A stretch of 64,000 nucleotides of DNA, from positions 62,001-126,000 of the forward strand of contig VGCE01000001.1 of assembly GCA_016870155.1 (NCBI GenBank), read 5' to 3'. How positions within the stretch are numbered: position 1 is the stretch's first letter; every line of letters begins with the position of its first letter. Positions 1 through 64,000 of this stretch are shown one piece after another. The position numbers and the translations under genes were made by a program. Below the pieces are notes generated by a model that did no database searches, was not told the origin of the DNA, and saw only the letters and a list, made by a program, of their open reading frames with translations. Source of the stretch: Actinomycetota bacterium. Its GTDB lineage: Bacteria; Actinomycetota; Thermoleophilia; Miltoncostaeales; Miltoncostaeaceae.

Positions 1-1
1 G

Positions 2-550
2 TGGTGGCAGCCGCTGGCATCGGGCGCGCTGGTGGCGCTGCTGCTGCTGGTGCCGGCGCTCATACGACCCGAGGGCATGGGAATGGGCGACGTGAAGTTG
101 GGCGCGCTGATCGGCGCCGCCCTCGGCGTGGCGGCGGGCCTGCTCGCCGTGCTGGCGGGTCTGGTGCTCGCCGCGGCATGGGGGTTCGCCTTGGCGGTTG
201 CGCGCGGCGCGCGGCCGTCGACGGTGGCCCTGCCGCTCGCGCCGTTCCTCGCCGCGGGGGTGCTGCTGGTGGTCGGTCCGGCGGCCTTCGTACACTCGGC
301 GCATGGAACAGGTCATCGTCACCCGCCTGCGGCCGGCGCCGCCGTACGACCTGCGCCTCTCGGCAGGTGGCAGCGCGGGGGGCACCCGGCGCTGGCAGGG
401 CTCCGTGCTGGTGATGGCGCTCCACACGCCGGCCGGGCCGGCGCGCGCGGCGGTGCGCCAGCGCGCGGACGGCGAGATCGAGGCCGCGGTGCGGGGCCCG
501 GATGCCGCGAGCGCGGTGGATGCCCTGCGGTTCGCGCTCGCCATAGGTGA
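2..550 (+). CDS. Prepilin peptidase (A24 family), C-terminal part
   Basis: The gene enters from outside the window, so only the C-terminal part is present. The visible protein has hydrophobic segments and, about 25 residues in, the motif GMGMGDVKLG, which carries the GxGD signature and catalytic aspartate of type IV prepilin/leader peptidases. These inner-membrane enzymes cleave and methylate pilin-like signal sequences. Protein-like sequence ends near base 290 (a hydrophobic stretch ending VVGPAAF). The frame has no stop until 548-550, so it runs about 250 bases into the next gene, and the tail there looks like out-of-frame translation. No frame gives a stop near 300, so one simple indel does not explain it. 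Confidence 0.75.
   Translation, partial: WWQPLASGALVALLLLVPALIRPEGMGMGDVKLGALIGAALGVAAGLLAVLAGLVLAAAWGFALAVARGARPSTVALPLAPFLAAGVLLVVGPAAFVHSAHGTGHRHPPAAGAAVRPAPLGRWQRGGHPALAGLRAGDGAPHAGRAGARGGAPARGRRDRGRGAGPGCRERGGCPAVRARHR
291..296 (+). promoter_or_regulatory. Putative -10 box TACACT of alkA-like gene (leaderless)
   Basis: TACACT lies 6 bases before the ATG at 303 and fits the TANNNT pattern seen before many starts in this window. It suggests that transcription begins at the start codon, inside the end of the preceding peptidase gene. Confidence 0.5.
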
Positions 551-1199
551 CGACCACGCGCCGTTTCTGCGCAGGGCCCGCCGCGACCCGCGCATGGCGC
601 CGGTGAGCGTGCGGCGCGCGGGGTACCGGCCCGCCCGGCGCGGCACCGTGGCGCAGTCGGTGATCACCGCGGCGTGTGGCCAATTGGTGACCGGGCGCGA
701 GGCCGCCCGCATGGAGCGCGAGATCGTGGCAATGGCGTCCACGCGCGCCGACGACGGACTGGTGCAGCCGCCGACTTCTGCCGACATGGCCGCGCTGCAA
801 CCCGCGCGCGCCGTGGCGTCGGGCCTTGCGGCGCGTCGCGCCGGGGCGATGACGCGCGTCGCGCGATCCATCGACCTCGAGCGCCTGCGTGAGGTGCCCA
901 CCGACCGCATGACCGCCCGCATCACCCGCGAGCCGTGGCTCGGCCCGTGGAGCGCAGGCGTCATCGGCACCTACGGCATGGGGCGGTTCGACGCCCCCGT
1001 GGTGGGCGATCTGGGCCTCATGCGCATCCTCGCCGCCGAGACCGGCCGCTGGCCCGACGCCGACGAGACCCGCGCGCTGGTTGACCGCTACGAGGAGTGG
1101 AGCGGCCTGGCCAGCGCATACCTGCTCATGCACCCGCACGCGCGCACCAAACAGGGCGAGCGGCGGCAGCCGGGCCCGCGGAGGCAGCGCGCGGCCTGA
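303..1199 (+). CDS. DNA-3-methyladenine glycosylase II / HhH-GPD DNA glycosylase (AlkA-like)
   Basis: A 298-residue base-excision repair glycosylase that would remove alkylated bases from DNA. Residues 1-105 resemble the AlkA N-terminal domain (a PYDL motif near 14-17). The HhH-GPD fold follows, with TVAQSVITAACGQLVTGREA near 115-134, the helix-hairpin-helix region around 208-230 and the probable catalytic aspartate in PVVGDLGL (about residue 236). The ATG at 303 was chosen because it retains the N-terminal domain and sits 6 bases after TACACT. An internal ATG at 594 would leave only the catalytic core. The first 248 bases overlap the open end of the prepilin peptidase frame. Confidence 0.8.
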   Translation: MEQVIVTRLRPAPPYDLRLSAGGSAGGTRRWQGSVLVMALHTPAGPARAAVRQRADGEIEAAVRGPDAASAVDALRFALAIGDDHAPFLRRARRDPRMAPVSVRRAGYRPARRGTVAQSVITAACGQLVTGREAARMEREIVAMASTRADDGLVQPPTSADMAALQPARAVASGLAARRAGAMTRVARSIDLERLREVPTDRMTARITREPWLGPWSAGVIGTYGMGRFDAPVVGDLGLMRILAAETGRWPDADETRALVDRYEEWSGLASAYLLMHPHARTKQGERRQPGPRRQRAA

Positions 1200-1229
1200 T
1201 GGGGCCGTGGTGCGCGCCTGCAGGGGCGG

Positions 1230-1235
1230 TATGCT
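1230..1235 (+). promoter_or_regulatory. Putative -10 box TATGCT of the aro operon
   Basis: TATGCT lies 9 bases before the aroC ATG at 1245, in the 45-base gap after the glycosylase gene. It is the likely promoter of the long operon running to 9880. No Shine-Dalgarno sequence is seen, consistent with a leaderless first gene. Confidence 0.5.
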
Positions 1236-1244
1236 GCGCGCCCG

Positions 1245-2405
1245 ATGGCGCTTACCTACCGCACAGCGGGGGAGTCGCACGGCCCGGCCCTCACCACGGT
1301 CATCGAGGGGCTTCCGGCCGGCCTTCCCCTTAGGCCCGATGACATCGACGCCGACCTCGCGCGCCGCCAGATGGGCTACGGGCGCGGAGGGCGCCAGAAG
1401 ATCGAGACCGACCGGGTACAGGTGACCGCCGGCATCCGCCACGGGCGCACGCTGGGCAGCCCCGTGGCGCTGATGGTGATGAACCGTGACTTCGCCAACT
1501 GGTCGGAAGACCGCATGGCCATCTGGGAGCCGGCATCCGAGGTGGATCCCATCACGCTGCCGCGTCCGGGCCACGCCGACCTGGCGGGCATGCAGAAGTA
1601 CGAGACCGATGACCTGCGCAACATCCTCGAGCGCGCGAGCGCGCGCGAGACCGCCGCGCGCGTGGCAGCCGGCGGCGTGGCCAAGGCGCTGCTGCGCCGC
1701 TACGGCATGCAGGTGCGAAGCCACGTGGTGCAGATCGGCCCCGAGGCCGCTCCCACCCGCGACGACTTGGCGCTGTCTGACTTCGACGGCGTTGACGAGA
1801 GCCCGGTGCGGTCGCTCGATGCCGAGGCATCCGATCGCATGAGGGCCGCCATCAAGGCCGCCGGCCAGGACAGCGACACCCTCGGAGGGATCTTCGAGGT
1901 GTGGGTGTTCGACCCGCTGCCGGGGCTGGGATCGCACGTGAGCGGCGATGCCCGTCTCGACGGCCGCATCGGCCAGGCGATGCTCGGCGTGCAGGCGATC
2001 AAGGGCGTGGAGATCGGCGCCGGGTTCGAGCTTGGGCGCATCCGCGGCAGCGCAGCGCACGACGAGATCTTCTGGTCGGAGGATCGCGGCTACCACCGCC
2101 GCACCAATCGCTCGGGCGGCCTCGAGGGCGGAATGACGCACGGAGCACCGCTGGTGGTGCGCGCGGCGATGAAGCCCATCGCCACCCTCAGCCGCCCCCT
2201 GGCGTCGGTCGACGTGCAGAGCAAGGAGGCCACGGCGGCGTTCAAGGAGCGCTCCGACATCTGCGCGGTCCCGGCCGCAGCGGTGATCGGCGAGGCCGTC
2301 ATCGCCTTCGTGCTGGCCCAGGCGCTCATCGACAAGTTCGGCGGCGACTCCATCGCATCCCTCGACGCCGCGGTGGATCGCTACCGCGCGGTCCTGGCGC
2401 AGTAG
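1245..2405 (+). CDS. aroC: Chorismate synthase
   Basis: Converts 5-enolpyruvylshikimate-3-phosphate to chorismate, the last step of the shikimate pathway, using reduced FMN in the cytoplasm. The 386 residues match the full family length. Family motifs are present in order: GESHGPAL near residue 9, MGYGRGGRQKIE near 43, RPGHADLAG near 107, RASARETAARVAAG near 130, and a C-terminal QSKEATAAFKERSD. It is the first gene of a tight aro operon (aroK follows after one base), so the last pathway enzyme is made with those for dehydroquinate formation, dehydration and shikimate phosphorylation. aroE and aroA are not in this window. Confidence 0.97.
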   Translation: MALTYRTAGESHGPALTTVIEGLPAGLPLRPDDIDADLARRQMGYGRGGRQKIETDRVQVTAGIRHGRTLGSPVALMVMNRDFANWSEDRMAIWEPASEVDPITLPRPGHADLAGMQKYETDDLRNILERASARETAARVAAGGVAKALLRRYGMQVRSHVVQIGPEAAPTRDDLALSDFDGVDESPVRSLDAEASDRMRAAIKAAGQDSDTLGGIFEVWVFDPLPGLGSHVSGDARLDGRIGQAMLGVQAIKGVEIGAGFELGRIRGSAAHDEIFWSEDRGYHRRTNRSGGLEGGMTHGAPLVVRAAMKPIATLSRPLASVDVQSKEATAAFKERSDICAVPAAAVIGEAVIAFVLAQALIDKFGGDSIASLDAAVDRYRAVLAQ

Positions 2406-2406
2406 C

Positions 2407-2937
2407 GTGGCCACGGAGCGCTGGATCGCGCTCGCGGGGTACATGGGCGCGGGCAAGAGCACCGTGGGGCGGCAGGCGGCCGACCTGCTCGGGGTGCAGT
2501 TCCTCGACGTGGACGACCTCATCGTGGCCCACGCGGGGCAGTCGATCCCCGAGATCTTCGCCCAGCGCGGCGAGCTGTGGTTCCGCCGCACCGAGGAGGA
2601 CCTCACCCGCGAGAACCTCGCGGCCGAGCCCGGGGTTCTTGCGCTGGGCGGGGGCGCGCTGGGCAGCAAGCGCACGCGCGACCTCTTGGGCCGCACGGCA
2701 TGGGTGGCCTGGTTGCGCATCGACCCCGAGTTGGCGTGGGACCGGGTGGGAGGCCAGCCCGGGCGCCCGCTTGCCCTGGATCGCGACCGGTTCATCCGCC
2801 GCGCAGGCGAGCGCGAGCACGTGTACCGCGAGGCGGCTGATGTGATCCTCGACGGCTCGCTGCCATCGGACGAGGTGGCGCGTGTGCTGGCCGACTGGGC
2901 GCAGGACGGAGGCCCCGATGAGGACCAGGCCGGATGA
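2407..2937 (+). CDS. aroK: Shikimate kinase
   Basis: Phosphorylates shikimate with ATP. The 176-residue protein has the Walker A loop GYMGAGKST at residues 11-19, the shikimate-binding DVDD at 34-37 and a GGG motif near 80. A lid-region arginine lies in GQPGRPL. The start is GTG, one base after the aroC stop. The last bases overlap the aroB ATG (ATGA), indicating translational coupling. Length and motifs are typical. Confidence 0.96.
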   Translation: MATERWIALAGYMGAGKSTVGRQAADLLGVQFLDVDDLIVAHAGQSIPEIFAQRGELWFRRTEEDLTRENLAAEPGVLALGGGALGSKRTRDLLGRTAWVAWLRIDPELAWDRVGGQPGRPLALDRDRFIRRAGEREHVYREAADVILDGSLPSDEVARVLADWAQDGGPDEDQAG

Positions 2938-4031
2938 GCACCACCGCCCCCGACCCGGCGATCACCGCGGTGATCGGCGCGCGCGAGGTGCCCGTGCACC
3001 TGGGCGCCGGCGCGATCGACCTGGTCGGCCCCCTGCTGGCGGCACGGGGCGAGGGCGACGGCGCGATGGTGGTGGTGGACGACGGCATCGCGGCGGCCGG
3101 CGAGCGGGCGGCGGCGTCGTGCCGTGACGCCGGGCTGCGGGTGCACGTGGAGGCCGTGCCGGCGGGCGAGGCGTCGAAGAGCCTGGCCGAGATCGAGCGT
3201 CTCGGCCGCGCGTGCGCCCGGGCGGGAATCCGTCGGCGCGACGCCGTGGTGGCGGTGGGCGGCGGCGTGGTGGGCGACCTCGCGGGGTTCCTCGCGGCGT
3301 CGTACCAGCGCGGCGTGCGCCTGGTGCAGGTCCCCACCACGCTGCTCGCGATGGTCGATTCCTCATTGGGCGGAAAGACCGGCGTGGACCTGCCCGAGGG
3401 CAAGAACTACGTGGGCGCGGTGTACCAGCCCGAGGCCGTGGTGATGGACACCACCGTGCTGGGCACCCTGCCCCCGCGCGAGCTCTCGTGCGGCTTCGCC
3501 GAGGTGGTGAAGTACGGGCTGCTGGTGGGCGGGGACCTGATAGAGATAATCGCGGCCTGGCCCGAGCTTCCGGGCCCCGATAATGAGCTGGCCGACCTCA
3601 TCAGGCGCTGCGCTGAGTGCAAGCTCGAGGTGGTGGCCGAGGACGAGTTCGACCTGGGCCGCCGGGCGATCCTCAACCTGGGCCACACGGCCGGCCATGG
3701 CATCGAGGCAGCGGCGGGCTATGGCCTCTACCACCACGGCGAGGCGATCTCGCTCGGGCTGCTCGCCGCCCTGCGCGTGAGCGAACAGCAGCTGAGGCTC
3801 GACCCCTCGTGGCGCGACCGCACCGCCGCCACGCTCGCGCGGCACGGCCTGCCCGTGGAGCTCGACCCCTCGGTGGACGTGGACGAGGTGATCGAGATCA
3901 TGTCGCGTGACAAGAAGTCGGATGGCCGGGCGCTCAACATGGTGCTGCTGCGTGCCCCCGGCGACGTCCTTACCCACCAGGACCCCGACCCGGCCGTGGT
4001 GCGCGCGGCAGTGGAGGAACTGCTCCCATGA
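2934..4031 (+). CDS. aroB: 3-Dehydroquinate synthase
   Basis: Cyclises DAHP to 3-dehydroquinate using NAD and a divalent metal; this is the second shikimate-pathway step. The 365-residue protein has the NAD-binding GGGVVGDLAGF near residues 109-119 and SSLGGKTGVDLPEGKN near 143. The metal ligands are expected at E190 (in CGFAEVVKYG), H251 (GHTAGHG) and H268 (YHHGEA). ATG overlaps the aroK stop by 4 bases, and the next gene overlaps its stop the same way. Confidence 0.97.
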   Translation: MSTTAPDPAITAVIGAREVPVHLGAGAIDLVGPLLAARGEGDGAMVVVDDGIAAAGERAAASCRDAGLRVHVEAVPAGEASKSLAEIERLGRACARAGIRRRDAVVAVGGGVVGDLAGFLAASYQRGVRLVQVPTTLLAMVDSSLGGKTGVDLPEGKNYVGAVYQPEAVVMDTTVLGTLPPRELSCGFAEVVKYGLLVGGDLIEIIAAWPELPGPDNELADLIRRCAECKLEVVAEDEFDLGRRAILNLGHTAGHGIEAAAGYGLYHHGEAISLGLLAALRVSEQQLRLDPSWRDRTAATLARHGLPVELDPSVDVDEVIEIMSRDKKSDGRALNMVLLRAPGDVLTHQDPDPAVVRAAVEELLP

Positions 4032-4465
4032 TCACCATCGCCCTGCTGCATGGTCCCAACCTCGACATGCTGGGCCGCCGGCCCTCGCAGCACTACGGCA
4101 CGCTCACGCTGCCCGACCTCGAGGCGCAGGTGCGCGCCTGGGGCGAGGAGCGCGGCATGCGCGTGGGCACGTTCCAGACCAACTTCGAGGGGGCGTTCCT
4201 CGAGCACGTGCACGGGCTCGCCGGCGCGGTGGACGGCGCCATCGTGAACCCCGGCGCGTGGACGCACTATCAGTACTCCGTCCGCGACGCGCTCGAGGTG
4301 ATGGGGGCGCCGTTCGTCGAGGTGCACCTGTCCGACGTGGACGCCCGCGAGGACTTCCGCACGGCGTCGGTGGTGCGCGACATCGCGCTGGCCACCGTGA
4401 AGGGAAAGGGGCCCGAGGGCTATCGCGAGGCGCTGGACATCCTGAAGGCGGAGCTCGGGGCTTGA
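4028..4465 (+). CDS. aroQ: Type II 3-dehydroquinate dehydratase
   Basis: Dehydrates 3-dehydroquinate to 3-dehydroshikimate. At 145 residues it has the size of the dodecameric type II enzyme. Recognisable features are HGPNLDMLGRR (8-18), the catalytic tyrosine in HYGTLTL (Y23), NPGAWTH with the active-site histidine (H80), and EVHLSDVDARE (98-108) with the conserved arginine R107. The usual HLSN reads HLSD here, a mild substitution. It overlaps aroB by 4 bases (ATGA) and pepP by 4 bases (TTGA). Confidence 0.95.
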   Translation: MITIALLHGPNLDMLGRRPSQHYGTLTLPDLEAQVRAWGEERGMRVGTFQTNFEGAFLEHVHGLAGAVDGAIVNPGAWTHYQYSVRDALEVMGAPFVEVHLSDVDAREDFRTASVVRDIALATVKGKGPEGYREALDILKAELGA

Positions 4466-5532
4466 GCATCCTGGCGCGCCAGGCGCGCATCGGCGAGGTG
4501 CTGCGCGAGGAGGGGCTGGACGCCCTGGTGGTGACCGACCCCGTGAACATCCGGTACCTGAGCGGCTTCGTGGGATCTAACGGCGTCCTGGTGGTCGCTC
4601 CGGACGGGCGCGTGCTGCTCACCGACTCGCGCTACGCCGCTGCCGCACGCGACCAGGTGGAGGACACCGAGGTGGTCATCGCGGGGCGCGACCTCATGGA
4701 CCGCCTTGCCGAGGTGGTGCCGCACGGGCGCGTCGGCGTGGAGGCCGATCACGTCACCGTGGCACGTCGTGATCGTTTCGCCGGGCGCCTCTCGGGCGTT
4801 GACCTGGTGCCGACCTCGGGCCTCGTGGAGGACCTGCGCGTGGTGAAGGAGGAACAGGAGCTCGACTGCATCCGCGAGGCCACGCGCGTCGCCGATGCCG
4901 CGCTGTCGCGCCTGATCGACGGGGGCTTCGCGGGCCGCAGCGAGGCCGCGACCGCCTGGGCGCTCGAGGGCTGGATGCGCGACATGGGCGCCGCTGGCGC
5001 GAGCTTCGACATCATCGTGGCAGGGGGTGCGCACGGCGCGCTGCCGCACGCGGTGCCCCGCGCCGCGGCGATCGCGGCGGACACCCTCGTGGTGGTGGAC
5101 ATGGGCGCCCGGCACGCCGGATACGCATCGGACTGCACGCGCACCGTCGCCACCGGTACGCTCCCAGAAGTCCTCGAGGAAGCCTATGCGGTGTGCCTCG
5201 AGGCCCAGCGCGCGGCCCTTGCCGCCTGCCGGGCCGGCGTCCTGTCGAAGGACCTCGACTCGGTGGCACGGGAGATCATCGCGCAGGCGGGCCTCGGGGA
5301 CCACTTCGGGCACGGCCTCGGGCACGGAGTGGGGCTCGACATCCACGAGCGCCCGTGGCTCCGCCAGGAGGGCGGCGAGGTACTTCAAACCGGCATGGTT
5401 GTGACGATCGAGCCGGGCATCTACCTGGAGGGGGTCGGGGGAGTGCGCATCGAGGATCTCGTCATCGTCACCGATGACGGCTGCGAGGTGCTCACCCGCG
5501 TGCCCACCGACCTGACGACGACCAGCATCTAG
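4462..5532 (+). CDS. pepP: Xaa-Pro aminopeptidase / M24 metallopeptidase
   Basis: A cytoplasmic peptidase for X-Pro peptides, 356 residues. An N-terminal creatinase-like domain (to about residue 125) precedes the pita-bread M24 catalytic domain. The metal ligands can be placed: D213 and D224 in VVDMGARHAGYASDCTRT, a histidine in HGLGHGVG (284-291), E317 in TIEPGIY and E331 in VRIEDLV. The TTG start shares TTGA with the aroQ stop and gives a normal N-terminus. Whether it acts as an aminopeptidase or a dipeptidase cannot be settled from sequence. Its place between aroQ and efp matches the common pepP/pepQ-efp pairing in Gram-positive-type genomes. Confidence 0.88.
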   Translation: MSILARQARIGEVLREEGLDALVVTDPVNIRYLSGFVGSNGVLVVAPDGRVLLTDSRYAAAARDQVEDTEVVIAGRDLMDRLAEVVPHGRVGVEADHVTVARRDRFAGRLSGVDLVPTSGLVEDLRVVKEEQELDCIREATRVADAALSRLIDGGFAGRSEAATAWALEGWMRDMGAAGASFDIIVAGGAHGALPHAVPRAAAIAADTLVVVDMGARHAGYASDCTRTVATGTLPEVLEEAYAVCLEAQRAALAACRAGVLSKDLDSVAREIIAQAGLGDHFGHGLGHGVGLDIHERPWLRQEGGEVLQTGMVVTIEPGIYLEGVGGVRIEDLVIVTDDGCEVLTRVPTDLTTTSI

Positions 5533-5540
5533 GAGCGCCC

Positions 5541-6101
5541 GTGGGGGCCACCAGCAGCAATGACCTGAAGAACGGATGGGTGCTCGACATCGACGGCGAG
5601 CTCGTCAGCGTGGTGTCGTTCCAGCATGTGAAGCCCGGCAAGGGCGGTGCGTTCGTGCGCACCAAGCTCAAGAACATGGCCAAGGGCACGGTGGTGGACA
5701 AGACCTTCCGCGCCGGCGAGAAGCTCGAGCGCGTGACCACCGAGACCAAGAGCATGCAGATGCTCTACGAGGACGGCGACTCCCTGGTGTTCATGGACTC
5801 CGAGACGTACGAGCAGGTCAACGTGCCGCGGGCGAGCATCGACGCCGTGGACCTCATCGCCCCCAACTCCGAGGTGCAGGTGCTGTTCGTGCGCGACGCG
5901 CCCTTCCGCGCGGAGCCGCCCGCGTCGGTGGAACTGCAGGTCACCCAGACCGACCCCGGCGTGAAGGGCGACACGGTGAGCAACGTCACCAAGCCCGCCA
6001 CGCTCGAGACCGGCGCGACCGTGAACGTGCCGCTGTTCGTCAATGAGGGCGACCGCATCAGGGTGGACACCCGAACCCGGGAGTACATGAGCCGAGCATG
6101 A
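5541..6101 (+). CDS. efp: Translation elongation factor P
   Basis: Rescues ribosomes stalled on polyproline stretches. The 186-residue protein has the three-beta-barrel layout. The tip loop of domain I reads KPGKGGAF with the usually modified lysine at position 34, and the C-terminus keeps the family's GDRIRVDTRTREYMSR signature. It starts at GTG with AGGAG 6 bases upstream and lies 8 bases after pepP. No obvious modification enzyme (epmA/epmB, ymfI) is present in the window. Confidence 0.96.
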   Translation: MGATSSNDLKNGWVLDIDGELVSVVSFQHVKPGKGGAFVRTKLKNMAKGTVVDKTFRAGEKLERVTTETKSMQMLYEDGDSLVFMDSETYEQVNVPRASIDAVDLIAPNSEVQVLFVRDAPFRAEPPASVELQVTQTDPGVKGDTVSNVTKPATLETGATVNVPLFVNEGDRIRVDTRTREYMSRA

Positions 6102-7839
6102 GCACCGAGCCCGCCGCCATCGACATCGGCCTGGTCGATGTCACCCTGCGCGATCTGTGCACCCCGCCCTGGGGGGCGCGCATCGCCCCCGACGACCTGG
6201 GGTCCGCCGCCGCTGCGCTGGCTCCCATCGGCGCGCGGGTGATCGAGGTACTCGATCCGCCGTCGGCGCGAGCCGGCATGGACGGCCGCACCGAGAGCCC
6301 GCTCGATCGCCTGCGCGTGGTGGCCCGCCAGGCCGGCGGCGCGAACCTGGGCATCGTGGTCACCGGGCGCACCCTTCTTGGCGAGATCGCCCTCGGGTCG
6401 GGCGTCGCGGCCCGCCTCATCGCATCCGCCGCCGCCAGCGGGGCGTCGCGCGTGCGCGCCTACGACACCCTCAACGACGCCGACGCCCTGCGCATGGTGG
6501 CCGAGGCCGCCCGCGAGGTCGGGATGGGGTTCGTCCCAACCCTCGTGCTGGGCCCGGTGCCGGACGGCGCCGATCCGCGCTGGATGGACGAGGCCCTCGC
6601 GCTCGCGCAGCTTCCCGGCGCGACCTCCCTCTGCGTATCCGATCTGGGCGGCAACCTCACCCCGGTGGCGATGGGCCTGCTCGTGGGGAACATGGTGGAC
6701 AAGTGCCCCATCCCGGTGGAGGTATCGCTGCGCGCCACCGGCGGGCTGGCGTCGATGTCGGCGCTCAGCGCCGCGCTGGCCGGGGCGCATGCCCTGCACG
6801 CCTCGGTGGGTGCCGCGGCGCTGGTGGCCGGCCGCCCGTCGGCCGAGGCCCTGCACGTGGCTCTGCACGGCGGCGACCGCGAGTTCGACGTGGACGTGCC
6901 CGCGCTGGAGGACGCCGGGCGCATCATCTGGCCGCTGGTGGCGCCCGAGCGGGTGCGCCGCGCGGCCGAGCTCGCCGGCGGCCCTCAGCTGCAGCTGCCG
7001 CCCGACCTGGCCGCGGGCCTGCTGTCGCGCCTCAGCCGCCAGGGCCTGGCGTCTCGGGCGCATGAGGCGGCCGAGGAATGCGCGGCGGTGTGCCGCGACC
7101 TCGGCGGCGTCACGTTCGCCCCGCCGCTCGGCGAGGCCATCGTCGCGCAGGCCGCGCAGCACGTGATGGACGGCGTGCGCTGGCGCGAGACATCGTCGGA
7201 GCTGGCCGACATCGCCCTCGGGCCGCGGGGGCGCCTGCGGGGAGCGCTGTTGGAGGATGCCCTCGCGGTGGCCCGCGGTGCGGGCACCACCGGCGAGCCG
7301 CCCGACCTGGCCGCGGTGCTGGCCGCGGCGCCGTCCGACGTGTCGGAGGAGGACGCGGTGATCCTCGCGCAGTTCCCGGAGTCGGGGCAGCGCCTGGTGG
7401 ATCGCCGCCGCTCCCTCCTCGCCGAGGAGGCGGGGGAGACCGGCATGGCCGTCGACCGCGGCCTCATCGAGACCCTCGTCGAGGTGGTGGAGGGCGCCGG
7501 GCAGTCGGAGGTGAGCGTGGAGATCGGCGGTGCCCGGGTGACCGTGCGCCCGGCCGTGGCCGCCGCTGCCGCCGCCGACGGCGCGCCCGTGCCGATGGCC
7601 GACGACGGCGTGAAGGTGACGAGCCCGATGGTGGGCACCTTCTACGCAGCGCCCAACCCCGACTCGGACCCGTTCGTGAAGGTGGGCGACCGCGTGGTGC
7701 AGGGTCAGGTGCTCTGCATCATCGAGGCCATGAAGATCTTCAACGAGATCACGGCGGAGCGCGCCGGCACGATCAAGGAGATCGCGGTGGGCAACGCCGA
7801 TCCCGTGGAGTTCGGGCAGACCCTCTTCGTGCTGGCCCC

Positions 7840-7843
<4 letters not shown>
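6098..7843 (+). CDS. accB: Biotin carboxyl carrier protein fused to a degenerate carboxyltransferase-like domain
   Basis: A 581-residue two-part protein. Residues about 450-581 are a complete AccB: an IETLVEVVEGAG helix, a flexible Ala-rich linker, then the biotinyl domain SPMVGTFY...EAMKIFNE with the biotinylated lysine at K546. Residues 10-300 resemble the TIM-barrel carboxyltransferase domain of pyruvate carboxylase/oxaloacetate decarboxylase alpha (VDVTLRD near 13, YDTLND near 122, RATGGLASM near 212). The carbamylated-lysine motif KDMAG reads SDLGG (181-185), and the HTHATTG metal site reads SLRATGG (210-216). The lysine and both histidine ligands are therefore absent and this domain is probably not catalytic. 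ATGA overlap with efp, GTGA overlap with accC. A normal AccB is about 160 residues, so the N-terminal extension is the anomaly. Confidence 0.85.
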
Positions 7844-9200
<1,357 letters not shown>

Positions 9201-9201
<1 letters not shown>

Positions 9202-9614
9202 TGGCGGCGGTCTCGCGCAGGCAGGCGCGCCGCCAGGCGGTGATCCTGCTCTACCAGCGCGATGTCACCGGCCTGCCGGTGCCCGAGCTCGTGGAGAACG
9301 CCCTGCGCGCGGGCGAACACGCCGACGATCCCTTCACGCAGGCGCTGGTGGATGGCGTGGAGGCCGACCGCCAGGTGATCGACGAGCGCATCACGGCCTC
9401 AGCCGATGGCTGGACGGCCGATCGCATCGCCCCCCTCGAGCGCAACATCCTGCGGGTGGCGGTGTACGAGCTCGGCAGCAACGACGTGCCTGTGCCGGTG
9501 GCGATCGACGAGGCCGTGGAGATGGCGAAGAAGTGGTGCGCGGCGGAGGCCCCGAAGTTCGTGAACGGCGTGCTGGGGCGCGTGGCGCGCGAGAATGGCG
9601 AGGCAGCGGCATGA
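9201..9614 (+). CDS. nusB: Transcription antitermination factor NusB
   Basis: Binds boxA RNA with NusE/S10 and takes part in antitermination at rRNA operons. The 137-residue all-helical protein shows the family pattern: RRQARRQAVILLYQ at the start, a central LERNILRVAVYEL and a C-terminal AIDEAVEMAKKWCAAEAPKFVNGVL. Its ATG overlaps the accC TGA by one base. Confidence 0.95.
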
Positions 9615-9880
9615 GCGCACGCGAGGAGATGCAACTCGCCACGCGGCGCCTTGAGGAGCTCTCCCGGCGCATCGCCCAGGCCGCCAATCGTCCCGCCTCT
9701 GAGATCGAGGAGCTCGCCCGCCAGGCGGCCGACCTTTCCGCCGCCGTGGTGGAGATCATCCCTCGGGCAATCGCCGAGGCCGAGGCCGAGGCCCGCGGTG
9801 ACGTCCCGCGCATCGGTGACCCCGCCGCCGAGGCGCCGGCGTTCGTGCCCGACGGCCTCTCGCAGGACGAGCCGGCCTAG
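9611..9880 (+). CDS. Small helical protein of unknown function after nusB
   Basis: An 89-residue acidic protein not assigned to a family. Residues 1-65 are predicted helical, possibly coiled coil (RRLEELSRRIAQAA, EIEELARQAADLS), followed by a disordered Pro/Ala/Asp tail. It has no membrane segment and no cysteine cluster. The ATG overlaps the nusB stop, so it is the last cistron of the aro-efp-acc-nusB operon. Its TAG shares a CTAG with the stop of the convergent acetolactate decarboxylase gene. Coding is supported by frame continuity and coupling. It is shaped like XseB, but a clear xseB is present at 29748. Confidence 0.65.
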   Translation: MSAREEMQLATRRLEELSRRIAQAANRPASEIEELARQAADLSAAVVEIIPRAIAEAEAEARGDVPRIGDPAAEAPAFVPDGLSQDEPA

Positions 9881-10659
9881 TCGTTCCCCGGGCTCGTCTC
9901 GGCGTTCTCGATGCCCGCGCGCATCGCGGCGTCGGCGCCGAATATCTCCACGCCCGGGGGAAGTTCCACGTGCACCTCGTCGGTGGCATCCAGCCAGGCG
10001 CACCCCGCGGCGATGTCCGCCGCCAGAACATGGCCGCCGGTGGAGTGATCGCGGGCCATGGCGTGCAGGTGCCACCCGGGCACCTCGAGCCCAGCGGCCT
10101 CGCTGGGGAACCGGAAGCCCACCACCACGGCGTCCACATCGGCCACGTCCCACTCCGCCTGCTCCTTCACGACCTCCTCCAGAGGGGGATAGGGCTTCTG
10201 CTGCCGCGGCACGCTGCGCAGCCTCAGGCGCCGGAAGGTGCCCTCGACCCGCACGGCTGACACCGTGGCCGGCGCCAGGACGTCAAGGCGGGCGAGCAGG
10301 TCGGCGTGGTCGAGGCTGTCAAGGGCCACGGGCGGGCCTGGCGCGAATGGCGTGACCACCGCGAATGGGGTGGTGGTGGCGGGGTCGACGGGGGAGAGCG
10401 ACCGGTCGGTGCGCCCCACCAGGGCCTGGCCGTCGACGATGATGAGCTCGCCGTCGAGCCCCTCCAGCGTGCCGAGCCCCAGGTCGCCGTGCGCCATCAC
10501 TTCGCCCACAGTGAGGTCGCCGTCGTAGCGGGAGTCCATGAGGGCGGCGATGGTGGATGTCTGGAACAGGTGATGCGCCGCCGCGGGATCGGCCGCCCCC
10601 CCGCGGCGGTCCTCCGGCACCACGTGCAGGGCACGAACGAGTTCTGGGTCGATGGCCAC
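9877..10659 (-). CDS. Alpha-acetolactate decarboxylase
   Basis: Would decarboxylate (S)-2-acetolactate to (R)-acetoin, linked to acetoin/butanediol overflow or to balancing branched-chain amino acid synthesis. The 260 residues match the family size. Diagnostic motifs are TSTIAALMDSRYDGDLTVG, HGDLGLGTLEGLDGE, TPFAVVTPF and the zinc site GWHLHAMARDHSTGGHV with three histidines. The GTG start at 10659 gives AIDPELVRALHVV as N-terminus, with AGGGA about 14 bases upstream. It stands alone, with no acetolactate synthase or butanediol dehydrogenase nearby. Confidence 0.88.
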   Translation of the reverse strand: MAIDPELVRALHVVPEDRRGGAADPAAAHHLFQTSTIAALMDSRYDGDLTVGEVMAHGDLGLGTLEGLDGELIIVDGQALVGRTDRSLSPVDPATTTPFAVVTPFAPGPPVALDSLDHADLLARLDVLAPATVSAVRVEGTFRRLRLRSVPRQQKPYPPLEEVVKEQAEWDVADVDAVVVGFRFPSEAAGLEVPGWHLHAMARDHSTGGHVLAADIAAGCAWLDATDEVHVELPPGVEIFGADAAMRAGIENAETSPGND

Positions 10660-10731
10660 GCCGTGATCATCCCTGACGCCCGGGGAGCACGCCCGGTTGC
10701 CCGCCCGAGCCCCGCGGGGTGTAGTGGCCGC

Positions 10732-11637
10732 ATGGTCGTCCAGCCACGTACGTCCCGTCGCCGGGGCCGCCGCGTGGCCCCCGCCGTCCAAGTGCTCATG
10801 CTCGCCCTCGCCGCGGCGATCGGGATTGCGGCCGGCCCCGCCAGTTCCGCACCACCGGCGGGCCCGCGCCTGCCAACTTCGGTGGGCCCTGTACCTCACG
10901 GGCAGGAGCGGGAGCGACCTCATCTCGGTGCCGACGGCCGGGGGGTCGGCAGCGGCGGTGCTCTCGGGATCCAACTGGATCTCGGGCACGCTGGTAACCG
11001 GCATCGCCTCTGATGCATCGACCGGGGTGCTCTACGTGATGTTGTCGCAGACAGGCGATCAGCCCAGCCAGATCGTGCGGGTCCCCATCGGCGGCAGCCC
11101 GTCGGTGGTGTTCGGACCCGGGTCCGTGCCCGGGAATGACCCCGTGGCGATCGATGCCGAGCCGATGGCCCTTGCGGTGGATCCGGCCAATGCGTTCCTG
11201 GCTGGGCCGCGCAGGTACAGGGTTTCGGGGCTGCACAGGGAACCGCCAACACGATTGCCTACGGGCTGCTGGACGGCGGTCCCTCGAGCGGCTCGAGTCC
11301 ACCCGTGTACAGCTGGGCCGGCCTGCCGGATGCCTCCCGGGCGGCCAACATCGACGCCATGACGTTCGCGGGCGGGGTGGGCACCTGCCAACACCAGGGC
11401 GCCACGTATCCGTGCCCCACCACCACGGCCGCGGCCGCGGGCGCCACCGCCCGTGCCGTGGCGACCTCCACAGTGGTGATCCCCATGCGGGCCTACCGCG
11501 CGGCGCCCGACGGCCCGGCTCCACCCGCGCAGGCAACCGAGCACTCGGGCACGACGCCCACCACCGTGCGCGGCCCGATGATGGTGGCGTCCCGCGAACG
11601 TCGGTCGGGGCGCACCCTGAGGGTTCTGGCGCGCTGA
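10732..11637 (+). pseudogene. Frame-broken gene for a secreted protein
   Basis: Protein-like sequence continues across two frame changes. From the ATG at 10732 the first frame encodes a basic, then hydrophobic signal peptide ending ASSAPPAG. Around 10880-10900 it moves to the next frame (WALYLTGRSGSDLISVPTAG... to DPANAFLAG), and near 11195-11210 it returns to the first frame (WAAQVQGFGAAQGTANTIAY...) to the stop at 11637. The shifts compensate, so a single frame of about 300 residues would be restored by two corrections. The middle part (DLISVPTAGG, VLYVMLSQ, QIVRVPIGGSP) is reminiscent of beta-propeller blades. It is either a decayed gene or two base-call errors. Confidence 0.55.
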
Positions 11638-11702
11638 CGCCCGCGGCCTTCGCGCGGCACGGCCGGGCGGACCGCACGGCGCTGCGCGGTCGTGCGGGGC
11701 GT

Positions 11703-11708
11703 TACCAT
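11703..11708 (+). promoter_or_regulatory. Putative -10 box TACCAT of dxs
   Basis: TACCAT lies 7 bases before the in-frame GTG at 11716, the same spacing as other genes in the window. It overlaps the alternative ATG at 11707, and this is why the GTG is preferred as the dxs start. Confidence 0.45.
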
Positions 11709-11715
11709 GACCGTC

Positions 11716-13611
11716 GTGACAGGTAACGCATCCGCATACCCGCTGCTGGCGTCGCTCGACGGGCCCGGCCGGCTGCACGATTTGGACGACGCCCAGCTCG
11801 AGGCCCTGGCGGCCGAGATGCGCCGGGCCATCATCGACACTGTCTCCCGTACGGGTGGTCACCTGGGCTCGAGCCTCGGAACCGTGGAGCTCAGCCTGGC
11901 CCTGCACGCCGAGCTCGAGAGCCCGCGCGATCGCATCCTCTGGGACGTCGGGCACCAGGCCTACGGGCACAAGCTGCTCACGGGCCGCCTCGGCCAGTTC
12001 GACACCCTGCGCCAGTACGAGGGCATGTCGGGCTTCCTGCGCCGCGAGGAGAGCGAGCACGACGTGATGGGCGCCGGCCACGCCAGCACCAGCATCTCGT
12101 ATGCGGTTGGGCTGGCCGAGGCCATGCGCGTGACCGGCCGCCGCGATCGGCGCATCGTGGCCGTGATCGGCGACGGCGCGATGACCGGCGGCATGGCGTA
12201 CGAGGCCATGAACCACGCCGGGCACCTGGGGTCGCCCATCACCGTGGTGCTCAACGACAACGGCATGAGCATCTCCGAGAACGTCGGCGCCTTCGCTGGC
12301 GCGCTGCAGAAGGCGCGCCTCGACCCCATGCTCACCCGCGTGCGCCACGAGATCGAGAAGGGCCTCGGCCTGATCCCCGGCATGCACGACCTGGGTCACT
12401 CCTTGAGCAATGCGACGAAGGCGCTCTTCGTGCCGGGGCAGCTGTTCGAGGCGCTGGGGTTCGCCTACATGGGGCCGATCGACGGCCACGACATCAAGGC
12501 CGTACGCCGTGCGCTCGAGACGACCGCTGGCAGCGAACGCCCGGTGCTGCTGCACGTGCACACCGACAAGGGGCGCGGCTACGGCCCGGCCGAGGAGGAC
12601 GGCGAGGCCATGCACGGATCCGGGCCGTTCGCGGTGGACAGCGGGCGCGCGGCGAAGCCGGCCGCGCCTGCGCCACCGGCCTACACCGAGGTGTTCGGCA
12701 AGGCGCTGGTCAGGGAGGCCGAGGCCGATCCGCGCGTGGTGGGGATCACGGCCGCCATGCTCAAGGGCACCGGCATGAACCACATGCTGCAGCGCTTCCC
12801 CGAGCGCACGTACGACATCGGCATCGCTGAGCAGCATGGCGTGGTGTTCGCGGGCGGCCTGGCGATCGCCGGCTACCGCCCGGTGTGCGCGATCTACTCC
12901 ACCTTCCTCCAGAGGGCCTATGACCCGATCGTGCACGACATCGCCCTCCAGGGGCTGCCGGTGGTGTTCGCCATCGACCGCGGCGGGCTGGTGGGAGATG
13001 ACGGCCCCACACACCACGGCGTGTTCGACATCGCGTACATGCGATCGATTCCCGGCGTGGTGGTGATGGCTCCCATGGACGAGGCCGAACTGGTTCACAT
13101 GCTGCACACGGCCCTGCGCATCGACGGTCCGTCGGCGTTCCGCTACCCGCGTGGCGTCGGCACGGGCGTGGCGCTGCCCGATCGCCCAGTGGCGCTCGAG
13201 TTGGGGCGCGCCGATGTGCTGGAAGATGGCTCGCGCGTCGCGCTGGTGGGCTACGGCTACGGCGTGCAGGTGGCTCTCGACGCCGCGCGGGTCGTGTCCG
13301 AGTCGCTCGGCGTGCGGCCCACCGTGGTGAACGCCCGCTTCGCGAAGCCGATCGATGCCGAGTTGCTGGAGGAGCTCTCCCGCACACATGAGGTGGTGCT
13401 GACGATCGAGGACCACGCCCTGGCGGGCGGGTTCGGCAGCGCGGTGCTCGAGGTGATCGGCAGCGGGCCGGCGCGCGTGGCGTGCGTCGGCATTCCCGAC
13501 CGCTTCATCCAGCACGGACGCCGCGACCTGCTGCTGGCGGAGGCCGCGGTCACCCCCGCGGCCGCGGCGCAGGCGGCACTCGCGGCCCTCGAGGTGCACG
13601 CGGCGCATTGA
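11716..13611 (+). CDS. dxs: 1-Deoxy-D-xylulose-5-phosphate synthase
   Basis: Thiamine-diphosphate enzyme condensing pyruvate and glyceraldehyde-3-phosphate, the first step of the MEP isoprenoid pathway. About 631 residues, full length. Motifs: GGHLGSSLGTVEL near the start, WDVGHQAYGHKLLTGR, GAGHASTSISYAVG, the ThDP/Mg motif IGDGAMTGGMAYEAMN...NDN, and in the second half IAEQHGVVFAGGLA and the substrate-site DRGGLVGDDGPTHHG. The GTG at 11716 is chosen because a TACCAT box lies 7 bases upstream; an in-frame ATG at 11707 would add three residues. It is probably monocistronic. Confidence 0.96.
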   Translation: MTGNASAYPLLASLDGPGRLHDLDDAQLEALAAEMRRAIIDTVSRTGGHLGSSLGTVELSLALHAELESPRDRILWDVGHQAYGHKLLTGRLGQFDTLRQYEGMSGFLRREESEHDVMGAGHASTSISYAVGLAEAMRVTGRRDRRIVAVIGDGAMTGGMAYEAMNHAGHLGSPITVVLNDNGMSISENVGAFAGALQKARLDPMLTRVRHEIEKGLGLIPGMHDLGHSLSNATKALFVPGQLFEALGFAYMGPIDGHDIKAVRRALETTAGSERPVLLHVHTDKGRGYGPAEEDGEAMHGSGPFAVDSGRAAKPAAPAPPAYTEVFGKALVREAEADPRVVGITAAMLKGTGMNHMLQRFPERTYDIGIAEQHGVVFAGGLAIAGYRPVCAIYSTFLQRAYDPIVHDIALQGLPVVFAIDRGGLVGDDGPTHHGVFDIAYMRSIPGVVVMAPMDEAELVHMLHTALRIDGPSAFRYPRGVGTGVALPDRPVALELGRADVLEDGSRVALVGYGYGVQVALDAARVVSESLGVRPTVVNARFAKPIDAELLEELSRTHEVVLTIEDHALAGGFGSAVLEVIGSGPARVACVGIPDRFIQHGRRDLLLAEAAVTPAAAAQAALAALEVHAAH

Positions 13612-13660
13612 GGCGGGGGATCCGGTGCATGCGTGCGTGGGACGCCGCGATGGGTGGCGC

Positions 13661-13666
13661 TAGCCT
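13661..13666 (+). promoter_or_regulatory. Putative -10 box TAGCCT of tlyA
   Basis: TAGCCT lies 7 bases before the GTG at 13674, in the short gap after dxs. It supports that GTG as a leaderless start over the upstream in-frame ATG at 13650. Confidence 0.5.
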
Positions 13667-13673
13667 TCCCGCC

Positions 13674-14468
13674 GTGCCCCGGCAGCGACTCGACGCGGCG
13701 CTCGTGGATCGCGGGCTCTTCCCGTCGCGCGCCCGCGCCCAGGCGGCCGTGATGGCCGGGCGCGTGCGGGTGGACGGCCGGGCCGACGTCAAGCCCGGGC
13801 AGCAGGTGGGGCCCGACGCGGCGATCGAGGTGGATGAGGGGCCGGAGTTCGCATCGCGTGGTGGCCTCAAGCTCGATCACGCCATCGAGCGCCTCGGCGT
13901 CGAGGTCGCGGGCGCCCATGCGATCGACGTGGGGGCGTCGACGGGGGGGTTTACCGACGTGCTGCTGCGGCGGGGCGCCGAGAGCGTGATCGCGGTGGAC
14001 GTGGGCTACGGCCAGTTGGCATGGGCACTGCGCGAGGACCCCCGCGTGATCGTGCTCGATCGCACCAACGCACGAGCGCTGGAGGCCGCGATGCTGCCCG
14101 TCGTGCCCGACCTGGCCGTGATGGACGTGTCGTTCATCTCATCGGCCCTCGTGTGGCCGTCGGTGGCGCGATGCCTCTCTCCGGCGTACCGTGCCCTCGT
14201 GATGGTCAAGCCGCAGTTCGAGGCGGGACGCCGGAACGTGGGATCCGGCGGGGTGGTTCGCGACCCCGCGCTGCGCCACGGCGCGGTGTTGCGCGTGGCC
14301 GAGGCCATCGCGCAGTCGGGCGGCCGTGTGGCCGGCGCCGCCGACAGCGGCACCCCGGGACCCAAGGGCAACCGCGAGGTGTTCCTGCTGGCCGTGGGCC
14401 CCGACTCCCCGGTGCCGGGCGCGGACGTGCAGGCGGTGGTGGCAACGGCCGTGGCCGAGGGGTCCTGA
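13674..14468 (+). CDS. tlyA: TlyA family rRNA 2'-O-methyltransferase / hemolysin-like
   Basis: 264 residues. An N-terminal S4 RNA-binding domain (RLDAALVDRGLFPSRARAQ, residues 4-22) is followed by an FtsJ-like Rossmann methyltransferase with the SAM-binding motif AIDVGASTGGFTDVLL (about 82-97) and VMDVSFIS (about 147-154). TlyA in mycobacteria 2'-O-methylates 16S and 23S rRNA and confers capreomycin sensitivity; whether this protein does both is not visible here. The GTG start is chosen from the TAGCCT box and because the S4 domain begins at once. It is followed 2 bases later by nadK, then recN, a common Gram-positive order. Confidence 0.9.
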   Translation: MPRQRLDAALVDRGLFPSRARAQAAVMAGRVRVDGRADVKPGQQVGPDAAIEVDEGPEFASRGGLKLDHAIERLGVEVAGAHAIDVGASTGGFTDVLLRRGAESVIAVDVGYGQLAWALREDPRVIVLDRTNARALEAAMLPVVPDLAVMDVSFISSALVWPSVARCLSPAYRALVMVKPQFEAGRRNVGSGGVVRDPALRHGAVLRVAEAIAQSGGRVAGAADSGTPGPKGNREVFLLAVGPDSPVPGADVQAVVATAVAEGS

Positions 14469-14470
14469 CC

Positions 14471-15358
14471 ATGCCGCCGTACCGCCCCATCAGCGAGGTG
14501 GCCGGCGCGCAGGCGGAGCGCGTGCTCATCCTCACCCACGGCGCCGCCGAGGTGACGGCCGGCGTCATGCCCACCGTCCTCTCCATCCTCGATGCCCACG
14601 GTGTTGAGGTGCTCACCACCGCAGAGGAGGCCGCCAAGCATCCGCCGCTGGCCGAGCGCACCATCATCGAGCCCACGGACCTGCGCGGGGATCGCTCGGA
14701 CCTCGTGCTGGTGCTGGGCGGCGACGGCAGCATCCTGCGCGCGCTTTCGCGCGAGACCACCACCGGCGCGCCCGTGCTGGGCATCAACTTCGGGCGCGTG
14801 GGCTTCCTCGCCAGCGTGGAGCAGTCAAACCTCGAGCGCGGCCTGGTGCGCGCCCTCGCCGGCGACTACATCACCCTCGGCCTGCCGTCCCTCAAGGCCG
14901 AGTGGAGCGAGGGCACCCTGCAGGCGGTGAACGACGTGGCGTTCCTGCGCAGCGGGGAGTCGCGCCTGGCCGACCTGTCGTACTCGGTGTCCGGGGAGCC
15001 CGTGGCCACCGTGCGCTGCGACGGGCTCATCTGCTCAACCCCGGTGGGGTCGACCGCCTACAACCTCGCCGCGGGCGGGCCCACGGTCTCGTGGCGCGTC
15101 AAGTGCTTCGTGCTGTCATTCATCGCCGCGCACCACCTGGACACCCGACCGCTCATCCTCGCGGCCGATGAGAAGCTCACGGTCACCAACTCGGCGATCG
15201 TGGGCGACTGCGACGTGCTGGCCGACGGCGTGCGCATCGCCGCGCTACCGCCCGGGCGCTCCATCACCGTGGGGCTCGGCGGTGAGGAGGTGCACCTGGC
15301 GATCTTCCCCGAGTCCTCCTTCTTCCGTCGCTACCGCGAGAAGTTCGGCCGGTCGTGA
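14471..15358 (+). CDS. nadK: NAD kinase
   Basis: Phosphorylates NAD to NADP with ATP or polyphosphate. The 295-residue protein has the catalytic GGDGSILRA motif (about residues 80-88), NFGRVGFLASV, the NDVAFLR motif and the glycine-rich CSTPVGSTAYNLAAGGPTVS, here with Cys-Ser in place of the usual Ala-Thr before the proline. ATG lies 2 bases after the tlyA stop. The long N-terminal section before GGDG is normal for actinobacterial enzymes. Confidence 0.94.
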   Translation: MPPYRPISEVAGAQAERVLILTHGAAEVTAGVMPTVLSILDAHGVEVLTTAEEAAKHPPLAERTIIEPTDLRGDRSDLVLVLGGDGSILRALSRETTTGAPVLGINFGRVGFLASVEQSNLERGLVRALAGDYITLGLPSLKAEWSEGTLQAVNDVAFLRSGESRLADLSYSVSGEPVATVRCDGLICSTPVGSTAYNLAAGGPTVSWRVKCFVLSFIAAHHLDTRPLILAADEKLTVTNSAIVGDCDVLADGVRIAALPPGRSITVGLGGEEVHLAIFPESSFFRRYREKFGRS

Positions 15359-15377
15359 GGCGAGGGTGCCTGCCGGC

Positions 15378-17063
15378 GTGATCCGCGAGATCGAGATCCG
15401 CGACCTCGTTGTGATCGAGCGGGCCCACATCGAGCCCGGCGCGGGCCTCACGGCCATCACGGGCGAGACCGGGGCGGGGAAGACCGTGGTGGCGCAGGCG
15501 CTGGGGCTGTTGGCCGGCGGACAGGCCGATTCCAGGGCCGTGCGCCCGGGCGCGAAGCACGCCCTGGTGCAGGCAACCGTGGCCGTGCCCGACGGCTTCT
15601 GGGAGTCCCTCGACCCCGATGACCCCGCCCAGCAGGTGCGCGAGCTCGCCGACGACGACGGCGAGGTGGTGGTGGCCCGCCGGGTGCCCGCCGAGGGCCG
15701 GGCGCGTGCGCTGGTGGACGGCCAGGTGGCGTCGCGCGAGGGCGTGGCCGCGTTCGTGGGGGCGCTCATGCGCTTCTCGGGCCAGCACGAGCAGCGGCGA
15801 CTGGTGGGGCCGGGCGCGCAGATGGCGATCCTCGATGCCTTCGCCGGGGCCGAAGCGGTGGCGCTCGAGGCCCGGCTGCGCGGCATGCGGCGTGACCTCG
15901 CGCGGCTCGATCGCCAGGTGGACGAGGCCCGCGAACGGCGCGAGAGGGCCGAGCGCGAGCGCGAGGCGCTCGAGGCCCTGGTGGCCGACGTGGACGAGGT
16001 CGCTCCCGACGTGGCTGAGGAGGAGTCGCTGCTGTCGGAGCGCAGCCGCTTGGCGCATGCCGAGCGGCTTGCGAGCGCGGCGGCCACGGCCATCGCGCTG
16101 CTCGACGGCGACGGGGAAGGGGGCGCGCTCACCGCCGCGGGGCAGGCGATGCGATCGATCGAGCAGGCGACCGAGCTCGACCCGACGCTGCGCGACGTGC
16201 TCAACGACCTCAGCGCCGGGGAGGCCGCGCTGCAGGAGGCCCTCATCGGCGTGCGCCGGTACGCCGATGACCTGGGCGCCGAGCCCGGGCGCCTCGACTG
16301 GGTGGAGGATCGTCTCGCCCGCTACGAAGACCTGTCGCGCCGCTACGGCCCCGGAACCGACGCCGTGCTGGCACGGGCCGGGGATGCGCGCGGCGCGCTC
16401 GACGCCCTTGCCACCGGCGAGGCGGGGGACGATGCCATCGCGGCGCAGCGCGACGCCCTGCTGGGCCAGGCGATCGCCGCCGCCGGGGAGCTGAGGGCCG
16501 TGCGCGAGGATGCCGCGCCGCGCCTGGCCGAGGCCGTGGAAGCCGCCCTCCAGGACCTGGCCATGGCGGGCGCCACGCTGCGCGTGGAGGTGGTCACTGA
16601 CGACGATGAGGTGCCCCGCGACCGGGTGTCGCTTGTGATGCGGGCGAACCCCGGCCTGCCCGAGGCCCCGCTCGCCGATGCGGCATCGGGCGGCGAGCTC
16701 TCGCGCGTGCTGCTGGCGCTGCATGCCGTTGCGGCTGCGGCCGACCCCGGGGTGGCGTGGGTGTTCGACGAAGTGGATGCGGGCATCGGTGGCGTCACGG
16801 CCGCCGTGGTGGGCGAGAGGCTCGCCGAGATGGCCATGGGGCGCCAGGTGCTGGTGATCACCCACCTGCCGCAGGTTGCCGCCGCGGCCGACCGGCACTA
16901 CCGGCTGGTGAAGGGCGCGTCTGACGACGGCCGGGCCATCACCACGATCGAGTCGGTGGAGGGAGACGATCTGGTGGACGAGATCTGCCGCATGCTGGGG
17001 TCGGCGGCCGACGACGCCGCGGCCCGCGGTCACGCCCGGGAGCTGCTGGCGCGCAGGGGGTGA
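15378..17063 (+). CDS. recN: DNA repair protein RecN
   Basis: SMC-like ATPase acting in double-strand-break repair. 561 residues: N-terminal head with Walker A TGETGAGKTVV (about residues 30-40), a long Arg/Glu-rich coiled coil (roughly 170-400) with the RecN FSGQHEQ motif ahead of it, then the C-terminal head with signature SGGELSRVLLAL and Walker B AWVFDEVDAGIGG followed by ITHLPQVAA. GTG at 15378 gives the family N-terminus (IREIEIRDLVVIERA); an in-frame GTG at 15366 would add four residues. It lies 19 bases after nadK with GAGGG upstream. Confidence 0.94.
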   Translation: MIREIEIRDLVVIERAHIEPGAGLTAITGETGAGKTVVAQALGLLAGGQADSRAVRPGAKHALVQATVAVPDGFWESLDPDDPAQQVRELADDDGEVVVARRVPAEGRARALVDGQVASREGVAAFVGALMRFSGQHEQRRLVGPGAQMAILDAFAGAEAVALEARLRGMRRDLARLDRQVDEARERRERAEREREALEALVADVDEVAPDVAEEESLLSERSRLAHAERLASAAATAIALLDGDGEGGALTAAGQAMRSIEQATELDPTLRDVLNDLSAGEAALQEALIGVRRYADDLGAEPGRLDWVEDRLARYEDLSRRYGPGTDAVLARAGDARGALDALATGEAGDDAIAAQRDALLGQAIAAAGELRAVREDAAPRLAEAVEAALQDLAMAGATLRVEVVTDDDEVPRDRVSLVMRANPGLPEAPLADAASGGELSRVLLALHAVAAAADPGVAWVFDEVDAGIGGVTAAVVGERLAEMAMGRQVLVITHLPQVAAAADRHYRLVKGASDDGRAITTIESVEGDDLVDEICRMLGSAADDAAARGHARELLARRG

Positions 17064-19936
<2,873 letters not shown>

Positions 19937-20009
19937 CGGCCGCACGCCGGTGAGCGATGCGGCGCGCGGCGGCGGCGACCCGCTCGATGGCGGGCGGCCG
20001 ATCGACGGG

Positions 20010-20543
20010 ATGTCCGTAGAGGGCACCGAGCCCATCTACGCGGGCGAGGTGGTCGACCTGTCCGTCATCCGGTATCGGCGCCGCAGCGGCATGGTGGTGC
20101 GCCGTGAGGTGATCGCCCACCCCGGGGCCGTGGTCATGGTGCCGGTGGAGCATGACCACGTGCTGATGGTGCGCCAACCGCGCGAGGCGGTGGGGGAGTA
20201 CCTGCTGGAGCTCCCCGCGGGCAAGCTCGACGTGGTAGGCGAGCCGCCGCTCGAATGCGCCCGGCGCGAGCTGGCCGAGGAGGTCGGCCGCGCGGCCGGC
20301 GCCTGGCAGGACCTCGGCGGCTTCTACACCGCCCCGGCGATCCTCGAGGAGTTCATCCACTGCTTCCTCGCCACCGACCTCACGCCGGTCGATCACGAGC
20401 CGATCCCGGAGGAGGAGATCGAGGTGGTGCCCGTGCCCCTCGCGCGGCTCGACGACCTCATCGCCCAGGTGCACGACGCCAAGAGCCTCATCGGGCTGCT
20501 CAGGCTGCGGGCCCGCATGGGGCCTTCGTCCGCGCCGTCCTGA
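20010..20543 (+). CDS. ADP-ribose pyrophosphatase-like Nudix hydrolase
   Basis: 177 residues. The Nudix box is PAGKLDVVGEPPLECARREL followed by AEEVG, with one residue more than the canonical spacing between the first glycine and glutamate. HPGAVVMVPV just before it and the GFYTAPAILEEFIHCF region after it are typical of ADP-sugar pyrophosphatases. ATG at 20010 places the first strand as in the family. An in-frame GTG at 19950 is an alternative start and would add 20 mostly low-complexity residues. Third cistron after pyrG and the M20 peptidase. Confidence 0.82.
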   Translation: MSVEGTEPIYAGEVVDLSVIRYRRRSGMVVRREVIAHPGAVVMVPVEHDHVLMVRQPREAVGEYLLELPAGKLDVVGEPPLECARRELAEEVGRAAGAWQDLGGFYTAPAILEEFIHCFLATDLTPVDHEPIPEEEIEVVPVPLARLDDLIAQVHDAKSLIGLLRLRARMGPSSAPS

Positions 20544-20551
20544 GTGCTTCT

Positions 20552-20575
20552 CGCGCATCCCCGTGGGGATGCGCG
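20552..20575. terminator. Perfect 11-bp hairpin between convergent genes
   Basis: CGCGCATCCCC pairs exactly with GGGGATGCGCG across a 2-base centre, in the 112-base gap between the Nudix gene and the convergent methyltransferase gene. No U-tract follows on either side, so it would be a Rho-aided or structural terminator working in both directions. The remainder of the gap shows nothing recognisable. Confidence 0.55.
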
Positions 20576-20655
20576 GCGCGTGATAGGGGGAGATGATCCA
20601 CGGATGGCTGTGGGCATGAGGTGTGCTGCGCATGGCCGGCCCGCCGGCGCGGGGA

Positions 20656-21282
20656 TCAGCGCACGACGCTGAGCGTGATGCCGTCGCCGATCGGCAGCAC
20701 CACGGTGGCGAGGCCGGAATCGGCCATCGCGCCCTCGGCGAAGTCGCGCAGCGCCGCCACTTGGGCGGCGTCGCCCTGTCCGCCGAACACGTTGTCGGCC
20801 ACGATGATGCCGCCGGGGCGCACCAGGCGCGCGCACTCGCGCAGGTAGGCCGGGTACGCCGGCTTGTCGGCGTCGATGTAGGCCAGGTCATACCCCGGGC
20901 CGAGCGACGGCAGGGTGTCGAGTGCAGGGGCCACGTGGATCGTCACCTCGTCGTGGTAGCCGGCCTCGCGCAGCACGTCGGCGGCGCGGTCGGCGTGCTC
21001 CTGGCTCACGTCGAGGCAGTCGATGTGGCCGTCGGGCGCCAGCTCGGGGGCCATCCACAGCGCCGAGGTGCCCACGAACGTCCCGATCTCGAGCACCCTG
21101 TGGCCGCCGGTGGCGCGCACCAGCACCGCGAGCAGGGCACCCAGCTCGGGGTGGGTCATCATGTTCTCTAGCGGGTGGCCCACCATCTCGCTCGAGAGGC
21201 GCCGCACCGGCTCAGGGATGGCGGCCATGGCATCCAGCCACGCGGCGAGGTCGGGGGTGATGGTCGTGCGCTCGACGCTCAT
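20656..21282 (-). CDS. O-methyltransferase (class I SAM-dependent, family 3)
   Basis: 208 residues, similar to catechol/caffeoyl-CoA-type O-methyltransferases that need a divalent cation. The SAM site is VLEIGTFVGTSALWMA (about residues 62-77), followed by CLDVSQEHA, AYIDADKPAY with the expected metal aspartate, and a GGIIVADNVFGGQG loop. The ATG at 21282 has GGAG 6 bases upstream and overlaps the upstream permease stop by 4 bases, so it is the last gene of the reverse ABC-exporter operon. Substrate unknown; it may modify the exported compound. Confidence 0.83.
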   Translation of the reverse strand: MSVERTTITPDLAAWLDAMAAIPEPVRRLSSEMVGHPLENMMTHPELGALLAVLVRATGGHRVLEIGTFVGTSALWMAPELAPDGHIDCLDVSQEHADRAADVLREAGYHDEVTIHVAPALDTLPSLGPGYDLAYIDADKPAYPAYLRECARLVRPGGIIVADNVFGGQGDAAQVAALRDFAEGAMADSGLATVVLPIGDGITLSVVR

Positions 21283-22046
21283 CGGTTCTCCAGGTGTCGA
21301 AGGGGCAGGATCGCGAACGCGCCTGTGACCACCAGGAGGATGCCCGCTGACAGCAGGCCGGGCCAGGACTGCGACCAGATGACGGTGCCCGTGAGCTCGG
21401 CGCTGCGCGACGCGTTGAGGATGTAGGTGATCGGGTTGTACTTCGCCACAACTGCGAGCCATCCGTGCATGGCGTCCTGCGGCACGTAGGCCACGGACAT
21501 GAACACCGACAGGAACACCACCAGCTGCATGATGGGCGCGGCCTGCACCGTGCGGGTGCGAAGCGCCACGCCGATGGCCCAGAACGACGCCGCCGCGGCG
21601 AACATCAGCGCGAAGGCGACGATGAGCAGGGTGGACGCCACGCCCGGCAGCATCACGCCGCCGATCATCCCGGCGATGAACACCACCACGGTGGTGAGGA
21701 TGCTGCGCGCCTGGGCGGCGAGCATGGGCCCGAAGATGAGCGCCATGCGGGGCGCGGGGCTCGACTGCAGTCGGTCGAAGAACCCGCCTTCGAGGTCGCG
21801 CGCCAGGGTCATGCCCGAGTTGATGCCCGCGAAGCCCGCGCCCATGGTGGCGGCCATCGGGATGGTGAAGGCCAGGTACGACTCGCCCGCGAACTGCGGC
21901 AGCGCGCCGATGCCATGGAACGCCCCCGCCGTGGCGATGAGGATGAACAGCGGCATCACCAGCGACGGGATGAACACCGACGGCACGCGCCGCACCAGCA
22001 GCAGGTTGCGCCCGGCCAGGCCCAGGCTCACGGCCACGATCCTCAT
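21279..22046 (-). CDS. ABC-2 type transporter permease
   Basis: 255-residue membrane protein with about six hydrophobic segments. The motif RDLEGGFFDRLQSSPAPRMAL is typical of ABC-2 exporters of the DrrB/NodJ type. It starts with MRIVAVSLGLAGRNLL and overlaps the preceding permease gene by 4 bases. With that gene and the ATPase it forms a three-part exporter, possibly of a lipid, polyketide or other hydrophobic compound. The substrate cannot be read from sequence. Confidence 0.85.
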   Translation of the reverse strand: MRIVAVSLGLAGRNLLLVRRVPSVFIPSLVMPLFILIATAGAFHGIGALPQFAGESYLAFTIPMAATMGAGFAGINSGMTLARDLEGGFFDRLQSSPAPRMALIFGPMLAAQARSILTTVVVFIAGMIGGVMLPGVASTLLIVAFALMFAAAASFWAIGVALRTRTVQAAPIMQLVVFLSVFMSVAYVPQDAMHGWLAVVAKYNPITYILNASRSAELTGTVIWSQSWPGLLSAGILLVVTGAFAILPLRHLENR

Positions 22047-22834
22047 GCCGCCACCCGCAGGCGGCGCTTCAGCGCGATGGCCGACGCCCCGATGGTGATG
22101 GCGGCAAGGGCCAGCGCGGTGCCGATTCCGGCCATGGTGGTGCCCAGCGTGGCGCCGCCGATTATCTCCAGGCGCATCGACTCCACGAGCCAGCTGATGG
22201 GGTTGACCCGTGCGATGGCCGCGTACCAGCCGGTCATGGTCTCGATGGGGAAGAACGCCGATGAGAAGAACAGCAGGGCGAAGAAGAGGGGGAACATGCC
22301 CTGCACGGCCTCGCCCGATCCGGTGCGAAGGGCCAGGTACACCCCCAGCCCGCCCACCGCCGCGGCGAAGATCACCGCGATCAGCAGCACGATGAGGAAC
22401 CCGGTGATGCCGCCGTCCACCCGCGCGCCGAAGATCCACGCGATGCCCACGAACAGCACGGCTTGGAACAGCCCGAGAGCCATCGACGCGCCGAGGCGCC
22501 CGGTCAGGATCGCCACCCGCGAGATGGGGGACGCCACCAGCCGGTCGAAGAACCCGCCCTCGATGTCGGTGGCGAACGCCGCGCCGGCCGAGGTGCCGCC
22601 GATGAGCACGCCCTGCACGATCGCACCGCACACGGCAAAGTCGAGGAACCCGCGCACGGGCGGGAATCCCGGCACGGCGCCCGGCGCGCCGCCGAACGAC
22701 GCCGTGAAGATGGCCATGAGCACGAGGGGGAAGAACAGCGCCGGGAACCACGCCTGCGGCAGCCGGACGGTGGTGATGATCGACCGCCACGCGAGGGCGG
22801 CGGTCTGGCGCACCACGGGCGCGGCGGCCGTCAC
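22043..22834 (-). CDS. ABC-2 type transporter permease
   Basis: 263-residue permease paralogous to its downstream neighbour, with about six membrane segments and the loop TDIEGGFFDRLVASPISRVAI. GTG at 22834 overlaps the ATPase stop (GTGA), so the three exporter genes are translationally coupled. Two related permeases suggest a heterodimeric membrane domain. Confidence 0.85.
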   Translation of the reverse strand: MTAAAPVVRQTAALAWRSIITTVRLPQAWFPALFFPLVLMAIFTASFGGAPGAVPGFPPVRGFLDFAVCGAIVQGVLIGGTSAGAAFATDIEGGFFDRLVASPISRVAILTGRLGASMALGLFQAVLFVGIAWIFGARVDGGITGFLIVLLIAVIFAAAVGGLGVYLALRTGSGEAVQGMFPLFFALLFFSSAFFPIETMTGWYAAIARVNPISWLVESMRLEIIGGATLGTTMAGIGTALALAAITIGASAIALKRRLRVAA

Positions 22835-23802
22835 GCGGCGGGCACCTCGTCGCCGGCGCCCTCCAGGTGCCGGCCCGTGCACTTGAGGAACACGTCGTCG
22901 AGCGTGGGCTCGGCGAGGTCGATCGACTGGAAGCGCACCCCGGCGTCGTCCAGCGCGCGCACGGCGTCGGCCATCGCCGACGATCCGCCGGGAAGGCGCA
23001 CGCCCGCGCCGTGGTCCACCGAGCCGGGCACGATGGGACCGAACCGGGACAGCACGGCGGCGATGTCATCCGCCGAGCAGCCCTCGCCGGCGGTCACGGT
23101 GAGCAGCGGCTCGCCGATCTCGGCCTTCAGCGCCGCCGGCGCGCCATCGGCCACGATGCGCCCGCCGTCGATGATCGCCACGCGGTCGGCGAGCTGGTCG
23201 GCCTCCTCGAGGTACTGCGTGGTGAGGAAGATCGTGGTGCCGTGCTCGGCGTTGAGGCGGCGCACCTCCTCCCAGAGGGTGACCCGCGAGGTCGGATCGA
23301 GCCCCGTGGTGGGCTCGTCGAGGAACAGCACCACGGGCTCATGCACCAGCGACAGCGCCAGGTCGAGCCGACGCCGCATGCCGCCCGAGTAGGTGCCCAC
23401 GCGGCGGTCGGCGGCGTCCTCCAGCCCCACGCGGGCCAGAAGATCGTCGGCGCGCGCGCGGCAAGCGGCGCGCGGCAGGCCGTGCAGCACGCCCTGCAGG
23501 CGAAGGAGCTCGCGGCCCGTCATGTAGGGGTCGATCGCGGCATCCTGCAGCGCCACCCCGATGCGCCGGCGCACCGCATCGGGGTCAGCCATCACGTCGT
23601 AGCCGGCTACCATCGCGGTTCCGCCGGTGGGCCGCAGAAGCGTGGTGAGCATGCGCACCGTGGTGCTCTTGCCGGCGCCATTCGGCCCGAGGAATCCGAA
23701 GATGCCGCCCGACTCCACGACCAGGCTCACGCCGTCCACGGCGCGGATCCCGCCCTTGAACTCGCGCACGAGGTCGCGGGTCTCCACTGCCGGTGCACTC
23801 AC
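22831..23802 (-). CDS. ABC transporter ATP-binding protein (DrrA-like)
   Basis: 323 residues. Walker A GPNGAGKSTTVRML, Q-loop VALQDAAID, signature YSGGMRRRLDLAL, Walker B VVLFLDEPTTGLDP and an H-loop region reading FLTTQYLEEAD, as in drug-resistance and daunorubicin-type exporters where the histidine is replaced by glutamine. A C-terminal domain of about 90 residues follows, as in DrrA. GTG at 23802 is preferred to GTG at 23811 because a TAGGGT box lies 7 bases upstream. Confidence 0.88.
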   Translation of the reverse strand: MSAPAVETRDLVREFKGGIRAVDGVSLVVESGGIFGFLGPNGAGKSTTVRMLTTLLRPTGGTAMVAGYDVMADPDAVRRRIGVALQDAAIDPYMTGRELLRLQGVLHGLPRAACRARADDLLARVGLEDAADRRVGTYSGGMRRRLDLALSLVHEPVVLFLDEPTTGLDPTSRVTLWEEVRRLNAEHGTTIFLTTQYLEEADQLADRVAIIDGGRIVADGAPAALKAEIGEPLLTVTAGEGCSADDIAAVLSRFGPIVPGSVDHGAGVRLPGGSSAMADAVRALDDAGVRFQSIDLAEPTLDDVFLKCTGRHLEGAGDEVPAA

Positions 23803-23809
23803 CCCCCTC

Positions 23810-23815
23810 ACCCTA
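23810..23815 (-). promoter_or_regulatory. Putative -10 box TAGGGT of the ABC exporter operon
   Basis: Read on the minus strand, TAGGGT precedes the GTG at 23802 by 7 bases, the leaderless arrangement seen elsewhere in the window. Confidence 0.45.
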
Positions 23816-23855
23816 CAACCAGTGCCGTGCGGCGTGGCGGTGGGGACGCCGACGC

Positions 23856-23861
23856 TAAGCT
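23856..23861 (+). promoter_or_regulatory. Putative -10 box TAAGCT of the DksA/TraR-type gene
   Basis: TAAGCT lies 6 bases before the ATG at 23868 in the divergent gap with the ABC exporter operon. No Shine-Dalgarno sequence is present. Confidence 0.5.
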
Positions 23862-23867
23862 CAGCGC

Positions 23868-24221
23868 ATGCCCAAGGGAGAGGATCAGGCGGAACGCCTC
23901 GCGCGCCTGGCGCGTGAGGCCCACGAGCGCGCTGAGGCGCTCGACCTGGCCGCCGACGGCAATGAGGCCAGCGACGCCCACCACCACCCGGCGGAGGCCG
24001 CCACCGACGCCGAGGCGCGTGAGCGGCAGCTGCAGGCGCAGCTGAAGCTCAAGGAGGAGGAGGAGCGGCTGCTGCGCCTCGCCGAGGCCGCTCAGCGCGG
24101 CGAGTACGGCATCTGCATCGACTGCGGCGGGGCCATCCCCACGGCGCGCCTGGAGATCGTGCCCGACGCCGAGCGGTGCGTTGCCTGCCAGCAGGCCGCG
24201 TCCGGCGGCCGCCGGCGCTAG
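23868..24221 (+). CDS. DksA/TraR-type zinc-finger protein
   Basis: 117 residues. The first 80 are a long charged coiled coil (EDQAERLARLAREAHERAEA, QLQAQLKLKEEEERLL). A C4 zinc finger follows: CIDCG, then CVACQ about 20 residues later, with the family's GEYGICIDCGGAIPTARLE. DksA-like proteins bind in the RNA polymerase secondary channel, but the E. coli-type acidic tip is not clearly conserved here, so a direct transcription role is uncertain. Its TAG shares CTAG with the convergent heme A synthase stop. Confidence 0.82.
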   Translation: MPKGEDQAERLARLAREAHERAEALDLAADGNEASDAHHHPAEAATDAEARERQLQAQLKLKEEEERLLRLAEAAQRGEYGICIDCGGAIPTARLEIVPDAERCVACQQAASGGRRR

Positions 24222-25162
24222 GCCGGGGTCCATCTCCGGGTGATCGGGCGCGCGAGGCGCCAGAGGGCCGCGATGCCAACGCCCCACACCAGGCCGGCCA
24301 CGCCCACGTGGAACACCACGACCTCCCACGGGAGCTGCGTGCGCCACTGCACCTCCCCGATGATGGCCTGCGCGATGAAGAGCGGGGTGAACAGGAGGGC
24401 CGGCACGAAGAAGCCCCGGTCGTCGCGGCGACCGCGCGCGACGATGGCGATGATCAGGCCCACGACCCCCAGCACGATCACCGCGCGCACGTGCCAGTAC
24501 GCCGCCGCGTCGATGCTGCCGATGCGGTGCGTCACGTCGGGGTCACCCGAGTGCGGCCCCGCCGCCGTGGTGAGCACGCCGGTGGTGAGCGTGGTGGCCA
24601 GCGCGACGGCGCCGAGCGCCGCGAGCCAGCCCGATGCCGTCGTGACGGCGCGGCGCACGCCCCGCACCACGTCGTCGGTGCCGAGGAAGGCGATCACCCC
24701 GGCGCCGAGCGCCACGAGCGAGAGCAGAAAGTGCGATCCCACCAGCAGCGGGTGCAACTCGAACACCACGGTCACCGCGCCGAGGGGCACCTGCCCCACG
24801 GTGGCGAGTGCCGCCACGACGGCTGCCGCCCGCGTCCCGCCCGATGTCACCCGTGAGCGCACCACCACGATGGCCGCCAGGACCGCCACTGCCATCACCA
24901 CTCCCGACAGCAGTCGGTTGGTGTACTCGATCCACGCGTTGGCATCCATGGCGGGGATGACGCTGGTGTTCTGGCACAGCGGCCAGTCGGTGCAGCCGAG
25001 CCCAGAGTCGGTGAGCCGCACGATGCCGCCGCTGGGGATGATCACCCACAGCAGCGCCAGGGCGATTCCGGTGATCCAGCGCACCCCGCGCGGCGAGGTG
25101 AGCCTGGCCCAGGCGCGGCGCAGGTCGCCCGCGGGCAGAACGGTCTCGGAGTCGGTAGTCAT
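24218..25162 (-). CDS. ctaA: Heme A synthase (COX15/CtaA family)
   Basis: 314-residue membrane protein with about eight helices, oxidising heme O to heme A for cytochrome oxidase. Visible features: GGIVRLTDSGLGCTDWPLC in the first external loop with two cysteines, the catalytic-type glutamate in WIEYTNRLLSG, HFLLSL, DVTHRIGSIDAAAYWHVRAV, and FHVGVAGLVWG. The position often occupied by heme-ligand histidine (ExxHR) is asparagine here; I believe actinobacterial homologues commonly show this. The ATG is set by a TACCAT box 6 bases upstream. No ctaB or cytochrome oxidase genes are in the window. Confidence 0.86.
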   Translation of the reverse strand: MTTDSETVLPAGDLRRAWARLTSPRGVRWITGIALALLWVIIPSGGIVRLTDSGLGCTDWPLCQNTSVIPAMDANAWIEYTNRLLSGVVMAVAVLAAIVVVRSRVTSGGTRAAAVVAALATVGQVPLGAVTVVFELHPLLVGSHFLLSLVALGAGVIAFLGTDDVVRGVRRAVTTASGWLAALGAVALATTLTTGVLTTAAGPHSGDPDVTHRIGSIDAAAYWHVRAVIVLGVVGLIIAIVARGRRDDRGFFVPALLFTPLFIAQAIIGEVQWRTQLPWEVVVFHVGVAGLVWGVGIAALWRLARPITRRWTPA

Positions 25163-25168
25163 GAGGCG

Positions 25169-25174
25169 ATGGTA
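25169..25174 (-). promoter_or_regulatory. Putative -10 box TACCAT of ctaA
   Basis: On the minus strand TACCAT precedes the ctaA ATG by 6 bases. The same bases form the first two codons (ATG GTA) of the divergent gene on the plus strand. Confidence 0.45.
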
Positions 25175-25735
25175 GACCCGCATCCGCCCGCGCAGAGCGG
25201 GACGACCGTCCGTACCGAGCGCGACGACGTGCCCCCGCGCGGCCTTGGCATAGGCCTGGGCATCGCCGTGCTCGCGGTGGGCGTGGCCATTGCCTTCGGA
25301 TCCACTACGGGCGCGCCCGCGCAGGTGGCCACGGACGTCGTGACGGCTCAGGCGCAGCCCCCCGAGGGTGGGGCGCCACCCACCTCGTCCACCGGGCGTC
25401 CACTGGCCAGCGCATTCGGCGTGGCCTTCCCCGATCTGGGCCGGCGCCTGGGGTGGAGCCCCGTCGCACGACGTGATGACGTGGTGGACGGTCGGCAGGT
25501 GCGAACGCTGGTGTACGCCCGCGCGGGCAGGCGCATGGCGTGGTCGGTGGTGGACGGGCCCCCGGTGCCGGTGCCCCCGGGGTCCACGTCGGTGCCAGTG
25601 CGCGGTCCGGCCACGGCGCAGTTCGAGTCGGGTGGGCGCGTGGCCGTGCTCACCAGGCGCGAGGGCCACTCGGTGGTGGTGTCGGCGGCCGGCGTGCCGT
25701 CGGTGGCGATCATCCGGGCGGCACGCGCCAGGTGA
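25169..25735 (+). CDS. Hypothetical single-pass membrane-anchored protein
   Basis: 188 residues, family not recognised. A short N-terminal region is followed by one hydrophobic helix (LGIGLGIAVLAVGVAIAFGS, about 27-46), then a Pro/Ala-rich linker and a presumably extracytoplasmic domain with short beta-like repeats (RRDDVVDGRQVRTLVYARAG). The ATG is 6 bases from the divergent ctaA start. The stop overlaps the Nramp gene (GTGA), so it is coupled to metal transport genes and may be an accessory envelope protein; this is inference. Confidence 0.6.
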   Translation: MVDPHPPAQSGTTVRTERDDVPPRGLGIGLGIAVLAVGVAIAFGSTTGAPAQVATDVVTAQAQPPEGGAPPTSSTGRPLASAFGVAFPDLGRRLGWSPVARRDDVVDGRQVRTLVYARAGRRMAWSVVDGPPVPVPPGSTSVPVRGPATAQFESGGRVAVLTRREGHSVVVSAAGVPSVAIIRAARAR

Positions 25736-27057
25736 GCCTGCGACCCCCTCAGGCGCCGCCGCCCGGCCCCGGCCCGGAGGAGGCGCTGCCCGGTGACGCC
25801 CTGGTGCTGCGCGCGGCCGAGGAGTCGCTCTCGGGCCGCCGGTCGGGCGTCCGCCGCTTCACGCCGTTCCTCGGGCCGGCGTTCATCGCCGCGGTGGCCT
25901 ACATCGACCCGGGCAACTTCGCCACCAACATGGCGGCTGGGGCCGAGTTCGGGTTCCTGCTGCTGTGGGTGATCGTGGCGGCCGTGCTGATGTCCATGCT
26001 CATCCAGTCGATGTCGGCCAAGCTCGGCATCGCCTCCGGAATGAACCTGGCCGAGGCCTGCCGGGCCCGCTACAGCCGCCCGGTGCGGCTGGGGCTGTGG
26101 CTGCAGGCCGAGCTCGTGGCCATGGCCACGGACGTCGCGGAGTTCGTCGGTGCCGCCCTGGGCCTCTACCTGCTGTTCGGCATTCCCCTGCTTCCCGCGG
26201 CCGTCATCACCGCCGTGGCCTCGTACGCCATCCTCGCCATGCAGGCGCGGGGCTTCCGCAGGCTCGAGGCCATAATCGCGGCATTCGTCGGGGTGATCGT
26301 GGTCGCGTTCGCCGTTCAGGTGTTCCTCGCCGAGCCCTCGCCGTCCGAGGTGGCCGGCGGCCTCATCCCGGGCTTCGACGGCACCGCCAGCGTGCTGCTG
26401 GCCGTGGGAATCCTCGGCGCCACCGTGATGCCCCACGTGATCTACCTGCACTCCGCTCTTACGCAGCGCCGCGTGCCGCGGGCCGACCCCGCGGCCAAGA
26501 GCAAGCTCTTCCGCTTCGAGGTGGTGGACGTGATCATCGCCATGACCATCGCGGGACTCGTGAACATCTCGATGCTGGTCATCGCTGCCACCGTGTTCAA
26601 CTCGGCCGGCATGACCGGGGTGGGGGAGGACCTCACCCAGGTGTACGAGGGCCTCGGCATGGCGCTGGGCAGTTACGCCGACGTGCTGTTCGGCGTGGCC
26701 CTGCTGGCCTCGGGGCTCTCGTCGTCGAGCATCGGCACGCTCGCGGGGCAAGTGGTGATGGAGGGGTTCCTGCAGCGGCGCATCCCGGTATGGCTGCGGC
26801 GCGCCATCACCATGGCGCCGGCGTTCATCATCCTCGCGATCGGGGTGGACCCCGTGGTGGCGCTGGTCATCTCGCAGGTCATCCTGTCGTTCGGCATCCC
26901 GTTCGCGCTCATCCCCCTGCTGCAGGCGACGTCCGACCGGCAGGTGATGGGGGTTCTCGTCAACCGGCGTGCCACGGCGGTCGTCGGTATCGCCATCGCC
27001 GTGGTGGTCATCGCCCTGAATACGGTGCTGCTCGTGCTCACCTTCTCGGGGGCCTGA
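25732..27057 (+). CDS. Nramp family divalent metal transporter (MntH-like)
   Basis: Proton-coupled importer of Mn2+/Fe2+, 441 residues with about 11 membrane helices. The metal-site motifs are YIDPGNFATNM in helix 1 (DPGN) and the helix 6 motif MPHVIYLHSAL (MPH). GTG overlaps the previous stop. A short disordered Pro-rich N-terminus precedes the first helix. The next gene begins at its stop (TGATG). Both Nramp motifs are intact, which favours Mn/Fe over Mg or Al specificity. Confidence 0.9.
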   Translation: MSLRPPQAPPPGPGPEEALPGDALVLRAAEESLSGRRSGVRRFTPFLGPAFIAAVAYIDPGNFATNMAAGAEFGFLLLWVIVAAVLMSMLIQSMSAKLGIASGMNLAEACRARYSRPVRLGLWLQAELVAMATDVAEFVGAALGLYLLFGIPLLPAAVITAVASYAILAMQARGFRRLEAIIAAFVGVIVVAFAVQVFLAEPSPSEVAGGLIPGFDGTASVLLAVGILGATVMPHVIYLHSALTQRRVPRADPAAKSKLFRFEVVDVIIAMTIAGLVNISMLVIAATVFNSAGMTGVGEDLTQVYEGLGMALGSYADVLFGVALLASGLSSSSIGTLAGQVVMEGFLQRRIPVWLRRAITMAPAFIILAIGVDPVVALVISQVILSFGIPFALIPLLQATSDRQVMGVLVNRRATAVVGIAIAVVVIALNTVLLVLTFSGA

Positions 27058-28445
27058 TGCGCCCGCGCCTCATCGCGCCCGGGCTGGTGGCGCTGTGCGC
27101 GCTCGTGGTGGTGGCCGCGTGGCCGGGGGCCGCGCACTCCGCTACGGCGATCTCGCCCCCCGACGGCGCCGTGCTGGCGGCCGCTCCGCAGTCGGTGCGC
27201 ATCGCCCAGGCGGCGCCGCTCGAGCCGGATCTCGTGCAGGCGCAGGTGCGCGGGCCGCGCGGGGCGCAGTCGCGCGAGGCGGCAGTGGGTGCCGACGACC
27301 CCCAGGCCATCGTCATCCGCGTGCTGCCCGACGGGCCGGGCACCTATCGGGTGGCGTGGTCGGGCATGACCACCGACGGCCATTCCTTCGCGGGCACCAG
27401 CGCCTTCTCGGTGCGCTCGGCACGGCCCGTGGCCGCGCCGGTGGTGCCGGCGGGCGCAGATGGCGCCGGCCCCCTCGCGGTGATCGCCCGCCTGCTGGTG
27501 GTGATCGGCGTGTTCGGCACCGCTGGCATGGCACTCGCGCGCGAGTGGGTGCTGGCCCGCGCGTGGTCGGCGGGCGGCATCGCGCCCCCGGGCGCCGGGG
27601 GAGCGGATCGCCTGCGCGCGCATGCAGAGGCGGCCTCCGGTGGTCCCGTCGGCCGGTGGTGGCGTGCCTGGTGGGCGCTGCTCGCTGCGTGGGCAGTGGG
27701 ACTCGCCATCGCGCTGCCCGTGCAGGCGGTGGCCGTGGATGGCGCGTGGGGAGACCTGCTCGGGGGCACGCGCTGGGGCACCGCGTGGATCGCCCTGCTC
27801 GTGCTGGCCGTGATTGGCGCCGTGGCGGCGCTGGTGGTGCGCGGCGGCCGGCCATCGGCCGGGCCATCGGGTGCACGCATGTACGTGCTCGCGGTGCCCG
27901 GGCTGCTCGGCGCCGTGCTGCTCTCGTGGTCGGGCCATGCCGCGAGCGGCACCGACGCCACGCTCGGCACGGCGATCGACGTCGTGCACGGGTGGGCCAC
28001 GGCGGCGTGGCTCGGGGGCCTGGTGATGCTGCTGGTGCTCGCGCTGCCCCTGCTGCGCGCCCTGGGCCCCGATGACCGGGTGCGCCTGGGTGCCGGGGTA
28101 GTGGTGAGGTTTTCGGCCCTGGCCGTGGGCGCGGTGGTGATCCTGGTGATCACGGGCGTGTATCGCGCCCTCGCGGAGTTGCCGTCGCTGTCGGCCCTGT
28201 GGAGCACCGCGTACGGCGTGGCGCTGCTGGCCAAGCTCGTCGTGTTCGGGATGATGCTGGTGCTGGCGGCGTGGAACCGGCTGGTGCTTCACCCCCGGCT
28301 GGAGCGGGTGGCCATGGGCCTCGAGCCACCGGGAGCGTCCGATGGCCTCGCTGCACTGGCGGCGAGCGTGTGGGCCGAGGTACTGCTGGGCGCGGCGGTG
28401 CTGCTGGCCGTGGCCGTGATGGTGGGCCTTATGCCCCCGACCTGA
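27057..28445 (+). CDS. CopC-CopD fusion, copper resistance/import protein
   Basis: 462 residues. A signal peptide ends near GAAHSATAIS, and cleavage after GAA would expose an N-terminal histidine, the Cu(II) ligand of CopC. The CopC beta-barrel (about 27-135) includes SPPDGAVL and the TTDGHSFAGTSAFSVR strand with the second conserved histidine. Eight or so membrane helices of CopD follow (VVHGWATAAWLGGLVMLL, FSALAVGAVVILVITG). YcnJ-type fusions are implicated in copper uptake. The ATG is embedded in the stop of the Nramp gene, giving a two-gene metal transport unit. Confidence 0.85.
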   Translation: MRPRLIAPGLVALCALVVVAAWPGAAHSATAISPPDGAVLAAAPQSVRIAQAAPLEPDLVQAQVRGPRGAQSREAAVGADDPQAIVIRVLPDGPGTYRVAWSGMTTDGHSFAGTSAFSVRSARPVAAPVVPAGADGAGPLAVIARLLVVIGVFGTAGMALAREWVLARAWSAGGIAPPGAGGADRLRAHAEAASGGPVGRWWRAWWALLAAWAVGLAIALPVQAVAVDGAWGDLLGGTRWGTAWIALLVLAVIGAVAALVVRGGRPSAGPSGARMYVLAVPGLLGAVLLSWSGHAASGTDATLGTAIDVVHGWATAAWLGGLVMLLVLALPLLRALGPDDRVRLGAGVVVRFSALAVGAVVILVITGVYRALAELPSLSALWSTAYGVALLAKLVVFGMMLVLAAWNRLVLHPRLERVAMGLEPPGASDGLAALAASVWAEVLLGAAVLLAVAVMVGLMPPT

Positions 28446-28449
28446 CCGG

Positions 28450-28455
28450 CATCAT
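28450..28455 (+). promoter_or_regulatory. Possible -10 box CATCAT before xseA
   Basis: CATCAT lies 6 bases before the xseA ATG. It matches the spacing of the TANNNT boxes but not the first base, so it is weaker evidence than the others. Confidence 0.25.
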
Positions 28456-28461
28456 CTGGCC

Positions 28462-29748
28462 ATGGCCGATGACGCCCCGCGGGCCCGCGTGTTCGAGGTG
28501 GATGACGTGGTCAGCGCCCTCGAGCGCGTGATCAGCGAGCACACGCGCACGGTGTACATCCGCGGCGAGGTGATGAACCTGCGATCGGGCCGTGACGGAC
28601 GCCTGCTGTGGTTCCGTCTGGAGGATCCCCGTGACGGTTACGACGCGCGGGTGGACTGCTTCGCCTACTCCACCGACGTGGCCGAGGGCCACGTGCTCGC
28701 GGACGGCGCGCTGGTGCAGGCCGTGGCGCGGCCGGAGTTCTCGCGGCGTGATGGGCGCCTGACCATCCGGCTGCGGCGTATCGAGCCGGCGGGCGAGGGG
28801 GAGATCCTCCGGATGATCGAGGAGCGCCGGCGGCGGCTGGCCGCCGAGGGCCTGTTCGACGTCGCGCTCAAGCGCCCGCTGCCCTTCGTGCCCGCAGGCG
28901 TGGGGCTGGTCACCGCCGCAGGCGGCGCGGCGCGGGCCGATGTGCTCATGCGCATCGAGGGACGGTTCCCGGTTCCTGTGGTGGTGGCCCACGCCGCCAT
29001 GCAGGGCGCGGCGTGCGTGCACGAGGTCACCCGGGCCATCGCCGCGCTCGACGCCGACCCCCGGGTGGATGCGATCCTCGTGGCTCGCGGGGGTGGTTCG
29101 CTGCAAGACCTGCTGCCGTTCAGCGACGAGCGGATCGTGCGCGCCATCCGCGCATGCGGCACGCCGGTGGTGGTGGGGATCGGGCACGAGCCCGACGTCA
29201 CGCTCGCGTGCCTTGCGGCTGATGCCACCGGTGCAACGCCCACGGCGGCGGCCGACCTGCTGGTGCCCGACCGCGCGGTGCTGCTCGAGGACCTGGCGGC
29301 CCTGCGCCGCCGCCTCGGCGCAGGTGCCCTGCGCGCCGCCGGTCGCGCGCGACGGGAACTCGACCTCATCGCCGCGCGCCCGGGGCTCATGCGCCCGCAC
29401 GACGCCGTGGTGCGCAGGCCCGTCGAGGCCGTGGCATCGCTGGGCGCGCGCCTCAGGCGCGCCGCGCGCGATGGCGTGGTGATGCCGGCACGCGACCTGC
29501 GCGCGCTGGGCGCCCGTCGCTCCCTTGCCATCGGTTCCGCGCAGTCGGGGGCCGCCGCGCGCCTCGCGGTGCTCAGCGCCAGGCTCAGCGCGGGCGATCC
29601 GTCGCGTCCCATGGCTGATGGCTTCGCCCTGGTGCGCGATGACGGGGGGCACCTCGTGCCATCGGCCGGCGCGCTCGGTCCCGGCATGCTGCTGTCACTG
29701 GAGTTCCGCGACGGCGTGGTGCCGGTGCGGGTGGAGGAGGAGGCCTGA
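28462..29748 (+). CDS. xseA: Exodeoxyribonuclease VII large subunit
   Basis: Bidirectional single-strand exonuclease subunit, 428 residues. The N-terminal OB-fold spans about residues 8-105 (YIRGEVMNLR, LWFRLED). The catalytic domain has VGLVTAAGGAARADVL, the DAILVARGGGSLQDLLPFSD core and VVVGIGHEPDVTLA, which aligns with the family's GHETD site but reads HEPD. An Arg/Ala-rich coiled-coil region follows. ATG at 28462; the last base overlaps xseB. Confidence 0.92.
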   Translation: MADDAPRARVFEVDDVVSALERVISEHTRTVYIRGEVMNLRSGRDGRLLWFRLEDPRDGYDARVDCFAYSTDVAEGHVLADGALVQAVARPEFSRRDGRLTIRLRRIEPAGEGEILRMIEERRRRLAAEGLFDVALKRPLPFVPAGVGLVTAAGGAARADVLMRIEGRFPVPVVVAHAAMQGAACVHEVTRAIAALDADPRVDAILVARGGGSLQDLLPFSDERIVRAIRACGTPVVVGIGHEPDVTLACLAADATGATPTAAADLLVPDRAVLLEDLAALRRRLGAGALRAAGRARRELDLIAARPGLMRPHDAVVRRPVEAVASLGARLRRAARDGVVMPARDLRALGARRSLAIGSAQSGAAARLAVLSARLSAGDPSRPMADGFALVRDDGGHLVPSAGALGPGMLLSLEFRDGVVPVRVEEEA

Positions 29749-30014
29749 TGGGTGATGCCGTGCCCGACCTGTCGGCGATCGAGATCACCGAGCAGGGTGA
29801 TATCCCCGACGGCGTGGCGTTCGAGGATGCCATCGCCGAGCTCGAGGGCTGCGTCGACCAGCTGGAATCCGGCGACGCCGGGCTCGACGAGGCGCTCCGG
29901 CTGTTTCGCCGCGGCGCCGCGCTGCAGGCCTGGTGCGAGGCGCGCCTCGAGGCCATTCGCGCGCAGGTGGAGGCGCTCACCGGCGGGGACGCAGGCGAGG
30001 TGGACGACTCCTAG
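29748..30014 (+). CDS. xseB: Exodeoxyribonuclease VII small subunit
   Basis: 88 residues, the small helical-hairpin subunit that binds the XseA coiled coil. The core FEDAIAELEGCVDQLESGDA and LDEALRLFRRGAAL is the family signature, with an acidic tail. ATG overlaps the xseA stop by one base. The N-terminal extension of about 22 acidic residues is longer than in E. coli. Confidence 0.92.
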   Translation: MGDAVPDLSAIEITEQGDIPDGVAFEDAIAELEGCVDQLESGDAGLDEALRLFRRGAALQAWCEARLEAIRAQVEALTGGDAGEVDDS

Positions 30015-30018
30015 CGGG

Positions 30019-30519
30019 TCAGCCCGCCGCCGGCCGTGACCACAGCGGCTTGCGCGTGGTGGCGAATGGCAGCCAGGACGTCCCGCGCAGGATCTGCACG
30101 CCGTTGGCGCGTTCGAATGCGGCGATCCACTGGCGCGAGCGAAGGTCGGTCATGCCCGCCGCGAAGGCCAGTCCCGCGAGCAGGGCGGCGAACTGCACCC
30201 ATACGACGAGCGCGATCACCACGAGGACGAGCGCGAGCAGGGTGGGCAGCCCGGCACGGCGCAGGGTGGTGGCCTCCGGCTCCACCACCAGGTCGGCGGG
30301 CGCAGGGGGCGCCGAGTCCACCGCAGTGCGCAGCCACCCGCCGCTGACCACCACCTGGGCCAGCCCGAACACCAGCGCCACGATGATGAACGGGATGATC
30401 GCCCGGCCGGCGCCGCCATCCACCACGACCGAGGCCGCGATGACGCCCAGCACGCCGACGCCGGCGAGCCCCCAGCCGTCGATGGCCAGGTCACGGGTGA
30501 TGGGAGAGATGACCGCCAC
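30019..30519 (-). CDS. Hypothetical membrane protein
   Basis: 166 residues with three or four hydrophobic segments (WGLAGVGVLGVIAASVVVDG, IIPFIIVALVFGLAQVVVSG, TLLALVLVVIALVVWVQFAA). The C-terminal third carries Trp and Arg residues (SRQWIAAFERANGVQILRGT). No family recognised. GTG at 30519 leaves a 7-base gap after the upstream gene; an in-frame TTG at 30537 overlapping that gene is the alternative. It converges on xseB with 4 bases between the stops. Confidence 0.5.
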   Translation of the reverse strand: MAVISPITRDLAIDGWGLAGVGVLGVIAASVVVDGGAGRAIIPFIIVALVFGLAQVVVSGGWLRTAVDSAPPAPADLVVEPEATTLRRAGLPTLLALVLVVIALVVWVQFAALLAGLAFAAGMTDLRSRQWIAAFERANGVQILRGTSWLPFATTRKPLWSRPAAG

Positions 30520-30526
30520 GTCGGGA

Positions 30527-32089
30527 CTAAACCACAATCAGCGACAGCGACCGCCCGGTGCCGCCGGTGGGCTGGGCGGTAATGACCCAGCGCCCGCGAC
30601 CGAGCGACGCCCCGCCGAGACTTCCCGAGAGGGCGAGCAGGTTGGCGCCATCCACGCCGTTCATCTCGATGGAGCCCACCACGCGCCGCGATCCATCACG
30701 ACGCACCGTGATGCGCACGCGCGACGCCTCGGAGAGCCCGAAGGTGACGCGGATCGGCTGCCCGGGCCGCACGCGCGACGGTCGCGCGCGCAGGTCGACC
30801 ACCAGCGCCGGGCCGGCGGTGGTGGATCCCGCCACGCCCGTGGCGGTCATCACCCCGGATGGCGCATAGGTGGGGTCCTGCGCCGGGTCGGTCCACTGCC
30901 AGGCCACCGGGGCCACGCCGTCGTCGCTCACGGTGGCCTGCGGCGCGATCGCCGGGCGGCCAGGGTCGGAGATCGTGGTGCCCGCGGAGAATGCGCCGCC
31001 CGACGGCCGCAACGACGCCTGGGTGACCGCCGCGCCGCCCATCACCGCCGGCCACGCCAGCACGGCGGACCCCGACCCGCTCACGGCAAGCCACGGCGGG
31101 CCGGCGATGACGCCGGCATCGGACACGTCGCGCGCAGCGCCCCAGGGCTGCCCTGCCGGGCGCTCGGCTGCCTGCACCACCCCGGCGCGCGACCACGCGG
31201 CCACGGCTCCTCCCGACGCATCGACGCCCACCCGGGCTGCGCGGGCCTGCGGGGCGGGTCGCGAGAGGTCGTCGGGCGCGGTCCATCCGCCGGTCACCGG
31301 TCGCAGCGCCGCCTGCACGACCACGGCATCGCCGCGGGTGAGCGACCAGGCCGCGAGCGCCGTGCCGTCCGGAGCGAGGGCCACCGATGGCTCGGCGATG
31401 AGCGCGGTGCTGGCGGGCGATGGCGTGTCGGGCGGCGAGAACCCACCCGCTGGCCCGCGGGTGGCCGAGCGCACGCGGTACGTGCCGCCATCGTCCTGGC
31501 GCCACAGCACGATGACCCCGGTGGGGCCGCCGGCCGCCGCCGGCGTTGATGCCCGCTCGCCCTCTGGCGATACCCGGGCCTGCGTGCCGAATCGCCCATT
31601 TCCGCGCCCGCAGGCCGCGCGTACTGCGGTCGATCCGCCCTCGTCCGACTGCCAGGCCACCAGGGGCCCGCAGCCGAGCCCGAAGGCCACGCGCGGCGCG
31701 AGGGCGACCCGGCCTGCCGCAGAGATCGCGGTGGCGGGTAGGAACCTCTTGCGGGCCGGACGTATGCTCGCGCGCACCCGGCCGCGCTCCACCCACGCCA
31801 CGGCGGCCCGGCCGTCGTCGGTCATGCCCACCGCCACGTCGGTGGCACCGCGCCCGCTGCCGGGGACGCGCACTGGCGAGAACCACGGCCCTGCCGGCGT
31901 GCGCAGGGTGGCCACCACGCCGTCGCGCGTGGACCACGCCGCCACCGCGCGGCCATCGTCGTTGCCGGCCACCGCCGGGGGGCCTGATCCACGGGTGGGC
32001 GGCGCCAATGCGGACGGCGGAAGCCACGGTGCCGATGCCGCTGCGGCGGGCACGACGAGGAGACCGGTGAGGGCGAGGGCGCGGACCAT
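30527..32089 (-). CDS. Secreted repeat protein, probable beta-propeller
   Basis: 520 residues with a clear signal peptide (RALALTGLLVVPAAAASA). Six or more repeats of about 50 residues follow, each with an AVAAWS-type strand and a VQAALRP or VRASIRP strand: DDGRAVAAWSTRDGVV, DDGRAAVAWVERGRV, PDGTALAAWSLTRGD, ASGGAVAAWSRAGVV, GSGSAVLAWPAV. This is the pattern of sialidase-like propeller blades. The last 100 residues look like an Ig-like or Big domain (LSEASRVRITVRRDG). Function unknown, possibly surface binding. ATG at 32089 is supported by a TACGAT box 6 bases upstream. Confidence 0.7.
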   Translation of the reverse strand: MVRALALTGLLVVPAAAASAPWLPPSALAPPTRGSGPPAVAGNDDGRAVAAWSTRDGVVATLRTPAGPWFSPVRVPGSGRGATDVAVGMTDDGRAAVAWVERGRVRASIRPARKRFLPATAISAAGRVALAPRVAFGLGCGPLVAWQSDEGGSTAVRAACGRGNGRFGTQARVSPEGERASTPAAAGGPTGVIVLWRQDDGGTYRVRSATRGPAGGFSPPDTPSPASTALIAEPSVALAPDGTALAAWSLTRGDAVVVQAALRPVTGGWTAPDDLSRPAPQARAARVGVDASGGAVAAWSRAGVVQAAERPAGQPWGAARDVSDAGVIAGPPWLAVSGSGSAVLAWPAVMGGAAVTQASLRPSGGAFSAGTTISDPGRPAIAPQATVSDDGVAPVAWQWTDPAQDPTYAPSGVMTATGVAGSTTAGPALVVDLRARPSRVRPGQPIRVTFGLSEASRVRITVRRDGSRRVVGSIEMNGVDGANLLALSGSLGGASLGRGRWVITAQPTGGTGRSLSLIVV

Positions 32090-32095
32090 CGGGTA

Positions 32096-32101
32096 ATCGT
32101 A
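32096..32101 (-). promoter_or_regulatory. Putative -10 box TACGAT of the secreted repeat protein gene
   Basis: On the minus strand TACGAT precedes the ATG at 32089 by 6 bases, in the 59-base divergent gap with the RpiR-type regulator gene. Confidence 0.5.
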
Positions 32102-32148
32102 GGTCGACCTGGGAAGGGAGGGGCGCGGGCCTGTCGAAACAGAGGCAC

Positions 32149-32952
32149 GTGCCACCTGACGCAACCGAGCTCGCCGAGGTCCTCCGCCGCGACTACGAGA
32201 GGTTCAGCCCGGCCCAGCAGACGCTGGCCCGCTACCTCGTGGACCACCTCGCGGAGCTGCCGCTGGTGTCCGCCCACGAGGTGGCCCAGGCCGCCCACTG
32301 CAGCCCAGCCACCGTCGTGCGCTTCGCGCAGGCCCTGGGTTATGCGGGCTACCCTGAACTGCAGCGCACCGTGCGCGAGGCCCATCGCCCCGGCCTGGGC
32401 GTACGCGCCGTGGGCCCGCCCGGGCAGCCCGGCCGCGTGCATGTGCTCGACACCGATCGCCTCGCCCTCGAGGACCTCGCCGCGCGGCTCGGGACGGAGG
32501 GCATGCAGCCGCTGGTCGCGCCGCTTGCCGGCGTCGCGCCGATCGTGGTGGCCGGGGACGCCGCCGCCCGGCCGGTGCTGGCCCTCCTCGAGGATCGCCT
32601 CGCACGGGGCGGCCGCGAGGTGCTCGTGGTCGATTCGGGCGAGCCGCGCATCCGGATGCGCCTGGGCGCTCTTGCCCGCGGCGGCGGCCTGATCGCCGTG
32701 TCTGTGGGCAAGGAGACCCGGCTGGCCGAGTACGCCGTTGCCGCCGCGCGGTCTGCCGGAGCGCCCGCCGTGGCGCTGGTGGACTCGAGCCTCTCTGCCG
32801 CCGCGCGCGCCCCCGTGGTGCGCGTGGTGCCGGCCGAGGAGCGCGGGGGAGAGCCCAGCCTCACGGCCTTCGTGGCGGTGGCGCAGGCCCTGGCGCATGG
32901 CATCGCGGCACACCGGCTCCCGCGGCGCACCCTGACAGCCATCCCCGCTTAG
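32149..32952 (+). CDS. RpiR family transcriptional regulator (HTH + SIS domain)
   Basis: 267 residues. The N-terminal HTH_6 domain has FSPAQQTLARYLVDHLAELP and the recognition-helix region AAHCSPATVVRFAQALGYAG (about residues 45-65). A C-terminal SIS sugar-phosphate-binding domain (about 125-250) is recognisable but weak, with PIVVAGDAAARP and GGLIAVSVGKETRLAE. Such regulators respond to phosphosugars. It may control the divergent secreted protein gene or pdxST downstream, though a hairpin terminator separates it from pdxS. GTG start with AGAGG just upstream. Confidence 0.8.
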   Translation: MPPDATELAEVLRRDYERFSPAQQTLARYLVDHLAELPLVSAHEVAQAAHCSPATVVRFAQALGYAGYPELQRTVREAHRPGLGVRAVGPPGQPGRVHVLDTDRLALEDLAARLGTEGMQPLVAPLAGVAPIVVAGDAAARPVLALLEDRLARGGREVLVVDSGEPRIRMRLGALARGGGLIAVSVGKETRLAEYAVAAARSAGAPAVALVDSSLSAAARAPVVRVVPAEERGGEPSLTAFVAVAQALAHGIAAHRLPRRTLTAIPA

Positions 32953-32970
32953 GCGCAACGCGCCTTTACT
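32951..32970 (+). terminator. Rho-independent-like terminator after the RpiR gene
   Basis: AGGCGC pairs with GCGCCT across an AAC loop directly at the stop codon and is followed by TTTACT, a short T-rich run unusual in this GC-rich sequence. It separates the regulator from the pdxS promoter. Confidence 0.5.
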
Positions 32971-32996
32971 GGTGCCCGGTCGGGCCCGCTCCGTTC

Positions 32997-33002
32997 TACA
33001 CT
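32997..33002 (+). promoter_or_regulatory. Putative -10 box TACACT of pdxS operon
   Basis: TACACT is 28 bases before the pdxS GTG. The implied 5' leader of about 20 bases carries AGGAG, a Shine-Dalgarno site 8 bases before the start. Confidence 0.45.
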
Positions 33003-33030
33003 CCCGCCAAATCCGACCAGGAGTTGTCGA

Positions 33031-33945
33031 GTGAGCGACGACGTCGCAGGCAACGGCGCTCAGGGCGCCACCGGGACCGCAGCCGTGAAGGCGGGCCTCG
33101 CCCGCATGCTCAAGGGCGGCGTCATCATGGACGTGGTTGACGCCGAGCAGGCGAGGATCGCCGAGGGCGCGGGGGCATGCGCCGTGATGGCCCTTGAGCG
33201 CATCCCGGCCGAGATCCGCTCGGCCGGCGGCGTGGCGCGCATGAGCGACCCCGAGATGATCATGGGGATCCAGGCGGCCGTCACCATCCCGGTGATGGCC
33301 AAGTGCCGCATTGGCCACCACGTCGAGGCGCAGGTGCTGCAGGCACTCGAGATCGACTATGTCGACGAGTCCGAGGTGCTCACCCCCGCCGATGAGTCGA
33401 GCCACGTGGACAAGCGGCAGTTCACCGTGCCGTTCGTGTGCGGCGCCACCAACCTTGGCGAGGCGCTTCGCCGCATCGCCGAGGGTGCCGCGATGATGCG
33501 TACGAAGGGCGAGGCGGGTACCGGCAACGTCGTGGAGGCCGTTCGCCACATGAAGACCATCACGCAGGACATCCGCCGCGTGGTGTCCGCCACGCCCGAT
33601 GAGCGCTTCGCGATCGCCAAGGAGATGGCGGCGCCGCTTGAGCTGGTCGAATGGGTGGGCCTGCACGGCCGCCTGCCGGTGGTGAACTTCTCGGCCGGTG
33701 GCATCGCCACCCCGGCCGACGCCGCCCTCATGATGCACCTGGGCGCCGATGGCGTGTTCGTGGGAAGCGGGATCTTCCTCAGCGAGGACCCGCCGGCCCG
33801 TGCGCGCGCCATTGTCGAGGCGACCACGCACTGGGATGACCCCGAGGTAGTGGCCCGGGTCTCGCGCGGCCTGCGCGAGGCCATGCCGGGCATCGAGATC
33901 GGCGAGCTTGGCGAGGGCGGCCTGCTGCAGACCAGGGGCTGGTGA
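33031..33945 (+). CDS. pdxS: Pyridoxal 5'-phosphate synthase subunit PdxS
   Basis: Synthase subunit of the DXP-independent vitamin B6 pathway, making PLP from ribose-5-phosphate, glyceraldehyde-3-phosphate and ammonia. 304 residues with [19 protein letters not shown], the [10 protein letters not shown] motif, [20 protein letters not shown], the phosphate-binding [16 protein letters not shown] and a second site [23 protein letters not shown] start with AGGAG upstream; the stop overlaps pdxT (GTGA). Confidence 0.97.
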
Positions 33946-34586
33946 GCGCGGTCGGGGCACGGCGCCCCCGCATTGGGGTGCTGGCCGTTCAGGGGGCGGT
34001 GTCCGAGCACGAGGCCGCGCTGGCAGACGTGGGCGCGCGCACCTCGCGCGTGCGGGTTCCCGCCGACCTCCATGGCCTCGCCGGGTTGGTCATCCCCGGG
34101 GGTGAGAGCACGACCTTCGGCCTCGTGGCCGGGGAGTCGGGCCTGCTCCACGCGGTGCGCGCGCGCGTGGACGCCGGCATGCCGGTGCTCGGTACCTGCG
34201 CGGGGATGATCATGCTGGCGAGCGGCATCGCCGGGGGTGGCCCGCAGCCGCTCGTCGGCGGAATGGACATCGTGGTGCGCAGGAATGCCTTCGGGCGCCA
34301 GGTGCACTCGTTCGAGGCCCCGGTGGAGGTTCCCGCGCTGGGTGACCCGCCCATGCGCGGTATCTTCATCCGTGCTCCCTGGATCGAGCAGGTCGGCCCG
34401 TCGGTCGAGGTGCTCGCCGAGCACGGGGGGCATCCGGTCGCCGCGCGCGATGCCACGCGAATCGTGGCGGCGTTCCACCCGGAGCTCACCGACGACCGCC
34501 GCCTTCACCGGCTGTTTGTCGAGGGCATCGGGATGAAGGCAGCAGGAACGGGGCACGAGGAGGACACAGTTGTCGGGGCACAGTAA
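33942..34586 (+). CDS. pdxT: Pyridoxal 5'-phosphate synthase glutaminase subunit PdxT
   Basis: Class I glutamine amidotransferase providing ammonia to PdxS. 214 residues with [17 protein letters not shown], the oxyanion-hole motif [10 protein letters not shown], the nucleophile in [11 protein letters not shown], the [12 protein letters not shown] motif and the catalytic [10 protein letters not shown] (His-Glu). The C-terminus extends 17 bases into the yebC gene, with a poorly conserved tail. Confidence 0.96.
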
Positions 34587-35322
34587 GTGGGCCACCATCA
34601 AGCGCAAGAAGGGCGCGGCCGACGCCAAGCGCGGCCAGCTCTTCTCGAAGCTCTCGCGGGCCATCACCGTGGCCGCGCGCGAGGGCGGGGGAGACCCCGT
34701 CTCGAACACGGCACTGGCCACGGCCGTGGAGAAGGCGCGCGCGAACTCCATGCCCAAGGACAACATCGAGCGTGCCATCCAGAAGGGCACCGGCGCCGGC
34801 GTTGACGGCGTGGACTACGAGGCGGTCACGTACGAGGGCTACGGCCCGGGTGGCGTGGCCATCATCTGCGTGGCGCTCACCGACAACCGCAACCGCACCG
34901 CCAGCGACGTGCGGCACATCTTCACCAAGAACGGATCCGAGCTGGGCACGCCCGGCAGCGTCGCGTGGCAGTTCGAGCGCAAGGGGATCATCCTGGTCGA
35001 CTCCGAGGGCGTTGACGAGGATGCCCTCATGGACGCCGCCCTCGAGGGCGGTGCCGAGGACATCACCGAGGACGGCTCGCAGTGGCAGGTGGTCACCGAG
35101 GCGGCAGACCTCTCCGCCGTGCGCGACAGCCTCCAGAGCGCCGGCTTCCCGGCGGCGTCCGCGGACATCACCATGCTTCCCAGGACCACGGTGGCGGCGG
35201 GCGAGAAGGAGGCCCGCCAGCTGCTCCGCCTCATCGACAGCCTCGAGGAGAACGACGACGTCCAGGACGTCTATGCAAACTTCGACATCTCCGAGGAGGT
35301 CATGGAGGCCGTCGCCGGATAG
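34570..35322 (+). CDS. YebC/PmpR family translation or transcription factor
   Basis: 250 residues of the conserved YebC family: [20 protein letters not shown] at the start, ARANSMPKDNIERAIQKGTG, YEGYGPGGVAIICVALTDNR, and an acidic C-terminal domain (SLEENDDVQDVYANFDIS). Members have been described as DNA-binding regulators and more recently as factors easing translation of proline-rich stretches; the sequence does not decide between these. The TTG start is fixed by the invariant SGHSKW and GAGGAGG upstream. It precedes ruvC, as is common in bacteria. Confidence 0.92.
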   Translation: MSGHSKWATIKRKKGAADAKRGQLFSKLSRAITVAAREGGGDPVSNTALATAVEKARANSMPKDNIERAIQKGTGAGVDGVDYEAVTYEGYGPGGVAIICVALTDNRNRTASDVRHIFTKNGSELGTPGSVAWQFERKGIILVDSEGVDEDALMDAALEGGAEDITEDGSQWQVVTEAADLSAVRDSLQSAGFPAASADITMLPRTTVAAGEKEARQLLRLIDSLEENDDVQDVYANFDISEEVMEAVAG

Positions 35323-35334
35323 GGGGGCGGCCCG

Positions 35335-35832
35335 GTGATCGTGCTGGGGATCGACCCGGGCCTGGCCAACACCGGGTACGCAGTCGTGCGCCGCGCGGGC
35401 AGCCGGATGCAGGTGCTGGCCCATGGAACGCTGCGCACGAAGGCGCCCACGCCCACCGAGGATCGCCTGCTGGCCCTGCACGAGGGGCTCGCCGAGGTGA
35501 TCGCGGCGCAGGCCCCCGACGCCGCGTGCATCGAGGCCTTCTTCGTGCATCCGGTGAGCAAGGCGGCGATGGGCATGGCCGCGGCGCGTGGCGCCCTGCT
35601 GGTGGCCTGCGCCCGGGCGGGCCTGTCGGTGGCCGAGTACACCCCCACGGCCATCAAGCAGTCGATCGCCGGCAACGGCCGCGCCGGCAAGGACCAGGTG
35701 CGGGCGATGGTGGCGCGCCTCACGGGCATCGACACCGGCACCGACCACGAGGCCGACGCCATCGCGGCGGCCATCTGCCACGCGTCGGCGGGCCCGCTGC
35801 AGGCCGCGACCCTCGTCCGGGAGCGGCGTTAG
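35335..35832 (+). CDS. ruvC: Holliday junction endodeoxyribonuclease RuvC
   Basis: 165 residues. Resolves Holliday junctions together with RuvAB. Acidic catalytic residues lie in LGIDPGLANTGYAVV (D7), CIEAFFVHP (the Glu) and TDHEADAIAAAICHA (the terminal Asp pair). GTG start, 12 bases after yebC. The C-terminus is compact. Confidence 0.94.
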   Translation: MIVLGIDPGLANTGYAVVRRAGSRMQVLAHGTLRTKAPTPTEDRLLALHEGLAEVIAAQAPDAACIEAFFVHPVSKAAMGMAAARGALLVACARAGLSVAEYTPTAIKQSIAGNGRAGKDQVRAMVARLTGIDTGTDHEADAIAAAICHASAGPLQAATLVRERR

Positions 35833-35835
35833 CCT
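35830..35835 (+). promoter_or_regulatory. Putative internal -10 box TAGCCT before ruvA
   Basis: TAGCCT overlaps the ruvC stop and lies 7 bases before the ruvA ATG at 35843, suggesting an internal leaderless promoter that makes ruvAB independent of the upstream genes. Confidence 0.45.
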
Positions 35836-35842
35836 GCACGGC

Positions 35843-36421
35843 ATGATCCGGTTCGTGCGCGGGCACCTGGTGGCCGCTGACGCCGATGGCGTGGTGGTGG
35901 GCATGGGGGGAATGGGATTCGGCGTGCGGATCTCCGATTCCACGCGGGCCGATCTGCCCGGCATCGGCAGCGAGGTGGTGCTGCACACGCACCTGGTGGT
36001 GCGAGAGGACGCCCTCGATCTCTACGGGTTCTCCGACGAGTCCGAGCGGCTCATCTTCGAGTCGCTGTTGGCCGTGAACGGCGTGGGCCCGCGCAGCGCC
36101 CTCGCCATCTGCGGCCTGGGCACGCCGCAGGCCGTTGCCCTGGCGATCGGCGGTGGCGATGTGGCGTACATCTCCAAGGCCGCGGGAGTGGGGAAGAAGA
36201 CCGCCGAGAGGGTCATCCTCGAACTGCGCGACAAGGTGGGCGTGGCCGGTGGCGCCGACGTGAACGGCATTGTGGCCACCGGGCCGCGCGGCGGGGCGCG
36301 CGAGGGGCTCGTGGCCCTGGGCTTCCGGCCCGATAAGGTGGATGCCGCGCTCGCGGGGGCGGACGCCGACATGGACGAGGAGGCCCTCATCCGCCACGGC
36401 CTCGCGGTGCTCGGCCGATGA
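35843..36421 (+). CDS. ruvA: Holliday junction DNA helicase subunit RuvA
   Basis: 192 residues: OB-fold domain ([20 protein letters not shown] and [17 protein letters not shown]), helix-hairpin-helix domain ([39 protein letters not shown]) and C-terminal RuvB-binding domain ([19 protein letters not shown]). ATG at 35843; the stop overlaps ruvB (ATGA). Confidence 0.95.
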
Positions 36422-37488
36422 CCGACGACGACCGCCTGGCCGACCCCGAGGTGGCGCCCGAGGAGCAGTCGTTCGACACATCGCTGCGCCCGCGCACCCT
36501 CGACGACTTCATCGGCCAGGAGTCCGTGTGCCAGCAGCTGGGCATCTTCCTCGAGGCGGCGCGCCAGCGGCAGGAGGCCCTCGACCACGTGCTGCTGGCG
36601 GGCCCGCCCGGCCTGGGCAAGACGTCGCTGGCCATCATCCTGGCGTCGGAGATGGGCGTGGAGATCACCGTCACCAGCGGCCCGGTGCTCGAGCGCAAGG
36701 GCGACCTCGCGGCCATCCTCACGGCCCTCGGTCCCGGTGACGTGCTGTTCGTGGACGAGATCCACCGCATGAACCGTTCGGTGGAGGAGGTGCTCTACCC
36801 GGCCATGGAGGACTTCCAGCTCGACGTGGTGCTGGGCCAGGGGCCGCAGGCCCGCACGCTCAGGCTCGACCTGCCGAGGTTCACGCTGGTGGGCGCCACC
36901 ACCAGGTCGGGCCTGCTCACCACGCCGCTTCGCGACCGCTTCGGGGTGGTGCAGCGCCTCGACTACTACGGGCCCGACGACCTCGCGCGCATCATCCGGC
37001 GCTCGGCCGACCTGCTGGGGCTCGAGGTGCTGCCCGACGGCGCCGTGGCCATCGCGGTGCGCTCGCGCGGCACCCCCCGAATCGCAAACCGCCTGCTCCG
37101 CAGGGTGCGCGATGTCGCCCAGGTGAAGGGCATGGGTGCCATAGGCGCGGGCGTGGCCGAGGATGCCCTGGCCATCCTCGAGGTGGACGAAGCCGGCCTC
37201 GACGACCTCGACCGCAAGATCCTCACCCACCTGGCGGTCACCTTCAGCGGGCGCCCCACAGGGCTCGGCACGCTGGCCGATGCGGTGGGCGAGAGCCCCG
37301 ACACCATCGAGGACGTCTACGAGCCGTTCCTGCTGCAGCAGGGCCTGCTGGCGCGCACGCCACGCGGACGTGTGGCCACCCCGCGCGCATACGCACACCT
37401 GGGGCTCGAGGTGCCGAAGGTCGCCGCCGCCCAGGACTCCCTGTTTGACGACGGCGACCCCGGCGCGGCGTGGGGATCGGTGCGCTAG
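36418..37488 (+). CDS. ruvB: Holliday junction DNA helicase subunit RuvB
   Basis: 356-residue AAA+ motor driving branch migration. Features: [13 protein letters not shown], Walker [12 protein letters not shown], Walker [17 protein letters not shown], sensor 1 [20 protein letters not shown] with the arginine finger, and a C-terminal winged helix ([20 protein letters not shown]). Coupled to ruvA. All catalytic motifs are intact. Confidence 0.97.
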
Positions 37489-37511
37489 GCGCCCGTTACC
37501 GGGGCCGGCGG

Positions 37512-37892
37512 CTACCTCTTCTGCGCGAAGGTCATCTCGAGGTTGACGCCCTCGGGGATGCTCTCCACCGCGTCGAGGGTGAACTCGTAGATCGACCCAC
37601 CCGTGGTGAACGTCGCGTCGGTGATGTCGTACGAGCCCTCGTACTCGGTCTCGACCGTCGTTTTCGGCTCCCCCATGTTGGTTCCGGTGAGCTCGATCTG
37701 CACGGTGCGGGCCGATGCGCCCCCGCCCAGCGGCACCTTGGCCGTGCAGGCCTCCTCGGCGCCGATGCAGGGAATGGGCGCCGCGGCGGCGGCGGTGGAT
37801 GCCGTGTCGGATGAGCTGCCGCAACCTGCGAGGACGAGCGCGCCCCCGACCAGCCCGGCGGCGGCGAGTGAGGTGATGCGGTTGCGGATCAT
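37512..37892 (-). CDS. Putative lipoprotein
   Basis: 126 residues with a lipoprotein signal (SLAAAGLVGGALVLAGC), so it should be lipid-anchored at the cysteine near residue 24. The rest is a small beta-rich domain with two cysteines (PCIGAEEACTAKVPLG) and alternating charged strands (VQIELTGTNMGEPKTTVETE). No family recognised. SD AGGAGG precedes the ATG, which overlaps the upstream glycosyltransferase stop by 4 bases, so the two are co-translated. Confidence 0.72.
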   Translation of the reverse strand: MIRNRITSLAAAGLVGGALVLAGCGSSSDTASTAAAAAPIPCIGAEEACTAKVPLGGGASARTVQIELTGTNMGEPKTTVETEYEGSYDITDATFTTGGSIYEFTLDAVESIPEGVNLEMTFAQKR

Positions 37893-39088
37893 GCGTGGCC
37901 TCCTGTGGGAGCCGGGGATGTTCTGGCGCCGCCGGGCCGCTTGGCGTCGAGGACCTCGTGGTAGATGGCCTCGATGCGGTCGGTGACCCGGGGCCAGTCG
38001 AACTCCTGCTCCACCGCGATTCGTCCCCGGCGGGCGATTTCCTCGGCGCGGGCCGGGTCGTCGAGCACCTCGGCGATGCCCCGCGCGAGTTCCGTCGCGT
38101 CGTGCGGCGGCACGAAGCGGCCGGGGACCGCACCGCGGATCACCTGGCGGAACCCCACGTTGTCGGCCGCGACCACCGGGGTGCCCGACGCCAGGGCCTC
38201 GAGCAGAACCACGCCGAATGACGCCAGCACGCATGGGGCGGCCATGACATCTGCTTCGCGGTAGAAGCGGGGGCGCTCCTCGTTGAGCAGGCCGAGCCAC
38301 TCCACGCGGTCCCACACCCCGAGCGACCTCGCCTTGCGCTCGTACACCGGGCGCGCAGGGCCGTCACCGATCACCTGCACGGTGAACTCCCGGCCCTCGG
38401 CCTTGAGGATCGCCGCGGCCTCGAGCAGGTCGGCCAGGGCGTTGCGGGGGTCGAAGCGGCCGACGAAGAGGATGCGCCGCGCGCCGGCCGGGCGCTGCTC
38501 GCCCTGCCCCAGCGGGCGGTAGAGCGAGCAGTCGATGCCGTTGGGCACGACGTCCCACTCGCCGGGGAAGTAGCGGCCGAGCGCGGCGATGCAGGCGTCG
38601 GAGACCGCGATGCGCCGGTCGAGGCGCGCCAGCGAGTTGCGCACGTAGGTGCCGATGCGGTCGTAGAGCCAGTGGCCCTCGTCGAAGTAGGTGTGGAACG
38701 TGCCGACGGTGCATGGCGCCGTGGAGGCCCTGAGCACCCCCATGGGGAGGGTGGGCGATGCCAGGCCCTGCGCGTGCACCACGTCCATGCCGCGCACCGC
38801 GCGCGCGATCTGGTGCTTGATGCCAAGGCCCACGGTGAGCCGCGCGATGGAGCCGTTGGCCACCACGGGCAGCGACCTGCCGATGCGCGTGGTGCGGTAG
38901 CCGTGCACCCGACGGGCCTCGCGGTCGAGCTCGGCGACCTCGGCAGGCTCTCCCATGTTCCCGGTGACCACGGTGACGTCGTGGCCCCGCTGGGCGAGTT
39001 CGCGCGAGAGGAAGTGCACGTGCTCGCTCACGCCCCCGAGGACGGGGTAGGCGTACTCGGTGACCATCGCGATGGACAGGGGCCTCAC
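37889..39088 (-). CDS. GT4 family glycosyltransferase (PimA/GtfA-like)
   Basis: 399 residues, GT-B fold. The N-terminal acceptor domain begins SIAMVTEYAYPVLGGVSEHV with a glycine-rich loop; GNMGEPAEVAEL and HTYFDEGHWLYDRIG follow. The C-terminal donor domain has RRILFVGRFDPRNALADLLE, VIGDGPARPVYE and the retaining-GT motif SFGVVLLEALASGTPVVA (E..G..E..A.G.P). The family includes phosphatidylinositol mannosyltransferases and other envelope enzymes; the acceptor here is not certain. GTG at 39088 lies 8 bases after a TACGGT box. Confidence 0.85.
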   Translation of the reverse strand: MRPLSIAMVTEYAYPVLGGVSEHVHFLSRELAQRGHDVTVVTGNMGEPAEVAELDREARRVHGYRTTRIGRSLPVVANGSIARLTVGLGIKHQIARAVRGMDVVHAQGLASPTLPMGVLRASTAPCTVGTFHTYFDEGHWLYDRIGTYVRNSLARLDRRIAVSDACIAALGRYFPGEWDVVPNGIDCSLYRPLGQGEQRPAGARRILFVGRFDPRNALADLLEAAAILKAEGREFTVQVIGDGPARPVYERKARSLGVWDRVEWLGLLNEERPRFYREADVMAAPCVLASFGVVLLEALASGTPVVAADNVGFRQVIRGAVPGRFVPPHDATELARGIAEVLDDPARAEEIARRGRIAVEQEFDWPRVTDRIEAIYHEVLDAKRPGGARTSPAPTGGHA

Positions 39089-39096
39089 GGATGGCC

Positions 39097-39102
39097 ACCG
39101 TA
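39097..39102 (-). promoter_or_regulatory. Putative -10 box TACGGT of the glycosyltransferase gene
   Basis: On the minus strand TACGGT precedes the GTG at 39088 by 8 bases, without a Shine-Dalgarno sequence. Confidence 0.45.
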
Positions 39103-39151
39103 CCACGCCCGCCGGGGTGATCCGATCGCCCCAGGGCAGTGTCTGCGCTGC

Positions 39152-39157
39152 TAGCCT
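39152..39157 (+). promoter_or_regulatory. Putative -10 box TAGCCT of yajC-secDF
   Basis: TAGCCT lies 39 bases before the yajC ATG, giving a leader of about 32 bases that includes GGAGG. It faces the glycosyltransferase promoter in the same intergenic region. Confidence 0.45.
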
Positions 39158-39196
39158 GCGCGCGTCCCGCATGCCATTCCGGAGGCCAAAACCCGC

Positions 39197-39490
39197 ATGT
39201 CATCTGCGGTCCTTCTGCCCATATACATCATCATCTTCGTGGCGCTCATCTACTTCGTGGGCATCCGCCCGCAGCAGAAGCGCCGCCGCGAGATGGAGGA
39301 ACTCGCCCGCACGCTGTCGCCGGGTGACGAGGTGCTCACCACCTCGGGCATCTACGGCGTCGTCTCCGAGGTGGAGGACGGTGGCACGATCATCCTGCAG
39401 GTGGCCGAGGACGTGGACATCCGCATCTCGCAGCAGGCCGTGGCCCGCAAGACGAGCCCCGCGGCCGACGCAGCAGCGGCCGCCGACTAG
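39197..39490 (+). CDS. yajC: Preprotein translocase subunit YajC
   Basis: 97 residues: one N-terminal membrane helix (LLPIYIIIFVALIYFVGIRP), the family motif RPQQKRRREMEELARTLSPG, then the small cytoplasmic beta domain (GDEVLTTSGIYGVVSEVEDG, DVDIRISQQAVARKT). It associates with SecDF and YidC. ATG preceded by GGAGG. secDF follows 33 bases later. Confidence 0.93.
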   Translation: MSSAVLLPIYIIIFVALIYFVGIRPQQKRRREMEELARTLSPGDEVLTTSGIYGVVSEVEDGGTIILQVAEDVDIRISQQAVARKTSPAADAAAAAD

Positions 39491-39523
39491 GCGCGACGCC
39501 ATTCGCTTGTCACTGATCGGGGC

Positions 39524-42373
39524 ATGCCGGTGAGCACCCGCCGCCGCTCTGTGCTTTTCCTGCTGGTGGTCATCGGCCTCGTGTGCGCGTCGATCGTGGT
39601 GATCGCCACTCGCCCGACCGTGCTCGGCCTCGACCTGCAGGGGGGCGTCGAGGTGGTGCTGCAGGGCAAGCCCACCCGCGACTCCGAGGTGAACGCGGAG
39701 GCCATCGAGCGGTCGGTGGAGGTCATCCGCAGCCGCGTCGACGCCTTCGGCGTGTCGGAGCCCGAGATCCAGACGCAGGGCGACGACCAGATCGTCGCAA
39801 CGCTCGCCGGGGCCACCAACCCCGACCGGGTGGTGGAGGACCTCATCCGGCCCGCGCAACTGCTGTTCATCGACTACCAGGCCAACTTCGTGGCGCAGGA
39901 CCCGAGCCTGTGGAAGATGGTCCAGAAGGCCCAGAGCACGACTCCGCGCCCGCCGGTGGAGGGCCAGGCCAGCTACTACCTGTTCAAGAAGAACGCGGCG
40001 CACGAGCTGGTGGCCGGGCCGGACTACGAGAAAGCCTCGCTGCTGCAGGACTACGGCGGCAAGGTTCCCGCCGGCACGGAGATCGCGACGGTGCCCGAGG
40101 GCCTCGTCATCTTCTCCGACCGCCAGCAGCTCGACCCGTCGAAGCCCGACAGCCCGTCACGCACGGTCCACGTGCTCATGCAGGACGAGCCCGCGCTCAC
40201 GGGTCGTGACATCACGTCCGCGGCGCAGAGCTTCGACACGGGCTCCACCGGCGGCAACCAGGAGCCCATCGTCACCATGCAGTTCACCGACCGGGGCGCG
40301 CAGAACTTCCAGGACGTCACGCGCGACCTGGCGCAGCGCGGCGCCCTGCGGCAGGAGCTCCAAAGCTTCGCGATCGTGCTCGACGGCAAGATCATCAGCA
40401 ATCCCACGGTCGACTACCGCCAGTACCCCAGCGGCATCAGCGGCAACAACGGCGCCCAGATCTCGGGCAACTTCACCACCGAGAGCGCCCGCACGCTGGC
40501 CGACCAGCTGAACTCCGGCGCCATCCCGATTCGCCTGGACGTCATCAGCCAGAAGCAGGTGTCGGCCACGCTGGGCGAGGAGTCCCTGCGCCAGGGCCTC
40601 ATCGCGGCCGCCGCGGGCCTGTTCCTGGTCGTCCTCTTCCTGGTCGTCTATTACCGCCTGCTCGGCGTGATCGCGGCCGGGGCGCTCATCATCTACACGC
40701 TCTTCTACCTCGCGGTGGCCGTGCTGGTGCCCATCACCCTCACGCTGCCGGGCATCGCGGGCGCCATCCTCACCATCGGAGTGGCCGCTGACGCCAATGT
40801 GGTGATCTTCGAGCGAATACGCGAGGAAGCCCGGGCGGGGCGCAACGCCAAGTCGGCCATCCTCACCGGGTACTCGAAGGGCATCAGCGCCATCATCGAC
40901 GCCAACGTCGTGACATTCCTCACGGCGGCGATCCTCTTCCTGTTCAGCACGGGCGGCCCGAAGGGCTTCGCCTTCACCCTGATGGTCGGCGTGCTCATCT
41001 CGCTGTTCACCGCCGTGGTGGTGACCCGGGTGGTCATCGAGACGCTCTCGAACAGCAAGGTGCTGCAGAACGAGAAGGCGATGGGCATCACCGCCCGAGA
41101 GCCGCGCTGGAAGTTCGACTTCGTCGGCAAGTGGCGGCTGTGGCTCGCCATCTCATTCGTGCCGCTGGCCGTCGGCGCGGCGTTCATCGGCATCAAGGGC
41201 CTGAACCTGGGCCTCGACTTCAATAGTGGCACGCGCATCGCCATGGCGTTCGAGGCCACGCAGCCCACCGAGGGCCAGGTGCGCGCGGTGCTGGCCGACG
41301 AGGGGTTCCCCGAGGCCAAGATCCAGGCCACCACCGACTCGGCCACGGGCAGGGCCGGCTTCCAGATCCAGACGCCCACGCTGCAGCCGAAGCAGCTCAA
41401 CGACCTCAAGCGCAACCTCGAGGCCGACATCGGCACCATCGACGAGCGCGCATACCAGGTGGAGACCGTCGGCCCCACCTTCGGGAGACAGGTGGTCGAA
41501 CGCGCGGGCTGGGCGATCCTGCTCTCGTTCGCGGTCATCATCCTCTACCTGACGATCAGGTTCGAGTACCGGCTCGCGCTGCCGGCGCTGCTATCGGTGA
41601 TCCATGACGTCTGGTTGGCCATCGCGATCTTCTCGCTCGTGGGCTACGAGGTGACAAGCGCCACGGTGGCCGCCCTGCTGACGATCCTCGGGTATTCGTT
41701 GTACGACGTCGTTGTGGTGTTCGACCGCATCCGCGAGAACGCGCCGCTCATGCGAAATGCGCGCTACAAGGACGTGGTCAATCGCTCGGTGCAGGAGACG
41801 CTCACGCGTTCGATCATCACCGGGTTGACGGCCGTGTTCCCGGTGCTGATGCTCTTCATCTTCGGCGGGGAGACCCTGCGCAGCTTCTCGTTCGCACTGC
41901 TCGTGGGCCTGCTCACGGGTGGCGTATCGTCCATCCTCATCGCGGCGCCGCTGGCGGCCATCTGGAAGGAGCACCAGCCCGAGGGCCGGAAGCGCGCGCG
42001 CAAGGCGGGCAAGCGGGCCGCCCGGGAGTCGGCGGCCGCCTACGACTCGGACGTCGCCGACCTCGAGGTGCTGGCGCGCGCCGAGGCCGCGCTCGGCGAC
42101 GAGGACTCGCCGCCGAGCCTGATGGTGGACGAGGAACCCGTGGCCGAGCCCGCCGCGACGAGCGAACCGGACGCACCCGCGCCCGCGGGTGCAGAGGCCG
42201 CTGCCCCGGCAGCGCCCGGGGCACTGGCGCCCGATGCGACGCCGGACGCGCCCGCGCGACCGCAGGATGAGGCGCCCGTGGCGCCACCGCGCGATGATGT
42301 GCAGGGGACGCCGGATGCGCCGCCCAAGCGGGAGCGCCGGCACAGCCAGGTCAAGAAGCGAAGGAGGAAGTGA
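39524..42373 (+). CDS. secDF: SecD-SecF fusion protein translocase subunit
   Basis: 949-residue fusion of SecD and SecF, the proton-driven pulling module of the Sec translocon. SecD half: first helix VLFLLVVIGLVCASIVVIAT, LGLDLQGGVEVVLQ, the P1 head domain, and helices with GVAADANVVIFERIREEARA. SecF half from about residue 540: LWLAISFVPLAVGAAF, GLDFNSGTRIA, and TILGYSLYDVVVVFDRIREN. The last 125 residues are a disordered Ala/Pro-rich cytoplasmic tail ending in a strongly basic cluster (KKRRRK). In many actinobacteria secD and secF are separate genes, so the fusion is notable. The ATG has weak SD; an in-frame GTG two codons later is possible. Confidence 0.94.
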   Translation: MPVSTRRRSVLFLLVVIGLVCASIVVIATRPTVLGLDLQGGVEVVLQGKPTRDSEVNAEAIERSVEVIRSRVDAFGVSEPEIQTQGDDQIVATLAGATNPDRVVEDLIRPAQLLFIDYQANFVAQDPSLWKMVQKAQSTTPRPPVEGQASYYLFKKNAAHELVAGPDYEKASLLQDYGGKVPAGTEIATVPEGLVIFSDRQQLDPSKPDSPSRTVHVLMQDEPALTGRDITSAAQSFDTGSTGGNQEPIVTMQFTDRGAQNFQDVTRDLAQRGALRQELQSFAIVLDGKIISNPTVDYRQYPSGISGNNGAQISGNFTTESARTLADQLNSGAIPIRLDVISQKQVSATLGEESLRQGLIAAAAGLFLVVLFLVVYYRLLGVIAAGALIIYTLFYLAVAVLVPITLTLPGIAGAILTIGVAADANVVIFERIREEARAGRNAKSAILTGYSKGISAIIDANVVTFLTAAILFLFSTGGPKGFAFTLMVGVLISLFTAVVVTRVVIETLSNSKVLQNEKAMGITAREPRWKFDFVGKWRLWLAISFVPLAVGAAFIGIKGLNLGLDFNSGTRIAMAFEATQPTEGQVRAVLADEGFPEAKIQATTDSATGRAGFQIQTPTLQPKQLNDLKRNLEADIGTIDERAYQVETVGPTFGRQVVERAGWAILLSFAVIILYLTIRFEYRLALPALLSVIHDVWLAIAIFSLVGYEVTSATVAALLTILGYSLYDVVVVFDRIRENAPLMRNARYKDVVNRSVQETLTRSIITGLTAVFPVLMLFIFGGETLRSFSFALLVGLLTGGVSSILIAAPLAAIWKEHQPEGRKRARKAGKRAARESAAAYDSDVADLEVLARAEAALGDEDSPPSLMVDEEPVAEPAATSEPDAPAPAGAEAAAPAAPGALAPDATPDAPARPQDEAPVAPPRDDVQGTPDAPPKRERRHSQVKKRRRK

Positions 42374-42744
42374 TGATCAGCCCACGCGAGGCGGTGGAAC
42401 AGGCGATCTTCATCGCTGTGGGCGCGGCGTCGCTCACCCGCGACCGCGCGCAGGCGATCGTGGATGACCTGGTAGGCCGCGGCCAGATGACCGACGAGGA
42501 GGGGCGCCTCACCGTAGACGGTCTCATGGCGCGGGTGCGCGCCAGCGGAGAGGCCCAGGGAATCGTGGGGAGGATTGAGGGCGGCCTGCATGGGCTGCTG
42601 CGCGAGATCGGCATCGCGCAGCGCGATGACATCGCAGACGTCGACCAGCGCATCGCGGAGCTCGAGCATCGAATCCGCCTCCTCGAGGAGGCCTCGGGCG
42701 CCGTGCCCGCGCCCCCCGGGGGGCACGACTCCCCCGCCGGCTAG
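42373..42744 (+). CDS. Small helical, phasin-like protein
   Basis: 123 residues, all helical: an amphipathic N-terminal half (REAVEQAIFIAVGAASLTRD, AIVDDLVGRGQMTDEEGR) and a heptad-repeat C-terminal half (DIADVDQRIAELEHRIRLLE) that should form a coiled coil. The layout resembles PhaI/phasin-type small proteins but no granule genes are nearby. ATG lies 5 bases after GGAGG and overlaps the secDF stop by one base. The next gene, 9 bases on, is an ABC1/UbiB-like kinase, and the two probably act together. Confidence 0.65.
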   Translation: MISPREAVEQAIFIAVGAASLTRDRAQAIVDDLVGRGQMTDEEGRLTVDGLMARVRASGEAQGIVGRIEGGLHGLLREIGIAQRDDIADVDQRIAELEHRIRLLEEASGAVPAPPGGHDSPAG

Positions 42745-42753
42745 CGGGTCGCG

Positions 42754-44412
42754 GTGGGCCGGGGCGAGCGCAGGAGGACGCTGGCCAGGCTGCGCGAGAT
42801 CGCGCGGGTCGCTACCAGGCACGGCTTCGGCTACGTGTTCTCCCGCCGCCACGGCGGCACGGCAGGGGACGTCGATGAGGAGACGGCCGAGGACAGGGCC
42901 ACCCGCGGCAAGCGCCTGCGCGAGATGCTCGAGGAGCTCGGCCCCACCTTCGTGAAGTTCGGGCAGTTGCTATCCACGCGGCCCGACGTGGTGCCGCCCG
43001 ACGTGGTCGCCGAGCTGCGCAGGCTGCAGGACTCCGCCCGCCCGGAGCCCTTCGAGGCCATTCGCGCGGTGGTCGAGGAGGACCTCGGCCTCACCCTCGA
43101 GCAGGCTTTCGAGTCATTCGACCCGGTGCCCATCGGCAGCGCATCGGTAGGCCAGGTGCACGTGGCGCAGCTGCCGGGCGGCCGCGAGGTGGTGGTGAAG
43201 GTGCAGCGGCCCGATGCCGCCGCCACCCTCTACGCCGACATCGACCTGCTGTACCAGCTCGCCCGTCTCACGAGGGACCGCGTGAAGCGCGTGGCGTTCA
43301 TCGACCTCGAGGGCCTGGTGGACGAGTTCGCCAGGACCGTGCGGGAGGAGCTCGACTACCGCAACGAGGCGCGGAACGACGAGGCGGTGCGCCGGCACTT
43401 CGAGGGCAACGAGCACGTGGTCGTGCCGCGCGTGCACTGGCGCCAGACCACCGGCCGGGTGCTGACTCAGGACCGCATCAAGGGGCCGACGCTCGCGCAC
43501 GTGGACCTCGAGCTGATGAGCGCGGAGGAGCGGCGCACGCTGGCCGCCCGGCTGGCCGAGACCTGGATGCAGATGATCTTCGGCGACGGCATGTTCCACG
43601 CCGACCCGCACCCCGCGAACATCGTCGTGCTCGGTCCCGACGAGATCGGGCTGATCGACTTCGGCATGGTGGGCCTGCTCTCGCAGGAGGATCGCGAGGC
43701 GGCGATCCGCCTGTTCACCGACATCCTCGGCCAGAACACCGAGCGCATGCCGCGCGACCTGCGCGCCCTGGGCATCAGGTACCCGCGCGAGCTTGAGGAC
43801 GAGTTCTCGCGTCGCCTGCAGGGCCTCATGGCGCGCTATGTGGGCATGAGCATGGAAGAGCTCGACGTGCGGGAGATTCTCCACGAGCTGTTCGGGATCA
43901 TCTACGAGCTCGAGATCACCCTGCCCCCGCGCTGGATCCTGCTCGACAAGGCGCTGGCCACGCTCGCAGGCGTGGCGCTGGAGATCTCGAACGACTTCAA
44001 CGTGTTCGAGACGGCCAGGCCGTACGCGCGCAAGCTGCTGTACGCCAGGTACAGCCCGGAGCGGCTCGCGGGGCGCGTGCAGAACGACCTGGGCCGGTAC
44101 GCAAACGCCCTCCTCGAGTACCCGATACAGATCGGGGAGCTGCTGGAGGAGTTCAAGGACGGCGAGGTACGCGTCGCCATCGACCTGAACGAGCTCAACG
44201 AGGCCAGCAACAAGGCGCTCGTGGCCGCCAACCGCATGGCGATCGCCCTGGTGGCGGCGGCGGTGATCCTGGCGTCCGGGATCATCGGCACGTTCGTGAC
44301 GGAGGGGCCCCGGCTGTTCGGCCTGGCCCTCATCGGGGTGCCCGGGTTCGTCGCCGGCCTCGTGCTGTTCGGGTGGCTCGTGGCGGGGATGATCCGCAGC
44401 GGCCACTGGTAG
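42754..44412 (+). CDS. ABC1/UbiB family atypical kinase
   Basis: 552 residues. The ABC1 core is complete: the KxGQ motif in LGPTFVKFGQLLSTRPD, the Ala-rich nucleotide loop IGSASVGQVHVAQL, the invariant lysine in EVVVKVQRP, EELDYRNEARN, the catalytic-loop HADPHPANIVV and IDFGMVG. Two C-terminal membrane helices follow. Relatives support isoprenoid quinone biosynthesis or lipid handling as ATPases; the exact substrate here is unknown. GTG start. It follows the small helical protein gene closely. Confidence 0.88.
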   Translation: MGRGERRRTLARLREIARVATRHGFGYVFSRRHGGTAGDVDEETAEDRATRGKRLREMLEELGPTFVKFGQLLSTRPDVVPPDVVAELRRLQDSARPEPFEAIRAVVEEDLGLTLEQAFESFDPVPIGSASVGQVHVAQLPGGREVVVKVQRPDAAATLYADIDLLYQLARLTRDRVKRVAFIDLEGLVDEFARTVREELDYRNEARNDEAVRRHFEGNEHVVVPRVHWRQTTGRVLTQDRIKGPTLAHVDLELMSAEERRTLAARLAETWMQMIFGDGMFHADPHPANIVVLGPDEIGLIDFGMVGLLSQEDREAAIRLFTDILGQNTERMPRDLRALGIRYPRELEDEFSRRLQGLMARYVGMSMEELDVREILHELFGIIYELEITLPPRWILLDKALATLAGVALEISNDFNVFETARPYARKLLYARYSPERLAGRVQNDLGRYANALLEYPIQIGELLEEFKDGEVRVAIDLNELNEASNKALVAANRMAIALVAAAVILASGIIGTFVTEGPRLFGLALIGVPGFVAGLVLFGWLVAGMIRSGHW

Positions 44413-44434
44413 CCCCGGCGTCCGCCCGCGCCGT

Positions 44435-44440
44435 TAGGAT
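44435..44440 (+). promoter_or_regulatory. Putative -10 box TAGGAT of recJ
   Basis: TAGGAT lies 8 bases before the TTG at 44449. The spacing supports TTG as a leaderless start, an unusual combination. Confidence 0.5.
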
Positions 44441-44448
44441 CGACCGGG

Positions 44449-47097
44449 TTGAGCGCCCCTGGCGACACCCGTGAGATGACCCCGCCGCCACCGCCGTGGC
44501 GCACCCCGCGGGTGGCGTATGCCGACGTACGACGCCTCGAGCGCGAGCTGGGCTGCTCGGAGCCCATGGCGTGGATACTGGTGCGCCGCGGGCTCGCCGA
44601 GCCCGACGCCGCCCGGGCCTTCCTCTCCACCGATGGAGACCTCGCGGACCCCCTCGCGATAGACGGCATCGCCGAGGCCGCCGATCGCCTCCGCCAGGCG
44701 ATCGGCTCGGGCGAGCACGTGGCCATTCATGGCGACTACGACTGCGACGGGGTGTGCTCAACGGTGATCCTCGCGCAGGCGCTGCGCGCACGGGGCGGCA
44801 CCGTCACCACCTTCCTGCCCAGCAGGTTCACCGACGGCTACGGCGTATCGGATTCAACGGTGGAGCGCCTGGCCGAGTCCGGCGCGCGGGTGCTCGTGTG
44901 CGTCGATTGCGGCACCTCGAACGTCGAGGCACTCACCCGCGCGACCGAGCTGGGCATGGACGTCGTGGTGCTCGACCACCACCTCGCGGCGGGCGCCCGC
45001 CCGCCGGGCATAATCGCCAACCCGGCCCTCGGGCGCGGCATGGACGCCCTTCCCGCCGCGGCCGGCGTGGTGTTCGACGTGGTGCGGGTGCTCGCGCACG
45101 GCGACGAGGGTCTGCTCGGCGGTGACCCGGAGGAGGGCGTCGACCTGGCGGGCCTCGCCACGGTCGCCGACGCCATGCCGCTCGTGGATGGCAACCGGCG
45201 CCTGGTGCACCGCGCCGTGCAGTCGATCCGGCGTGGCGAGCGCCCGGGCATCGTGGCGCTGCTCGCCGCCGCCGGGCAGGGCTACCGCGGCATCACCCCG
45301 CGCGGGCTGTCGTTCACACTCGCGCCCGCCATCAACGCCGCGGGTCGGCTCGATGAGGCGTCGCGCGCGCTCGACCTGATGATCGAAACCGACCCGGCGC
45401 GCGCGCGGGAGATGGCCGATGCGCTCTGGGCGCTCAATGCGCGGCGGCGCGAGGTGGAGCGGCAGGTGACGGCAGAGGCCATCGCCACAGTGGAGGCCGC
45501 GGGCGAGCTGCAGCCGGTCACGGTGGTGGCGGGCGAGGGCTGGCACGAGGGCGTGGTGGGCATCGTGGCCTCGCGCCTGGTGGAGCGCTTCGGCCGCCCG
45601 GCCATCGTGCTCTCCACCGATGGGGCCGATGCCAAGGGATCCGGGCGCAGCCTTCCCGGTCTCGACCTGCACGCGATCGTGGCAGATGCCAGCGACCCGC
45701 TCACCCGTTGGGGCGGGCACTCAGGGGCCGTGGGCGTGTCGCTGGCGTCGGGTGACATCCCGGCCTTCCGCGACGCGCTGGCGGCGTCCGCGGCCGGTCG
45801 CAGCGCCGACATCGCCCGCGCTCGCACGCGCGAGGTGGATGCCGTCGTCGCGGGCGCCGACCTCACGCTCGCCATCGCCGAGGAGCTCGAGGCCCTCGCG
45901 CCCTTCGGGCGGGGAAATCCGGAGCCCCGCATCGTGGTGCCGGGCTGCGCGGTGTCGGCCATCTCCCGCGTGGGGGAGGGGCGCCACCTGAAGGCGCGCC
46001 TATCGGCCGGAGGCGTGGGCGTGCCCGCGATCGGGTTCTCCATGGGCCGCCGTGCCGAGGGGCTCACCGGGGACGCCGACGATGCCCGCTATGACGCCGT
46101 GGCGAAGCTCGAGGTGGAGCGCTGGCAGGACACCATGGGTCCCCGGGTGTCGCTCGACGACCTCGTGCTGCTGCCGGCAGGGCCTGTGGTGGCGGGCCAC
46201 TGCGCCGATTCCTGCGACGTCGCGTGCGGCCTGCGCGTGGCGCCCGTGGCGATCAGGGACATGGTGGCCGAACCGTTCGGAGCACCGGCGCCGGTGAAGG
46301 GCGCGCAGGCGCCGGTGGAGGTGCGCGATCGCCGGGGGGAGGGGCGGGGGCTGCCGCTCATCTGCGCGCTCGCCGGCGCCGACCGCGGTGTGGTCGCCGT
46401 GGTGGCCGACGTGCCACGGCGTCGCGCGGCGCTGTCCGACGTGCTGAACCCCGGGCGCCTCGGCGTGGACGTCGCGGTGCTCGGCGGCGGCAGATGCGAC
46501 GCCGAGGCGGTGCGCGCGCGGCTGGCCATGGCGCGCGGTGGCCCCGTGCTGGCCCTGCTCGACTACGCCGCCCTCGAGGATGTCCCCCTGCCGTCCGACG
46601 TGCACGTGGTGGCCGTCGACCCGCCGATGACCGATGTCCAGGCCGACTGGCTGCGCGTGGCGTCCGCCGGGCGCACCGTGCACCTCGCGTGGGGGGCCGA
46701 GGAGGCCGACCTGGCCCTCCGGGTCGCGCTGGCCGACCTCGCGGTGCGCGACGTCGCGCGGTCGCTGTGGCCCGGCCTGTCTGCACATGATCGGGGACTG
46801 CCGTGGGGCCCGGAGTGCGACCGCCTGCTGGCAGGGGATGGTCCGGTCTCGAGGTCACCGCGATCGGTGGCCATCGCCCTGGCTGCGCTCGCCGACGCCG
46901 GCCTCGTGCGCGTAGGGGACGACGGGCTGGCGGTGGTGCAGGGCGCCCCGCCGGCCGACATCGAGTCGGGTGCCGTGGGCCTGCGCGCGGCGGCCCTGGC
47001 CGACGAGGCACGCGTGATGGCGGCACGATCGGCCACCGTGGACGTGCTCGGCAGCGTCCCGGAATGGCTGCCAGAGCCCGCCGGCGCGTTATCGTAG
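44449..47097 (+). CDS. recJ: Single-stranded-DNA-specific exonuclease RecJ
   Basis: 882 residues. The DHH phosphoesterase core has VAIHGDYDCDGVCSTVILAQ (residues 91-110, metal-binding D96/D98/D100), VLVCVDCGT, the DHH motif VVVLDHHLA and NPALG. The DHHA1 domain shows RWGGHSGAVGVSLASGD with the GGH core, followed by an OB fold near FGRGNPEPRIVVPG. Residues from about 600 to the end are an extra C-terminal region without recognised catalytic motif, so the protein is some 300 residues longer than E. coli RecJ (577). TTG start chosen from the TAGGAT box 8 bases upstream. The stop overlaps the relA -10 box. Confidence 0.9.
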   Translation: MSAPGDTREMTPPPPPWRTPRVAYADVRRLERELGCSEPMAWILVRRGLAEPDAARAFLSTDGDLADPLAIDGIAEAADRLRQAIGSGEHVAIHGDYDCDGVCSTVILAQALRARGGTVTTFLPSRFTDGYGVSDSTVERLAESGARVLVCVDCGTSNVEALTRATELGMDVVVLDHHLAAGARPPGIIANPALGRGMDALPAAAGVVFDVVRVLAHGDEGLLGGDPEEGVDLAGLATVADAMPLVDGNRRLVHRAVQSIRRGERPGIVALLAAAGQGYRGITPRGLSFTLAPAINAAGRLDEASRALDLMIETDPARAREMADALWALNARRREVERQVTAEAIATVEAAGELQPVTVVAGEGWHEGVVGIVASRLVERFGRPAIVLSTDGADAKGSGRSLPGLDLHAIVADASDPLTRWGGHSGAVGVSLASGDIPAFRDALAASAAGRSADIARARTREVDAVVAGADLTLAIAEELEALAPFGRGNPEPRIVVPGCAVSAISRVGEGRHLKARLSAGGVGVPAIGFSMGRRAEGLTGDADDARYDAVAKLEVERWQDTMGPRVSLDDLVLLPAGPVVAGHCADSCDVACGLRVAPVAIRDMVAEPFGAPAPVKGAQAPVEVRDRRGEGRGLPLICALAGADRGVVAVVADVPRRRAALSDVLNPGRLGVDVAVLGGGRCDAEAVRARLAMARGGPVLALLDYAALEDVPLPSDVHVVAVDPPMTDVQADWLRVASAGRTVHLAWGAEEADLALRVALADLAVRDVARSLWPGLSAHDRGLPWGPECDRLLAGDGPVSRSPRSVAIALAALADAGLVRVGDDGLAVVQGAPPADIESGAVGLRAAALADEARVMAARSATVDVLGSVPEWLPEPAGALS
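47090..47095 (+). promoter_or_regulatory. Putative -10 box TATCGT of relA/spoT
   Basis: TATCGT lies 7 bases before the GTG at 47103, overlapping the last codons and stop of recJ, so (p)ppGpp synthase expression can be independent of recJ. Confidence 0.5.
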
Positions 47098-47102
47098 GCC
47101 CC

Positions 47103-49343
47103 GTGGGTACTCCGCTTGCAGATCTTGGGCTGTCCTCGTCCACCGGTGATGCCGACCTCGAGGCGCTGGTGCGTGAGGTGCTGGGTCACCACCCGGCGGC
47201 TGATGCCGAGGCCATCCGGCGCGCGCACCGCTATGCCGACGACAAGCATCGCGATCAGATGCGGCACTCGGGCGAGCCCTACATCACGCACCCCCTGGGT
47301 GTGGCGCGAATCGCCGCCGGCCTCGGCCTCGACCCGGAGACCATCCAGGCCGCGCTGCTGCACGACGTGGTGGAGGACACCGGGGCATCCCGCGAGGACA
47401 TCGAGGCGGCGTTCGGGCCGCAGGTGGCCGCGCTCGTGGACGGCGTGACCAAGCTCACGCGCATCCACTTCGAGAGCCAGGAGGAGCGGCAGGCCGAGAA
47501 CTACCGCAAGCTCATCATCTCGATGTCATCCGACATCCGCGTGCTGCTGGTGAAGCTGTGCGATCGGCTGCACAACATGCGCACGCTCTCGTACATGAGC
47601 AAGTCGAAGCAGATGCAGAAGGGCCGCGAGACCCTCGAGGTGTATGCCCCGCTCGCGCACCGCCTTGGAATCCACTCGCTCAAGTGGGAGCTCGAGGACC
47701 TTGCCTTCGCGGCGCTGCATCCCAAGCGCTACGCCGAGATCCAGCAGATGGTCAACCAGCGCCGTGCCGACCGCGAGGAGTACGTGGCCGAGGCGGGGGA
47801 GATCCTGCGCGGTGAGCTCAGGGCGGTGGGAATCGAGCCCGTGGAGATCGTGGGCCGGGCGAAGCACTTCTACTCGATCTACGAGAAGATGACCCGCAAT
47901 GGCAAGGAGTTCAACGAGATCTACGATCTCACCGCGATGCGGGTGATCGTTGAGTCGGTGAAGGACTGCTACGGCGCGGTCGGCATCATCCACTCGCTCT
48001 GGAAGCCCATGCCCGGGCGGTTCAAGGACTTCATCGCCATGCCGCGGCTCAATATGTACCAGTCCCTGCACACCACGGTCATCGGCCCGCACGGCAGCCC
48101 GCTCGAGATACAGATCCGCACGCCCGAGATGCACCACACGGCCGAGTACGGCGTGGCCGCGCACTGGCTCTACAAGGAGGAGTCGCGCGGCCTGGCCGGC
48201 GCGTCGGGCGCCGCGGCTGCGGACGACAAGCTCGGATGGCTCGCGGGGATGATGGACTGGCAGCAGGACACGTCGGATCCGGGCGAGTTCATGGACACGC
48301 TGCGCAGCGACCTCTACTCGGCCGAGGTGTACGTGTTCACGCCCAAGGGCGAGGTGCGGGCGCTGCCTGCGGGATCCACCCCTCTCGACTTCGCCTACGA
48401 CGTACATACCGACGTCGGGCACCGCTGCGTGGGAGCCAAGGTCAACGGCCGCATCGTGCCGCTCACGCACGAGCTGGAGTCGGGCGACTTCGTGGAGGTA
48501 CTTACCTCTAAGTCGCCGCGCGGGCCCTCGCGCGACTGGCTCGGCGTGGTGCAGACCTCCAAGGCCCGTTCGAAGATCCGGTCGTTCTTCAGCCGGGAGC
48601 AGCGCGAGGATGCCGAGCATCACGGGCGCGAGCAGCTGCAGGACGCCCTGCGCAAGGCGGGGCTGCCCAGCCAGCGCATCGTCGGCTCGCCGCTCTTCGC
48701 CCAGGTCATCCAGGACATGGGCTTCAAGCGTGCCCAGGACTTCTACGTCTCCCTGGGGTCGGGCAAGGCCTCCGTGCAGGTGGTGGTCAACAAGATCATC
48801 TCCCGGCTCAAGACGGACGAGGGCGCGGTGGATCCCGAGCCGGCGCTGCCCGACATGCGCGAGGGGCGCAGTCGCGAGGTCACGCCGTCGAGCGACCTCG
48901 GCATCGAGATCGAGGGTGTGGCCGACGTGCTGGTGCGGCTCGCCAAGTGCTGTAAGGCGGTTCCCGGCGACGACATCGTGGGCTATATCTCGCTGGGTCG
49001 CGGCATCACGATCCACCGCGGGGACTGCCCCAACGCCCGCGCCCTCATGCGGAGCCCCGAGCGCTTCACCCCCGTGGCATGGGGAGGGGAAAGCCGCCAG
49101 TCGTTCCGCGTGGAACTCGCCGTGGAGGCCTGGGATCGCCACCGGTTGCTGGAGGACATCTCACGCACCATCGCGGAGAACGGGGTGAACATCCTCGGCG
49201 CCAACTGCCAGGTCGAGGATCACATGGCCCGGCACCGGTTCGTGCTCGAAATGGCCGACATCGACACCCTCCGCGCGCTCACCAGCCAGTTGCGCAATGT
49301 CGACTCGGTGTTCGATGCCTATCGCGTGACGCCGGGCACCTGA
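47103..49343 (+). CDS. Bifunctional (p)ppGpp synthetase/hydrolase RelA/SpoT
   Basis: 746 residues, full Rel architecture: HD hydrolase domain (HSGEPYITHPLGVARI, ALLHDVVEDTGASREDIE), synthetase domain (GRAKHFYSIYEKMTRNGKEF, DLTAMRVIVESVKDCY, DFIAMPRLNMYQSLHTTV), TGS domain (VYVFTPKGEVRALPAGSTPL), a Cys-containing RIS/CC region (AKCCKAVPGDDIVGYISLGR) and a C-terminal ACT domain (DRHRLLEDISRTIAENGVN). Because the HD residues are intact, it should both make and degrade (p)ppGpp. GTG at 47103 follows a TATCGT box by 7 bases. Confidence 0.95.
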   Translation: MGTPLADLGLSSSTGDADLEALVREVLGHHPAADAEAIRRAHRYADDKHRDQMRHSGEPYITHPLGVARIAAGLGLDPETIQAALLHDVVEDTGASREDIEAAFGPQVAALVDGVTKLTRIHFESQEERQAENYRKLIISMSSDIRVLLVKLCDRLHNMRTLSYMSKSKQMQKGRETLEVYAPLAHRLGIHSLKWELEDLAFAALHPKRYAEIQQMVNQRRADREEYVAEAGEILRGELRAVGIEPVEIVGRAKHFYSIYEKMTRNGKEFNEIYDLTAMRVIVESVKDCYGAVGIIHSLWKPMPGRFKDFIAMPRLNMYQSLHTTVIGPHGSPLEIQIRTPEMHHTAEYGVAAHWLYKEESRGLAGASGAAAADDKLGWLAGMMDWQQDTSDPGEFMDTLRSDLYSAEVYVFTPKGEVRALPAGSTPLDFAYDVHTDVGHRCVGAKVNGRIVPLTHELESGDFVEVLTSKSPRGPSRDWLGVVQTSKARSKIRSFFSREQREDAEHHGREQLQDALRKAGLPSQRIVGSPLFAQVIQDMGFKRAQDFYVSLGSGKASVQVVVNKIISRLKTDEGAVDPEPALPDMREGRSREVTPSSDLGIEIEGVADVLVRLAKCCKAVPGDDIVGYISLGRGITIHRGDCPNARALMRSPERFTPVAWGGESRQSFRVELAVEAWDRHRLLEDISRTIAENGVNILGANCQVEDHMARHRFVLEMADIDTLRALTSQLRNVDSVFDAYRVTPGT

Positions 49344-49360
49344 CCGTCCCGCGCTGCTGG

Positions 49361-49366
49361 TAGCGT
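49361..49366 (+). promoter_or_regulatory. Putative -10 box TAGCGT of the LytR_C protein gene
   Basis: TAGCGT lies 9 bases before the GTG at 49376, in the 32-base gap after relA/spoT. Confidence 0.45.
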
Positions 49367-49375
49367 CCACCCCAA

Positions 49376-50263
49376 GTGGACGCGGTCGACATCATCATCA
49401 TGGCGGCCGCCGGAGTGGGGCTCGTCGCCTTCGTGGTGCTAGCCGTCATCATCCTCCGGCAGGGTCGCTCGATACGGGAACTCGAGGACCGCATCGGTCC
49501 GCCGGTTCCCCCGGCTGCCGCTCCCTCGCTCGAGCGCGTGCGTGCCCTCACGGCCGGGGCCGTGGCGGCCGCGCCGGCGCCCGAGGCACCCGCTGCCGAC
49601 CAGCCCGCCGAGCCGGCCCGTCCGCCGACCGCGCGCGCGCAGGCTCGCGCGCGGACCCAGGCCGGGGCCGCCGCCGCAGGGGCCGCGGCGGCAGGGGGCG
49701 CACCGGCCCCCGATCGCGCAGCCGGCGACCACGAGGTGCCGCCGCCGGCACCGGCGAAGCGCGCGCGGGCGCCCGAGGAATCATCGGGGCGCGGGTTCCT
49801 GGTGGGCATCGCCGTCTTGCTCGCCCTGACGATAATCGGCCTCGGCGGATGGTGGTTCTTCCTGCGCGGCGACGGCAGCAGCACCCCCGGGCCGTCCGCC
49901 GGGACGCAGACCACGGCGACCGTGGGGGACACCGGGGAGGTGCCCGAGGACATCCCGCCCCTTGCCAACAAGGCGGCGTACACCGTTGCCGTGCTCAATG
50001 CCAGCGACATCACCGGGGCTGCCGCAAACAAGGTGGCACCGCGCGTGCAGGCCGACGGCTACACGCTCGGGGTGGTGGACAACGCCACGAAGCAGGACCT
50101 CACCAAGTCCGAGGTGCAGTACGTGACCGGCCGCAAGGAGGTGGCCTGGAACCTGGCCGAGGACCTCGGCATCACCAGGGCGGTGCCCGTCAACGCGCTG
50201 GCGCAGGGGCGTATCGGCACCGCGGACGCGGTGGTCGTGGTGGGTATTGACCTCGCGAAGTAA
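49376..50263 (+). CDS. Membrane protein with LytR_C domain
   Basis: 295 residues. N-terminal membrane helix (IIIMAAAGVGLVAFVVLAVI), an Ala/Pro/Arg-rich low-complexity linker of about 95 residues, a second helix (FLVGIAVLLALTIIGLGGWW, about 141-160), a Thr-rich stretch, then a LytR_C-like domain (YTVAVLNASDITGAAANKVA, ADGYTLGVVDNATKQDL, EVQYVTGRKEVAWNLAEDLG). The domain accompanies LytR-CpsA-Psr proteins in cell envelope work, but no LCP catalytic domain is present here. GTG start from the TAGCGT box. Confidence 0.75.
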   Translation: MDAVDIIIMAAAGVGLVAFVVLAVIILRQGRSIRELEDRIGPPVPPAAAPSLERVRALTAGAVAAAPAPEAPAADQPAEPARPPTARAQARARTQAGAAAAGAAAAGGAPAPDRAAGDHEVPPPAPAKRARAPEESSGRGFLVGIAVLLALTIIGLGGWWFFLRGDGSSTPGPSAGTQTTATVGDTGEVPEDIPPLANKAAYTVAVLNASDITGAAANKVAPRVQADGYTLGVVDNATKQDLTKSEVQYVTGRKEVAWNLAEDLGITRAVPVNALAQGRIGTADAVVVVGIDLAK

Positions 50264-51796
50264 CTAGGCCGGGGTGCCGTGGCCCCCGCCGCCCGGGGTG
50301 CGCTGCTCCACGACCGACCCGGCGGGCAGGCGCCCGCGCCACTTGCCCGGCACGATGACGCCGTCCACCAGCGTCTCGCCGCGCATCGCGTCGCCACCGC
50401 CCACCGATCCGCGCGGCGCGCTGCGACGGCGCTCCGCGATGAGGGACACGTCGGCCGGCTCGAGCACAACGAGGCGGCGCACCACCCCGTCGCCGCCGCG
50501 TCGGGCGCCGCCCCCTCCCGAGCCGCGGCGCACGGCGTAGCGCTCCACCCGCACGGGCATCGCGAGCTCCAGGGCCTCCACGGGCGTGTTCAGGGTGTTG
50601 CTCATGGCCACGTGCACCGCCGACGGCCCATCCGCCCGTGAGGACGCCCCCTGCCCGCCGCCGAGGGTCTCGAAGTACACGCGGCCCGCGAAACCGAGCG
50701 TGAGGTTGTTCATGGTTCCCTGCCCCTGGGCCGGCACGTCGGCGGGGCCGGCAAGCGCCGCGAGCACCGCATCGGCGATGCGGCTCGATGCCTCCACGTT
50801 GCCCGCCGCCACAGCCGACCCCGGGGGGGCATTCACCAGCGTGCCGGGGGGCGCGACGATGCGGACGGGCGCATATGCGCCGGCTGACGCGGGGATGTCC
50901 GGGTCGGTGGCCACGCGCACGGCGAAGAACACCGACGACCGGGTGACCGCGATGGGGCAGTTGAGGTTGCCGGGTCCGGCAGCGTCGGTTCCCGTGAAGT
51001 CCACCGTCATGGTATCCGCGCTGATCGCCACGCGAACCCGGATGACGATGTCCTCATCGGTGACGCCATCGCCCTCGATGGCCTCGGCGGCAGACCACTC
51101 GCCATCCGGCATCGCGGCGATGGATGCCCGGGTGCGCCGCTCGGCGTACGCGAGCAGCGCGTCCATGGCCACGGCGAGCGCATCCGGCCCCCCGCGGCGG
51201 GCGCAGAGGTCATCGAGGCGCCGCTGCGCCAGGTCGTGGGCGGCCAGCTGCGCGGCGATGTCGCCGTGGCGCTCGGCGGGCGCGCGCGAGTTGGCGACGA
51301 TGATGTCCATTACGCCCTGCTCCGGTCCGGCGGCGGTGGCGATGCGCACCGGCGGGATCACCAGCCCCTCCTGCAGCAGCTCCCGCGCCCCCGCGGGCAT
51401 CGACCCCGGCGTCATGCCTCCCACGTCGGCGTGGTGCGCGCGCGTGACCGCGTGGGCCACCACGCGCCCACCGATGTTCACCGGCGACACGATCGTGAGG
51501 TCGGGCAGGTGGGTTCCGCCGGTGAACGGGTCGTTCACGATCCATGCCTCGCCGGGGGCGGCTCCCGTGGCCATCACGGCCTCGACGGCCTCGGGCATGG
51601 CGCCCAGGTGCACCGGGATCGAGTCGGCCTGGGCCACCATGCGCCCCTGCGCGTCGAACAGCGCGGTGCTGCAGTCGCGTCGCTCCTTGATGGTCACGCT
51701 GAAGGCCGACCTCACGAGCGCCGCCTGCATCTCGTCGGCCACGGCGCGCAGGGCTGCGCCCCACACCTGCAGCGCGATCGGGTCGAGGCCGCTCAC
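50264..51796 (-). CDS. Hydantoinase B / 5-oxoprolinase subunit
   Basis: 510 residues of the HyuB family, catalysing with HyuA the ATP-dependent opening of hydantoin, 5-oxoproline or related cyclic amides, or acetone carboxylation. Motifs: VADEMQAALVRSAFSVTIKE, GDCSTALFD-type RRDCSTALFDAQGRMVAQ, VNDPFTGGTHLPDLTIVSPV and AHHADVGGMTPGSMP with the metal-type histidines. GTG overlaps the HyuA stop by 4 bases. The C-terminus is Gly/Arg-rich. The TAG is immediately next to the convergent LytR_C stop. Confidence 0.85.
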   Translation of the reverse strand: MSGLDPIALQVWGAALRAVADEMQAALVRSAFSVTIKERRDCSTALFDAQGRMVAQADSIPVHLGAMPEAVEAVMATGAAPGEAWIVNDPFTGGTHLPDLTIVSPVNIGGRVVAHAVTRAHHADVGGMTPGSMPAGARELLQEGLVIPPVRIATAAGPEQGVMDIIVANSRAPAERHGDIAAQLAAHDLAQRRLDDLCARRGGPDALAVAMDALLAYAERRTRASIAAMPDGEWSAAEAIEGDGVTDEDIVIRVRVAISADTMTVDFTGTDAAGPGNLNCPIAVTRSSVFFAVRVATDPDIPASAGAYAPVRIVAPPGTLVNAPPGSAVAAGNVEASSRIADAVLAALAGPADVPAQGQGTMNNLTLGFAGRVYFETLGGGQGASSRADGPSAVHVAMSNTLNTPVEALELAMPVRVERYAVRRGSGGGGARRGGDGVVRRLVVLEPADVSLIAERRRSAPRGSVGGGDAMRGETLVDGVIVPGKWRGRLPAGSVVEQRTPGGGGHGTPA

Positions 51797-53715
51797 AGTC
51801 GCTCCATGCGGATGGTGCCGTCTGCATGCTCCACCGCGCGCCAGCCCGGTGCCACCCAGCAGGTGGCCCCTGACATGGGTATCGAGGCCGGCCCCTCATG
51901 CAGGGCAACCGGGTCATCGGGTCCGTGCAGGTCGAGCGGCGGGCCGTCCGTGATCGTGGCCAGGCGCACCGACACCACCTCCACGGGCACGCCGCGCATG
52001 GCGCGCCCGGCGGCCTGTGCGTGCGCCGCATGGAAGGAATCCTCGAGTGCCGCGGCGGAGTCCCGGGGATCCCACGGCACCGTAAGCGCATGGCTCTGGC
52101 CGACGTAGCGGCAGTCCGCACGGGCCTCGAGGCGGCCCTGCGGCAGCTCAGCCCGCGCGCGCTGCGCGAGCGGCTCCATTGCAGCGGCGAGCCCGCCGGT
52201 ATCCTCGGTCGGAAGCAGGACGCTCTGCACGTAGTCGCGGCGCTCCCCGGCCACCACCATGCCGAGGGCCGCGAGCACCCCGGCGGTCGCGGGGCAGGTG
52301 ATGCGATCCATACCGAGGCCATCCGCCACCGCGCAGGCGTGCAACGGGCCTGCGCCGCCGAATGCGATGAGCACGCCCGCCCGCGGGTCGACGCCCCGCT
52401 CCACGCTCACCACGTGCAGCGCGGACACCATCTCCTGCACGGCGACCTCCACGATGCCGCGCGCGCAGTCGTCCACCGGCAGGCCGAGCTCGGCGGCGAG
52501 TGACGACACGGCGTCGTGCGCCGGCGTCTTTTGCAGGGTGACGGTGCCGCCCACCCCGAGGTCGCCTGCCACCCGGCCGAGCACGACGTTGGCGTCGGTG
52601 ACCGTGGGTGCGGTGCCCCCGCGGCCGTACGCGGCCGGACCCGGCAGGGCGCCGGCCGAGCGGGGTCCCACGCGCAGCGCACCCCCGGCGTCTGCCCACG
52701 CGATGCTCCCCCCGCCCGCAGAGACCGTCTCGATGTCGAGCATCGGCAGGTGCACCGGGTGCCCCACCACCACGTTGCCGTGCGCGCGGCCGGGGCGTCC
52801 GTCGGTGATGAGCGCGACATCGCATGAGGTGCCGCCCATGTCGAAGGCCAGGGCCACGCCGGCGCCATCGGCGCGGGCGACGTCCGCAGCCCCCATCACG
52901 CCCCCCGCGGGGCCTGAGAGCACCGTGCGTGACGCGTGGGCGGCGGCATCGTGCAGCGGCATCAGTCCGCCGCTCGACTGCATGATGGCGGGGGCGGGCA
53001 GGCCCTCGCGTGCGGCCCGGGCGCCCAGCGCCTCGAGGTACTCGGCCAGCACGGGGGTGAGATAGGCGTCGAGCGCCGTGGTGGCGATGCGCTCGTACTC
53101 GCGCACCTCGGGCAGCACGTCGCTCGAGGTGCACACGTGCACCCCCGGCAGATCCGCGCGCAGGCGCGCCGCGATCGCCTGCTCATGGCCGGGCTCCGCG
53201 TATGAGAACAGCAGCCCCACCGCCACCGCCTCGGGGGCCAAGGCCCTCACGCTGCTCGCCACGGCGTCCAGGGCATCGGGCGTGAGCGGCGTGACCACCC
53301 CGTCGGCTCCCACGCGCTCGCGCGCGGCGACGACGCGATCAGGGGGCACGAGCGGGGGCGGGTGGTGCGCGTCCAGCCGGTACAGCGAGGCACGGTCCTG
53401 GCGGCGTAGCTCCAGGACGTCCTCCAGGCCCTCCGTGGCCACCAGGACCGTGCGGGCCCCGGTGCCCTCGAGCATCGCGTTGGTGCCCACGGTCATGCCG
53501 TGCGCGATCCGCCCCACCGCACCGGGTTCGATCCCGGCCGCATCCAGCGCGGCCCGCACGGCGCGGATCACGCCCTCGCCCTGGTCGTCGGGAGTGGTGG
53601 GCACCTTCGCGGCATGCACGCGTCCGCCGATGGCCACCACCGCATCGGTGAAGGTTCCCCCGACGTCGACGCCGACCAGCGCGAGGGGGGTTTCACCCCG
53701 GGTGGGATCTACCAT
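51793..53715 (-). CDS. Hydantoinase A / N-methylhydantoinase ATPase subunit
   Basis: 640 residues. Actin-like ATPase fold with VGVDVGGTFTDAVVAIGGRV at the start, HGMTVGTNAMLEGTGARTVL, SSGGLMPLHDAAAHASRTVL, the FDMGGTSCDVALI phosphate-binding motif and AFGGAGPLHACAVADGLGMD. Partner of the downstream HyuB. ATG at 53715 follows a TAGATT box by 8 bases; ATG at 53721 is the alternative. The start codon overlaps that of the divergent gene. Substrate (hydantoin, oxoproline or acetone) cannot be told from sequence. Confidence 0.86.
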   Translation of the reverse strand: MVDPTRGETPLALVGVDVGGTFTDAVVAIGGRVHAAKVPTTPDDQGEGVIRAVRAALDAAGIEPGAVGRIAHGMTVGTNAMLEGTGARTVLVATEGLEDVLELRRQDRASLYRLDAHHPPPLVPPDRVVAARERVGADGVVTPLTPDALDAVASSVRALAPEAVAVGLLFSYAEPGHEQAIAARLRADLPGVHVCTSSDVLPEVREYERIATTALDAYLTPVLAEYLEALGARAAREGLPAPAIMQSSGGLMPLHDAAAHASRTVLSGPAGGVMGAADVARADGAGVALAFDMGGTSCDVALITDGRPGRAHGNVVVGHPVHLPMLDIETVSAGGGSIAWADAGGALRVGPRSAGALPGPAAYGRGGTAPTVTDANVVLGRVAGDLGVGGTVTLQKTPAHDAVSSLAAELGLPVDDCARGIVEVAVQEMVSALHVVSVERGVDPRAGVLIAFGGAGPLHACAVADGLGMDRITCPATAGVLAALGMVVAGERRDYVQSVLLPTEDTGGLAAAMEPLAQRARAELPQGRLEARADCRYVGQSHALTVPWDPRDSAAALEDSFHAAHAQAAGRAMRGVPVEVVSVRLATITDGPPLDLHGPDDPVALHEGPASIPMSGATCWVAPGWRAVEHADGTIRMERL

Positions 53716-53719
53716 GGCC

Positions 53720-54607
53720 ATGCAATCTATCCCCGACCTCGGGAGGCCCGTCCTGCGCGCCAGGCTCGCCCTCGCCATCATCGCCGTCACCCCCGCCCTC
53801 GCCGCGAGTCAATCGGTGGTGCCCGCTCTGGGGCCGTCGCTGGGTCTCGAGCCCGTGCCCAACGGCGATCTGGTCGCCGGGCTCGAGGGCTGGAGCCAGA
53901 TCGGGCCCACCGTGACGCTCATCGGCGGGCCCATCATCGAGGCCGGTGACAACACCACGGTGGTCGGCCCGGCATTCACGGTGCCGCCCACGGCCCAGTC
54001 GCTGCCGATGGTGCTGGGGGTGCCCGGCGCCAACGCCGCGCTCGACATCCGGGCCCGTCCGGTGGAGGGGGGGGACGACATTCCGCTGGCCACCATCATT
54101 CCCGACAGGGCCGTGCGGTCGTGGGACGTGGGCGTGGCGGCCATTCGCGGGCGAACGGTGCGCATCGTGATCGACCCGGTAACGGGGTTGGGGCGCCGGG
54201 TCTACGTGCGGTCCATCGGGCCCCCGGTCGAGGTGCTGCCGGGCTGGTCGGTCACGAGCGGGCTCCCCGTGGTGGCCGCGCGCTGGGGCCGCCGCGGGCT
54301 CGACGTGCAGGATTCCCCGCTCGCCGCCACCACCGTGCCGTTCACCCCCGCCGCCCGCACGCGGTTCGTGGGCATCTCCGTGCGGGGGGCCGGTCGCATC
54401 ACGGCATCGATGCGCGGTCGGTCCCAGCGCGCCACGGCCAGGGCCGGGTCGTGGACCACCGTGCGCTTCGCGGTGCCCCCCGGCCTCAGCGGAGCGCGCA
54501 TCTCCTTCACGGCGCGTCCGGCTGCCGGGGAGCGCCTGATGGTGGCGGGCATCGGGGCACCGGTGGCGCCGAAGAAGCCCGCGCCCACGCGCCAGCAGCC
54601 GCGCTAG
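53720..54607 (+). CDS. Secreted protein with probable carbohydrate-binding-like beta-sandwich
   Basis: 295 residues. The N-terminal hydrophobic segment (ARLALAIIAVTPALAASQ) is a probable signal peptide. VPNGDLVAGLEGWSQ is the typical opening of CBM4_9-like beta-sandwich modules. Two such domains may be present (about 45-175 and 180-280). The tail is basic and Pro-rich (KKPAPTRQQPR). ATG at 53720; ATG at 53714 is the other choice. Both sit inside a CCATGGCCATG that also carries the divergent HyuA start codons. Its TAG shares CTAG with the next, convergent gene. No enzyme motif seen. Confidence 0.65.
   Translation: MQSIPDLGRPVLRARLALAIIAVTPALAASQSVVPALGPSLGLEPVPNGDLVAGLEGWSQIGPTVTLIGGPIIEAGDNTTVVGPAFTVPPTAQSLPMVLGVPGANAALDIRARPVEGGDDIPLATIIPDRAVRSWDVGVAAIRGRTVRIVIDPVTGLGRRVYVRSIGPPVEVLPGWSVTSGLPVVAARWGRRGLDVQDSPLAATTVPFTPAARTRFVGISVRGAGRITASMRGRSQRATARAGSWTTVRFAVPPGLSGARISFTARPAAGERLMVAGIGAPVAPKKPAPTRQQPR
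53724..53729 (-). promoter_or_regulatory. Putative -10 box TAGATT of hyuA
   Basis: On the minus strand TAGATT lies 8 bases before the ATG at 53715. It falls within codons 2-4 of the divergent secreted protein gene. Confidence 0.4.
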
Positions 54608-55506
54608 CCGACCTGGCGCGGGTACGCCCCGGGCCAGCGGGGCAGCAGGGCACGCGCCTGGGCCAGTGCCCCGCTGCGCGTGTCGTACGTGCCGGAGAAC
54701 ACCACCCAGTAGCCGGGGCGAAGCGGCGGGTGGTCCGTGCTGAACAGCACGCCTCCGGGCTGTCCCTGCGACTGCAGGCGCGATGCCGCTGCCCGGGCGT
54801 CCGATTCGTTGCGCACGCTCGACACGATGGCCGTCCAACCGGTGGTGCCGGCCGGCCAGTCATCCCCGCTCACGCCGCCGGTTCCGCCCGGGTCGGATGA
54901 GCCCGAGGTGTCGGTCGGGTACGGCTCGGTCGTGGCGGGGAACTCGCTGGTGGTCTGTCCCCCGCTCGGCCCGGTCTCGGTGTAGATGCCGCTCGGCACC
55001 GATGCCGTGGTGTCGGTGGGCAGCGGGGTGGTGGACGTGGTGTCCACCGTTGGCGTGGTGTAGGTGGTGTCCATCGGCAGGGTGCCCGTGGTGTCGCCCG
55101 GCAGGCTCGAGTCGGTCTCGGTGGTGGGCACCGTCAGGTCGGGCACCGTGATCACCCGCGAGGTCTCCGGCCCGGTCACCCCGGATGCCGCGTTGGCGTC
55201 ATCCTGTGATGCCACGTATGCGAGGGCGCCCGCGCCGGCGCCCAGCATGGCAAGGCCGGCGGCCACGATGACCAGGCCCCCCCCGCCGCGGCGCAGGCGC
55301 GGGGCGTCCTTGGTGGGCGAACCGCACTCGAGGCAGTAGGTCTGGCCGGGGTCGAGCTCGGCGCCGCACACAGTGCAGTGCTGGGGCGCAGGGGCCTCCT
55401 CCGGAGCAGCAGCAGCGCTCTCGTCGGCGGGTTGCCCTGCCGCACCGGTGCCCTTGGGGTGTGGTGAGTCCGCCCCTCCGGGGCCCGGATAGGGAAGCTC
55501 CGGCAT
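54604..55506 (-). CDS. Zinc-ribbon, transmembrane, SPOR-domain protein
   Basis: 300 residues. In order: disordered Pro/Ala N-terminus; a CxxC-CxxC zinc ribbon (CTVCGAELDPGQTYCLECG, about residues 44-62); a basic stretch; one membrane helix (GGLVIVAAGLAMLGAGAGAL); a Thr/Asp/Pro-rich linker with repeated DTT and TTP; and a C-terminal SPOR-like domain (TAIVSSVRNESDARAAASRL, YWVVFSGTYDTRSGALAQAR). SPOR domains bind denuded peptidoglycan glycans, so the protein could link a cytoplasmic zinc-ribbon contact to septal wall. Overlaps the upstream zinc-ribbon gene by one base. Confidence 0.72.
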   Translation of the reverse strand: MPELPYPGPGGADSPHPKGTGAAGQPADESAAAAPEEAPAPQHCTVCGAELDPGQTYCLECGSPTKDAPRLRRGGGGLVIVAAGLAMLGAGAGALAYVASQDDANAASGVTGPETSRVITVPDLTVPTTETDSSLPGDTTGTLPMDTTYTTPTVDTTSTTPLPTDTTASVPSGIYTETGPSGGQTTSEFPATTEPYPTDTSGSSDPGGTGGVSGDDWPAGTTGWTAIVSSVRNESDARAAASRLQSQGQPGGVLFSTDHPPLRPGYWVVFSGTYDTRSGALAQARALLPRWPGAYPRQVG

Positions 55507-56138
55507 CAGGCGCCGTCCTCATCCTGCGGGGGGATGGCCGCGGTCGGCTGCGGGTCACCGTCCACGATCACGGTGGTCACCTGCTCGTCCACGATGACGG
55601 TGGTGGGCTGGTCCTCCTCGATGACCGCGTCGACCACCACGACGTCGGGCTTGAGGGGTGCTCCGCACGCGGCGCAGAAGTTGGCCGTCGAGCGCGAGTG
55701 GAATCCGCACGCCGGACACGTGATGCTGCCGCCGCGGCCCGCCTGCCGACGATCGCGGCGGTCCTGCCTCAGCTGGTCCAGTTGCGCGCTGAGGTCGTCC
55801 ACCTGAGCTCGGATGTCCGTCACCTCTGCTGCGCGTCGTCGCATGACGTCCTCGGCGAGCAGGCCGCGCGAGTGGAGTTCCATGGCCAGGCCGCCGAGGT
55901 CGAAGATGCCCTGCTCGTACTGTGCGGTGAGCTGGCGCCGCCGACGCTTGACCACCCCGGGACGGATGCGATCAGGCGTGATGTCAGCGTCGGCGGACGT
56001 GTCCGCGCCGGTTGCCGCGGCTTGCGCGGCAGGGTCCGTGGCCGCCGCGGCCTCCCTGCGCCGCAGGAAGAGAAAGCGCTTGGGCTGCGGCGAGGGGTCG
56101 GTGCTCTCAGCGGGCGTTTCGGGTGCGGGATCGGTCAT
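55506..56138 (-). CDS. Coiled-coil zinc-ribbon protein
   Basis: 210 residues. Disordered acidic N-terminus, a basic patch (RIRPGVVKRRRRQLTAQYEQ), a helical/coiled-coil region (DIRAQVDDLSAQLDQLRQDR), a four-cysteine zinc ribbon (CPACGFHSRSTANFCAACG) and a C-terminal acidic Val/Thr-rich tail with a TTVIVD repeat. No catalytic motif; family not recognised. It is translationally coupled to the zinc-ribbon/SPOR gene. A TACGAT box lies 12 bases upstream of the ATG. Confidence 0.65.
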   Translation of the reverse strand: MTDPAPETPAESTDPSPQPKRFLFLRRREAAAATDPAAQAAATGADTSADADITPDRIRPGVVKRRRRQLTAQYEQGIFDLGGLAMELHSRGLLAEDVMRRRAAEVTDIRAQVDDLSAQLDQLRQDRRDRRQAGRGGSITCPACGFHSRSTANFCAACGAPLKPDVVVVDAVIEEDQPTTVIVDEQVTTVIVDGDPQPTAAIPPQDEDGA

Positions 56139-56150
56139 CTCTCAACGCCA

Positions 56151-56156
56151 ATCGTA
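56151..56156 (-). promoter_or_regulatory. Putative -10 box TACGAT of the zinc-ribbon gene pair
   Basis: On the minus strand TACGAT lies 12 bases before the ATG at 56138, allowing a leader of only about five bases. Confidence 0.4.
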
Positions 56157-56234
56157 ACCGCGCGGGCCGGACGGCGAACACGGCGTGTCACGCCGTTTGA
56201 GGACCGCCCGATTGACGCCGCGGAGCGTCCCCGG

Positions 56235-56240
56235 TATGGT
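56235..56240 (+). promoter_or_regulatory. Putative -10 box TATGGT ahead of the SAM riboswitch
   Basis: TATGGT lies just upstream of the first stem of the S-box RNA, so transcription would start near 56247. Confidence 0.45.
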
Positions 56241-56246
56241 CCTGAT

Positions 56247-56365
56247 CGCTTAACGCATCAAGAGCGGTGGAGGGACAGGCCCTTTGAAACCGCGGCAACC
56301 AGCGCGATAGCGCCAGGTGCCAATTCCTACAGGCATTCGTGCCTGGGAGATGCACGAGGCAAGCG
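56247..56365 (+). ncRNA. SAM-I (S-box) riboswitch aptamer
   Basis: The core matches the S-box consensus in order: AAGAGCGGTGGAGGGACAGG, GGCCCTTTGAAACCGCGGCA with the ACC that follows, then GGTGCCAATTCC and a closing GAGATGC. Stem P1 pairs GCATC (56255-56259) with GATGC (56349-56353), and an outer helix pairs CGCTT (56247-56251) with AAGCG (56361-56365). P3 is the GCGCGATAGCGC hairpin and P4 is CAGGCATTCGTGCCTG. This class binds S-adenosylmethionine and turns genes off when it is abundant. The 51 bases between aptamer and start contain CCCTCG and CTCCC runs that could pair with the CGAGAGGAGG Shine-Dalgarno region, suggesting translational control. Confidence 0.93.
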
Positions 56366-56416
56366 CTTCCCGATACGAAGCGCCCTCGGACTCCCGGCTA
56401 CGAGAGGAGGACGAGG

Positions 56417-57685
56417 ATGACGGCAGTGACAGGGCGGGCCACCGGCGCACGGGGCCTGCGATGCAAGGAATGCGGCGAGGAACTTCCGCTCGGGGCGTCG
56501 TACGCCTGCGAGTTCTGCTTCGGGCCGCTCGAGGTGGCCTACGACCGCGACGTACTCAGGGCCACCGTCACGCGCGAGTCGATCGAAGCCGGCCCTCCGT
56601 CCATCTGGCGGTATGCCGCCCTTTTGCCCTGCGCCCCCGAGGACCCCACCGCGGGCCTCCCGGTGGGGCTCAGCCCCCTCGTGCGGGCCCCGCGGCTGGC
56701 CGAGCGCCTCGGCCTCGGCGAGGTGTGGGTGAAGAACGAGACGGCGAATCCCACCCATTCGTTCAAGGATCGCGTGGTGAGCGTGGCGCTGCAGAAGGCC
56801 CGCGAGCTGGGCTACGAAGTGGCCGCATGCGCCTCCACGGGCAACTTGGCGCAGTCGGTGGCCGCCCACGCCGCCGCCGCCGGGATGAAGAGCTACGTGT
56901 TCGTGCCGGCCGACCTCGAGCACCAGAAGATCATCGCCACCGGCATCTACGGATGCACCCTCGTGGCGGTGGACGGCACGTACGACGATGTCAACCGCCT
57001 GTGCATGGAGCTGGCCGCCGACCGCCCCTGGGCATTCGTGAACGTCAACGTGCGCCCGTACTACAGCGAGGGCTCGAAGACGCTGGCGTACGAGACGGCG
57101 GAGCAACTGGGCTGGACCCTGCCCGACCGCTGCGTGGTGCCCATCGCCTCGGGGTCGCTCTACACCAAGATCCACCGGGGCTTCACGGAGCTCTTGGACC
57201 TCGGGCTGGTGGAGGGCGGCGTTCCCGCGATGAACGGCGCGCAGGCAGAGGGCTGTGGCCCCGTGGCCGCTGCATATGAAGCCGGGGTCGACTTCGTGTC
57301 TCCCGTGCGCCCCGAGACCATCGCCAAGAGCCTCGCCATCGGCAACCCGGCCGACGGGCTGTTCGCGCTCGACGTGGCGCGCGGCACCGGTGGTGGCATC
57401 GACGCGGTGACCGAGGAGGAGATCACCGATGGCATCGCCCTGCTGGCCGAGACCACCGGCGTCTTCACCGAGACCGCCGGGGGCGTGACCACCGCGGTGC
57501 TGACGCGCCTCGCCGAGCGCGGCGAGATCGGCCGCGACGAGCGCGTGGTCATCTACATCACCGGCGACGGGCTCAAGACCCTCGACGCCGTGGCCGAGCG
57601 GGTGGAGCCGGTGACCATCCGCCCGACGGTCGCCGAGTTCGAGGCCGCGGTATCCGCCACCTCGACCCTGGAGGTCGGGCGATGA
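56417..57685 (+). CDS. Threonine synthase-like PLP enzyme under SAM riboswitch control
   Basis: 422 residues, fold type II PLP enzyme related to ThrC. An N-terminal zinc ribbon (C16, C19, C31, C34: LRCKECG, CEFCFG) precedes the core. The PLP lysine is K117 in NPTHSFKDRV, where classical ThrC usually has a glycine before SFKDR; ACASTGNLAQSVAAHA and PIASGSLYTKIHRG follow. ATG is fixed by AGGAGG 6 bases upstream. Annotated as threonine synthase by similarity, but the S-box leader and the adjoining cysO gene (ATGA overlap) point to sulfur/methionine metabolism. It could use O-phosphohomoserine with a CysO thiocarboxylate to make homocysteine; this is inference. Confidence 0.8.
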   Translation: MTAVTGRATGARGLRCKECGEELPLGASYACEFCFGPLEVAYDRDVLRATVTRESIEAGPPSIWRYAALLPCAPEDPTAGLPVGLSPLVRAPRLAERLGLGEVWVKNETANPTHSFKDRVVSVALQKARELGYEVAACASTGNLAQSVAAHAAAAGMKSYVFVPADLEHQKIIATGIYGCTLVAVDGTYDDVNRLCMELAADRPWAFVNVNVRPYYSEGSKTLAYETAEQLGWTLPDRCVVPIASGSLYTKIHRGFTELLDLGLVEGGVPAMNGAQAEGCGPVAAAYEAGVDFVSPVRPETIAKSLAIGNPADGLFALDVARGTGGGIDAVTEEEITDGIALLAETTGVFTETAGGVTTAVLTRLAERGEIGRDERVVIYITGDGLKTLDAVAERVEPVTIRPTVAEFEAAVSATSTLEVGR

Positions 57686-57954
57686 GCGTGACCGTTCGCA
57701 TCCCCTCACCGCTGCGCCCGCTCACGGGCGGAGCCGGCACCGTGGAGTGCGACCCGGGTACGGTGGGCGCCATCATCGACGAGCTCGATGCCAACCACCC
57801 GGGGTTCAAGGACCGCGTCACGCAGGACGGCGAGCTTCGCCGGTTCGTGAACGTGTTCGTGGCCGGGCAGGACGTGCGGTTCGAGCAGGGCATCCAGACC
57901 GACGTCGCGGACGGCCAGGAGGTCACGATCCTCCCGGCGGTGGCCGGGGGCTGA
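57682..57954 (+). CDS. cysO: CysO-like sulfur carrier protein (MoaD/ThiS fold)
   Basis: 90-residue ubiquitin-like protein ending in the free diglycine AVAGG that is adenylated and converted to a thiocarboxylate. SVTVRIPSPLRPLTGG, LRRFVNVFVAGQDVRF and DGQEVTILPAVAGG resemble, from memory, mycobacterial CysO much more than MoaD of molybdopterin synthase. In mycobacteria CysO-COSH gives sulfur to CysM with O-phosphoserine and is released by the Mec protease. Neither cysM nor mec is present in this window; the partner gene is the ThrC-like enzyme. ATG overlaps its stop by 4 bases. Confidence 0.9.
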   Translation: MSVTVRIPSPLRPLTGGAGTVECDPGTVGAIIDELDANHPGFKDRVTQDGELRRFVNVFVAGQDVRFEQGIQTDVADGQEVTILPAVAGG

Positions 57955-58796
57955 CGGCCTCGCGCACGGCCTTCGTCACCGGGGGCACCGGCCTCGTCGG
58001 AGGTTTCCTCGTGGACGCCCTGCTGGCTGGCGGGGTCGAGGTCGTCGCGTTGGCGCGCGCGCCCCAGGGCGCGCGTCGCCTCGCCGATGCCGGTGCCCAG
58101 GTGGTGCGCGGCGACATCGGCGAGGCCGACCGCTGGAGCTCCCGCGTCGCCGACTGCGACGCGATCTTCCATGTGGGCCTCCCGCGGCTGGTCCCGCCCG
58201 TGCGCGGGCGCCATCTGAGGAGGGCCGAGCGCGAGGCGCGGGCAGGGGCTGAGATCATCGGGCGCCTGGCCGCGGGGCGTCCCGTCGTGATGGCCTCGTG
58301 TGCCATCGCCGGCGCCCAGGGCCCGCTGGCGATTGCGCGCCCGGCCCTCGCCGCCGAGGCGGCACTGCGGGACGATGGCCTGCGCGTGGTGCGATTGCCC
58401 TGGGCCTACGGGCCGTCCGGCTTCATCTGCGGCATCTCCCGGGGGTTGCAGATGCGGCGGTTCCGGATCGTGGGCCCGGCGGACAACGTCATCGCCCTGG
58501 TAGGTGCCCATGACGCCGCGCGCGCGTTGGTCGCAGCCGCATCGGCGCCCCCAGGCACCTACGTCGTCGCCGAGCCGAACCCGCCCACGCAGGCAGAGTT
58601 GGTCCACCACCTCTGCGCCGCGCGGAACGCTCCGCGCCCCGATCACCTGCCGCCCCGGATGGCGGGCGTGAGCCTGGGATCGGTGGTGGTGGAGGCCATC
58701 GCCACCGAGCAGCACGTGGCCGTCACTGCGCCGCCGGGCTTCGCACCGGCGCAACGGTGGGATCGTGACCTCGCGGAGGCACTCGCGGGGCAATAG
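57951..58796 (+). CDS. Atypical SDR / NAD-dependent epimerase-like protein
   Basis: 281 residues. The Rossmann nucleotide motif TGGTGLVGGFLVDALL is at the N-terminus, DIGEADRW and CDAIFHVG follow, and RVVRLPWAYGP is the extended-SDR signature. The catalytic Tyr-x3-Lys is missing: the expected YxxSK position reads IARPA, so redox or epimerase chemistry of the usual kind is unlikely. No ATG, GTG or TTG lies between the cysO stop and the glycine-rich motif. The only coupled candidate is CTG at 57951, which shares CTGA with the cysO stop. Otherwise it starts inside cysO. Role in the operon unknown. Confidence 0.65.
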   Translation: MTASRTAFVTGGTGLVGGFLVDALLAGGVEVVALARAPQGARRLADAGAQVVRGDIGEADRWSSRVADCDAIFHVGLPRLVPPVRGRHLRRAEREARAGAEIIGRLAAGRPVVMASCAIAGAQGPLAIARPALAAEAALRDDGLRVVRLPWAYGPSGFICGISRGLQMRRFRIVGPADNVIALVGAHDAARALVAAASAPPGTYVVAEPNPPTQAELVHHLCAARNAPRPDHLPPRMAGVSLGSVVVEAIATEQHVAVTAPPGFAPAQRWDRDLAEALAGQ

Positions 58797-58853
58797 CCCG
58801 GGATGGCATCCGGCGCGAGGCGTCGCGGCCGGCTCCCCCGCGTGAGCGCGGCG

Positions 58854-59186
58854 TCAGTCCTCGGCGCCGGCGGTGTCGGGGTCGGGCTCAGGCGGGATTA
58901 TCGGCAGTTCGGTGGCGTGCTGTATCGCTCCCCCCCGGTGGTAGCGCAGGTCCACCACGTCGGCCTTCTGGTCGCCATACACGCCCACCCCGGCGAGCAG
59001 GGCCATGCGCTTGCCGAGGCCGCGCTTGCGCGCGCGCATCTTGGGCACCAGCGGCTCGCTGAACCGCAGCCACCGCCCTTCCACCGTGAAGTGCTCCCCC
59101 TCCTCGCGCGGGGATCCGTTGACCCAGACCATGAAAGGCCGCTCCGCGCCTTCGGGAAGGGCCACGCTCCACACCGGTTCGCTCAC
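58854..59186 (-). CDS. Hypothetical protein, 110 residues
   Basis: Small, probably cytoplasmic protein without recognised family. Beta-rich N-terminal half (VWSVALPEGAERPFMVWVNG, EHFTVEGRWLRFSEP), a basic patch (KMRARKRGLGKRMALLAG), then VGVYGDQKADVVDLRYHRGG and a Pro/Asp-rich tail. GTG at 59186 lies 6 bases after a TACGAT box. It converges on the SDR gene with 57 bases between; that gap holds a CCGCG/CGCGG hairpin around 58839-58852. Confidence 0.6.
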   Translation of the reverse strand: MSEPVWSVALPEGAERPFMVWVNGSPREEGEHFTVEGRWLRFSEPLVPKMRARKRGLGKRMALLAGVGVYGDQKADVVDLRYHRGGAIQHATELPIIPPEPDPDTAGAED

Positions 59187-59192
59187 GCCATC

Positions 59193-59198
59193 ATCGTA
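59193..59198 (-). promoter_or_regulatory. Putative -10 box TACGAT of the 110-residue protein gene
   Basis: On the minus strand TACGAT precedes GTG at 59186 by 6 bases. Confidence 0.5.
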
Positions 59199-59234
59199 CC
59201 CGCGCGTCCGCTGCCCGGCGCAGCACCGCTGGGG

Positions 59235-59240
59235 TACGCT
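59235..59240 (+). promoter_or_regulatory. Putative -10 box TACGCT of the NTF2-like gene
   Basis: TACGCT lies 36 bases before the ATG at 59277. The leader contains GGAAGGAG, a strong Shine-Dalgarno site 6 bases before the start. Confidence 0.4.
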
Positions 59241-59276
59241 CGCCGGCCGCATCGGAGATCCCGGAAGGAGCAAGCA

Positions 59277-59804
59277 ATGAGCGCCCAGCTCGCCCATGAC
59301 GCCTTCCATGCCGCCCTCAACGCCACCATCGCCGGTGACACCGGTCCGATGCACGCGATCTGGGCGATGGAGCACGAGGTGACCAAGCTCGGACCATTCG
59401 GGGGCATGCTCGTCGGCCGCCGGGCGGTGCTCGGCCAGTTCGACGCCGAGGCCGCGATGGGCATGAGCGGGATCATCGTCCCCGAGGACATCCACATGGG
59501 GGAGGGTGGTGACATGGCCTTCTCCTCATGCGTGGAGCGAGGCGTGGGCTTCCGCAGCGGCGACGGCAGCCCGGTCGATGTCCATCACCGCATCACGAAC
59601 GTGTTCATGCGCGAGGCCGGTGAGTGGCGCATCGTGCACCACCACATCGACCTCACTGCAGAACTGCGCTCCTGGCGCGGCGGTTCATCAGGCCAGCACA
59701 GCACGCGCGGCAGGATTCGAACCTGCGACCCCTGGCTCCGGAGGCCAGTGCTCTATCCACTGAGCTACGCGCGCTCGCGGGGGGAGTGTAGACACGCCGC
59801 GTAG
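59277..59804 (+). CDS. SnoaL/NTF2-like protein, frame running antisense through a tRNA gene
   Basis: 175 residues as read. Residues 1-140 form a single NTF2-like cone fold of the SnoaL/ketosteroid-isomerase type: FHAALNATIAGDTGPMHAIW, VLGQFDAEAAM, VHHRITNVFMREAGEWRIVH and HHIDLT. Such domains are often stress-linked or catalyse small rearrangements. The start is clear (ATG after GGAAGGAG). The natural end would be near SWRGG, but no stop occurs there; the frame continues antisense through the reverse tRNA-Arg and stops at 59802-59804. The last 30 residues are therefore a translation of the tRNA complement and probably not a conserved part. Confidence 0.7.
   Translation: MSAQLAHDAFHAALNATIAGDTGPMHAIWAMEHEVTKLGPFGGMLVGRRAVLGQFDAEAAMGMSGIIVPEDIHMGEGGDMAFSSCVERGVGFRSGDGSPVDVHHRITNVFMREAGEWRIVHHHIDLTAELRSWRGGSSGQHSTRGRIRTCDPWLRRPVLYPLSYARSRGECRHAA
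59702..59774 (-). tRNA. tRNA-Arg (anticodon CCG)
   Basis: The minus strand folds into a full cloverleaf: acceptor GCGCGCG paired with CGCGCGT (one G-U), D-arm GCTC-AGTGGATA-GAGC, anticodon stem CTGGC/GCCAG with loop CTCCGGA (anticodon CCG, reading CGG), and T-arm GCAGG-TTCGAAT-CCTGC. The CCA end is not encoded. No other tRNA is adjacent. Confidence 0.95.
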
Positions 59805-59807
59805 AGT
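59802..59807 (+). promoter_or_regulatory. Putative -10 box TAGAGT of the RNase Z gene
   Basis: TAGAGT lies 6 bases before the GTG at 59814, just beyond the 5' end of the divergent tRNA gene. Confidence 0.5.
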
Positions 59808-59813
59808 CGCCCC

Positions 59814-60830
59814 GTGGACCTGATCGTGACCTTCATCGGTACCTCGGCATCGGTGCCGAGCGCCGCGCGCGGCACGTCGGCCACCCTGGTGAGCCGGGGC
59901 GGGCGCCGCTGGCTCGTGGACTGCGGGGAGGGCACGCAGCGCCAGTTGCTCAGGTCGGGCGTGGGACTGGCCGACGTCGATGTGGTGCTGCTCACGCACC
60001 TGCACGGCGACCACTTCCTCGGCCTTCCGGGCATGTTCAAGACGTTCGCGCTGCGCGGCCGCGAGGAGCCCCTGCTGCTTGTGGGCCCGGAGGGCCTCGA
60101 CCAGCTGATGGTGACGCTGCAGCCCCTCATCGGGCGCCTGCCCTTTCACCTCGAGGTGCAGCAGAGCGGCCCCGGTGAGGTGCTGCGCGACGACGACGCG
60201 GTGATCCGTGCCTTCCACACCGACCACGGCGTGCGGTCGCTGGGCTACGCGCTGGTGGAGGACGACCGCCCGGGCGCATTCGACGTGGACGCCGCCCGTG
60301 CCCTCGGGGTTCCGGACGGCCCGTCGTTCGGGGTGCTGCAGCGCGGCGGGGAGGTCACGCTCGACTCCGGTGCCGTGGTACGGCCCGACCAGGTGATGGG
60401 CGAGGCACGTCATGGACGGGTTGTGGTGTTCTCGGGCGATACCCGGCCGTGTGCCGGCACCGAGGACGCCGCCCGCGGGGCCGACCTGCTCATCCACGAG
60501 GCCACCTTCTGCGACGAGGACGACCTGCGGGCGATGGAGACCCGCCACACCACCGCGCGCGAGGCCGGTGCGCTGGCGGCCCGCGCCGGCGTGCGCATGC
60601 TGGCCCTCACGCATGTGAGCACGCGCGTGCAGCCGCGCGAGGTCCGGCGCGAGGCCGAGCGGGAGTTCCCGGGCGTCATCGTGCCGCGCGACTTCGACCA
60701 GGTGGAGATCCCGTTCCGCGAGCGGGGTGGGCCGCGGCTCATCCCGGTGCAGGACCGGCTGGGGAAGGGCGCGTGGGACGAACCGGCCGCCGCCGACGGC
60801 CCTGCTATGCTCGGGGACGCAAGCCTTTAA
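59814..60830 (+). CDS. rnz: Ribonuclease Z
   Basis: tRNA 3'-processing endonuclease of the metallo-beta-lactamase superfamily, 338 residues. Motifs: FIGTSASVPSAARGTSATLV, VDCGEGTQRQLL, the zinc motif LTHLHGDHFLGLPGM (HxHxDH), FHTDHGVRSLGYAL, VFSGDTRPC, and LTHVSTR with the final histidine; HEATF is the expected catalytic region. GTG start follows a TAGAGT box by 6 bases. It is divergent from a tRNA gene that lacks an encoded CCA, a substrate type for this enzyme. The pyrR promoter lies within its last codons. Confidence 0.92.
   Translation: MDLIVTFIGTSASVPSAARGTSATLVSRGGRRWLVDCGEGTQRQLLRSGVGLADVDVVLLTHLHGDHFLGLPGMFKTFALRGREEPLLLVGPEGLDQLMVTLQPLIGRLPFHLEVQQSGPGEVLRDDDAVIRAFHTDHGVRSLGYALVEDDRPGAFDVDAARALGVPDGPSFGVLQRGGEVTLDSGAVVRPDQVMGEARHGRVVVFSGDTRPCAGTEDAARGADLLIHEATFCDEDDLRAMETRHTTAREAGALAARAGVRMLALTHVSTRVQPREVRREAEREFPGVIVPRDFDQVEIPFRERGGPRLIPVQDRLGKGAWDEPAAADGPAMLGDASL
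60806..60811 (+). promoter_or_regulatory. Putative -10 box TATGCT of the pyr operon
   Basis: TATGCT lies inside the end of the RNase Z gene, 55 bases before the pyrR ATG, giving a leader of about 50 bases that contains the PyrR-binding element. Confidence 0.45.
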
Positions 60831-60832
60831 GA

Positions 60833-60857
60833 CCGGTCCCGTGAGGCCGGGAAGGAG
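60833..60857 (+). promoter_or_regulatory. PyrR-binding RNA element in the pyr leader
   Basis: GGTCCCGTGAGGCC (60835-60848) matches the PyrR-binding loop consensus ARUCCNGNGAGGYU at 12 of 14 positions, and the two differences form a compensating G-C pair in place of A-U. The outer stem is CCGG/CCGG (60833-60836 with 60847-60850). GGAAGGAG, the pyrR Shine-Dalgarno site, follows at once, so PyrR-UMP binding could block translation, as described for mycobacterial pyr leaders. No terminator follows. Confidence 0.75.
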
Positions 60858-60866
60858 TAGGCAAAG

Positions 60867-61408
<542 letters not shown>

Positions 61409-61412
<4 letters not shown>

Positions 61413-62368
61413 GCACGCGTTCGTCGCTCGTCCGCATGGCGGATCTCACGGCCGGGGACGTCGGTCGCATACTCGACACCGCCGACCGCTTCGCATCGGT
61501 GATGGATCGCGACATCAAGAAGGTGCCGACCCTACGCGGGCGCACCGTGGTGAACCTCTTCCTCGAGCCGTCCACCCGCACCAGCACGTCGTTCGAGCTG
61601 GCGGCCAAGCGGCTGTCCGCCGACGTGGTGAGCATCAAGGGCCAGGGCACGAGCATGGACAAGGGGGAGACCCTCAAGGACACCATCCTCACCCTTGAGG
61701 CGTACGAGCCCGACGTGTTCGTGATCCGCCACCCCCAGGTGGGTGCCTGCGCGATGGCCGGGCGCTACACCGACGCCGCCGTGGTGAACGCCGGCGACGG
61801 CACCGGAGAGCACCCCACGCAGGCGCTGCTCGATGTGTTCACGGTGCAGCAGGAGGTCGGATCGCTCGACGGCATGCACGTGGCCATCGTGGGCGATGTG
61901 CTGCACTCGCGCGTGGCGCGGTCGGGCATCCAGGCATTCCGCATGATGGGCGCGCGGGTGACGGTGGTGGCGCCCCCCACGCTTGTGCCCCGCCACCTGG
62001 CCGAGGCGCTGGGGGTGGAGGTGTCGGCGGACATCCGCGACATCGCGGATGCCGACATCGTGTACGTGCTGCGCATGCAGGTCGAGCGCATGGGTGCGGG
62101 CGGGTTCGTGCCCTCGCTCGAGGAGTACGCGCGCATGTACCAGGTGAACCACGCGCGGCTCGGGCCCGGCCAGCGCGTGATGCACGCAGGCCCCGTGAAC
62201 CGCGGGGTGGAGATCAGCGGGGAGGTCGTGGACGACCCCGGGTCACTCATCGAGGCCCAGGCGGCGAACGGGCTGGTGGTGCGCATGGCGGTGCTGTACG
62301 ACGTGTTGACCGAGGCGGCCGGCGAGCCGGGCGAGGACGAGGGCGGCGTGCTCCTGGAGGCTGCATGA
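61409..62368 (+). CDS. pyrB: Aspartate carbamoyltransferase catalytic subunit
   Basis: Condenses carbamoyl phosphate and aspartate in pyrimidine synthesis. 319 residues with the carbamoyl-phosphate loop FLEPSTRTSTSFELA, KGETLKDTI, IRHPQVGAC, NAGDGTGEHPTQALLD and the aspartate-side AGPVNRGVEIS. No regulatory pyrI is present, as is usual where PyrR controls the operon. Overlaps pyrR and pyrC by 4 bases each. Confidence 0.96.
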
Positions 62369-63693
62369 GCACGGTGGCCCCCAACCCGCGCGTGCGGCTC
62401 CCCCAGCGTCCCGGCGAGCCCGCCAACCTGGTCATCCGCGGGGCGCGCATCCTCGATCCCGCCGCCGGCATCGACCGGGTGGGCGACCTGGTGGTGAGGG
62501 ATGGCCTCATCGGGGGCGACCCCGAGGACCTCGAGGTGATCGACGGGACGGGCCTCACCGTGATGCCGGGCATCGTAGACGTGCACGTGCACCTGCGCAC
62601 GCCCGGCAAGGAGCACGCCGAGGACATCGCCACTGGCACCGCCAGCGCCGCGGCCGGCGGCGTGGTGGCCGTGCTCGCGATGCCCAACACCCAGCCGCCC
62701 ACCGACAACCCGAGCATCCTGGGATCGCTGCTCGAGCGTGCGTCGCGCGAGGCCGTGGTGCCCACGGGGTTCATCCCGGCCATCACGGTCGGGCAGCAGG
62801 GCGAGTCGCTCACCGAGCACGGCGACCTGGCCGAGGCCGGCGCCGCCGCGCTGTCGGACGACGGCGTGCCGGTGGGCAGCGCGCTGGTGATGCGCCGCGC
62901 CCTGCAGTACCAGAGGGCCACGGGCCTGCTCTTCACGCTGCATGAGGAGGACATGAGCCTCTCGGGCACGGGCGTGATGCACGAGGGCACCGTGTCGGCG
63001 CGCATCGGCCTTGCGGGGATCCCCGGGGTGTCGGAGGCCGTGCAGGTGGCGCGCGACTGCGCGCTGGCCGGCTATGAGGACGGCCGCATCCACATCTGCC
63101 ATGTGTCGGCGCGCGAGACCGTCGATGAGATCCGCCGCGCGAAGGAGCGGGGCGTGCAGGTGACCGCGGAGGTCACGCCGCACCACCTGCTGCTCACCGA
63201 GGACGCCGTGGGCGACGACCCCGACCCCGCGCGCTTCAAGATGAATCCGCCGCTTCGCAGCGAGGACGATCGCCAGGCGCTCATCGAGGCGCTCGTGGAC
63301 GGCACCCTCGACTGCATCGCCACCGACCACGCACCGCACCCGGGGGACGAGAAGGAGAACCCCTTCGCCGAGGCACCCTTCGGGGTGATCGGGCTCGAGA
63401 CGGCCTTCGCCGCCTGCCACACCGAGCTGGTGCTCACCGGGCGCCTGGGCCTGGAGGACCTCATCATGAGGATGAGCACCACGCCGGCGCAGGTGTTCGG
63501 CCTGCCCGCCCCCACCCTCGCCGATGGCGCCACCGCGAGCCTGGCCGTGGTCGACCTGGCCGCCACCGACCGCGTGGGCGAGCGGCCCTATGCCAGCAAG
63601 TCCAGCAACGCGGCCTTCGAGGGCATGGACCTCACCGGCCGCATCGTCATGACCCTGGCCGGGGGCCAGGACGTCTACCGGAGGGACGCATGA
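62365..63693 (+). CDS. pyrC: Dihydroorotase
   Basis: Cyclic amidohydrolase, 442 residues. Metal motif MPGIVDVHVHLRTPG, MPNTQPPTDN, ICHVSARETV, TPHHLLLTED, and CIATDHAPH with the catalytic aspartate. These are type I dihydroorotase features. It contains the N-terminal composite beta domain and C-terminal return. Stop overlaps the next gene (ATGA). Confidence 0.95.
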   Translation: MSTVAPNPRVRLPQRPGEPANLVIRGARILDPAAGIDRVGDLVVRDGLIGGDPEDLEVIDGTGLTVMPGIVDVHVHLRTPGKEHAEDIATGTASAAAGGVVAVLAMPNTQPPTDNPSILGSLLERASREAVVPTGFIPAITVGQQGESLTEHGDLAEAGAAALSDDGVPVGSALVMRRALQYQRATGLLFTLHEEDMSLSGTGVMHEGTVSARIGLAGIPGVSEAVQVARDCALAGYEDGRIHICHVSARETVDEIRRAKERGVQVTAEVTPHHLLLTEDAVGDDPDPARFKMNPPLRSEDDRQALIEALVDGTLDCIATDHAPHPGDEKENPFAEAPFGVIGLETAFAACHTELVLTGRLGLEDLIMRMSTTPAQVFGLPAPTLADGATASLAVVDLAATDRVGERPYASKSSNAAFEGMDLTGRIVMTLAGGQDVYRRDA

Positions 63694-64000
63694 GCAACCG
63701 GCACCCGGCGCTCGCCACCCGCGAGGACGCGGGCCTCGTCATCATCGACGTGCAGGACGCCTTCGCGCCCGTGATCGACGGCTTCGACGGGGTGGTGGCG
63801 AACTGCGGCCTGCTCGTGGAGGGCTTCGGGGTGATGGGCCGCCCGGTGATCGTCACCGAGCAGTACCCCAAGGGACTCGGGCATACCGTGCAGGCGCTCG
63901 CCGATCGTCTGCCCGACGGCACGCCGATCATCGAGAAGACGCGGTTCTCCGCCTGCGGGGTGGAGGGATTCGAGGATGCCTACGACGCCGCGCCTTGCGA
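63690..64000 (+). CDS. Isochorismatase family hydrolase, 5' part
   Basis: Only the first 103 codons lie within the window. GLVIIDVQDAFAPVIDGFDG holds the catalytic aspartate (about residue 20), VIVTEQYPKGLGHTV is the family's second motif, and EKTRFSACGV has the catalytic-type lysine. The cysteine nucleophile region would lie beyond the edge. The ATG overlaps the pyrC stop, so it is the fourth gene of the pyr operon. Possible substrates include nicotinamide or other amides; the role in pyrimidine metabolism is unknown. Confidence 0.82.
   Translation, partial: MSNRHPALATREDAGLVIIDVQDAFAPVIDGFDGVVANCGLLVEGFGVMGRPVIVTEQYPKGLGHTVQALADRLPDGTPIIEKTRFSACGVEGFEDAYDAAPC

Follow-up and report, generated by a model that had tools for sequence, protein, structure and literature searches.

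A SAM riboswitch, a threonine synthase relative and a CysO-type sulfur carrier as a candidate protein-thiocarboxylate route to homocysteine

In the actinobacterial DNA analysed here (the window, a stretch of 64,000 nucleotides), an S-box riboswitch leads into a gene for a threonine synthase relative, termed ThrCL, which is followed by a gene for a CysO-type sulfur carrier. ThrCL and CysO are a real and widely conserved regulatory and metabolic unit. From the observed genomic facts we infer, with a probability of roughly two in three, that ThrCL makes homocysteine from O-phosphohomoserine and CysO-thiocarboxylate. The pair's most probable role is that of a second homocysteine route based on a protein thiocarboxylate, running through a relative of threonine synthase. 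The first-pass annotation had proposed CysO-thiocarboxylate-dependent homocysteine synthesis by this ThrC homologue. The proposal is strengthened by a second thrC in the genome, coupling to S-box and CysO over five phyla, clusters with E1 and Mec genes, and complementarity to MetX, MetB and MetY, and is weakened by the loss of its argument from a missing glycine and by the presence of metX-metY in the window genome.

Leader, enzyme and carrier in the window

The near-consensus S-box noticed ahead of the ThrC-like gene is borne out by the Rfam covariance model RF00162, which matches a full-length SAM-I aptamer at window positions 56252..56356 (plus strand) with a score of 85.4 bits (gathering threshold 44.4; E 8.7e-19). 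This leader is the only S-box found by an Rfam search of the 1.81 Mb window assembly, and Rfam gave none for the metX and metY genes of the same genome. A consensus scan places a sigma-70-like promoter (TTGACG-17-TATGGT) at 56212..56240 (plus strand), with one pair of promoter-like hexamers found vs 0.0 in shuffles, which is by itself no proof of function. The whole leader folds with z = -4.4, and RNA folding predicts a hairpin at 56384..56416 (plus strand) that takes up the Shine-Dalgarno sequence AGGAGG (56405-56410) by pairing, with the ThrCL ATG directly after it. Since a leader scan found no terminator between the S-box and ThrCL and the predicted hairpin would mask the Shine-Dalgarno sequence, this structure is the likely expression platform and S-box control of ThrCL is probably translational.

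The gene at 56417..57685 (plus strand) encodes a fold type II PLP enzyme of 422 aa with an N-terminal zinc ribbon. In profile searches it scores 267 bits against TIGR00260 (cut-off 167) and matches PALP with E 1.2e-67. Alignment places the zinc-ribbon cysteines C16, C19, C31 and C34 at 56462..56518 (plus strand), and all four are invariant among 39 aligned ThrCL relatives, so that the early description of a zinc-ribbon, threonine-synthase-like gene behind the S-box holds. The PLP-lysine motif NPTHSFKDRVV, also located by alignment, lies at 56747..56779 (plus strand); the lysine (K117) and the following DRVV are invariant across the same 39 relatives, in which DRV(V) in place of the DRG(M) of ThrC is an invariant difference. 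A divergent Thermoleophilia ThrCL (L167) reads DRGV, unlike these relatives. The first-pass annotation had read NPTHSFKDRV correctly and taken the absent glycine as a functional marker, but this argument was rejected because some family members keep that glycine: Acidimicrobiaceae orthologues read NPTGSFKDRVV, with G at position 114 where the window has H.

The AlphaFold model of ThrCL (pLDDT 89.5) finds its nearest folds among threonine synthases. ThrCL shares the fold and the PLP lysine of canonical ThrC (TIGR00260; 2zsj, 1uim, 2d1f), at about 37% identity, but it differs in its zinc ribbon, S-box and CysO partner, and it forms a separate clade in the tree with branch support of 100. The substrate pocket differs as well. 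T88, S155 and R160 of Thermus thermophilus ThrC, which belong to the substrate pocket in ThrC structures, are replaced by L144, N211 and Y216, all invariant in the 39 relatives, and R213 is a further invariant residue that is new in ThrCL. GNT and NP.R are kept by canonical ThrC. By these alignments, the phosphate pocket of ThrCL is rebuilt relative to that of ThrC.

The two enzymes coexist. In a class set of 199 Thermoleophilia genomes, where ThrCL was called at an identity of at least 55% or from clear fragments, ThrCL occurs in 109, and 106 of these 109 also carry canonical ThrC; nearly all named genomes tested have at least two TIGR00260 matches, typically canonical ThrC plus ThrCL. ThrCL as the sole ThrC was therefore rejected. 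A threonine synthase isozyme that came under SAM control by chance would agree with the score above the TIGR00260 cut-off and with the closest folds, but it is very improbable in view of the coexisting canonical enzyme and the invariant pocket substitutions, and it leaves the CysO partner unexplained.

The carrier gene (57682..57954, plus strand) overlaps ThrCL by 4 bases (ATGA) and encodes a 90-aa CysO-type protein (PF02597, E 4.5e-14) with the C-terminus ILPAVAGG. The product belongs to the ThiS fold family, and among solved structures it is closest to M. tuberculosis CysO (3dwg, E 3.5e-24), in agreement with the initial call of an overlapping CysO-type gene ending in AVAGG. Among 73 detected ThrCL-linked CysO proteins, 72 have GG at the end or 1-3 residues before it, and 25 carry 1-3 residues beyond GG. 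These extra residues suggest C-terminal trimming of CysO, perhaps by a JAMM protease. In the window genome, the ThrCL-linked CysO ends exactly at GG, unlike the CysM-linked CysO (L050 7721-7990; contig C7 of G000), which ends AMAGGAS, two residues past GG.

Conservation of the unit and its gene clusters

Scanning GTDB genomes gave at least 589 ThrCL relatives, and locus counts were made on the best 80 of these, all from named genomes. The best 80 span Actinomycetota, Chloroflexota, Nitrospirota, Nitrospinota and Aquificota. The order S-box, thrC-like gene, cysO seen in the window is conserved among them: a same-strand downstream CysO is present at 73 of the 80 loci, mostly less than 100 bases away, and an S-box lies upstream at 59 of the 80. 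Of the seven loci without a downstream CysO, three reach a contig end within 700 bases. The S-box was found at 19/19 Thermoleophilia ThrCL loci first tested and 8/8 further ones, as well as at all five Acidimicrobiaceae loci tested, vs 0/24 control loci in Rfam searches (11 paralogue loci, the canonical thrC of Acidimicrobium ferrooxidans and 12 further canonical thrC loci). No CysO was found adjoining the canonical ThrC or paralogue controls. At 13 non-actinobacterial ThrCL loci Rfam gave no S-box, and only a SAM-II riboswitch upstream of metK in Leptospirillum; ThrCL of Aquificota and Nitrospirota likewise has no adjacent S-box.

Related genes occur without these partners. A third ThrC-like clade (39-43% identity; STGNVGT, LRPFYAEGAKT) lacks S-box and CysO at L155, L156 and L159-L163, in some cases in the same genomes. 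Class family f3 has a second copy derived from ThrCL (43-46%, DANPTHSFKDRMA; L157 2873-4102, L158 1831-3132), which lies about 20 kb from ThrCL and lacks both S-box and CysO; in L157 it immediately follows a gene that probably encodes PEP carboxylase.

In several phyla the pair sits within larger sulfur-carrier clusters. Nitrospirota and Nitrospinota have the order CysM-MoeB-ThrCL-CysO-NIL-MoeB-Mec and Chloroflexota the order ThrCL-NIL-CysO, while in Leptospirillum (L114) the SAM-II riboswitch, metK, ahcY, cysM, moeB, thrCL and cysO follow one another in the same direction. The linkage to CysM, MoeB, Mec and NIL genes, and to metK-ahcY in Leptospirillum, thus ties ThrCL to sulfur-carrier chemistry and to the methionine/SAM cycle. 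By analogy, the E1 and Mec genes of these clusters suggest that the ThrCL-linked CysO is thiocarboxylated and donates sulfur. Stand-alone 79-aa NIL-domain proteins adjoin ThrCL-CysO in Nitrospirota, Nitrospinota, Chloroflexota and Nitriliruptoria (L120 8498-8734, L093 5368-5604, L099 8255-8491 and others), where they perhaps sense methionine or homocysteine. The DUF39 route to homocysteine likewise involves NIL-domain proteins (Price et al., 2018; PMC5764234).

The S-box also occurs at ThrCL loci with no adjacent CysO (L110, L131, and L167, L172 and L173 of class families f3/f8/f11), and therefore the carrier either works in trans at these loci or is not used in every case. L110, from Parafrankia colletiae, has three PF01053 enzymes in addition to its S-box ThrCL, and its carrier may act in trans. 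Such loci would suit an enzyme that makes homocysteine (or cystathionine) from O-phosphohomoserine with free sulfide or cysteine, CysO being merely a neighbour or a regulator, and both the S-box control and the filling of metabolic gaps described below would hold without CysO. This reading is unlikely, since CysO follows ThrCL at 73 of the best 80 of at least 589 loci in five phyla and, in Nitrospirota, the pair is clustered with genes for E1 and Mec; its cystathionine variant requires a beta-lyase, yet PF01053 is missing from 30 of 50 named ThrCL genomes. CysO-thiocarboxylate is preferred here as the donor.

The window assembly itself holds a broad set of related enzymes. The second, classical thrC that had been looked for lies in a hom-thrC-thrB cluster and encodes NPTGSFKDRG, and thus ThrCL is not needed for threonine. 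A moeZ-cysO-cysM-mec cluster elsewhere provides CysM with a CysO of its own, and the assembly further contains cysK and two trpB-like genes. Genes metY and then metX follow one another, and metX-metY recurs in many members of the window's family. Therefore ThrCL/CysO would be a parallel, SAM-controlled route in this genome, and not the only one. The search for metX, metY, cysM and a Mec-type gene thus succeeded, with all of them outside the ThrCL locus. The first-pass annotation had set against its own proposal the case that cysM and mec adjoin another cysO while the ThrCL-CysO pair is not conserved. The former is true, but because the pair is strongly conserved the objection fails as a whole, and the separate cluster was rejected as proof against ThrCL-CysO. 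In addition, a tRNA gene (59702-59774, minus strand) separates the ThrCL region from a cluster of pyrimidine genes (pyrR-like 60867-61412, with a pyrB-like gene downstream).

CysM is the known partner of CysO, and the resemblance of the ThrCL-linked carrier to M. tuberculosis CysO could point to a second CysO-dependent cysteine synthase acting on O-phosphoserine. This is quite improbable: in the window genome CysM is served by a separate cysO-mec cluster, in Nitrospirota clusters it adjoins ThrCL, a resemblance of ThrCL to CysM fails because threonine synthases rank first by both sequence and fold, and the absence of homocysteine enzymes from many carriers would go unexplained.

Genomes without the tested homocysteine enzymes

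The screen covered MetX, PF01053 (MetB/MetY-type enzymes, with a strong match set at E 1e-70 or better) and HcyBio (DUF39, PF01837). ThrCL is present in 49 of the 55 Thermoleophilia genomes without MetX and without a strong PF01053 match, vs 60 of the 144 others (Fisher p 4e-10, in a test that ignores phylogeny). PF01053 is missing from 52 of the 109 Thermoleophilia ThrCL genomes. In family f6, 16 of 18 genomes carry ThrCL and none has MetX or PF01053. Among the 30 of 50 named ThrCL genomes without PF01053 are each of the five Aquificota tested and the majority of Nitrospira. HcyBio was found in none of 77 genomes tested, while positive-control genomes gave matches. ThrCL-CysO is thus widespread where the tested known homocysteine enzymes are absent, and it is therefore probably the missing step of methionine synthesis.

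At least one further homocysteine pathway has been held to be undiscovered, and Aquifex aeolicus, Pyrolobus fumarii and Acidimicrobium ferrooxidans were named as organisms with the missing pathway (Price et al., 2018; PMC5764234). The autotroph A. ferrooxidans DSM 10331 (G255), for which the absence of PF01053 is taken from the same study (PMC5764234), has an S-box of 64.6 bits, ThrCL at 59% identity, CysO and, in addition, canonical ThrC. Aquificaceae, including an 'Aquifex aeolicus' MAG, also carry ThrCL, with an adjacent CysO in L085 and L097, and Nitrospira- and Leptospirillum-type genomes are among the carriers. Because the evidence from distribution is correlative, ThrCL/CysO could instead produce a different sulfur compound connected with methionine and SAM, with the genomes that lack MetX/MetY being auxotrophic for methionine or using another route. 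This is highly improbable, as A. ferrooxidans and other autotrophs are found among the carriers, together with Aquifex-, Nitrospira- and Leptospirillum-type genomes, and two carrier lineages are counted among the thermophilic autotrophs that miss a homocysteine pathway (Price et al., 2018; PMC5764234). A role in homocysteine synthesis remains the preferred reading.

Proposed chemistry and relation to known systems

When SAM is low, the S-box would free the ribosome-binding site, and the transcript would be that of a SAM-repressed homocysteine synthase. ThrB would supply O-phosphohomoserine, which ThrCL would bind. Threonine synthase removes phosphate from O-phosphohomoserine through a beta,gamma-unsaturated PLP intermediate, and CysM performs an analogous thiocarboxylate addition at C-beta with O-phosphoserine. 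By analogy with this established enzymology, ThrCL would eliminate phosphate to reach the same intermediate and then add sulfur at C-gamma in place of water at C-beta. The paired CysO would act as donor through its thiocarboxylated C-terminus, which an E1 of the MoeZ/MoeB type would charge, and a Mec-type JAMM protease would release homocysteine from its adduct with CysO. We know of no fold type II enzyme that performs gamma-replacement.

The system resembles CysO-CysM-Mec of M. tuberculosis in its CysO-type carrier with a C-terminal GG and its fold type II PLP enzyme and, in the clusters of ThrCL relatives, in its E1 and JAMM protease; a phosphorylated amino-acid acceptor is presumed. It differs in using a threonine synthase relative, in its SAM-riboswitch control and in its predicted product, homocysteine from O-phosphohomoserine. 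Wolinella succinogenes reportedly makes methionine by a protein-thiocarboxylate route with HcyS and MetY, as described by Krishnamoorthy and Begley in 2011. There, as would be the case for ThrCL-CysO, the sulfur of homocysteine comes from a ThiS/MoaD-like thiocarboxylate, but the enzyme that receives it is a sulfhydrylase of the PF01053 family with O-acetylhomoserine as substrate, whereas ThrCL is a fold type II PALP protein and PF01053 is not needed. The DUF39 (HcyBio)/NIL-ferredoxin pathway shares a NIL-domain protein with the ThrCL clusters of Nitrospirota and Chloroflexota; however, none of the 77 genomes tested has a DUF39 protein, and homoserine is not an intermediate of the DUF39 pathway. 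No description of a ThrC-CysO homocysteine system was found in the open literature, and an account in a closed journal or preprint may exist; threonine synthase goes unmentioned in previous surveys of ThiS/E1/JAB operons and S-box regulons.

On balance, the odds lean towards an undescribed pathway in which a fold type II enzyme of the ThrC superfamily performs gamma-replacement on O-phosphohomoserine with CysO-thiocarboxylate as donor and under SAM-riboswitch control; it would account for the gap in Aquifex and Acidimicrobium and probably serve Nitrospira, Leptospirillum and many Actinomycetota and Chloroflexota. If this is true, gamma-replacement would be new to fold type II PLP enzymes, and ubiquitin-like sulfur carriers would gain a new use. 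ThrCL-CysO offers a concrete two-gene candidate for the missing pathway in two of the lineages named by Price et al., as well as in nitrifiers and iron oxidisers. With the gene labelled 'threonine synthase', tools that do not consider ThrCL would predict methionine auxotrophy in such genomes.
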